From Chitinophagaceae bacterium (lineage in GTDB: Bacteria; Bacteroidota; Bacteroidia; Chitinophagales; Chitinophagaceae): 34,868 bases of DNA. The stretch is taken from contig JACSRW010000008.1 in assembly GCA_014879565.1 (NCBI GenBank), positions 1-34,868 on the forward strand, in the 5' to 3' direction. Below are positions 1-34,868 of this stretch, piece by piece (the first letter of the stretch is position 1; every line of letters starts with the position of its first letter). A program made the position numbers and the translations under genes. The notes beneath the pieces are model-generated. The model ran no database searches. It was given only the letters and a program-made list of their open reading frames with translations, and was not told where the DNA came from.

Positions 1-56
1 CCCCACTCCCCACTCCCCACTCTCCACTCTCCACTCTCCACTCCCTCCTCCCCACT
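1..56 (+). repeat. Heptanucleotide tandem repeat (CYCCACT), 8 units
   Basis: Eight head-to-tail 7-base units: three CCCCACT, three CTCCACT, one CCCTCCT and one CCCCACT. The array starts at the window edge, so it may extend upstream. It lies 61 bases before a start codon. Read as NNN(A/T)CTN it belongs to the same degenerate heptamer class as 8856-8883, 25140-25174 and 26148-26268. Confidence 0.9.
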
Positions 57-117
57 TTTACATTTCCTTTAGACTTCACTGGCATCATTTTCGTTTCTAT
101 TCTGAAAACCATTCAGC

Positions 118-600
118 ATGAAGAAAATCAAAGTCACCTTAATCGCCCTTCTGGGGGCGGGCCTTTTTTTCACCGCCTCTGCACAGGAATACAAAACAGC
201 CGTAGGGGTTCGCCTCAGCAGTTCCAATGCCATGGTGAATAACGCGGTATCCGTTAAACATTTTATAAAACCCAACCTGGCCGTTGAGGGATTACTTTCC
301 TTCGGGGATCCCCTGGCAATCGGCGCCTTATTGCAGCTGCATCAGCCCCTGAGTGCCCAGGGACTCAGCTGGTTTTACGGAGGCGGGGCCTATCTGGCTT
401 TTATTAAAACGGTAAACACCACTACCCAAAAGACAAGTACGGATCCTAACCTCGGGGCACAGGGAGTCATCGGACTGGATTATAAGTTTCCGAATATTCC
501 GCTTAATCTGTCGCTCGACTGGAAACCGGAGCTGAATATTGTAACGGATATCAATTTTGAGCCGGCCGCGATCGGGCTGACAGCCCGGTTTACCTTCTGA
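118..600 (+). CDS. Small outer-membrane beta-barrel protein
   Basis: A 160-residue exported protein. Residues 1-22 form a clear signal peptide (MKKIK, then a hydrophobic stretch ending in SAQ). The rest alternates short Gly/aromatic strands and turns and ends in a C-terminal phenylalanine (ARFTF), as expected for a small barrel of the porin/OmpW-like outer-membrane class. No catalytic motif is visible, so the role is probably structural or unknown. The ATG at 118 is chosen because the signal peptide begins there. The gene stands alone and is closed by a good terminator at 632-661. The class is fairly sure from the signal peptide and strand pattern; the exact family is not recognised. Confidence 0.8.
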   Translation: MKKIKVTLIALLGAGLFFTASAQEYKTAVGVRLSSSNAMVNNAVSVKHFIKPNLAVEGLLSFGDPLAIGALLQLHQPLSAQGLSWFYGGGAYLAFIKTVNTTTQKTSTDPNLGAQGVIGLDYKFPNIPLNLSLDWKPELNIVTDINFEPAAIGLTARFTF

Positions 601-631
601 TCGAATTATCCTTTGATGGATCTGGACGGAT

Positions 632-661
632 GGGCTGTATCTTCAGATACGGCCCTTTTTT
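632..661 (+). terminator. Rho-independent terminator
   Basis: A 10-bp stem (GGGCTGTATC with GATACGGCCC, one G-U pair), a TTCA loop and a run of six T. It lies 31 bases after the beta-barrel stop codon. Confidence 0.85.
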
Positions 662-782
662 ATATGCTGACTTTACTTTTCAACATTTAATCTTACAAGT
701 TCTCAACCTGTTTGCAAATTCTTTCCGGTTTTTGCGTTTTTTTGCGGGAATCCCCTTATTTTAGAGGGGCTAAAACTAACGA

Positions 783-1532
783 ATGCTTAAAAAAGAAAGG
801 CAGGCCTATATATTGCACCAGGTCAACCTGCACAATAAGGTCCTTTCCTCTACCCTCTGCACAGAGATCAATGTGTCGGAGGATACCATTCGTCGTGACC
901 TCCAGGAACTGGCGGAAGAAGGCAAAATCATCAAGGTACACGGAGGCGCACTTTCCCACTCTTTTAATGAAGTTTCATTCCCGGTAAACGGGGTTTATTC
1001 CCAGCATCAGAAACGGGTGATTGCACAGAAAGCGGTCAGCCTGATTCAGAACGGGATGTTTGTGCTGACCAGCGGCGGCACCACGATAATGGAGCTTGCC
1101 CGGAATCTGCCCCCTCAGTTAAAGGCAACATTTATTTCCGGCAGCATTCCGGTAATCCTTGAGTATATGCATCACCCTAATATTGAGGTGATTTTAATCG
1201 GAGATAAAATTTCAAAAAACTCAAAAATAACAGTTGGTTCTGAGGCGATTGCGAAAATAAAACAAATGAAACCCGATCTCTGTTTTCTGGGCACCAACGC
1301 GATTGATGCCGAGCACGGGATTACAGATAATGATTGGGAGGTGGTGCAGCTAAAGAAGGCCATGATCGAGTCTTCTAAGAAGGTGGTCTGTCTGAGTATA
1401 GCCGAAAAAATCAATACCGTTCAGCCCATCCGGGTTTGTGGTATGGATGAAATAGATATATTGGTAACGGAACTGGATCCGGAAAATCCTTTGCTTCGGC
1501 CATTTAATGAAGCGGGTATCCGGGTTTTATAA
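783..1532 (+). CDS. DeoR/GlpR-family transcriptional regulator
   Basis: A 249-residue protein of normal DeoR-family length. Residues about 3-57 are the DeoR-type winged helix-turn-helix, with the recognition-helix signature VSEDTIRRDLQEL followed by KVHGGA. Residues about 75-232 are the DeoRC sugar-phosphate sensor domain, with the SGGTT and FLGTNAID segments typical of its ligand pocket. Family members usually repress sugar or nucleoside catabolism genes and are released by a phosphorylated sugar. Only 47 bases separate it from the susC start, with no terminator and no clear promoter between them, so it is probably the first gene of that operon and its local regulator (inference). A small hairpin (CCCCT/AGGGG, 754-771) sits just before the ATG and could be an operator or part of the promoter. 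Confidence 0.92.
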   Translation: MLKKERQAYILHQVNLHNKVLSSTLCTEINVSEDTIRRDLQELAEEGKIIKVHGGALSHSFNEVSFPVNGVYSQHQKRVIAQKAVSLIQNGMFVLTSGGTTIMELARNLPPQLKATFISGSIPVILEYMHHPNIEVILIGDKISKNSKITVGSEAIAKIKQMKPDLCFLGTNAIDAEHGITDNDWEVVQLKKAMIESSKKVVCLSIAEKINTVQPIRVCGMDEIDILVTELDPENPLLRPFNEAGIRVL

Positions 1533-1579
1533 TTAACTTGTAAACTGCTTATTTAACCATAATTACTAAAAAAACAGCT

Positions 1580-4500
1580 ATGAGAAAAGTTCTCCAGTTA
1601 TTCCTGGCCCTCTCGCTGACGCTGCTTTTATTGCCGCAGACCATGCAGGCACAGGAGCGGACGATCACGGGCACTATTGTGGCAGAGGACAGTAAGGCCC
1701 CGCTGGCCGGTGTTACCGTAAGGGTAAAAGGCACCCGGAAGATTACACAAACGGATGCCAATGGTAAATTCACCCTTAGGGTAAGTCCTGGTGAAGTCAT
1801 TCAGGTTTCTTATGTTGGTTATGTTACGACCGATATTAAACCGGGTGATAGCGGTACCCTTGGAATCAGTCTGAAAACGGCTGATAATACAATGGGGGAA
1901 GTCGTGGTAACGGCAATGGATATTAAAAGGAATCCCCGTTCTCTTGGTTATTCCGTTCAAAAGGTAGATGGCACAGAAATCCAGGAGACACAACGGGAGA
2001 ACTTCCTGAATAGCCTGGGTGGCAGGGTGGCTGGTCTGACAATAGATCCTACATCCGGTACAGCTGGTGCTTCAACTTCAATAGTTCTTCGGGGCTACAA
2101 TTCACTTTCCCTTAGTAACCAACCCTTGTATGTGGTGGACGGTGTGGTACTGGATAACTCTACGATCAATGAAACATCTGGAGGTGGGCAGGATATTGGT
2201 CTTGCTTCAGACAGGCCCAATCGGAACACTGATTATCAGAACAGGATAGCTGACCTGAATCCCAGCGATATTGAAACGGTTACTATCCTGAAAGGGCCGG
2301 AAGCAACGGCGCTGTATGGAAGTCAGGCCAGTTCCGGTGCCATTGTTATAACCACCCGTAAGGCTAAAACCAATAAACTGGGCATACAATATGACAACAA
2401 TTTCCGATTCCAGAAAGTCACAAGGTGGCCGGAAACACTGGATGAATATGAGAACGGTCAGAACGGTGTTGCATCAAATGTGTATACCTATTTTGGACCC
2501 AAATATGCGGAAGGCACCCAATTGTATGATAATAAGGACGCCTTTTTCCGCACCGGTACCGCTCAAACCCATAATCTGGGTGCGGATTTTGGAATCGGCG
2601 AGTCTAAATTCCGGGTATCCGGAAGCTATTTCAATCAGAAAGGTGTTGTTCCCGAAAATGATTATAAACGTCTGACTTTACGAATATCCAACACAACTAA
2701 GTTTTTCAAAGGCAAACTTGAACTTTCGCCCTCTTTCGCTTATACCAACACAGACAACAACAAAGTATTGAGAAGTGCAGGCGGATACCTCCTTAGTTTG
2801 CTGATCTGGCCCACAACAAATGACATCCGCAATTTTGAGGATCCCAACGGGGACAAGCTCGGTTTGTTCAACTCAAATCCCAATGCGGATTATGACAACC
2901 CACTTTTCAATGTGAAAAAGAACAGGGCTTATGATAATACGGACAGGATGACATATACAATGGGTGTAAACTTTACCCCGTACAGCTGGCTGAGTCTTAG
3001 CGGACGGTTTGGCTATGACACGTATAAAATGTATGGCTACCAGTTTTATCACCCGCAGTCCTATTACCTCTCCGCTGCTACCGGCGGTACATTGGATAAT
3101 TACTGGCGTAAATATTATGGATACAATCATACCATCACTGCCACCGGCAAGAAAAAGCTGGGCAAACATACTGAACTGAAGCTGATGGCCGGTACCATGT
3201 GGCAGGATTATGAAACCCAGATGTTTTCCATTTATGGAACCAATATCGTTGACAATGTTCAGACTGATGGTAAAATGTATAAAAACGGAAGTGTGATTAC
3301 CGACCAGCAGCTCCAGGAACTTATGGGCAATTACATGGATAGTTCCGTGACAAGAACCAATACACGCCAGCGGCTGCTCCAAAATAACTCAGGACGGTAT
3401 AATCAAAGCATACTCAGGCAGTTTGCCTATTTTGGTGAATTCTCTGTTAGTTATAAGAATTTTGCCTTTCTTTCCTATACACATCGCTTTGAGGAAGCTT
3501 CTACATTACCGGAAAAAAACCGCAAGTATAATTATCCAGGAGGAAGTCTCAGTCTTATCATGAGTGACATCATTCCCGGCCTTAAAAAAGGAAGCATCCT
3601 GAGTTACTGGAAACTCCGGACCTCACTTGCCGGAACGGCACGTTTGAATCCCCCCTATTCAACCCAGTCTGTATTTGTTAACAACTTTGCAAGTGGCGGT
3701 GGTTATTCCTATGGATTTTTCAATAACAATGCCGACCTCGAACCTGAAAGACAAAAAACCTATGAACTGGGTACTGAATTCAGGTTATTCAGCAGCCGGC
3801 TTAATCTTGATGTAACCTATTACAACACGCTCAATAAAGGTCAGATCATAAATGCTTTTCGTCTGAGCTATGGTACCGGCTTCGTTCTCAACACACAAAA
3901 TGCGGCCAGTACCCGAAACCAGGGTGTGGAAGTTGCCCTCAGTTTTGATGTATTGAAAAAGACCGGGCTAAAATGGAATACCCGGATGAATTTCAATAAA
4001 ATGTGGAACAAGGTAGAAGATATGCCCCGTAACGTTGCTGAATACTATATCGCTGATACATGGTTATACGGCAACGCCCGTGGCGGACTTGTATTTGGTG
4101 GCGCGACCACTACAATCACATCTTATGGATATGCCCGGAATACGGCCGGTCAGATCCTGATCAATCCGCTGAACGGTCTCCCTGTTGTGGATGCAACATT
4201 TAAAGTCAGAGGCGACAGGAACCCGGATTTCACCCTTGGATGGCTCAATAATTTCAGCTGGAAAAGGTGGAAACTCAGCATGCTCTGGGATCTGAAAGTC
4301 GGCGGTGATATTTTCAACGGTAACAATATGTTCCTGACACGTACCGGCCGGAGTAAACTGACGGCGGACAGGATGCAGCCACGCGTAATTGCTGGTGTAC
4401 TGAATAACGGTTTGCAGAACTCAGCCACACCCACTCAGAACACTATCGTAATTAATCCTTATTTCCAGCAGGATTATTACACAACCATGCCGGAAGAAGC

Positions 4501-4765
4501 TTTTATTGAGAAAGATGTGAACTGGTTCCGAATGCGTGATCTTAGCATCAGTTATACATTCTCTCAGAATTTCATCAAAGGAATCAAGAACCTGAGTGCA
4601 TTTTTTACTGCCAATGATCTGATTCTGATGACTAATTATAGCGGTGCGGATCCGATGGTTAACGGAAATACCTCGGGTAGCCGCGGGGTTGGAGCTTTTG
4701 GCTTTGACTATGGAACGCTCCCGGCAGCCGTAACGTTCAATTTTGGTTTCCGGGCCTCTTTATAA
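1580..4765 (+). CDS. SusC/RagA-family TonB-linked outer-membrane transporter
   Basis: A 1061-residue protein of usual SusC size. The order is: signal peptide (1-25, ending MQAQ); a carboxypeptidase-regulatory-like beta-sandwich (about 27-105, with the family signature VSYVGYVT); a TonB-box-like VVVTAMD segment near 108; a plug domain (about 115-260, containing LRGYNSL, LYVVDGVV and ALYGSQASSGAIVITT); then a long beta-barrel to the C-terminal FGFRASL. SusC proteins import oligosaccharides or peptides across the outer membrane using TonB energy, with a SusD lipoprotein as lid. The partner susD starts 22 bases downstream. There is no glycoside hydrolase, sulfatase or peptidase beside the pair, so the substrate cannot be read from context; the DeoR neighbour hints at a sugar. 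Confidence 0.96.
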   Translation: MRKVLQLFLALSLTLLLLPQTMQAQERTITGTIVAEDSKAPLAGVTVRVKGTRKITQTDANGKFTLRVSPGEVIQVSYVGYVTTDIKPGDSGTLGISLKTADNTMGEVVVTAMDIKRNPRSLGYSVQKVDGTEIQETQRENFLNSLGGRVAGLTIDPTSGTAGASTSIVLRGYNSLSLSNQPLYVVDGVVLDNSTINETSGGGQDIGLASDRPNRNTDYQNRIADLNPSDIETVTILKGPEATALYGSQASSGAIVITTRKAKTNKLGIQYDNNFRFQKVTRWPETLDEYENGQNGVASNVYTYFGPKYAEGTQLYDNKDAFFRTGTAQTHNLGADFGIGESKFRVSGSYFNQKGVVPENDYKRLTLRISNTTKFFKGKLELSPSFAYTNTDNNKVLRSAGGYLLSLLIWPTTNDIRNFEDPNGDKLGLFNSNPNADYDNPLFNVKKNRAYDNTDRMTYTMGVNFTPYSWLSLSGRFGYDTYKMYGYQFYHPQSYYLSAATGGTLDNYWRKYYGYNHTITATGKKKLGKHTELKLMAGTMWQDYETQMFSIYGTNIVDNVQTDGKMYKNGSVITDQQLQELMGNYMDSSVTRTNTRQRLLQNNSGRYNQSILRQFAYFGEFSVSYKNFAFLSYTHRFEEASTLPEKNRKYNYPGGSLSLIMSDIIPGLKKGSILSYWKLRTSLAGTARLNPPYSTQSVFVNNFASGGGYSYGFFNNNADLEPERQKTYELGTEFRLFSSRLNLDVTYYNTLNKGQIINAFRLSYGTGFVLNTQNAASTRNQGVEVALSFDVLKKTGLKWNTRMNFNKMWNKVEDMPRNVAEYYIADTWLYGNARGGLVFGGATTTITSYGYARNTAGQILINPLNGLPVVDATFKVRGDRNPDFTLGWLNNFSWKRWKLSMLWDLKVGGDIFNGNNMFLTRTGRSKLTADRMQPRVIAGVLNNGLQNSATPTQNTIVINPYFQQDYYTTMPEEAFIEKDVNWFRMRDLSISYTFSQNFIKGIKNLSAFFTANDLILMTNYSGADPMVNGNTSGSRGVGAFGFDYGTLPAAVTFNFGFRASL

Positions 4766-4787
4766 TCATTCAAAAACTCATTTACAT

Positions 4788-6422
4788 ATGAAAAAATTAT
4801 TATTAAACTTTGGTCTCATGGTCTCAGCCGCTGCACTGCTGGGATCCTGCAGCAAGAAAGTGGATGAGGCATTTCTTAATCCGAATGCCTCCACCCGGGT
4901 GCCTGTAGAAACGCTACTGCCTGGTATTATCGGCAATATGGTAGGCAGTTCCTCTGCCCAGGGCAGTTCGTATGGTACAGCCTATGATGGATTGTATATA
5001 GGACGGTATGTGAATTTCTGGGCTACCAATACCACCAATTACCAATACGACAGGTTGAGCGGCGCAACAGGAGCCAGTGACCTGTTCGGTTCTATTTGGG
5101 CCATGCATTATTATGGTATGGGACAAAATCTCGGTCGTATGATTGACTGGGCTGCGGAAGAAGAAAAATGGGATTATGTGGGAGTGGGTTATGCAATTCG
5201 TGCCTGGAGCTGGTACACCTTAACCATGATGTATGGGGAAGCAATTCTTAAACAGGCTTTTGATCCGAATCGCCGCGTTTTTGAGTATGATTCACAAGAA
5301 GAAATTCTCGCTGAATCCCGCCGCCTTTGCCATATCGCCATTAATTACCTGAACAGGACTGATGGTAATGTAAGTCAGCAAAATCTGGCACTTGGTGATC
5401 AGTACTTTAATGGTGGTGATGTAAACAAATGGAAAAAATTTGCCTATACTGTACTGGCCAGGACTTATCACCTGACAAATAAACCCAACTACAAAACAGA
5501 AATGGCCGATTCCGTAATTTTTTACTGCGATAAGGCAATTACCTCCAATGCAGACAATGCTATTGCCACTTTTGCCAATAGCGGCATATCCGGTACATCA
5601 AATTTTTACGGCCAACTGCGTAACAATGCCGGTTTGCTGCGCCAGACCCGTTTTATTGCAGATCTGATGTCAGGTGTAAACACTATGTTTCCCGGTGCTG
5701 CAGATCCCCGGGCCCCATATATAATCCGGGAAAACAACAATGGAACCTATAAAGGCGTAAGACTTGTTAAGGGTACTGACGGCCTTTCAACCAATGATCA
5801 GCCGAGAAACTTCTGGGGTGGTTTATTCAGTTCCACATCCACCGCCGCAACAGATGCCCGCTATATATTCCAAAATGGAGCTCCTTATCCAATTATTACC
5901 GCAGCAGAAATAGCCTTTATGAAGGCGGAGGCGCTCTGGTATAAAGGGGACAAAGCTGCTGCATTAACGGCCTACCAAAACGGTATCAGTCTGAGTTTTG
6001 ATTTCCTTACCGGAACTGCTGATTACCATAGCAAGGTACCTGCCGCCATGCAAATCACACCGGCAGCAAAAGCTGCTTATCTGGCCAACCCGGTGGTTGT
6101 ACCTACAGCCAATAATCTCACGCTATCTCATATTATGCTGCAGAAATTTATTTCACAATACGCCTATGGTATGCATATAACCTGGGTAGATATGCGCCGG
6201 TATCATTACACAGACCTGGATCCGGTAACCGGCAGCCAGGTTTACGCTGATTTAACCTTACCGGTTGGTTCAGAATTATGGCCGGACAATGTCGGTAAAT
6301 GGCCTTATCGGGCCCGCCCCAGGTATAATTCAGAATTCCTCTATAATATTGTGGCGCTGGATCAGGTAGGAGGAAGACTGCTTGATTATCACACAAAAGA
6401 AATGTGGTTCTCACAACCCTAA
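4788..6422 (+). CDS. SusD/RagB-family outer-membrane lipoprotein
   Basis: A 544-residue substrate-binding lipoprotein that pairs with the SusC channel. The lipoprotein signal is MKKLLLNF followed by a hydrophobic core and the lipobox LGSC, with Cys21 as the lipidated residue. The body has the SusD-type helical pattern (NPNAS near the N-terminus, VGVGYAIRAWSWYTLTMMYG in the TPR core). The C-terminal part resembles the SusD-like_2 branch (AEIAFMKAEALWYKGD, then WVDMRRYHY). The reading frame is open upstream to 4743, but that would overlap susC and bury the signal peptide, so the ATG at 4788 is chosen. It is translationally close to susC and the DUF4397 lipoprotein. Confidence 0.94.
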   Translation: MKKLLLNFGLMVSAAALLGSCSKKVDEAFLNPNASTRVPVETLLPGIIGNMVGSSSAQGSSYGTAYDGLYIGRYVNFWATNTTNYQYDRLSGATGASDLFGSIWAMHYYGMGQNLGRMIDWAAEEEKWDYVGVGYAIRAWSWYTLTMMYGEAILKQAFDPNRRVFEYDSQEEILAESRRLCHIAINYLNRTDGNVSQQNLALGDQYFNGGDVNKWKKFAYTVLARTYHLTNKPNYKTEMADSVIFYCDKAITSNADNAIATFANSGISGTSNFYGQLRNNAGLLRQTRFIADLMSGVNTMFPGAADPRAPYIIRENNNGTYKGVRLVKGTDGLSTNDQPRNFWGGLFSSTSTAATDARYIFQNGAPYPIITAAEIAFMKAEALWYKGDKAAALTAYQNGISLSFDFLTGTADYHSKVPAAMQITPAAKAAYLANPVVVPTANNLTLSHIMLQKFISQYAYGMHITWVDMRRYHYTDLDPVTGSQVYADLTLPVGSELWPDNVGKWPYRARPRYNSEFLYNIVALDQVGGRLLDYHTKEMWFSQP

Positions 6423-6444
6423 TATTTATTTCAAAATACTTTAT

Positions 6445-7230
6445 ATGAAGAATTTAAATATAACAATATCCGTTGCCGGCTTACTTTTTAGCGCAGCGGT
6501 ATTATCAGGCTGTACTAAAACCTTTGACGAGAAGGTTAGTCAGCAAAGAAATTTCAGCAATAGCAGTTTGCTGCAACTATACAATGCAACTGTCGGTACT
6601 TCCCGTAACTATATCTATGTTGATTCTAAACCGCTGAACGGAGCAGCTATTGCATATGGAGGAATTTTCCCGGGAACCGGTTACGGTTTTGCAGTTCCCA
6701 TTGGTCTTAAAAATTTCCTGATCCGGGATACCCTTTCTACTTCAACACAGTCTCAGCTCTCTTTTGCTGAAAATCTGCAATCTGGCAGAAATTACACCAT
6801 TTTTATGTATGACACCTCAACTGCAACCAAACAAAAGACGGTGGAAACAGCTTTAGTTATACCAGCTGATACAACTGCAAGGATTCGGTTCGCCAATTTT
6901 GTTTATAATCCCGGGATCATTCCGGCAGTTGACGTTTATTCACAAAACAGAAAACAGAATATTTTTACCAATATAGCTGTTACAGATGTTACCAGTTTCA
7001 TCCCCTACGCTTCCGGACAAACCGACACATTCTATATTCGGTCTACTGGTACGAATACCAATCTGCAAAACCTGGTACCGACACCTGCACCTGGTACCTG
7101 GACTGATATCAGGGTTATCTTAACACCCACCCAGAAGAGAAGTTATACAATTATATTCAGAGGTGGATATAGGGCCACGACTTCTACCAATGCTACGGTG
7201 AGGACACTAGCAGCATTTCCTAATAATTAA
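6445..7230 (+). CDS. DUF4397-containing lipoprotein
   Basis: A 261-residue predicted lipoprotein: positively charged start MKNLN, hydrophobic core, lipobox LSGC with Cys20. The C-terminal half (from about residue 145) carries the DUF4397 pattern of bacterial surface proteins, with IRFANFVYNPGIIPAVDVY. Such lipoproteins often follow susD genes in Bacteroidota and may help bind the substrate at the surface, but no activity is established. The open frame reaches back to 6382 inside susD; the ATG at 6445, 22 bases after the susD stop, fits the signal peptide. It is the last gene of the DeoR-susC-susD transcript, which ends at the terminator at 7248-7284. Confidence 0.85.
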   Translation: MKNLNITISVAGLLFSAAVLSGCTKTFDEKVSQQRNFSNSSLLQLYNATVGTSRNYIYVDSKPLNGAAIAYGGIFPGTGYGFAVPIGLKNFLIRDTLSTSTQSQLSFAENLQSGRNYTIFMYDTSTATKQKTVETALVIPADTTARIRFANFVYNPGIIPAVDVYSQNRKQNIFTNIAVTDVTSFIPYASGQTDTFYIRSTGTNTNLQNLVPTPAPGTWTDIRVILTPTQKRSYTIIFRGGYRATTSTNATVRTLAAFPNN

Positions 7231-7247
7231 AAAACAAACGATCTAAT

Positions 7248-7284
7248 AAAAAGGAGTTGTCAGTTTTGACTGCTCCTTTTTTTT
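7248..7284. terminator. Rho-independent terminator between convergent genes
   Basis: The stem AAAAAGGAG...CTCCTTTTT continues inward with a wobble pair and one mismatch. It ends in eight T on the + strand and carries an A-run on the 5' side, so it could stop transcription both ways, closing the susCD operon and the convergent spmAB-like gene (stop at 7298). Confidence 0.8.
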
Positions 7285-7297
7285 GTTTCTTTTCATT

Positions 7298-8698
7298 TTA
7301 TCCAAAGAAAATATAAGCCATTGTAATCGCGGTAATGATCCCCGCCAGATCCGCCAGCAGCATGGTGCCTACCGCATAACGGGTATTCTTGATACCCACC
7401 GCACCGAAATAAACCGCGATAATGTAGAATGTGGTGTCGGAAGAACCCCTGAATACAGAAGCCAGGTTACCGGCAAAAGAATCCACTCCCTGCGCATTCA
7501 GGGTATCAATCATCATGGCCCGGGCACCACTGCCGCTGAGGGGTTTGAGCAGGGCTGTGGGCAAGGCATCCACCACCCGGGTGTCACCGCCGAAAAAGAC
7601 AAAAGCCGATTTGATCGCATCCATCACATAGTCAAAGGCGCCGCTGTTACGCAGCAGGCTGATGGCCACGAGCAATCCGACGAGATAGGGAATTATCCGT
7701 ACCGCTGTTTCAAATCCCCCTTTGGCTCCGTCTACAAACGCGTCAAAAACCGGTGCTTTCTTATATACCGCCCCCGCTATAATCAGTAAAAAAATCAGCA
7801 GGATGATCCCATTGCTCAGACTGGTACTGAATAACTGTACTCCTTTGGCATCGAGCGAACGGATATAGAGAATCAGGGCCGAGAATACCGCCGTAATACC
7901 CAGCACCCAGCCCATGATTACCGGCTGAAAAATCCGGATTCGTTGCCGCAGTGATACCAGGAATAAAGCGGCGATCGTTGCCGCAAAAGTGGCAATCATG
8001 CAGGGAATAAAAATATCAGTCGGGTGCTGTGATTTCAACGCCACCCTGTCCGCAATGATGATTGTGGGAATCAGGGTCAGTCCCGATGCATGCAGACACA
8101 AAAACATTAGCTGCGGATTGGTGGCCCTTGTCTTATCGGGGTTCAGCTCCTGCAAACTTTCCATGGCCCGGATACCAAAGGGGGTGGCCGCATTGTCCAG
8201 TCCCATAAGATTGGCGGAAAAATTCATCACCATATGTCCCATAGAAGGATGGCCTTTGGGCACTTCCGGAAAGATCCGGGAGAAAAATGGACCTATGATT
8301 CTTGAGAGAAACCGGATGCCTCCCGCCTTCTCCGCGATATTCATAAAGCCCATAAACAAAGCCATGATCCCGATCAGCCCGATACATAAGGTCACCGCAT
8401 CCCTCGTTGTTTCAAAGATGCCATTGGCCGGCAATAAACGGTAAACCCGGTACTGCCCCTCGCCGGCTTTCACTACTTTTTCCTTACCCCAAACTGCCTG
8501 CTTTTGTACAGCCAGCTGTACATGCACGATGGCGGGTACCGACGCTGAATCCAGGCTGCGGGCGGACACCGTGTCTGAATTCTTTCCCGTCACCAGGTGA
8601 CTGAATAATTGTCCCTGGCCTGGTTCAAAAACAAAACGAGCCGACGCCACCAGGAGGGCTATGAGAATGAAGGCGGTCCAGATTCTGCTTAAAGCCAT
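7298..8698 (-). CDS. SpmA/SpmB-like fused nucleoside-recognition (Gate) membrane protein
   Basis: A 466-residue polytopic membrane protein. The first half (about 55-255) matches SpmA, with GFMNIAEKAGG and the family signature FSANLMGLDNAATPFG. The second half (about 285-466) matches SpmB, with GAKGGFETAVRIIPYLVG and LKPLSGSGARAM. In spore formers these are two genes needed for spore dehydration; in non-sporulating Bacteroidota the fused form is common and its substrate is unknown. Residues 30-100 are a periplasmic-looking insert after the first membrane helix. An octamer repeat (8705-8744) lies immediately upstream of the start codon. Identity to the family is firm; function is open. Confidence 0.9.
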   Translation of the reverse strand: MALSRIWTAFILIALLVASARFVFEPGQGQLFSHLVTGKNSDTVSARSLDSASVPAIVHVQLAVQKQAVWGKEKVVKAGEGQYRVYRLLPANGIFETTRDAVTLCIGLIGIMALFMGFMNIAEKAGGIRFLSRIIGPFFSRIFPEVPKGHPSMGHMVMNFSANLMGLDNAATPFGIRAMESLQELNPDKTRATNPQLMFLCLHASGLTLIPTIIIADRVALKSQHPTDIFIPCMIATFAATIAALFLVSLRQRIRIFQPVIMGWVLGITAVFSALILYIRSLDAKGVQLFSTSLSNGIILLIFLLIIAGAVYKKAPVFDAFVDGAKGGFETAVRIIPYLVGLLVAISLLRNSGAFDYVMDAIKSAFVFFGGDTRVVDALPTALLKPLSGSGARAMMIDTLNAQGVDSFAGNLASVFRGSSDTTFYIIAVYFGAVGIKNTRYAVGTMLLADLAGIITAITMAYIFFG

Positions 8699-8704
8699 AG
8701 TGTT

Positions 8705-8744
8705 GGGTTGAGGGGTTGAGAAGTTGAGAGGTTGAGAGGTTTGG
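8705..8744 (+). repeat. Octanucleotide tandem repeat (GGGTTGAG-like), 5 units
   Basis: Five 8-base units: GGGTTGAG twice, AAGTTGAG, AGGTTGAG and AGGTTTGG. The array sits seven bases upstream of the minus-strand start codon at 8698, in the likely leader of the spmAB-like gene. The same octamer recurs at 25081-25125 in front of thrC. Confidence 0.85.
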
Positions 8745-8814
8745 TGTTGATAATCAGGGTTTGAAGATAAAGAGTTTTCAGGCTAAATGTACACCGGAGC
8801 TGATTGATTTGACT

Positions 8815-8822
8815 TATCTTTG
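8815..8822 (+). promoter_or_regulatory. Bacteroidota -7 promoter element for ychF
   Basis: TATCTTTG matches the Bacteroidota -7 consensus TAnnTTTG exactly. No clear TTTG -33 box is found at the expected 19-21 base distance. It would start transcription near 8829, 58 bases before ychF, putting the heptamer repeat 8856-8883 in the untranslated leader. Confidence 0.45.
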
Positions 8823-8855
8823 CGCACTTTTCGGCGCAGGATCACGGTCCGGCTG

Positions 8856-8883
8856 CTAACTTCGAACTTCAAACTTCTAACTA
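8856..8883 (+). repeat. Heptanucleotide tandem repeat, 4 units
   Basis: Four 7-base units: CTAACTT, CGAACTT, CAAACTT and CTAACTA. The last ends three bases before the ychF ATG. The core AACT is constant while the first two bases vary. Confidence 0.8.
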
Positions 8884-8886
8884 AAA

Positions 8887-9984
8887 ATGGCATTACAGGC
8901 AGGTATCGTTGGTCTTCCTAATGTAGGTAAATCCACTTTGTTCAATGCGGTCAGCAACAGCGCCAAAGCGCAGGCCAGCAATTACCGCTTCTGCACCATT
9001 GATCCGAATGTGGGACTGGTGGATGTACCTGATCCCCGGCTGAATAAACTGGCTGAACTGGTCAACCCGAACCGTATTGTACCCACCCAGATTGAAATCG
9101 TAGATATCGCGGGCCTGGTACGCGGAGCCAGCAAGGGTGAAGGGCTGGGTAATAAATTCCTGGGTAATATCCGGGAAGTGGATGCCATCATTCATGTGGT
9201 ACGCTGTTTTGAAGATGAGAATATCCTGCGCGATGAAGGTGCCATTAACCCGGTTAGTGATAAGGAGATTATTGACACCGAACTGCAGCTGAAAGACCTG
9301 GAAAGTGTTGAGAAGAAAATCCAGCGTACAGAAAAAATGGCAAAGGCTGATCCTAAACTAAGGGCCGAACTGGATGTACTGATGCGTTGCAAAGACCATC
9401 TTGAAAAAGGGAAAAGCATCCGGGAACTGGATCTGAATAAACCGGAAAGAGTGGCTATTGCCGATCTCTTCCTGCTCACCGAAAAACCGGTACTCTATGT
9501 GGCCAACGTAGATGAGGCGTCCATGCATACCGGTAACAAGTATTCTGAGGCCCTGAAGGAAGCGGTTAAAAATGAAAAAGCAGAAGTCATCATCATGAAT
9601 AATTCTATCGAAGCCCAGATTGCCGAGATGGAAAACCCGGATGACAAACTCCTCTTCATGGAAGAGTATAAAATGACAGAACCTGCCCTTGACCGGCTGA
9701 TCCATTCCGCGTATCGCCTGCTCAACCTTTACACCTATTTTACGGCCGGTGTGCAGGAAGTAAGAGCCTGGACCATTCACGAAGGATGGAGGGCCCCCCA
9801 GGCGGCCAGTGTTATTCATACTGATTTCGAAAAAGGGTTTATCAAAGCGGAGGTTATTGCCTACGAAGATTTCATTCAATACGGGTCAGAAGCCGCCTGC
9901 CGCGAAGCCGGTAAACTGCGGATTGAAGGAAAAGAATACATCGTCAAAGACGGCGATGTCATGCATTTCCGCTTTAATGTATAA
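8887..9984 (+). CDS. ychF: YchF/OLA1-family ribosome-binding ATPase
   Basis: A 365-residue protein of normal YchF length. The P-loop GLPNVGKST lies at residues 9-17. The Walker B/G3 region is EIVDIAGLVRGASKGEGLGN. The G4 position reads YVANVDE (about 202-208) instead of NKxD, which is the known reason YchF prefers ATP over GTP. A coiled-coil insert lies near 115-180 and the C-terminal TGS domain covers about 280-363 (YFTAGVQEVRAWTIHEG). YchF binds the ribosome and is linked to stress and translation control. It begins a + strand run and is divergent from the spmAB-like gene. Confidence 0.97.
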   Translation: MALQAGIVGLPNVGKSTLFNAVSNSAKAQASNYRFCTIDPNVGLVDVPDPRLNKLAELVNPNRIVPTQIEIVDIAGLVRGASKGEGLGNKFLGNIREVDAIIHVVRCFEDENILRDEGAINPVSDKEIIDTELQLKDLESVEKKIQRTEKMAKADPKLRAELDVLMRCKDHLEKGKSIRELDLNKPERVAIADLFLLTEKPVLYVANVDEASMHTGNKYSEALKEAVKNEKAEVIIMNNSIEAQIAEMENPDDKLLFMEEYKMTEPALDRLIHSAYRLLNLYTYFTAGVQEVRAWTIHEGWRAPQAASVIHTDFEKGFIKAEVIAYEDFIQYGSEAACREAGKLRIEGKEYIVKDGDVMHFRFNV

Positions 9985-10065
9985 GCGAAATGTTTTAAAA
10001 CTTATCTCCAAAAGTTTTCTCGTTCTCCCGGAAAATTGTACATTAGTATAACAACTAAAGCTAAT

Positions 10066-10821
10066 ATGTTCATTCATATTACTTTACGTTTCGCTTTGGC
10101 TTCCGGGCTGCTGACGGCATTTATGCTGTCTGACATTTCTCTACTCCCAATCCAGGCGCAGGTAAAAAACCAGACGGTGATACTACCTTCGTTTTCGGCC
10201 CCTCCGCCAAAGGCCGGCACAGCAGCAGAAAGACTCTCCGGTAGCTTTAAAATTTTTTACCCGCTCACTGAACAGGCCAGGTATTCGATATTACTCTGCG
10301 CCGATCTGCCCGATAATAATAATCCGGGGAGGGTTCATGTAAAAAGCGAAACCGGTCATGTTTTCCTCGTTTTCACTAAAATTGAGAACACCGATACCCT
10401 ACATAATGTATTCGGTTTTTATCCGCGCAGACCCGCCTCCAGCCTGCTGTTTAAAAATGTAAAAAGTGAAATACTGAATAACAGCCTTCGGGAATATAAT
10501 GCCTCGGTTATTGAATATCTTACAGCGGAACGTTTTGAGGCTGCTATCTCCAAAGCGGTAGCCCTTGCCCGAAAAAAATACAATCTCAATAAGTACAATT
10601 GTTATGATTACGCACTTGAACTTTTCAATTCCCTGAGTGATCATGATCCGCTTCCCGCACACCCTGTCCGGTACCCGTTTATTTTCGGCAAAGGAGGGTC
10701 TCCCTGTGGTCTGTATAAGGACCTGAAGCGATTAAAGGAGACCGGTTCTGCCCGGGCGCCATTCATTCAAATAGGTATTTTCCGGGCGCCCATCAGTACT
10801 GAACAAACCGCTGTCCACTAA
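10066..10821 (+). CDS. Predicted secreted cysteine hydrolase, permuted papain/NlpC-like (hypothetical)
   Basis: A 251-residue exported protein of no family I can name. Residues 1-32 look like a long signal peptide ending IQAQ. A conserved-looking SETGHVFLVFTKI segment (His98) is followed by FGFYP and, later, NLNKYNCYDYALELFN (Cys179). A His before a Cys in these contexts is the order seen in circularly permuted papain-fold enzymes (LRAT-like, DUF4105-like), so a thiol peptidase, amidase or acyltransferase acting in the periplasm is possible (inference). The frame is also open from a TTG at 10036; the ATG at 10066 is preferred because it starts the signal peptide. It lies between ychF and a beta-barrel gene, with no obvious functional link. 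Confidence 0.7.
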   Translation: MFIHITLRFALASGLLTAFMLSDISLLPIQAQVKNQTVILPSFSAPPPKAGTAAERLSGSFKIFYPLTEQARYSILLCADLPDNNNPGRVHVKSETGHVFLVFTKIENTDTLHNVFGFYPRRPASSLLFKNVKSEILNNSLREYNASVIEYLTAERFEAAISKAVALARKKYNLNKYNCYDYALELFNSLSDHDPLPAHPVRYPFIFGKGGSPCGLYKDLKRLKETGSARAPFIQIGIFRAPISTEQTAVH

Positions 10822-10863
10822 GGAGTCACGGATACCTTTTTTTTAACCCTTAAACCAACCAAT

Positions 10864-11469
10864 ATGCGAAAGTATCTGCTTTTGCTGCTGGCAAGCGTTT
10901 TTTGTCTGCAGCTTTCCGCCCAACTTTACTCTGATTCAACGGGACAAAAAAAGAAGAAAAAAATGGATCACTTCCTCTATGGAACAGTCGGTTTTCAGTT
11001 GTCCGGCATTAACGGAGACAGTGACAGTTATAATGAAATGCTGCCGGGTTTTCATTTCGGACTCGGTATCCGGCTGGCTGAACTGAGTGATGTTGTCGGT
11101 CTCCGGACAGAACTCACGTACTCATCACAGGGATCCAGATATGACGATTATGTAAAGGGTAAAGTGATCCTTAGTTACCTCACACTTCCCGTGCTGATCC
11201 GGGCTGGTTCCAAATCGGGTTTCTATGGAGAAGGGGGCATACAACCGGGACTGCTGCTCAGTGCCAAAGACAAATGGGAAGATGAGTCGTATGATTTTAA
11301 GGAATATGTAAACAGCTTTGATTTCAGTGTGCTGCTAGGCGCCGGGTATCAGAAAAACAGGCTGGGTGTCGGCCTGCGGATCGCTCCGGGCCTGTCTAAT
11401 ATCAATAAGGACAGTGATTCCAAAGACCGGAATTTTGTGGGCAGTATCAGAACCACATTTACATTCTGA
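10864..11469 (+). CDS. PorT-like outer-membrane beta-barrel protein
   Basis: A 201-residue protein with signal peptide MRKYLLLLLASVFCLQLSAQ. A basic linker (KKKKK near 29-33) is followed by alternating strands with the features of the Bacteroidota outer-membrane barrel domain (PorT family, PF13568-like): PGFHFGLGIRLAEL, VGLRTELTYSSQGSRY, LTLPVLIRA and the C-terminal IRTTFTF. Members of this broad family range from type IX secretion parts to proteins of unknown role, and nothing here fixes the role. It starts 42 bases after the previous stop and may be co-transcribed with it. It converges on the SprA-like gene. Confidence 0.85.
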   Translation: MRKYLLLLLASVFCLQLSAQLYSDSTGQKKKKKMDHFLYGTVGFQLSGINGDSDSYNEMLPGFHFGLGIRLAELSDVVGLRTELTYSSQGSRYDDYVKGKVILSYLTLPVLIRAGSKSGFYGEGGIQPGLLLSAKDKWEDESYDFKEYVNSFDFSVLLGAGYQKNRLGVGLRIAPGLSNINKDSDSKDRNFVGSIRTTFTF

Positions 11470-11497
11470 TCAGGATTCATCCGTAAACAGATCAGAA
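11464..11497. terminator. Possible bidirectional hairpin over two convergent stop codons
   Basis: TTCTGATC (11464-11471) and GATCAGAA (11490-11497) are perfect complements with an 18-base loop. Each arm contains one of the two stop codons of the convergent genes. There is no strong T-run on either side, so termination is only a possibility. Confidence 0.35.
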
Positions 11498-14400
11498 AAG
11501 GGCCGTCACGCCAGCCTTACCCAGATGTACGGTGCGGGCAGTGCCGGCCCTTCTTCCGTCATACTGAAAATTAAGTTCCAGATTATTGACAAGTCGCTTA
11601 TTAAAACCCAGAGACCAGAGCAGGTTATTGCCGGGCAGTAATCCATCGAGCATTATATAGCTGACGGTTGTATTGGCCACCGCGTTAAAGGAAATCCTGT
11701 TATAAGTGAACTTCCCGGTCACCGAACTGCGCTGCAGGATATTGTACCTGCTTTCAAAATTGAAAGCGTGAGAAATTGATCTTTCTCCCCCGTATGCCTG
11801 CAGGTTTTTCTTCCGGTCAAATTTATATGAGGTCTGCACCCGGAATTTTGTACCCCGGATATACACAAATGCGGGCTCCATACTGGTAACGGATAAATCA
11901 TAATTACGATTGGCAAATTGCGGGGTATACAACGCATTTACCCCGGTTTTGGAGCCCATGGTCAGGGACACGGAGCGGCTCAGGTTCCACCGGGCTTTCA
12001 CCGACCAGTCACTGATCTTTCTTGTCTCATAGCCATAGGTAAGCAGGGATTTACCGTTATTCCGATAAAAAGTCAGATCCATTCCCCATTTGCTGCTGAA
12101 CCGGTTAAAGGAAAGGGTATTGAGAATGGTATTACCCAAGGTGATCAGGGCGGTGTCCTCAACCGTATATTTAAAAGGATTGAATTCGAAACTACCCCGG
12201 GCCAGTGATTTACGACTGCTCTGGAATGAACTCAGCAGGTTGAAACGGGCAATGAATTTCTTCAGTCCCTTCTGGTCCCTGCCGGCCAGTAATACCCTCG
12301 GATTGAGGTCCAGGCGGTAATTGAGTGTGATATAATTGGCCTTAATAAAGTCATTGGTAGGTGTGAATACCCGGATAAATTTTGCCTGGTCGGCAAAAGC
12401 CGCCAGTTCAAACTCATTCAGTTGCTGGATATTATCCCCGTTATAATCATTCCAGGCGTACTGACCGGTACCGGCCGGTACTTCCAGGTAGGCAAAATCC
12501 CTCCGCTGCTCCTGCCCTGCTCCCACTTCATACAAAACATTCCCGGTCAGGAATCCTTTCATTTCATTCATCACGTATTCGGCCCTTCCCAGAATGGTTT
12601 CATCTTCTTTCTGTCCGGACAAGCGGTTATTATATACTTTCAGTTTCCGGAAAGTCGCATTCAGGTAGAATTGTCTTTTTGTGTTTCCCTCCAGCTGTGT
12701 CTGCAGGTTCAGGTTCAGGCTCCGGTCACCCCGCAAAAAGTCCTTGCCCGCCGCATATTTATCCGAACGGGTGAAGAAGGTAAGTGCATACCGGTTCTTT
12801 TTCGTTTCATCCGATTTCAGGTAAGCGGACCAAACATCAAAATTAAAGGCAGCCGGAACCAGGGTATCTGTCTGTTTGAAACGGGAGGCGCTTTTTTCCA
12901 GCGAATAACTGACTCCTGTCCGCCAGTTATTCCACTTCTTCAGCTCTTTACTCAGGTCAATAGTCGGGCGAAAGAACTTTCCATCATTAACCCCGTAATC
13001 AAAACCGGTATATACAAACTGGTTGCTAAAACGCCATCCTTTCCAGAGCGCATTATGTTTAAGCTGATGCTGCAATCCTTTATAATCATCACTCCGGCTA
13101 TACCGTATCAGCTGGTAACTCAGCCCCTGTTCTTTATTGTTCCGGATGCCAACGAGGGCCTTTGTGACATGCTCATCCACGGGCAGCACGGTTGTGGCCA
13201 GCTGCAACCCCCAATCCCGGCTGAATTCCACATTCCGCAACCTTTCCAGCGGACTGAATTTGCGCTGTACGGATTCGTGGTCAATCCCCGTTATCAGTTC
13301 AAGATGATTCCGGGGGGTGAGCAGCGTCGTTTTATTCAGCTGAAATTTACCGGCCCAGCCTCTGTCATCCCCGTTATTTTTGGAAGAAAAGGTATTGACA
13401 TCATTGTTACTCGTAGCAATCTCCGCTTTCAGCAAGGTATGCTTATCCGGACTATAGTCCAGTCCCAGGTTTACAATCTGCTGCCTTCGGGGAGCCACTA
13501 TCACCTGTACCGGCTCATATTGTCCCTGCCGGCTGCCCCCTACCGGGGGCAGATAGCGGTAGACCTTTCCATTGGCCCCGTTGAAATCGGGCATATAATC
13601 TCCTTTTCCTGGTCCTACATCAATAAAAGATAAATTATACCGGGCCCGCTGCGGATCGGTGGAATACACATAAAAGGAATCGGTACCACTATAAACTTTT
13701 TCGTATAAAATTTTATCTGCCGCAAACGTGTCAATCACTGCTGTGGGATAATAGGCCTCCTGTATACTATCCCCCAGGTCGGCCAGAAATTGTTTCTGCC
13801 GGTTATCCAAAATCTGGTTGATCTGGGAATTGCGGGCATCCGCATTATTGAAGGCGCCGAGCCGGAGTTTCAGTTTCTGGTTGAACTCCAATTCCTGCGA
13901 AAGGTAGAGATTGGTATTCAGGTAATTTCTTTCCGCATATTCAAACTCAACCTGGATACGGCTGTCTTTAGTGATCATCCTTTTAGGCGTGAAGGTGATT
14001 TCTGCGGTATTGTAATTAATGACATAATCCTGGTCTTCTCCCCTTTGCAAAAGCTGCCCGTCATAAAACACCCTTTCCGTATTGGCCAGTACGACAAAAA
14101 ACAATTCATTATTGGGGCCCCTTAACCGGTATGGTCCCTGGTTACCTTCCTGGGGCTCCAGTAATTGCCGGCTGAATTTACCTTTGGCAACAGATCCGCT
14201 GACCAGTGTCCGCGACTGAAGCCGGGGCGAAAGAGCCTGTTCATTCCGGAATGCCACTCCCTGCAGCCGTTTGTAAAAATTGAGAAAATATGACTGCTGC
14301 TGGCGGATATCAATATCCCCGAGGTTGAGCTGCCACCCTCGTTTTTTGAATTGCAGGAAGACCTGGTCAAATTCATTTAACTGCTGGGTATTCCCATCCG

Positions 14401-14968
14401 GTTGTATCGGAATATTGTTATCGGTAATTGCTGCCTGTATTTCGATACTGTCACCCAGCATGCCGCTGAGCTGAAGATTCAGCGAAGAATTTACCACCGC
14501 GTCCTGTCTGTTACCAAAACCAATCTGGCGGCCCAGGCTGCCTTCCGCTTTCAGGGAACCAAAATCGAATACCCCCCGCTGCTCGTTTGTAAGGTTCCGG
14601 TTGAATTCAAAGGGCTTCACATAAAAATTGTTCATTACGCTGTCATAACTGAGCCGCTGAGAGGCCGACTGTAAACGGAAGGGGAATACCCGGTAAGTAA
14701 CGGTTATTTTTTCAAAAGCTGGTTTTTGCAGCCAGTAAAGAACCGACCTGACGGCATCCAGCCGGTATGAAGCAGGCGGCACCTGGTCTGCGATAAATGT
14801 GCCGGGTACTATGCTGAGTGAGTCAAGCAAAATGGAATCGGTTGCCACCGGAAAAACCTTTACCCTTAAACCGGATGCCGGTACCGGGGTTCCCGGCACC
14901 TGTGCACAGAGCCCTGCCGTTAATAGCAGTGCCAGCAGCATCAGATATGGTTTTTCAAATTGCTTCAA
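11492..14968 (-). CDS. SprA-like large outer-membrane beta-barrel protein
   Basis: A 1158-residue exported protein. A signal peptide (hydrophobic LMLLALLLTAGLCAQ) is followed by a short beta-rich domain (about 30-130). A region near 140-260 has wording like that of the type IX translocon protein SprA: LNLQLSGMLGDSIEIQAAI, QQLNEFDQVFLQFKK and LNLGDIDIRQQQSYFLNFYK. Long stretches of alternating aromatic strands then run to the C-terminus (barrel). SprA itself is about twice as long, so this is a shorter paralogue, perhaps an export channel or surface scaffold (inference). The start is uncertain: TTG at 14968 gives a basic signal-peptide head (KQFEK), while the first ATG is at 14941. The opposite strand carries several open frames, which are shadows. 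Confidence 0.75.
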   Translation of the reverse strand: MKQFEKPYLMLLALLLTAGLCAQVPGTPVPASGLRVKVFPVATDSILLDSLSIVPGTFIADQVPPASYRLDAVRSVLYWLQKPAFEKITVTYRVFPFRLQSASQRLSYDSVMNNFYVKPFEFNRNLTNEQRGVFDFGSLKAEGSLGRQIGFGNRQDAVVNSSLNLQLSGMLGDSIEIQAAITDNNIPIQPDGNTQQLNEFDQVFLQFKKRGWQLNLGDIDIRQQQSYFLNFYKRLQGVAFRNEQALSPRLQSRTLVSGSVAKGKFSRQLLEPQEGNQGPYRLRGPNNELFFVVLANTERVFYDGQLLQRGEDQDYVINYNTAEITFTPKRMITKDSRIQVEFEYAERNYLNTNLYLSQELEFNQKLKLRLGAFNNADARNSQINQILDNRQKQFLADLGDSIQEAYYPTAVIDTFAADKILYEKVYSGTDSFYVYSTDPQRARYNLSFIDVGPGKGDYMPDFNGANGKVYRYLPPVGGSRQGQYEPVQVIVAPRRQQIVNLGLDYSPDKHTLLKAEIATSNNDVNTFSSKNNGDDRGWAGKFQLNKTTLLTPRNHLELITGIDHESVQRKFSPLERLRNVEFSRDWGLQLATTVLPVDEHVTKALVGIRNNKEQGLSYQLIRYSRSDDYKGLQHQLKHNALWKGWRFSNQFVYTGFDYGVNDGKFFRPTIDLSKELKKWNNWRTGVSYSLEKSASRFKQTDTLVPAAFNFDVWSAYLKSDETKKNRYALTFFTRSDKYAAGKDFLRGDRSLNLNLQTQLEGNTKRQFYLNATFRKLKVYNNRLSGQKEDETILGRAEYVMNEMKGFLTGNVLYEVGAGQEQRRDFAYLEVPAGTGQYAWNDYNGDNIQQLNEFELAAFADQAKFIRVFTPTNDFIKANYITLNYRLDLNPRVLLAGRDQKGLKKFIARFNLLSSFQSSRKSLARGSFEFNPFKYTVEDTALITLGNTILNTLSFNRFSSKWGMDLTFYRNNGKSLLTYGYETRKISDWSVKARWNLSRSVSLTMGSKTGVNALYTPQFANRNYDLSVTSMEPAFVYIRGTKFRVQTSYKFDRKKNLQAYGGERSISHAFNFESRYNILQRSSVTGKFTYNRISFNAVANTTVSYIMLDGLLPGNNLLWSLGFNKRLVNNLELNFQYDGRRAGTARTVHLGKAGVTALF

Positions 14969-15044
14969 AAGCAGCAGTTTATATTGACATAAGCGTAAAA
15001 CTGGCCATTTTATTGTATTAACAGATTGCTTAGATTAAATCAAT

Positions 15045-15052
15045 TAAATTTG
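15045..15052 (+). promoter_or_regulatory. Possible -7 promoter element for the T9SS cargo gene
   Basis: TAAATTTG matches TAnnTTTG exactly, 19 bases before the ATG at 15072. No good TTTG box lies at the expected upstream distance. The AT-rich 103-base gap between divergent starts (14969-15071) holds nothing else I can name. Confidence 0.35.
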
Positions 15053-15071
15053 ATAATCAACCTGCTATAGT

Positions 15072-17240
15072 ATGCTTTTCCGGCTTCCGGGACTTGTTTT
15101 GCGCTGCCTTTTTCTGTCTTTTGCCATTCAGGCAGTTCAGCCCTTATCCGGGCAGCAAGATAGTTATTGGTATTTTGGAAAAAAAGCAGCACTTGATTTC
15201 AGAAATGCCGGGGGCAATACCCCTCCCGAAGTCCTTTTCAACAGTGTGATGACCACCACTGAAGCCTCAGCCACCATTTCAGACAATGATGGAAATCTCC
15301 TTTTTTATACCAATGGGGTACAGGTTTTCAACCGTCTGCACCGGGTAATGGCCAATGGGGATGGTCTAGCGGGTGACCCCTCTTCCTGCCAGATTGCGGT
15401 GGTACCGCAACCAGGTAATTCCCGTTTCTATTATATTTTCACCACAGATGCCTTCGAAAATGATTTCCTCGGCGGTTATTATTATTCAATAGTGGATATT
15501 AACGGTGACGGGGGTCTCGGGGATGTTGTCAGTAAAAATGTGCCCCTCTGGCCCTCCTGCTCTGAAAGAATCACCGCTATCCGGCATGCGAATGGCACTG
15601 ATGTTTGGGTTATCACCAATGACCAGGATGCTGATATATTCCGGGCCTGGCTGATTACCTGCGACGGACTTCAACCAGGTCCGCCTGTGGTATCTGTGTT
15701 GGGTGAAAAAATGAATCTGAATCCGCTGATGAATGTGGGTGTACTGAAGGCCAGTCCGGACGGAAAATTTGTTTGCCAGACTCATTTTCCTTTTGCAGAT
15801 GCTTTTTCCCAGGTTCCCCAGTTTGCTCAGTTTTTTGATTTCGACAATGAGACAGGCAGGCTGAGTAATGCACGTAAAATCAGTTTCCCGGGTGCACAGT
15901 ACAATCACTGTGAGTTTTCCCCGGATTCCCGTTTACTTTACCTCACCCGGAAAAACAACCGGATGCTGGACCAACTGGAAATCACACTCCCGACTTTAAC
16001 CGATATCCTGAATTCACGGATTGAAATTCCGACCGTAAATCCTTTTTACGATATACAACTGGCAGCTGATGAAAAAATTTACCTGACAGAATCAGGAGGG
16101 TTTCTCGCTGTTATTCCATTCCCCAATATAAAAGGGAACGGATGCGGGTTCCGGAGAAATGCTGTCAGTCTTTTACCGGGAACTTCCTATATCGGTCTGC
16201 CTTCACATATCAATGATATCGTAGGTTCGGCCGGCCAGGGCAATGGATTCGGGTATTCAATTCTTGACAGCTGTACCGGGAAACTGCAGTTTCTTTCCAG
16301 CCCGGTAATGCCCGGACCTGTGAGCTGGTTATGGGAATTCGGAGATAACAGTACCTCCACCGAGCAAAATCCTGTACATATATTCAATGATCCGTCCCGG
16401 GTCTATACAGTAAAACTGACACTTAGTTCAGCTGCCGCCTGTGGTACGGTGGTCAGGTCAAGGCAGATACTTCCGGCTGGTGTATCAAAACCCCGGGCGG
16501 ATTTCAGCAGTTCCTTTGTATGCGACTCCGGTTTTGTACGGTTTATCAACTCAAGTACCGGATTAAACCAGCCGGGTATACGGTTTAGCTGGGATTTTGG
16601 AGACGGGGATTCATCTGAACTTTCTGATCCGCTTCACATATATCCGGTCAGTGGGAGTTATATGGTCAAAATGAAACTGCATACCGGAAATACTTGTCTT
16701 GACGATTCGGTCAGCAAACCCGTTACTGTCAGCCGTTTTGAATTTCAGTTGACTCCCGACCAGGCAATTCAGGGAGGCCAGTCAATAAGGCTGACTGCCA
16801 GTGAAGCAGCGGATCAGTACCTTTGGTCACCCGGTCTATGGCTTTCCGACAGTACGGTCCGGAATCCGCTGGCGAGTCCTGAAGAAAGCATCACCTATAT
16901 TTTAAAGGCGCGGAAAGACGGTTGTTCGGCTACAGACAGTGTACACATTACCGTTATCCACAATGATTTTCTCCATATGCCTACGGCCTTTACGCCTAAC
17001 GGGGATGGCAGAAACGATGAGATATATCCCTTAATCAATGGCCGCTACAGGCTGGTTTCCTTCACTGTTTACAACCGGTTTGGCCAGGCCGTTTTCCATA
17101 CAGCTGAAAAAGAAAAGGGATGGGATGGTAAAACCGGGGGAATGGAGCAGGATACGGGTGTTTATGTATGGGTTCTGAAGGTGATTCAGCCGGATGGTGT
17201 TTCCCGTACAGAAAAAGGATTGCTCTCTCTGATCAGGTAA
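15072..17240 (+). CDS. Secreted PKD-domain protein with gliding-motility/T9SS type B C-terminal domain
   Basis: A 722-residue secreted protein. Signal peptide about 1-28; a beta-propeller-like N-terminal part (about 30-400) with repeats of the type seen in CHU-style cargo (DSYWYFGKKAALDF, then NDNGNLLFYTNG-like wording). Two PKD domains follow, centred on WLWEFGDNST (about 418) and FSWDFGDGDS (about 505), then an Ig-like segment with YLWSPGLWLSD. The C-terminal sorting domain (about 636-722) carries the hallmark FTPNGDGRNDE, YNRFGQAVF and GVYVWVLKV. This domain directs export by the type IX system and attachment to the cell surface. The substrate or ligand is unknown. It is divergent from the SprA-like gene and ends at a strong terminator. 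Confidence 0.92.
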   Translation: MLFRLPGLVLRCLFLSFAIQAVQPLSGQQDSYWYFGKKAALDFRNAGGNTPPEVLFNSVMTTTEASATISDNDGNLLFYTNGVQVFNRLHRVMANGDGLAGDPSSCQIAVVPQPGNSRFYYIFTTDAFENDFLGGYYYSIVDINGDGGLGDVVSKNVPLWPSCSERITAIRHANGTDVWVITNDQDADIFRAWLITCDGLQPGPPVVSVLGEKMNLNPLMNVGVLKASPDGKFVCQTHFPFADAFSQVPQFAQFFDFDNETGRLSNARKISFPGAQYNHCEFSPDSRLLYLTRKNNRMLDQLEITLPTLTDILNSRIEIPTVNPFYDIQLAADEKIYLTESGGFLAVIPFPNIKGNGCGFRRNAVSLLPGTSYIGLPSHINDIVGSAGQGNGFGYSILDSCTGKLQFLSSPVMPGPVSWLWEFGDNSTSTEQNPVHIFNDPSRVYTVKLTLSSAAACGTVVRSRQILPAGVSKPRADFSSSFVCDSGFVRFINSSTGLNQPGIRFSWDFGDGDSSELSDPLHIYPVSGSYMVKMKLHTGNTCLDDSVSKPVTVSRFEFQLTPDQAIQGGQSIRLTASEAADQYLWSPGLWLSDSTVRNPLASPEESITYILKARKDGCSATDSVHITVIHNDFLHMPTAFTPNGDGRNDEIYPLINGRYRLVSFTVYNRFGQAVFHTAEKEKGWDGKTGGMEQDTGVYVWVLKVIQPDGVSRTEKGLLSLIR

Positions 17241-17244
17241 CTAT

Positions 17245-17276
17245 AAAGGGGTCCGCCCGTATTGGCGGGCCCCTTT
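17245..17276. terminator. Strong hairpin terminator between convergent genes
   Basis: A 13-bp stem (AAAGGGGTCCGCC with GGCGGGCCCCTTT, one G-U pair) and a six-base loop. It sits between the T9SS cargo stop (17240) and the convergent oligopeptidase stop (17297) and can act on both strands, though the T-runs are short. Confidence 0.8.
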
Positions 17277-17296
17277 GCTATCATGCAGTTCTGTCC

Positions 17297-19456
17297 TTAT
17301 TTAGTGATCCCCTCCAGGGCAAACAGGAAAGCATATTGCAGGGCTGTCTCTTTCAGGTAATCAAAGCGGCCGGAAGAACCGCCATGTCCCGCTTCCATAT
17401 TTGTTTTAAAGAGCAGCACATTTTTATCTGTTTTCATGGTCCGCAGCCGGGCCACCCATTTGGCCGGTTCGAAGTACTGAACCTGGCTGTCATGAAGACC
17501 AGTCGTGACCAGCAGATGGGGATAGTTCTTTTTCTCCACATTATCATAGGGAGAATAGGATTTCATATAGAAATAGGCTTCCTTATCAGCCGGATTACCC
17601 CATTCATCGTATTCATTGGTGGTCAGCGGAATGGTCGGATCTGACATGGTTGTGATCACATCCACAAAAGGTACCTGGGCCACCACCCCGTTCCAGAGAT
17701 CCGGGGCCATATTGGTTACTGCTCCCATCAGCAGTCCTCCGGCACTTCCCCCCATGGCATACAGATGACCTTTTGAGGTATATTTTTCCTTAATCAGGAA
17801 TTCTCCGCAATCAATAAAATCGGTGAAACTGTTTTTCTTTTTCAGCAGTTTTCCGTCCTCATACCATTGTCTGCCCATTTCCTGCCCGCCCCTGATATGG
17901 GCAATAGCATAAACAAAGCCCCTGTCGAGCAGACTGAGCAGGCTTGAGCGGAAGGAAGCGTCGGTACTGTAACCATAGGAACCGTAGGCATAAAGCAGTA
18001 ATGGTGAGTTCCCGTTTTTTTCAAATCCCTTCCTGTAAACCAGTGAAACCGGCACCCTTGATCCGTCCCGTGCCGTGGCAAAAAGCCTTTCTGTTACATA
18101 ATTTTCCTTTTTAAAGCCACCCAGTACAGGTTGCTCCTTCATGAGCTTTTTCTCCTTTTTAACCATGTCATAGTCAAAAACCGAATTGGGCGTGGTCAGC
18201 GAAGTATAATTATAGCGCAGCACAGGGCTGTTATAATCCGGATTGGAAGAAAGTCCCGCAGCATAGGCCGGTTCCCCAAAGTCAATATAATGTTCCTTAC
18301 CCGTTTCCGTTTCGCGGATACGCAATCTTACCAGTCCTTCCTTACGCTCTGTAATCACCCAATGGTTTTTAAAGGCACTTACGCCTTCCATCAGCACGTC
18401 CGCCCGGTGTGCAATCACTTCTTTCCAGTTTTCCCGGGCGGTTTGATTTTCCGGGGTGGTCATCAGTCTGAAGTTTTTTGCTTCCCAGTTGGTATGTACC
18501 AGGAATTGTCCGTTCCAGTGTTCAATTTCATAGAGGACATCTTTCATCCGGGGCTGAAATACGCGGAAAGTTCCGTCAGGATTACCGGTCTCCAGTATCC
18601 GGTACTCACTGGAAAGAGTACCAGCCGAATAGATTACGATAAATCCTTCCGAACGGGTGCTATAGACACCGATATAGTTGGTGGGATCCTTTTCCGCATA
18701 CACGGTCTGATCCGTATTCCCGTCCGTACCCAGTTTATGTTTACGGATTTTCTCCGTAAGCAGGGTGACAGGATTTTTAGTCGTATAAAATACGGTTTTA
18801 TTATCGGCAGCCCAGGCCACAGATCCGGAAGTTCCCGTAAGGGTTTCGGTTAATACCTCCCCTGTTTCAAGGTTTTTAAAGTAAATCGTGTATTGCCGGC
18901 GCGAAACATTATCCACGCCATAGGCCAGCCATTTATTATCCGGGGAAATATTGAATCCGGCTACAGAGAAATAGCCAAAGCCTTCCGCCATTTTATCTAC
19001 ATCCAATAGGATCTCTTCCGGTGCATTCAGGTCTCCTTTCTTCCGGCAGTATTTGTAATACTGTTTCCCTTCCTCGGTGCGGGTATAATAGAAGTACCCC
19101 CTGTTAAAAACCGGAACAGACTCATCTTTTTCCAGGATACGGCCCTTCATTTCCGCAAACAGATCCTCGCGGAATTGTTTTGTACCGGCCATCATGGTAT
19201 CCAGGTAAGCATTCTCAGCATTCAGGTACTCCAGCACCTTACTGCTGTCAGGGCCTTTTTTAAAATAGTCATTCAGCCAGTAATAAGGATCTGCGCGGCG
19301 GTCGCCATGAGCTTCCAGCACCGTATCTTTTACCATGGCTACCGGGGCGGAGACGCCTTCCGGCCAATGAATTGCTTCTCTTTTCACATCTTTGTTTTTA
19401 CAGGAAACAGCCAGCGTGGCAAGCAGCATGACTGCGGGGATGGTTACTTTGTACAT
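17297..19456 (-). CDS. Oligopeptidase B-like prolyl oligopeptidase (S9A) lipoprotein
   Basis: A 719-residue serine peptidase. MYKVTIPAV and a hydrophobic core end in VSC (Cys19), suggesting a lipoprotein. Residues about 40-450 are the S9A beta-propeller (ADPYYWLNDY at its start) and about 460-719 the alpha/beta-hydrolase. The catalytic triad is visible: Ser571 in GGSAGG, Asp656 in GLHDSQV and His691 in EAGHGG. AHIRGGQEMGRQWYEDG is typical of oligopeptidase B, which cuts short peptides after Lys or Arg. The frame is open to 19624, but that would run into the sdhB gene and hide the signal sequence, so the ATG at 19456 is chosen. It follows the sdhB terminator and is probably transcribed alone. 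Confidence 0.93.
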   Translation of the reverse strand: MYKVTIPAVMLLATLAVSCKNKDVKREAIHWPEGVSAPVAMVKDTVLEAHGDRRADPYYWLNDYFKKGPDSSKVLEYLNAENAYLDTMMAGTKQFREDLFAEMKGRILEKDESVPVFNRGYFYYTRTEEGKQYYKYCRKKGDLNAPEEILLDVDKMAEGFGYFSVAGFNISPDNKWLAYGVDNVSRRQYTIYFKNLETGEVLTETLTGTSGSVAWAADNKTVFYTTKNPVTLLTEKIRKHKLGTDGNTDQTVYAEKDPTNYIGVYSTRSEGFIVIYSAGTLSSEYRILETGNPDGTFRVFQPRMKDVLYEIEHWNGQFLVHTNWEAKNFRLMTTPENQTARENWKEVIAHRADVLMEGVSAFKNHWVITERKEGLVRLRIRETETGKEHYIDFGEPAYAAGLSSNPDYNSPVLRYNYTSLTTPNSVFDYDMVKKEKKLMKEQPVLGGFKKENYVTERLFATARDGSRVPVSLVYRKGFEKNGNSPLLLYAYGSYGYSTDASFRSSLLSLLDRGFVYAIAHIRGGQEMGRQWYEDGKLLKKKNSFTDFIDCGEFLIKEKYTSKGHLYAMGGSAGGLLMGAVTNMAPDLWNGVVAQVPFVDVITTMSDPTIPLTTNEYDEWGNPADKEAYFYMKSYSPYDNVEKKNYPHLLVTTGLHDSQVQYFEPAKWVARLRTMKTDKNVLLFKTNMEAGHGGSSGRFDYLKETALQYAFLFALEGITK

Positions 19457-19500
19457 AGTCAGCTTTATATTACCTGAAAGTACGAAGTCCGGGCCGTAAT

Positions 19501-19524
19501 AAAAAAACCGGCCCAGAGGCCGGT
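19501..19524 (-). terminator. Rho-independent terminator after sdhB
   Basis: On the minus strand: stem ACCGGCC, loop TCTG, stem GGCCGGT, then six T. It lies 21 bases after the sdhB stop and closes the sdhCAB operon. Confidence 0.88.
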
Positions 19525-19545
19525 CGCTGTAATCATACAATTTTT

Positions 19546-20307
19546 TTATTCGGAGGTAAGCCCGGCCATCAGGTATTCCCTGTTGAGCCTGGCAATATTT
19601 TCGATGGAAATGCCTTTCGGACATACTGCTTCGCAGGCACCGGTATTGGTACAGGCCCCAAAGCCTTCCTTATCCATCTGGGCGACCATATTCATGGCAC
19701 GGGTACGCCTTTCGGGATGCCCCTGGGGCAGCAGCGCGAGATGGGTGACTTTCGCAGAAAGGAACAGCATTGCCGAAGAGTTTTTACAGGCAGCCACGCA
19801 GGCGCCGCATCCGATACAGGCAGCGGCCGCAAAGGCGGCATCAGCCATATTCTTTTCAACGGGGATGGCATTCGCATCTACGGGGCTTCCGGTGTTCACG
19901 GAAATAAATCCGCCTGCCTGGATAATCCGGTCAAATGAGGAGCGATCTACCATCAGGTCCTTGATTACGGGGAAAGCATTCGCTCTCCATGGCTCAATGA
20001 CAATGGTATCCCCGTCTTTGTAGGCACGCATGTGGAGCTGGCAAACCGTATTTTGCTGCCAGGGACCGTGCGGACGGCCATCAATATACATGGAGCACAT
20101 GCCACAGATTCCTTCCCGGCAGTCATGATCAAAGGCGATCGGGTCTTTCCCTTCCCGGATCATTTCCTCATTGAGAACATCAATCATTTCAAGGAAAGAC
20201 ATTTCGGAGGAAATGTTTTTCACCTGGTAGGTTTCAAAACGTCCGGGGGTATTTCCGTTTTGCTGTCTCCAGACCTTGAGCGTCAAATTCATTGTATAAT
20301 GCTCCAT
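19546..20307 (-). CDS. sdhB: Succinate dehydrogenase/fumarate reductase iron-sulfur subunit
   Basis: A 253-residue electron-transfer subunit. The [2Fe-2S] cysteines are Cys63, Cys68, Cys71 (CREGICGMC) and Cys89. The C-terminal ferredoxin half has [11 protein letters not shown] (Cys164, 167, 170, 174) and [14 protein letters not shown] (Cys219, 225, 229) for the [4Fe-4S] and [3Fe-4S] centres. It passes electrons from the FAD of SdhA to the membrane heme subunit. It is the last gene of sdhC-sdhA-sdhB, 45 bases after sdhA. Two starts are possible: ATG at 20307 and ATG at 20292; the second has a GGAG ten bases upstream, so the true protein may lack five residues. Confidence 0.97.
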
Positions 20308-20352
20308 ATTCGAAAATTATTCTTTTAAACCTTTTCAATTATAATCCGCACA

Positions 20353-22329
20353 TTATTTATAAGAGCGTTGTGTCGGCTTGGCCACTTCAAAACTCAGCTC
20401 TTCCTTGTGCAGGTTCCAATCGTGCTCTGCTTTAAATTCCCAGGCTGCCACGTAGGAAAAACCGGCATCATTCCGCAGGGCCTCCCCTTCTTCCGTCTGG
20501 CTTTCTTCCCTGAAATGTCCGCCGCAACTTTCATTGCGGTTCAGCGCATCCAGGCACATCAGCTCACCCAGTTCAATAAAATCAGCAACACGGCCGGCCT
20601 TGTCCAGTTCCGGATTCATCTCGTTCACCGAACCGGGAATCCGCACATCACTCCAGAATTCTTTTTTCAGTTCCCGGATTTCCGTGATGGCTTCCTTTAA
20701 ACCGTTTTCGTTACGGGCCATACCACATTTTTCCCACATGATTTTACCCAGGCGTTTATGGAAACTTTCAACCGTCTGTTTGCCCTTAACATTCATAAGG
20801 GTGCTGATCCGGTCTGCCACTTCTTTTTCGGCGGCAACAAAAGCCGGATGATCGGTAGGTATGGGTTTCGTGGCGATATCATCGGCCAGGTAATTACCGA
20901 TTGTGTAGGGGATCACAAAATAACCGTCGGCCAGTCCCTGCATCAGCGCAGAAGCCCCGAGGCGGTTGGCACCGTGATCACTGAAGTTGGCTTCCCCGAG
21001 TGCATAAAGTCCTTTTACGGTGGTCATCAGCTCATAATCCACCCAAAGGCCTCCCATGGTATAGTGTACAGCGGGATAAATCCGCATCGGTACTTCATAA
21101 GGATTCTCCCCGGTAATTTTTTCGTACATATCGAAGAGGTTACCGTATTCTTCCTTTACGACTTCCTTACCCAGGCGGATCAGTGTATCAAGGTCGGGGT
21201 TCTGAATACCCTGTTTATTGGCTTCCGCCTTGCCGTATTTATTAATCAGGTTGTATTTGAAATCGAGGTAAACAGCCTGACCGGTGGTACCCACGCCATA
21301 ACCCGCATCACAGCGCTCCTTGGCAGCCCTGGAGGCCACATCGCGGGGGACCAGGTTGCCAAAGGCAGGATATCGCCTCTCCAGGTAATAATCGCGTTCC
21401 TCTTCAGGAATATCGTTGGGTTTACGTTTGTCGCCTTTTTGTTTGGGCACCCAGATACGACCGTCATTCCGCAGCGATTCAGACATCAGGGTCAGTTTGC
21501 TCTGGTGATCACCGCTCACCGGTATACAGGTAGGATGAATCTGGGTAAAGCAGGGATTCCCGAAAAAAGCACCCTTTTTGTGGGCTTTCCAGGCAGCCGT
21601 TACATTACTACCCATTGCATTGGTGGAAAGATAAAATACATTTCCATAGCCACCGGTGCATAACAGCACGGCATGACCGAAATGCCTTTCCAGCTCACCG
21701 GTCACAAGGTTCCGGCAAATGATCCCCCGGGCCTTGCCGTCTATAATCACCACATCCAGCATCTCGTGGCGGGTAAACTGCTGTACATTTCCAAGGGCCA
21801 CCTGGCGTTCCATGGCCTGGTAGGCGCCAATCAGCAATTGCTGACCGGTTTGCCCGGCGGCATAAAAAGTCCGTTGTACCTGTGTTCCGCCAAAGGAACG
21901 GTTATTGAGTAATCCGCCGTAATCACGGGCAAAGGGTACTCCCTGTGCCACACACTGGTCTATAATATTCACACTGACCTCCGCAAGGCGGTGAACATTG
22001 GCTTCACGGGCCCGGTAGTCACCACCTTTCACGGTATCATAAAACAGGCGGAAAACAGAATCCCCGTCGTTCTGGTAGTTTTTGGCGGCATTAATACCTC
22101 CCTGGGCTGCAATGGAGTGTGCCCGGCGGGGAGAATCCTGGAAGCAGAAAGCTTTCACCTTGTAACCCAGTTCGCCGAGAGAGGCAGCAGCTGAAGCGCC
22201 GGCCAGACCGGTACCCACCACAATAACTTCCAGCTTTCGTTTATTCGCCGGATTCACCAGTTTCACATGTCCTTTGTAGTCTGTCCACTTTTGCGCTAAA
22301 GGCCCGGAAGGAATTTTTGAATCTAACAT
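20353..22329 (-). CDS. sdhA: Succinate dehydrogenase/fumarate reductase flavoprotein subunit
   Basis: A 658-residue catalytic subunit. The FAD-binding Rossmann motif [19 protein letters not shown] starts near residue 37. His71 in [11 protein letters not shown] is the residue that links covalently to FAD. The substrate-site region includes [15 protein letters not shown], and [12 protein letters not shown] and [14 protein letters not shown] complete the usual pattern. It oxidises succinate to fumarate (or the reverse) at the cytoplasmic face of the membrane. The long form near 650 residues is the Bacteroidota/Bacillus-like non-classical type paired with a single cytochrome b subunit. Gap to sdhC is 90 bases and contains octamer-like repeats (22372-22395). 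Confidence 0.97.
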
Positions 22330-22371
22330 AACCAGTGATTACTTATTATAAAAAAACTGAAACGAACTTAC

Positions 22372-22395
22372 CTGCTGACCTGGTTAACTGTTTAA
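22372..22395 (+). repeat. Short octamer repeat in the sdhC-sdhA gap
   Basis: CTGCTGAC, CTGGTTAA and CTGTTTAA in a row, followed by CCGG. Re-phased, it reads GGTTAACT then GTTTAACC, and GGTTAACT also occurs as a unit at 32342-32349. It is short, so chance is possible. Confidence 0.45.
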
Positions 22396-22419
22396 CCGGC
22401 CGCTGATCATCCTTTCCCT

Positions 22420-23097
22420 TTACTTAATCCAGCCGAAATAAAAGCTCAGCGGCATCAGGGCAAAAGCAAGGGGAACAATGATTGAAAAGGCAATACCCAG
22501 AGTATTGATCAGCGATAAGTATTTTTTATTACTCACCCCGAATGTTCTGAATGCGCTCTGGAAACCATGCAGCAGGTGCCAGGCGAGGGAAATACAGCCC
22601 ACGAGGTAAAGCACTACGACCCATTCTGTCTGGAAGACCTCCCGCATTTTTACATAGAGGTCAATTTCTTCCCCCAGCAGAAAACCCTGATTGGCCCGGT
22701 TGGGCAACCAGAAATCGGAAATATGCACTACCAGAAAAAGCAGGATCAGGGTACCCAGGATACCCATACTGCGGCTGTACCACTTACTGCCCTTGTTCCC
22801 CATGGCTACGCTATAGCCCTGTTTGCGCCTGCTGCGGTTCTGGAATTCCAGCATCAGTCCCTGGACAATATGCAGGATAAACCCGGCAAAAAGTCCGATC
22901 TCCAGTATACGGGGAACAATATTCGAGCCCATGAAATGGGCACCGGCATTGAACATTTTGCCACCGTCATTAGCCCAGATACAGGCATTCAGGCCCACAT
23001 GTACTATCAAAAACAAAATCAGAAAAATACCGGTCAGCGCCATTACCACTTTCTTGCCGACAGAAGACGTAAACATTTCAGACCATTTCATAGACAA
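22420..23097 (-). CDS. sdhC: Succinate dehydrogenase cytochrome b subunit
   Basis: A 225-residue membrane anchor with five predicted helices, the single-subunit b558-type that carries two hemes and the quinone site. The helix wording MALTGIFLILFLIVHVGLN, GLFAGFILHIVQGLML, LILLFLVVHISDFWL and CISLAWHLLHGFQSAF shows the histidines expected as heme ligands. It heads the sdhC-sdhA-sdhB operon. A good promoter (TTTG, 21 bases, TAAATTTG) lies at 23127-23159. This type usually works with menaquinone, as expected for Bacteroidota (family knowledge). Confidence 0.95.
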   Translation of the reverse strand: MSMKWSEMFTSSVGKKVVMALTGIFLILFLIVHVGLNACIWANDGGKMFNAGAHFMGSNIVPRILEIGLFAGFILHIVQGLMLEFQNRSRRKQGYSVAMGNKGSKWYSRSMGILGTLILLFLVVHISDFWLPNRANQGFLLGEEIDLYVKMREVFQTEWVVVLYLVGCISLAWHLLHGFQSAFRTFGVSNKKYLSLINTLGIAFSIIVPLAFALMPLSFYFGWIK

Positions 23098-23126
23098 TAT
23101 TCTTAGGAGGAAGAATAAAATTCCCG

Positions 23127-23159
23127 CAAATTTACTGACCCGGCCCCAAAACGGGCAAA
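23127..23159 (-). promoter_or_regulatory. Bacteroidota-type promoter of the sdh operon
   Basis: On the minus strand, TTTG (23159-23156) and TAAATTTG (23134-23127) are separated by 21 bases, matching the -33 TTTG / -7 TAnnTTTG consensus of the Bacteroidota primary sigma factor. The expected start site is near 23120, giving a leader of about 23 bases before sdhC. Confidence 0.6.
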
Positions 23160-23189
23160 GTATTTTTTACACGCTTTTTCCTTTCCCGG

Positions 23190-23756
23190 TCAGAATGAAA
23201 GTCTTGCGGACAACTCTGCATCAATTTTCTTAAACAGGTGAAAAGGTTTATAGGTTCGCCAGTTATCCAGTATCATGAGTTCAATGTACCGGTTAAGCCG
23301 GGCCTGTTTAAAATCATATTGCGTCTGATCCGGCATGTTTAAACAGACCAGCCAGCCGTTCTCATCCGAGAGCTCTTCATATAATTCTTCATAATAATCC
23401 CGGCCGTCACTGTGGAAATTCAGCACATTTTCCCCGATAAGAATAAACTTCGAGATCCCTTCATACATGAATTTTTCCAGCACTTCCCTTTTCAGTTCCA
23501 TGATATCGTTCTCAATCGCATCGTTCCACTCCCCGATCAGCTCAATGATGGCATATTTTTCGTCATAATCAGCCATCAATACTTTGAGATAAAGCGTCCG
23601 GCTGCCAAAATCATCCCATTGAGGGTGGATATAATAGTTGTAAACGGTCTGGGAGAACTCAAACTCGGAATAGGTACGCCCGTAAAAAGGGGAACGGGGG
23701 TCTTCCTCGCTGATATAAATATGCCGCCAGTTATAAAATGGTTCAATATCCTGCAT
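23190..23756 (-). CDS. Conserved hypothetical protein downstream of thrC
   Basis: A 188-residue soluble protein that I do not recognise. It is acidic and rich in aromatic residues, with no signal peptide, no membrane helix and no cysteine cluster. Recognisable stretches are YNWRHIYISEEDPRSPFYG at the N-terminus, the centre MELKREVLEKFMYEGISKF, and LNRYIELMILDNWRTYKPF near the end. The start is 27 bases after the thrC stop, so it is probably the last gene of the thr transcript, or it rides between thr and sdh by chance. The compact, well-formed composition argues for a real gene. Confidence 0.8.
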   Translation of the reverse strand: MQDIEPFYNWRHIYISEEDPRSPFYGRTYSEFEFSQTVYNYYIHPQWDDFGSRTLYLKVLMADYDEKYAIIELIGEWNDAIENDIMELKREVLEKFMYEGISKFILIGENVLNFHSDGRDYYEELYEELSDENGWLVCLNMPDQTQYDFKQARLNRYIELMILDNWRTYKPFHLFKKIDAELSARLSF

Positions 23757-23783
23757 GACTGCGCTTCTCCCGGCAAATATAAT

Positions 23784-25079
23784 TTATTGAAGCAGCCAGT
23801 CCTTCAGTAAATGGTAATCCGGCATCAAACGGACCGCTTTTTTCGGTTGCTGCATGAGTAACTGCAAGGGGACCGGTATGGCCACCGGTTTCCCGGTATT
23901 CCTTTCTGCCGCCTCCGGGAATTTAACCGGATGGGCTGTTTCCAGGAACATTCCTTTCTCTCCGGGGTGTGTTGCCAGGTATCGTTCCAGGGCAAGATAA
24001 CCTACCGCTCCGTGCGGGTCGGCCAGGTACCCGAAGCGCTGGTACAGCGCCCGGATGGTTTCCTCTGTTTCTGCATCTGTAATAGTTGCCGCAGACATTT
24101 GTTGCTTCAGATCGGGAAAACGATGGCCGAAAATTTCCAGTATGCGGACAAAATTGCTCGGATTGCCCACATCCATTGCATTGCTGAGTGTTGGCACGGC
24201 AGGCCGGGGTTTCAGTTCCTCTGTCAGCAGGTAATCACTTACGATATCATTTATATTGCAGGCTGCTATAAAATGACGGACCGGTAATCCGGACTGCATG
24301 GCCAGTATACCGGCGCAGATATTCCCGAAATTGCCGCTGGGTACAGAAATTACCGGCGGATTTTCTTTGTCCGCCCACTGTTTCCAGGCCAGGAAATAAT
24401 AGAACTGCTGCGGCAGCCAACGGGCAACATTAATGGAATTGGCGGAAGTAAGAAACCTTTTAGCCGTCAGTTCCGTATCGGCAAATGCCTGCTTAACCAT
24501 GGCCTGGCAATCGTCAAAACTCCCCTCCACTTCCAGGGCTGTTATATTTCCCCCGAGGGAGGTGAGTTGTTTTTCCTGAACCGGACTCACTTTACCCGAC
24601 GGATACAGGATTACCACTTCTACGCCTTCCACCCCGTAAAAACCATGGGCTACCGCTCCGCCGGTATCGCCGGAAGTGGCCACCAGCACGGTAATTTTAT
24701 CTGCCTTATCACGGGTGAAATAACCCAGGCAGCGGCTCATAAAACGGGCGCCCACATCTTTGAAAGCCAGTGTTGGCCCATGAAAAAGCTCAAGCGAAAA
24801 GACCTGGTCATTCAGTTTATGGAGCGGAATGGGAAAGTCAATCGTCTCCCGGCAAATCTGCCGGAGTTTTTCTTCCGGAATTTCCTCCCCCGCATAGGGA
24901 GCAATCACCCTATAGGCAATTTCTTCTGCTGGCAGATCCGGAATACGGTTAATAAAGTCTTCATCCAGCCGGGGAATTGATTCCGGGAAATAGAGTCCCC
25001 GGTCTGGGGCCTGTCCTTTGATGGTAGCCTCGGCGAAACTGACCGGAAGGGATTGTTTGTTGGTACTGAAGTAACGCAT
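23784..25079 (-). CDS. thrC: Threonine synthase
   Basis: A 431-residue PLP enzyme making threonine from O-phosphohomoserine, the last step of the pathway. MRYFSTN and FAEATIKGQAPDRGLYFPE are typical of the N-terminus. The PLP lysine is Lys107 in GPTLAFKDVGARF. VATSGDTGGAVAHGFYG and SVPSGNFGNICAG are the phosphate-binding and substrate loops. It is the shorter, bacterial class. The start codon is directly preceded by an octamer repeat array (25081-25125) that fills half of the 88-base gap to thrB, an unusual place for the ribosome to initiate. Confidence 0.97.
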   Translation of the reverse strand: MRYFSTNKQSLPVSFAEATIKGQAPDRGLYFPESIPRLDEDFINRIPDLPAEEIAYRVIAPYAGEEIPEEKLRQICRETIDFPIPLHKLNDQVFSLELFHGPTLAFKDVGARFMSRCLGYFTRDKADKITVLVATSGDTGGAVAHGFYGVEGVEVVILYPSGKVSPVQEKQLTSLGGNITALEVEGSFDDCQAMVKQAFADTELTAKRFLTSANSINVARWLPQQFYYFLAWKQWADKENPPVISVPSGNFGNICAGILAMQSGLPVRHFIAACNINDIVSDYLLTEELKPRPAVPTLSNAMDVGNPSNFVRILEIFGHRFPDLKQQMSAATITDAETEETIRALYQRFGYLADPHGAVGYLALERYLATHPGEKGMFLETAHPVKFPEAAERNTGKPVAIPVPLQLLMQQPKKAVRLMPDYHLLKDWLLQ

Positions 25080-25080
25080 G

Positions 25081-25125
25081 TTGAGGGGTTGAGAGGTTGA
25101 GGGGTTGAGAGGTTGAGGGGTTGAG
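25081..25125 (+). repeat. Octanucleotide tandem repeat abutting the thrC start codon
   Basis: Alternating units GGGGTTGA and GAGGTTGA, five full copies (25085-25124) after a half unit. The array ends one base from the thrC start codon (25079). On the transcribed strand it reads as repeated CTCAACC words. It joins the heptamer tract 25140-25174 with only 14 bases between. Confidence 0.92.
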
Positions 25126-25139
25126 TATGCTTCATGGTT

Positions 25140-25174
25140 CTGACTACTAACTCCGGACTGGCGGCTTTTAACTG
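25140..25174 (+). repeat. Degenerate heptamer tract overlapping the thrB stop codon
   Basis: Five 7-base units: CTGACTA, CTAACTC, CGGACTG, GCGGCTT and TTAACTG. The CT at positions 5-6 is constant and the other bases vary. The last unit overlaps the thrB stop codon (25168-25170). Confidence 0.6.
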
Positions 25175-26088
25175 ATTTTCTCTACTCCGTTTTTATTAAT
25201 TGTTGTGACATATGTATTAAAATCTATACCGATCCGGGTATATACAGCCCGCATTACCGCTTCCACTTCCTGTGCGGTTTTTTCTTCTTTACTGAGCATA
25301 AATATAGAGGGCCCTGATCCGGAGATTCCTCCACCCAATGCTCCCGCTTCCCGGCATTTTTGTTTTACCTCGTCAAATCCGGGAATCAGGATACTCCGGA
25401 CGGGTTCTATTATCACATCTTCCAGAGACCGGCCGATCAGGTCATAATCACTTTTCATAAATCCGGTGACCAGACCGGCAATATTGCCCCATTGCCGGAT
25501 GGCATCCCGCAGCAGTACCTGTTGTTTCAGGATTTGCCGTGCATCTGCTGTGCGGACTTCAATCTGCGGGTGAACCACCGTTACATAAAGATCAGGTGCC
25601 GGGATGGAGATTATATCCAAAGGGTGAATTGAGCGGATCAGGCTTACGCCCCCCAGGATACAGGGGGCGATATTGTCCGCATGTTTCACTCCGGAAGCGA
25701 GTTTTTCTCCGTTCATGGCAAACTGTACCACTTCCTCCGTACTGAAACGGTTTCCGAGCAGATGGTTGGCCGCCACGGCTGCACCGGCTGCAGAGGCAGC
25801 ACTGGACCCGATCCCGCTGCCGGGTTTGATATGTTTTTCCACTGTTAATTCAAAACCGGTCTGTCCGCCCAGTTTTTCCATCACCGATAACAGCACCACA
25901 CCGGCTACATTCTTTTCCGGATCGGTGGGCAGATTAAAGGCATCCCGGTTCCGGATCAATACCCGGGGCTCATCCAGTAAACGGAGTTCCATAATATCTG
26001 CCGGCTCATTGAGGGCCAGCCCCAGGATATCAAATCCGCAAACCAGATTCGCTACCGTGCCGGGACATTTTACTTTAATACTGTCCAT
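25168..26088 (-). CDS. thrB: Homoserine kinase
   Basis: A 306-residue GHMP-family kinase that phosphorylates homoserine. The ATP-binding motif is PGSGIGSSAASA (residues 89-100). The N-terminal KVKCPGTVANLVCGFDILG is the family's substrate-side signature, and GGGISGSGPSIFML near 250-265 is the third GHMP motif. It sits between thrA (180 bases upstream) and thrC (88 bases downstream) in the usual A-B-C order. The gap before it is mostly heptamer repeat (26148-26268). Length and motifs are normal. Confidence 0.97.
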   Translation of the reverse strand: MDSIKVKCPGTVANLVCGFDILGLALNEPADIMELRLLDEPRVLIRNRDAFNLPTDPEKNVAGVVLLSVMEKLGGQTGFELTVEKHIKPGSGIGSSAASAAGAAVAANHLLGNRFSTEEVVQFAMNGEKLASGVKHADNIAPCILGGVSLIRSIHPLDIISIPAPDLYVTVVHPQIEVRTADARQILKQQVLLRDAIRQWGNIAGLVTGFMKSDYDLIGRSLEDVIIEPVRSILIPGFDEVKQKCREAGALGGGISGSGPSIFMLSKEEKTAQEVEAVMRAVYTRIGIDFNTYVTTINKNGVEKIS

Positions 26089-26147
26089 TGTTTAATTTAT
26101 TGCCTTCTTTTTAGCATTAACAAGAAAAACCAATCTGCCATTTATTA

Positions 26148-26268
26148 CTCACTCTCCGGTGCTCACTACTAACTATTAACTGCCATCTGCTAACTGCAAG
26201 ATTCCCCATCTGCAAGACCGACTCCCGTCTCCTGTCTCCCGACTCCTTACTCCCGTCTCCTTACTCCT
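26148..26268 (+). repeat. Long degenerate heptamer array between thrA and thrB
   Basis: About 17 seven-base units with a single 2-base slip near 26104+100 (26204-26205). The first part is of the CTAACTG type (CTCACTA, CTAACTA, TTAACTG, CCATCTG, CTAACTG), the middle repeats CCATCTG with CAAGA words, and the last seven units (26220-26268) are of the GACTCCC/GTCTCCT type. The final unit touches the thrA stop codon (26269-26271). It would lie in the thrA-thrB intercistronic mRNA. Confidence 0.75.
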
Positions 26269-28713
26269 TTATTTCCTGCTTGCCCGAATTATATCCGCAA
26301 ACACCCCGCTGGCCGTCACTTCCGCGCCGGCGCCGGCTCCTTTTACCACCATGGGTTGTTCTTTATAGCGGTTTGTATAAAACAGTACTACATTATCCTT
26401 TCCATAGAGGTGATAGAGGTCATGCTGCGGATCTATATGCTGCAAACCCACCGATGCTTTCCCGTTCTCAAATGAGGCGACAAACTTCAGTTTACAACCC
26501 GCTGCAACGGCTTTATCAAGCAGTTGTTTGAAATGCGCTTCTTCTTTTGCCATGGCCGCGTAAAAATCCTCCACACTGCCCTGCATACAGGAGGAAGGCA
26601 TAAAAGAGTGGTTGGTGATATCTTCCATTTCCATCTGGTGTCCGGCTTCGCGGGCGAGTATCATGATTTTCCGCATTACATCCGTTCCGCTGAGATCGAG
26701 CCGTGGATCGGGTTCGGTATAACCCTCTGCCTGCGCCTGGCGGACCACTTCCGCGAAAGGCCGGCTTCCGTCATAATGATTGAAAACGAAATTGAGCGTA
26801 CCGCTAAGTACCGCGAGCATCCGGTTGATTTTATCTCCGCTGCTAACCAGGTCGTTCAGGGTGGCGATAATCGGTAACGCAGCGCCAACATTGGTTTCGA
26901 ACAGGAAATGACAATTGTATTCCCGGGCCAGGTCTTTCAGCCGGCGGTAATTGCTGAAAGCGGAGGCAGCGGCTACTTTGTTACAAGCCACCACATGAAC
27001 GCTTTTTTGCAGAAGATCCGCATATACCGAGGCTACCCGGTCACTGGCTGTGACATCCACAAATATGGAATTACGCAGGTTCCGGCTGATTATTTCCTGC
27101 ACAAACTGATCCAGGTCTGCTTTCTCTCCCCCATCCAGCGCGGTCTTCCAGTCTGCCAGGTTAATGCCTTCTTCCTGTATCAGCATCTTACGGCTGTTGC
27201 TGATGCCCGCCACATTCACCTGCAGATGTAATTGCTCCTGCAGGAATGTCAGCTGTTGCTCCAGCTGACTGACCAGTTTAGCCCCCACATTTCCGGTACC
27301 GGTAATAAAGAGGTTGACCTGTTTGTACGAGGTTTCAAAAAATTCCTCATGCAGTACATTAATAGCTTTACGCACATCCCGGGTAGCTATGACCGCTGAA
27401 ATATTTTTCTCCGATGAACCCTGCGCGATGGCCCGTACATTAATCCCGTTACGGCCCAGGGCGCTGAACATCCGGCCGCTGATACCCGGGTGACTTTTCA
27501 TATTCTCTCCCACGAGTGCTACGATGGAAAGATCCGCTTCTGTATGCAGGGGTTCCACTTTCTGCAGGGCAATTTCATTGGCAAATGCCTGATCAACCGC
27601 CGCCTTTGCCCGAAGCGCTGATGCGCTGTCGATGCCCACACAAATGGAGTGTTCGGAAGAACCCTGGGTGATGAGGATAACATTTATTTTTTCCGCACTC
27701 AGGGCTTCAAAAAGACGTTTGGAAAAACCGGGAATGCCGATCATGCCGCTGCCTTCCAGGCTCAGCAGGGTGATATGGTTGATACTGGTTATACCCCTTA
27801 CTATATCTCCGTCCTTAGGAGATGCGGATTCAATCAGGGTTCCCTGATCACCGGGAGCAAAGGTATTTTTGATCCATACCGGAATCGCTTTTCCCATCAC
27901 CGGTTGTATGGTGGGCGGATAAATGACTTTTGCGCCAAAATGGGACAGTTCCATTGCTTCCTGGTAAGAGATCCGGGGGATAATCCGGGCATTACTCGCC
28001 AGTCGCGGATCCGCGGTCATCATACCGCTTACATCCGTCCATATTTCCAGTACAGATGCCTCTAAGGCGCCGGCGAGAATGGCAGCGGTGAAATCGGATC
28101 CGCCCCGCCCCAGTGTTGTGGTAATACCCTGTGCATCGGATGCGATGAAACCCGGTAAAATGGTAAGCCGTGCATCTGCAGCAGCAAAGTATTCCCGGAT
28201 CTGCCGGTTGGTTATGGTATAATCCACTTCAGCCGCCGTAAAAGCGGAGTTGGTACGGATCAGTTCACGGGCATCTTTCCAAACAGCCGGGGTGCCTCCG
28301 CTGTTAAAACGGGCGGCAATGAGCTGTGAGGAAAGCCATTCCCCGTATGAAGCAATCCGGTCCCGGGAACGGGCTGTCAGTTCGCGCAGGAGATAAATAC
28401 CATTACAGATATCTTCAATTTCATTACAGGCCTTTTTCACCAGGCTGAGCTGGGCACTCTGCCGGTCTACCGGCATTAATTGCTTCACGGTATCCAGGTG
28501 GCGCTGCTCCACGAGCAGGAGTTTTTCGCGGAAGGATTCATCCCCTGCTGCGGCCAGTGAAGCGGCGCCAAGCAGCAAATCCGTCACCCCGCCAAGAGCG
28601 GAGACCACCACCACGGCGGGCCCTTTTTGCAGCGTTTGTTCCACAACCTTCACAACTTTAGCAATATTGTCCGCATTTGCGACAGAAGTGCCGCCAAATT
28701 TTAATACCTGCAT
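26269..28713 (-). CDS. thrA: Bifunctional aspartate kinase/homoserine dehydrogenase
   Basis: An 814-residue fusion catalysing the first and third steps from aspartate to threonine. The kinase part starts MQVLKFGGTSVANADNI (KFGGTS motif) and includes TTLGRGGSDFTAAILAG. Tandem ACT regulatory domains cover about 310-460, with VALVGENMKSHPGISGRMFSALG. The dehydrogenase begins with the NAD(P) motif ITGTGNVGAKLV (about 468) and has the catalytic-region signature near SGTLNFVF and DPRLDLSGTDVMRK. The enteric ThrA homologue is inhibited by threonine through the ACT domains. The 245-base leader upstream encodes a Thr/Ile-rich peptide (28819-28908), so expression is probably controlled by threonine and isoleucine supply. 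Confidence 0.97.
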   Translation of the reverse strand: MQVLKFGGTSVANADNIAKVVKVVEQTLQKGPAVVVVSALGGVTDLLLGAASLAAAGDESFREKLLLVEQRHLDTVKQLMPVDRQSAQLSLVKKACNEIEDICNGIYLLRELTARSRDRIASYGEWLSSQLIAARFNSGGTPAVWKDARELIRTNSAFTAAEVDYTITNRQIREYFAAADARLTILPGFIASDAQGITTTLGRGGSDFTAAILAGALEASVLEIWTDVSGMMTADPRLASNARIIPRISYQEAMELSHFGAKVIYPPTIQPVMGKAIPVWIKNTFAPGDQGTLIESASPKDGDIVRGITSINHITLLSLEGSGMIGIPGFSKRLFEALSAEKINVILITQGSSEHSICVGIDSASALRAKAAVDQAFANEIALQKVEPLHTEADLSIVALVGENMKSHPGISGRMFSALGRNGINVRAIAQGSSEKNISAVIATRDVRKAINVLHEEFFETSYKQVNLFITGTGNVGAKLVSQLEQQLTFLQEQLHLQVNVAGISNSRKMLIQEEGINLADWKTALDGGEKADLDQFVQEIISRNLRNSIFVDVTASDRVASVYADLLQKSVHVVACNKVAAASAFSNYRRLKDLAREYNCHFLFETNVGAALPIIATLNDLVSSGDKINRMLAVLSGTLNFVFNHYDGSRPFAEVVRQAQAEGYTEPDPRLDLSGTDVMRKIMILAREAGHQMEMEDITNHSFMPSSCMQGSVEDFYAAMAKEEAHFKQLLDKAVAAGCKLKFVASFENGKASVGLQHIDPQHDLYHLYGKDNVVLFYTNRYKEQPMVVKGAGAGAEVTASGVFADIIRASRK

Positions 28714-28810
28714 GATCTCTGAATTATTTTTTACGTCTGAATAATAAATGTTCTCTTAAATCTTAGTTGATTTCTTACAGCAAACTGCCCGTGGGGTGAT
28801 ATGACAAAGT

Positions 28811-28830
28811 ACAATCCCTTACGGGATTGT
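28811..28830 (-). promoter_or_regulatory. Hairpin over the end of the thr leader peptide
   Basis: On the minus strand: ACAATCCC, loop GTAA, GGGATTGT, a perfect 8-bp stem, extendable by GACA/TGTC across a 4-base bulge. The loop contains the leader peptide stop codon TAA. A ribosome finishing or stalling on the Thr/Ile codons would open it. An alternative pairing of CCCGT with ACGGG (28786-28790) is possible. No T-run follows, so it is not a standard terminator. Confidence 0.6.
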
Positions 28831-28908
28831 TGTCGTAATGGTAATAATCGTGCTGTTGGTAACCGGTACCAGTGTAGAAGCAGTGATATGATAGTAATTA
28901 TTACCCAC
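28819..28908 (-). CDS. Putative threonine/isoleucine leader peptide of the thr operon (thrL-like)
   Basis: A 29-codon frame between the murQ stop and thrA. It starts at GTG (28908-28906), the only usual start codon after an in-frame TGA at 28920-28918, and ends at TAA (28821-28819). The peptide contains eight Thr and five Ile; the last ten residues are TIITITTTIP. Enteric thrL peptides have the same kind of Thr/Ile run, and translation speed over it reports charged tRNA levels. The stop codon lies in the loop of a perfect hairpin (28811-28830). The thrA start is 105 bases further on. Weak points: a GTG start, partly inside another inverted repeat (28903-28926), and no U-tract terminator before thrA. 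Confidence 0.72.
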   Translation of the reverse strand: MGNNYYHITASTLVPVTNSTIITITTTIP

Positions 28909-28926
28909 CTGAAAATTTCAGTGGGT
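28903..28926. repeat. Inverted repeat just after murQ, overlapping the leader start
   Basis: ACCCAC and TGAAA pair with TTTCA and GTGGGT with one bulged base. On the minus strand it lies 33 bases after the murQ stop and covers the GTG of the leader peptide. It could be a weak murQ terminator or hide the leader start; no T-run supports the first. Confidence 0.45.
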
Positions 28927-28958
28927 GCAAGATACGTTTCACAAACGGTAAAATAAAA

Positions 28959-29774
28959 TTATGAGGCAAGAGAATCTGCCGCTTTTTTCACGCTGCCGTA
29001 TTTCAGTAATAACTCTTTGGCTTTTTCATAGTCATTACTGCGGATGCGCTCCATGAGCATACGGGTACCGCGATCAACCAACTTATCGTTCGTTAGTTGC
29101 ATGTTCACCATTTTATTATCTTCCACCCTTCCCAGCTGAATCATCACGGTGGTGGAGATCATATTCAGTACAAGTTTCTGAGCGGTTCCGCTTTTCATCC
29201 GGGTGCTGCCGGTTACAAATTCCGGACCCACCACCACTTCAATCGGGAAGTCGGCCGCCGCGCTTACCGGCGCCCCGGGATTACAACTGATACTCCCGGT
29301 AATGATTCCTCTTTTACGGCATTCTTCCAGTGCCCCGATTACATAGGGTGTGGTACCGCTGGCCGCAATACCGATTACCACATCTTTATCCGATACCTGG
29401 TGGACCTGCAGATCCTGCCAGCCCTGTTCCCGGTCATCTTCCGCGAACTCCACCGCGGACGTAATGGCTTTTTCGCCTCCGGCAATGATACCGATGACCA
29501 GCCCGTAGGGAACCCCGTAGGTAGGAGGACATTCACTTGCATCCACAATGCCCAGCCGTCCGCTTGTTCCGGCCCCGATATAAAACATTCTTCCCCCCAT
29601 CAGCATTTTATCTGCGGCCACTTCTGCCAGTTTCTCAATCTGGGGTATTGCTTTTTCGACGGCAGCCGGTACTCCCTGGTCCTCTTTATTGATATTGCGG
29701 AGCAATTCTCCGACCGTCATCTTTTCAAGGTGCCGGTAAAGACTTGCCTGTTCGGTAATTTTCTGAAATGACAT
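28959..29774 (-). CDS. murQ: N-acetylmuramic acid 6-phosphate etherase
   Basis: A 271-residue SIS-domain enzyme that cleaves the lactyl ether of MurNAc-6-phosphate to give GlcNAc-6-phosphate, in cell-wall recycling. The family signature GAGTSGRLGIVDASECPPTYG is present, here split as GAGTSGRLGIVDA and SECPPTYG, with the acidic residues of SECPP and AVEFAEDD where catalytic Glu residues lie. TGSTRMKSGTAQKLVLNMI is the second signature. The frame is open to 29801, but that would overlap the kinase gene; the ATG at 29774, ten bases after the kinase stop, begins MSFQKITEQ, the normal N-terminus. It is coupled to the kinase. Confidence 0.95.
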   Translation of the reverse strand: MSFQKITEQASLYRHLEKMTVGELLRNINKEDQGVPAAVEKAIPQIEKLAEVAADKMLMGGRMFYIGAGTSGRLGIVDASECPPTYGVPYGLVIGIIAGGEKAITSAVEFAEDDREQGWQDLQVHQVSDKDVVIGIAASGTTPYVIGALEECRKRGIITGSISCNPGAPVSAAADFPIEVVVGPEFVTGSTRMKSGTAQKLVLNMISTTVMIQLGRVEDNKMVNMQLTNDKLVDRGTRMLMERIRSNDYEKAKELLLKYGSVKKAADSLAS

Positions 29775-29784
29775 AATGGGTTTT

Positions 29785-30627
29785 TTACCGGTGATAGTCA
29801 ATCAAACCCTCCATCGGGTTTTTCATGACTTTGCCGAGTTCAAATTCGTAACTGGCGCAAAGTTGCTGCAAGACATCTTTAAATCCAAATGCGACACCGC
29901 CGGCAAAATGAATGGGATGGTTCCAGGACTCCCGGTACTTACACAGGTGCTGAAAGAAAAAATCGTTCAGCCCGTCTTCTATGATATTCTCAATCATATA
30001 ATGTCCCCGGTTTTCCGCCAGGAAGCGGGCAAATCCGGCAAGGTAGCGGTTGGGCAATGGTTTTTTATAAACATGCTCCAGTATCTCCGGTGCATTGGTC
30101 ATATACGTCAGGTCAAACCGGCCGCGCAGTTCATCATCAAATGTACCGTAGAGATAATATTGTATGACCTTTTTCCCCAGGTAGGCGCCGCTGCCCTCAT
30201 CTCCCAGTACATAGCCCAGTCCCGGACTGTTCCGGACAATTTTTCTTCCGTTAAAAAAACAGGAATTAGATCCGGTTCCCAGGATACAGGCCACCCCCCT
30301 GCTATGCCCGCAAAGCGCCCGGGCAGCACCCATCAGGTCATGTGTTACTTCGGCATGGCTGCCGGGAAATGCTTTCTGTAAGGCTTTCTGAACCGATCTG
30401 GCATTAGCCGGATTGGCGCAACCTGTACCATAATAATAAATCTCGTTAACGGTAACATTTTTAAGGGCGGGAAGTAATTCTTTTGACAGCAGGGCATATA
30501 TCTCCTCTGTGCTCAGGAAATAAGGACTGATCCCCTGCGTGAAGATGGTTTTCTTTCTTCCGTTCCGGATCAGGCACCATTCCGCTTTGGTGGCACCGCT
30601 GTCGGCAATCAGTTTTACGGGAGCCAT
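29785..30627 (-). CDS. BadF/BadG-type N-acetylhexosamine kinase (likely MurNAc/GlcNAc kinase)
   Basis: A 280-residue sugar kinase of the ASKHA fold. The first phosphate motif is IADSGATKAEW (Asp9 to Lys14); THDLMGAARAL carries the second acidic site; ACILGTGSNSCFF is the adenosine-side loop; LGDEGSGAYLGKK is the family signature. Relatives phosphorylate GlcNAc or MurNAc. It lies directly upstream of murQ (10 bases), so it probably supplies MurNAc-6-phosphate to MurQ. Bacteria lacking the MurP phosphotransferase transporter need such a kinase, which fits Bacteroidota (inference). It is divergent from the S41 peptidase gene. Confidence 0.88.
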   Translation of the reverse strand: MAPVKLIADSGATKAEWCLIRNGRKKTIFTQGISPYFLSTEEIYALLSKELLPALKNVTVNEIYYYGTGCANPANARSVQKALQKAFPGSHAEVTHDLMGAARALCGHSRGVACILGTGSNSCFFNGRKIVRNSPGLGYVLGDEGSGAYLGKKVIQYYLYGTFDDELRGRFDLTYMTNAPEILEHVYKKPLPNRYLAGFARFLAENRGHYMIENIIEDGLNDFFFQHLCKYRESWNHPIHFAGGVAFGFKDVLQQLCASYEFELGKVMKNPMEGLIDYHR

Positions 30628-30709
30628 AAATATTTATTGAACCGGATAAAGGACACGGTCTGTTCCGTTCAAATCCAGTATTTTGCGTCAAATTACTGAA
30701 TAAAGGAGT

Positions 30710-32302
30710 ATGACGGTAAATAAAAAATTAAAAGTCTGGCAGCCCCTGCTTTTTTCCCTGGTGCTGATCGCCGGTATGTTGCTGGGTTATAAACTGGGAG
30801 ACCGTGCGGGTAACGGGAAGGGACTTTTCTCCGGGAACAGGAAAAATCCGCTCCAGGAGGCGCTTTACCTGATCCGTAATCATTATGTGGACTCTGTAAA
30901 TATGGACTCCATCCAGGGATACGCGATCCAGGAAATGATGGATCAGCTTGACCCGCATTCTGTATACCTCCCCCCCGTTGACCTGAAAGAAGCGAATGAA
31001 GAACTCTCCGGCAATTTTGAAGGAATCGGGGTAGAGTTTAATCTCTTCAGGGATACCGTTCATGTGGTGACGGTACTGCCCGGCGGGCCGAGTGAAAAGG
31101 CAGGCCTGAAAGTCGGGGATCAGCTGCTGGGTGTGAACGACTCTTCGCTTACCCGGAAAGGATTTACCGTGGCTGGTATCAAGAGCCTGATCCGCGGGCC
31201 CCGTGGTTCCGAAGCCGTGCTGGATGTGCTGCGGGATAAAAAACATATTCAGGTAACGGTAATAAGAGGCCGTATTCCTGTTCCTTCAGTAGATGCCGCT
31301 TACATGATTGATAAAACCACCGGTTATCTGAAACTCACCAAGTTTACAGAAACCAGTTATGAGGAGTTTATGCAAAGCATGGAAACCCTTCAGCAATCGG
31401 GTATGAAAAGCCTGGTTTTTGATCTCCGGGGTAATGGCGGTGGTTTTATGAACGAAGCGGTGGATATGGCCGATGAGTTCCTTGATGGCGACAAACTGAT
31501 TGTTTACACAGAAGGGTATAACAGTAAAAAGAGAGAATACCGCTGTAAGCGGCCCGGCTTATTTGAAAAGGGGAAACTGGTCCTGCTGGTGGATGAACTC
31601 TCTGCCAGCGCCAGTGAAGTACTGGCCGGTGCCTTACAGGACTGGTGCCGGGCTACCATTATCGGAAGAAGGACTTTTGGTAAAGGACTGGTGCAGGAAC
31701 AGCATCAGTTGCACGACGGCTCAGCCATACGCCTTACCGTAGCCAGGTATTATACCCCACTCGGCAGAAGTATCCAGCGGCCCTATGAAAAAGGCCGGAA
31801 AGTCTATATGGAAGAGTTATGGGAACGTTTCAGTAACGGGGAAATGAGCTCGGCTGATTCAGTAAAATCACATAACGGGAATCCCTATACAACGCTTTGC
31901 AATGATACCCTTTACGGGGGCGGCGGCATTACACCCGGAATTTTTATCCCGATAGACACCAGCGCCTCCCTGCAGAAAGCGAACCGCGCTACGGTGTCTG
32001 CGGACTTTAATAACTTTATTTATACTTACTACCTGCAGCATAAAAACAGCATTGATAAAATGAAAAGCCCTGCTGATTTTTTGCAGGGCTATCCGGGAAA
32101 CGATGATTTGTGGCGCGGACTTTCAGGAGCCAGCCTGGCTGATTCGGTACCGGTAACCTCTTTCAATACAGCTGAAAAGGAAATGGTATTGCTGCGGCTG
32201 AAAGGACTCCTGGCCCGTTACCGGTGGAGGAATACCGGGTATTACCAGGTGGTGAACAGTGCCGATCCGATGGTACTGAAAGCATTGGAAGTTCTTAAAT
32301 AG
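30710..32302 (+). CDS. S41-family C-terminal processing peptidase
   Basis: A 530-residue membrane-anchored periplasmic protease. One hydrophobic segment near residues 12-27 anchors it. The PDZ domain (about 95-175) holds GIGVEFN and LPGGPSEKAGLKVGDQLLGV. The catalytic domain has VFDLRGNGGG (about 240), the nucleophile Ser300 in ELSASASEVLAGAL and the general base Lys325 in RTFGKGLVQ, 25 residues apart as in Prc and D1P. A C-terminal extension of about 150 residues is common in Bacteroidota CTPs. Such proteases trim envelope proteins and cell-wall hydrolases. It is divergent from the murNAc kinase, which may be more than chance. The stop codon TAG is followed directly by an octamer tract (32302-32349). 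A TATTTTG at 30679-30685 is a near -7 element. Confidence 0.95.
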   Translation: MTVNKKLKVWQPLLFSLVLIAGMLLGYKLGDRAGNGKGLFSGNRKNPLQEALYLIRNHYVDSVNMDSIQGYAIQEMMDQLDPHSVYLPPVDLKEANEELSGNFEGIGVEFNLFRDTVHVVTVLPGGPSEKAGLKVGDQLLGVNDSSLTRKGFTVAGIKSLIRGPRGSEAVLDVLRDKKHIQVTVIRGRIPVPSVDAAYMIDKTTGYLKLTKFTETSYEEFMQSMETLQQSGMKSLVFDLRGNGGGFMNEAVDMADEFLDGDKLIVYTEGYNSKKREYRCKRPGLFEKGKLVLLVDELSASASEVLAGALQDWCRATIIGRRTFGKGLVQEQHQLHDGSAIRLTVARYYTPLGRSIQRPYEKGRKVYMEELWERFSNGEMSSADSVKSHNGNPYTTLCNDTLYGGGGITPGIFIPIDTSASLQKANRATVSADFNNFIYTYYLQHKNSIDKMKSPADFLQGYPGNDDLWRGLSGASLADSVPVTSFNTAEKEMVLLRLKGLLARYRWRNTGYYQVVNSADPMVLKALEVLK

Positions 32303-32349
32303 GTTGACAGGCTGGCTGGTTAACAGATCAACCTGTCAACTGGTTAACT
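32302..32349. repeat. Octamer tract filling the gap between two convergent stop codons
   Basis: Six 8-base units: GGTTGACA, GGCTGGCT, GGTTAACA, GATCAACC, TGTCAACT and GGTTAACT. Units 4 and 5 contain the reverse complement of the GGTTGAC word, so the tract can fold (GTTGACAG with CTGTCAAC). It begins with the last base of the S41 peptidase stop codon and runs past the stop codon of the opposite gene (32344-32346). It may serve as a crude bidirectional terminator. Confidence 0.7.
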
Positions 32350-32724
32350 TCTTAAATCCTTATTCTCATCCCACCATTTCTTTTCAATTTTATAGGACCC
32401 GAAAAGCCCGAGTCCGCCACCGATCGCGATCAGGGCAAAATAGATGGGTACATTCCTGTCATCATCAAAATGACCTTTATAGGAATGGTACAGGACATAA
32501 TTATCCAGGAGATAAGCCAGGAACAAACCTACACCTGCCCCAATGAGCAGCAAGGCCCATTTCAGGTTTTTATAAGGAGCCGGTCTGTTGGCAAATTCCT
32601 TGGGGTTCATGTTTTTTTCAATCATCGCCAGGTTTTGCCTGGTTTTCAGATAATAAATACCGAAAATCATGGCAAATCCGCCGGCAAACATGGTAATCGG
32701 TATCAGTGCTTCTCCTGCATCCAT
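32344..32724 (-). CDS. Small three-helix membrane protein (DUF6249-like)
   Basis: A 126-residue membrane protein. Hydrophobic helices lie near residues 7-26, 54-76 and 93-113. Between the first two is a cytoplasmic-looking YLKTRQNLAMIEKNMNPKEF segment, the pattern 'R..LALIEKG' typical of the DUF6249 family. Proteins of this type are often found beside ECF sigma factor genes, as here, and may take part in envelope signalling (inference). It is divergent from the sigma factor gene with 197 bases between starts, a region rich in GGTTACAG words. Family assignment is moderate; function unknown. Confidence 0.78.
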   Translation of the reverse strand: MDAGEALIPITMFAGGFAMIFGIYYLKTRQNLAMIEKNMNPKEFANRPAPYKNLKWALLLIGAGVGLFLAYLLDNYVLYHSYKGHFDDDRNVPIYFALIAIGGGLGLFGSYKIEKKWWDENKDLRS

Positions 32725-32772
32725 GGTACTAGTTTTTTAGGTTTCTGAATAATCTGACTGTATTTCCTTTAT

Positions 32773-32897
32773 CCGGGTTACAGTTTTTTACTGCTTTCAA
32801 AGAATCAGACTCAGGCTTTGTTCATCAGGTTACAGGTTTCCGTAACTTTCTGCCGGTTTTCCTTTCTGCTGCTATTTTTTCTAAACCTGTAACCCGG
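32773..32897. promoter_or_regulatory. Inverted GGTTACAG/CTGTAACC words before the sigma factor gene
   Basis: CCGGGTTACAG (32773-32783) and CTGTAACCCGG (32887-32897) are perfect 11-base complements. A third copy, CAGGTTACAGG (32826-32836), can pair with CCTGTAACC (32886-32894) instead. They lie between the divergent DUF6249-like and sigma factor genes and could be operator sites or arms of alternative RNA folds; relation to the degenerate repeat class is also possible. Confidence 0.4.
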
Positions 32898-32921
32898 CAA
32901 CCCGGCCGGTAGTCTTAATAC

Positions 32922-33506
32922 ATGATGTTGGCCGGAAATAATGATAATGAGCTCATCAGTAAGGTTTTGCGTGGTGACCAGCAGGCTTATGCCGGATTGG
33001 TTGAACGTTACCAGGCCTATGTATTTACCCTGGCACTGAGAATGGTAAAAAACCGGGAAGAAGCGGAAGAGCTTTCACAGGATGTTTTTATTAAAGCCTA
33101 TAAGTACCTGGCTGATTTCCGCGGGGAGTCCCGTTTCAGCACCTGGCTCTATACCATCGTTCATAACACCTGTCTCAGTTTTTTACGGAAAAAAAAACCG
33201 GATACCCGTTCCCTGGATGAAGAACATAATTTCAACCTGGCCGATAACCGGGAAACCTCTTTCCGGGCGGATCTGGTGGAGCAAAAATCCAGACAGGCAA
33301 TGGTCAACCAGGCAATCAGTCAGCTGGGAGCGGATGATGCGGGTATCATTACTTTATTTTATAAAAGTGAACAAAGCCTGGAGGAAATTGCCCGAATTTT
33401 GGGTATTGAAATCAATACAGCCAAGGTCCGTCTTCACCGCGCCAGGCAAAGACTGAAAGAAGTGATGGAAACCCGGTTTACGGAAGAAGTGAAAGATTTA
33501 ACCTGA
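32922..33506 (+). CDS. ECF RNA polymerase sigma factor
   Basis: A 194-residue sigma-70 factor of the extracytoplasmic-function group. Region 2 (about 24-92) has LVERYQAYVFTLALRMV, the core-binding EEAEELSQDVFIKAYKYL and FSTWLYTIVHNTCLSFLRK. Region 4 (about 130-182) has the helix-turn-helix QSLEEIARILGIEINTAKV followed by RLHRARQRLKEVM. The ATG at 32922 is used; a second ATG follows at once at 32925. The next gene starts six bases after its stop and looks like the cognate anti-sigma factor, so the pair should be co-transcribed and probably autoregulated. Confidence 0.96.
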   Translation: MMLAGNNDNELISKVLRGDQQAYAGLVERYQAYVFTLALRMVKNREEAEELSQDVFIKAYKYLADFRGESRFSTWLYTIVHNTCLSFLRKKKPDTRSLDEEHNFNLADNRETSFRADLVEQKSRQAMVNQAISQLGADDAGIITLFYKSEQSLEEIARILGIEINTAKVRLHRARQRLKEVMETRFTEEVKDLT

Positions 33507-33512
33507 CATACA

Positions 33513-34022
33513 ATGCATATGAAAAAGACGATGGAAGAAGAGTTGTGGGAATACCTGGATGGTGTTCTGCCTTCAGCTGAACAGCAACGGATTTCCTCAC
33601 TGATTGAAGAAATGCCGGAATGGAAGGAAAAATACGGCGAACTGCTTGAACTGAGTGCCTCGCTGAAAAAGGTTTCCCTGGATGAACCCTCCCTCCGGTT
33701 CACCAAAAATGTAATGGAAGAAATCGCCCGGACAAGGATCGCTCCTGCTACCAAGAATTATATCAACCGGCGGATCATCGGAGGGATAGGTATCTTTTTT
33801 GCGAGCCTGCTGACCGCCATCCTGGTTTATGGATTCAGCCAGATGGAATTCAGCAGTACAGCAGACAGTAGTTTTACCGGAAAAATCAGCCAGCTGGATT
33901 TCAGCAAATTTTTCAATAATGACCTGGTAAATGTTTTTATGATGATCAATGTGGTGCTTGGCCTGGTACTCCTTGACAATTACCTGACCGGTAAAAGAAA
34001 ACAATTCCGTAAACAAGCGTAA
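33513..34022 (+). CDS. Putative anti-sigma factor, two-helix membrane protein
   Basis: A 169-residue protein. The N-terminal cytoplasmic part (1-85) has EEELWEYLDGVLPSAEQQRI, which resembles the first helices of anti-sigma domains (a zinc-finger-less version, since no His/Cys cluster is present). Hydrophobic helices lie at about 88-108 and 138-157, leaving a short periplasmic loop (about 109-137) and a basic tail KRKQFRKQA. It follows the ECF sigma gene by six bases. The likely role is to hold the sigma factor at the membrane until a signal arrives (inference from position and topology). A second ATG at 33519 would remove two residues. It ends at a strong terminator. Confidence 0.85.
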   Translation: MHMKKTMEEELWEYLDGVLPSAEQQRISSLIEEMPEWKEKYGELLELSASLKKVSLDEPSLRFTKNVMEEIARTRIAPATKNYINRRIIGGIGIFFASLLTAILVYGFSQMEFSSTADSSFTGKISQLDFSKFFNNDLVNVFMMINVVLGLVLLDNYLTGKRKQFRKQA

Positions 34023-34044
34023 TGAGCAGTCATTACTTCCGGCC

Positions 34045-34077
34045 GGCCGCAGTTGCAGACTGCGGCCTTTTTGTTTT
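34045..34077 (+). terminator. Rho-independent terminator after the anti-sigma gene
   Basis: A perfect 9-bp stem GGCCGCAGT / ACTGCGGCC with loop TGCAG, followed by a T-rich tract (five T, G, four T). It ends the sigma/anti-sigma operon. Confidence 0.9.
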
Positions 34078-34119
34078 CCGGGCGGACTAACGACTGTTAA
34101 TGCCCGCCATAAAAAAGCT

Positions 34120-34127
34120 TACCTTTG
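34120..34127 (+). promoter_or_regulatory. Bacteroidota -7 promoter element for the PLP enzyme gene
   Basis: TACCTTTG matches TAnnTTTG and is followed by CGC, as at 8815-8825. No clear TTTG box lies upstream. The expected start is near 34134, ten bases before the ATG, so the leader would be very short. Confidence 0.45.
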
Positions 34128-34143
34128 CGCCTGAAAAAAACCA

Positions 34144-34868
34144 ATGATGGATATAAAAAACAATATACTCGAAACGATCGGCCATACCCCCCTTATCCGG
34201 CTGAACAAAGTAACCCGGGACTTTCCCTGTGAAGTGCTGGCGAAGGTTGATTATTTCAATCCCGGCAACTCGATTAAAGACCGGATGGCCCTGAAGATGG
34301 TCGAAGTGGCGGAAAAGGAAGGCAAACTCAAACCTGGTGGTACCATCATTGAAGGAACCAGCGGGAATACGGGGATGGGACTGGCGCTGGCTGCTGTTGT
34401 GAAAGGGTATAAATGCATATTTGTTACCACTGATAAACAATCCAAAGAAAAAGCGGATATTCTCAAAGCTGTGGGCGCCGAGGTCATTGTATGCCCTACC
34501 AATGTAATGCCGGAGGATCCCCGGAGTTATTACAGTGTGGCGGCCAGGCTGGCCCGGGAAGTGCCAAATTCCTTTCACATGAACCAGTACGACAACCTGG
34601 CTAACCGCCTGGCTCACTATGAGACCACCGGCCCGGAAATCTGGGAACAGACCGATGGCACGATCACCCATCTTGTATGTACGGCGGGTACCGGTGGTAC
34701 CATTACAGGCACCGCTCAATTCCTGAAAGAAAAAAATCCGGCCATCCAGGTATGGGCTATTGACGTATATGGTTCGCTGCTGACAAAATATTTCCGTACC
34801 GGTGAAATTGATATGAACGAAGTGCATCCCTATATCAGTGAGGGATTCGGTGAAGATTTTGTGCCGAA
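34144..34868 (+). CDS. Cysteine synthase/cystathionine beta-synthase family PLP enzyme (partial)
   Basis: The first 241 residues of a fold-type II PLP enzyme; the gene runs off the window end. The PLP lysine is Lys45 in NPGNSIKDRM, and the phosphate-binding loop is TSGNTG (72-77). VCTAGTGGTITGTAQFL (near 180) is the glycine-rich phosphate cradle, and HPYISEGFGEDFVP is like the cystathionine beta-synthase wording of Bacteroidota. It may make cystathionine from serine and homocysteine, or cysteine from O-acetylserine; the missing C-terminus (CBS domains or not) would decide. Two ATGs in a row (34144, 34147) are possible starts. An open frame on the opposite strand is a shadow. Confidence 0.9.
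   Translation, partial: MMDIKNNILETIGHTPLIRLNKVTRDFPCEVLAKVDYFNPGNSIKDRMALKMVEVAEKEGKLKPGGTIIEGTSGNTGMGLALAAVVKGYKCIFVTTDKQSKEKADILKAVGAEVIVCPTNVMPEDPRSYYSVAARLAREVPNSFHMNQYDNLANRLAHYETTGPEIWEQTDGTITHLVCTAGTGGTITGTAQFLKEKNPAIQVWAIDVYGSLLTKYFRTGEIDMNEVHPYISEGFGEDFVP

Follow-up and report, generated by a model that had tools for sequence, protein, structure and literature searches.

In enteric bacteria, thrL encodes a short Thr- and Ile-rich peptide, and RF00506 is the Rfam entry for this threonine operon leader. The Bacteroid-trp RNA, in turn, holds a Trp leader peptide. This RNA (RF01692) is listed as a cis-regulatory RNA of Bacteroidetes in the part of PMC2864571 cited here; it had no match in any of the 19 genomes searched (0/19), the genome studied here included. 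A survey of 2010 describes leader-peptide systems as known in Proteobacteria and Actinobacteria only and adds Firmicutes (PMC2965389, passage cited). From within the phylum, amino-acid operons of Flavobacterium psychrophilum are reported to show strong signs of leader-peptide attenuation upstream (PMC9723704, pertinent passage), and sORFs reminiscent of leader peptides are mentioned for B. thetaiotaomicron in that of PMC7366714. The F. psychrophilum proposal is of the same kind as the thr leader described below and likewise concerns amino-acid operons; it differs in that the word threonine is absent from the main text and no structure is given in the relevant passage. As far as the sections consulted extend, the open-access literature yielded no account of a Thr leader from this group, and a comparative review of attenuation from 2010, cited in PMC4833913, may cover Bacteroidota. 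It is therefore not certain that the distribution of the Thr leader is new to the literature.

The window, that is, the whole stretch of 34,868 nucleotides analysed here, contains an unannotated leader peptide ORF on the minus strand (MGNNYYHITASTLVPVTNSTIITITTTIP, 28819..28908) with a GTG start, 29 codons, and a TAA stop. The peptide has eight Thr and five Ile, and its final ten residues, nine of which are Thr or Ile, form a run of candidate control codons (TIITITTTIP, 28822..28851, minus). From the TAA it is 105 nt to the ATG of thrA (26269..28713, minus), the first gene of thrABC, an 814-aa ORF that NCBIfam names bifunctional aspartate kinase/homoserine dehydrogenase I. The gene order is murQ (N-acetylmuramic acid 6-phosphate etherase), leader, thrA, thrB (homoserine kinase), and thrC (threonine synthase). 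A first-pass annotation of this DNA had described the frame with exactly this start, length, composition, and terminal run, and had placed it directly before the ThrA fusion gene and nowhere else in the window. All of this was borne out: the frame is present in the mechanical list of ORFs, the run in its translation, and only 4 of 47,631 stop-free 10-codon windows (six frames, whole window) hold at least eight Thr or Ile, all four belonging to the leader run. A search of positions 28000-30500 against the whole of Rfam at E ≤ 5 returned one meaningless match (E 3.5) and otherwise none, and hence no match to RF00506 and no T-box near thrA. Like enteric thrL, the leader encodes a Thr/Ile-rich peptide directly before a fused ThrA and thrBC, with the control codons near the stop. 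Unlike thrL, it lacks a canonical terminator, its stop codon lies inside a conserved hairpin, and a conserved linker and a GGGC element follow.

To compare related loci, one genome per species was scanned with the ThrA of the window, and the best 80 of more than 590 loci were retained, which makes this a non-random sample; the named ones are mostly Chitinophagaceae, and many others are unclassified Bacteroidota MAGs. A counterpart of the leader precedes thrA in 75 of these 80 loci, with its stop 64-143 nt (median, 96 nt) before the gene; together with the window, these are the 76 sequences referred to below. The cultured relatives Terrimonas ferruginea DSM 30193 (L019) and Niastella populi (L038) are among the carriers. 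Within the 500 nt upstream of thrA, scored for the window and for 79 of the loci (80 regions, without L066), at least 8 Thr or Ile codons in 12 were found in 61 of the 80 regions, compared to 0/80 reverse strands and 2/400 dinucleotide shuffles. Five of the 76 sequences score 6 only; since the controls often reach that value (16/80 reverse strands and 96/400 shuffles score 6 or more), these five are counted for their conserved downstream module and not for the score. A chance codon run, for which the shortness of the frame and its GTG start speak and nothing more, is refuted by these counts, and its probability is negligible; the first-pass annotation had likewise judged chance unlikely. In codons −12 to −4 before the stop, which are mostly outside the terminal hairpin P1, the fraction of Thr plus Ile is 0.72 in frame and 0.03 and 0.02 in the other two frames (76 sequences, 684 codons). 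All four Thr codons are used in the run (ACA, 115; ACT, 96; ACC, 85; ACG, 19). Furthermore, codon pairs with a single difference are synonymous in 4850 and non-synonymous in 3704 cases, a ratio of 1.31 versus 0.43 expected for uniform change, which is descriptive because the sequence pairs are non-independent. The Thr/Ile run with synonymous changes that had been proposed as a check upstream of the thrA genes of relatives is thus present, and the frame is retained in 75 of the 80 loci where its absence or free breakage in close relatives would have spoken against a leader. Synteny of murQ and thrA was considered as the cause of the conservation and rejected: murQ is found upstream (within 2.5 kb) in 19 of the 80 loci and the leader in 75.

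An in-frame ATG, GTG, or TTG lies 17-45 codons before the stop in all 76 sequences, which by itself is often expected by chance. With the start chosen as the ATG or GTG nearest to 29 codons, and TTG taken solely where neither is present, the 76 starts are GTG in 44 cases, ATG in 24, and TTG in 8, and they lie 23-38 codons before the stop. GTG and ATG interchange at about the same position, and this supports the GTG start of the leader in the window. Bacteroidota promoters have a −7 element of the TAnnTT type in their consensus, and a −7-like element of this type, TATCTTG, is found 26 nt before the GTG (28928..28934, minus); transcription may start near 28921. All but one of the sequences (75/76) have TAnHTTN no more than 45 nt ahead of the chosen start, compared to 51% of shuffles, and the distance from TA to the start is 20-28 nt in 63 of these 75, with a peak at 25-26 nt. 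The segment ACCCACTGAAATTTTCAGGTGGGT (28903-28926) is predicted to fold over the GTG start codon; transcription from near 28921 would remove part of the 5′ arm of that hairpin.

The end of the frame coincides with a hairpin, P1 (ACAATCCC-GTAA-GGGATTGT, 28811..28830, minus), in which the last Thr/Ile/Pro codons form the 5′ arm and the UAA stop lies in the loop. A typical P1 in relatives reads ACAACCC-GTTAA-GGGTTGT, again with the stop codon in the loop; P1 scores 18.2, compared to 9.6 in shuffled sequences, and in 73 of 76 sequences the stop starts inside the loop or directly next to it. On alignment A1, which holds 75 of the 76 sequences (L012 was left out; its module is nearly the same as that of L014), 89.5% of the P1 cells are paired, compared to 29-48% for slid controls. 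Two-sided changes in P1 number 15 versus 3.6 in shuffles, all 15 at one pair (ACC to ATC), and the numbers of changing pairs and of pair types do not exceed those of shuffles (equalled or exceeded by 496 and 499 of 500 shuffles). By eye, the variant stems ATCCGC/GCGGAT and CCCTC/GAGGG add further covariation. P1 involves the control codons and is in this respect a 1:2-type hairpin, with a placement like that of the 1:2 hairpin of classic attenuators.

Downstream of P1, a conserved linker, CATATCACC (CATATYACC; 28795..28803, minus), follows at a distance of about 7-11 nt in relatives, with the conservation C.84, A.98, T.98, A.98, T.89, Y, A.88 (76 sequences). A copy of the linker motif, CATATCACT (28882..28890, minus), lies inside leader codons 7-9, so that CATATCAC stands as a direct repeat at 28882-28890 and 28795-28803. 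The best score for such an upstream copy is at least 6 in 61% of the 76 sequences, compared to 22% of shuffles; in many relatives the copy is found about 38-44 nt after the promoter-like element. The linker is followed by GGGC (28787-28790), the GG of which is near-invariant. A conserved RNA or DNA element serving as a binding site for a protein or a ligand, with the Thr/Ile frame being incidental, would account for the conservation of linker and GGGC as sequence outside the frame and for the recurrence of CATATYAY upstream, where 19 of the 76 best matches are in another reading frame. However, the amino acids of the run are conserved while the third codon positions vary, and the module has strong matches only at sites before thrA; we consider this explanation very unlikely.

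Two small hairpins come next. P2 (GGCA-GTT-TGCT, 28779..28789, minus) starts in the GGGC; its GGC pairs with GCT in 47 of 76 sequences and with GCC in 8 (55/76 in total), and its overall score, 9.2 versus 8.6 shuffled, is barely raised. P3 (AAATC-AACTAA-GATTT, 28758..28773, minus) is weak and variable in relatives and scores 11.4 versus 9.6 shuffled (71/76 sequences). The fold of the window also has a small hairpin, P0 (TGGTA/TACCA, 28857..28871, minus), in the coding part. In an anchored permutation test of pairing between 2721 pairs of sequence windows (73 sequences; L012, L038, and L061 were omitted as near copies), P3 ranked first (z = −4.85, the best of all 2721 pairs), and the region of P0 ranked second (z = −4.25). 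P1 itself reached −2.6 in this test, which is within chance for 2721 tests, and its arms hardly vary; the start-codon region with the Thr run reached about −3.1, likewise within chance for that number of tests. No conserved pairing partner was found for the linker in the same test, which likewise gave no support to a pairing between the linker and the GTG start region; this pairing, attractive by eye, was dropped. P2 and P3 were also considered as a thermodynamically stable domain, an idea that was abandoned with a mean z of −0.41 versus mononucleotide shuffles; on the grounds of covariation, the two are retained as putative, weak elements.

In the same genome, the histidine and tryptophan operons have leaders of the classic form. 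A His leader, MRTHTHMHHHHLLLQG (L184, contig C42), precedes hisG at locus 1501, and a Trp leader, MKRIQTNKLWWWHTTLKGL (L203, contig C1, frame end at locus 2814), precedes an ORF that reads as trpE and has counterparts in all three other loci looked at (3/3); each is followed by a GC-rich hairpin with a T tract. His-rich frames with terminators were present in 9 of 9 his loci looked at in the family, the own genome included. The thr leader resembles these two in its control codons, in a stop near a pairing region, and in the short distance to the first gene, and differs from both in the missing GC-rich terminator with T tract. When one rule for a canonical terminator was applied throughout, it was satisfied by 9 of 9 his leaders (all nine loci recovered in the family) and 4 of 4 trp leaders (taken from 4 of 10 genomes with trpF), in each case including the own genome. 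By the same rule, 9 of 76 thr leaders pass, marginally and each through P1 itself, and the leader in the window fails. Nor was a conserved antiterminator found between leader and thrA among the 2721 window pairs, a search in which short or non-anchored pairings could be missed. The enteric-like mechanism that the first-pass annotation implied is therefore not supported as it stands, and the leader as such is less unexpected than that annotation had it, since the own genome has His and Trp leader peptides and since a flavobacterium has been proposed to use leader-peptide attenuation (PMC9723704, passage cited).

A weak terminator may still exist, since P1 of the window counts as terminator-like in a looser pattern scan and since a terminator-like score of at least 12 is reached downstream of the linker in 14% of sequences compared to 7% of shuffles. 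In such ordinary attenuation, P1 (or P3) would be a weak intrinsic terminator, and a ribosome stalling on the Thr/Ile codons would keep it from acting. The nine leaders that pass the stricter rule do so by way of P1, as this explanation would have it; P3 covaries, and the number of T residues in the 10 nt after P3 is raised, at 3.76 versus 2.96 (measurable in 41 of 76 sequences). On the other hand, the bases just after P1 are A/C-rich, with T in only 3%, 28%, and 41% of sequences at positions 1-3, and the rule that recovers the his and trp terminators is blank in 67 of the 76 thr leaders. We consider a weak intrinsic terminator rather improbable. Alternatively, the leader may act on the translation of thrA or on the stability of its message, with the position of the ribosome altering the access of ribosomes or RNases to the 5′ end. 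That most thr leaders are without a canonical terminator and that the leader stop is 64-143 nt (median, 96 nt) away from thrA would be in line with this idea, although windows around the thrA start pair with the leader no better than z = −2.3, which is chance for 2721 tests. Control at this level is, to our minds, unlikely as well.

Sensing of Thr and Ile by the translating ribosome is by far the best reading of the locus, given its position, its composition, the synonymous change, and the association with thrA. We assign a probability of roughly 70% to a thrL-like leader by which ribosomes would signal to thrABC how much charged tRNA-Thr and tRNA-Ile is available. As judged from the sequence comparisons, the frame is very probably translated and responsive to Thr and Ile, and P1 is probably the switch. 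Of the proposal in the first-pass annotation, a hidden Thr/Ile leader of thrABC, the leader itself thus stands on strong grounds, with the run, its synonymous change, the frame, the start, and the stop hairpin all conserved, whereas the mechanism known from enterics does not. In this reading, sensing would be as in thrL, and the output step may be pausing, Rho, translation, or a weak terminator. In our model, a shortage of Thr or Ile would stall the ribosome in the codon run, where it would cover the 5′ arm of P1 and keep P1 open. With both amino acids plentiful, the ribosome would reach the UAA and depart, and P1 could fold behind the RNA polymerase. Folded P1, together with the linker and GGGC, would then slow or end transcription ahead of thrA in some way that does not involve a canonical intrinsic terminator; as a first guess, this may be hairpin-dependent pausing plus Rho, and a ribosome stalled on the Thr/Ile codons would prevent the pause or the Rho-assisted stop at P1/linker/GGGC. 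We hold this output step only tentatively, and prefer it, without regarding it as probable, to an effect on thrA translation or to weak intrinsic termination. The model has a weak point: a ribosome that stalls late in the run would mask P1, and so would one that waits at the UAA. Because a ribosome at the UAA would also cover P1, timing must matter, and the sign of the switch is ambiguous. No counterpart of the pair of 2:3 and 3:4 hairpins of classic attenuators was found in the thr leader. It is imaginable, with somewhat less than even odds, that P1 and CATATYACC/GGGC form an undescribed, Bacteroidota-type pause/Rho signal and thereby a terminator-less attenuator beside the classic his and trp attenuators.

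A genome that combines two classic attenuators with a putative third lacking a canonical terminator offers a clean setting for the study of how gene output is coupled to ribosome position in Bacteroidota, and the candidate promoter, the start codon, and the hairpin of the thr leader can all be tested. Screens for premature intrinsic terminators, such as that in the cited part of PMC2965389, would tend to miss leaders of this type. The findings extend leader-peptide control of the thr operon, at the strength given above, to the Chitinophagaceae and to two or more further families of the class, all distant from the enterics, with a different downstream RNA.

To determine how specific the module is, a covariance model, R1, was built from alignment A1 and run on whole genomes. 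In the order (119 genomes), R1 matched 8 of the 11 family members listed at E < 1e-7, and the window and the seven matches opened (L092-L098) are all located before thrA; of the weaker matches (E above 1e-5), none of the 28 opened (L099-L120 and L121-L126) is a Thr/Ile leader. In the class (295 genomes), six matches were obtained at E ≤ 1e-4, all six before thrA and two of them in other families (L252 and L253); L254 and L255 were left out of the analysis. Stricter filters were used in these order and class scans; the counts are lower bounds, and because of these filters, absence from the large scans is no proof. Within the genus, a ThrA match at E ≤ 1e-100 is present in 14 of 29 genomes, and 12 of these 14 carry the module close upstream of thrA (rows L240 and L244, with a misplaced thrA start, were disregarded in one step of this comparison). 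In the other two, the leader MILFDLHIHPTITTTPR has P1 and a diverged linker (G205), and thrA lies at a contig end (G008). The 15 genomes without ThrA gave one weak R1 match (E 0.006), and 14 of them none at E ≤ 0.01; these 15 include all 12 genomes of 1.5-2.1 Mb. A member of the family (G031, L139) has ThrA and no visible leader.

A peptide scan of 25 full-length thrA loci from the order, all outside the family, found no Thr/Ile frame. Among 11 thrA loci of the class, it found one clear Thr/Ile leader, MYNSTIIITIIITTGRNLAEE (L166, genome G166, from another family of the class), which precedes a fused ThrA as in the window. This leader differs from that of the window in that a canonical terminator, AAGAAGCCTTCCTCATCCAGGAAGGCTTTTT, follows it, and R1 has no match there. 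Three further loci of the class (L158, L160, and L162) have Thr-containing frames that end in a hairpin and are followed, by eye, by CATAT or TATAT; they were not counted, since R1 matched L158 at E 1.1 in another register and missed L160 and L162. A module shared with leaders for other amino acids was considered and rejected. The pattern CATATYAYCN{1,5}GGGC matches the own genome six times, once at thrA, and the five other matches, none with a visible leader frame, lie within coding DNA or next to it. R1 has no match at the his and trp loci, and in six of twelve leuA loci, those inspected, no leucine-rich frame directly precedes the gene.

The five loci that do not contribute to the 76 sequences differ among themselves. 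One has only 107 nt upstream of thrA (L066), and another has thrA without a leader (L081). L082 retains the module (locus 2236-2300) 258 nt before thrA, next to a frame with four Thr only, and represents a natural decoupling of the codon run from the hairpin. In the remaining two (L054 and L070), thrA has no leader and lies behind genes that read, from their translations, as ilvC and ilvA; genes of the Thr and Ile pathways are joined there in one apparent operon (locus 1-2500).
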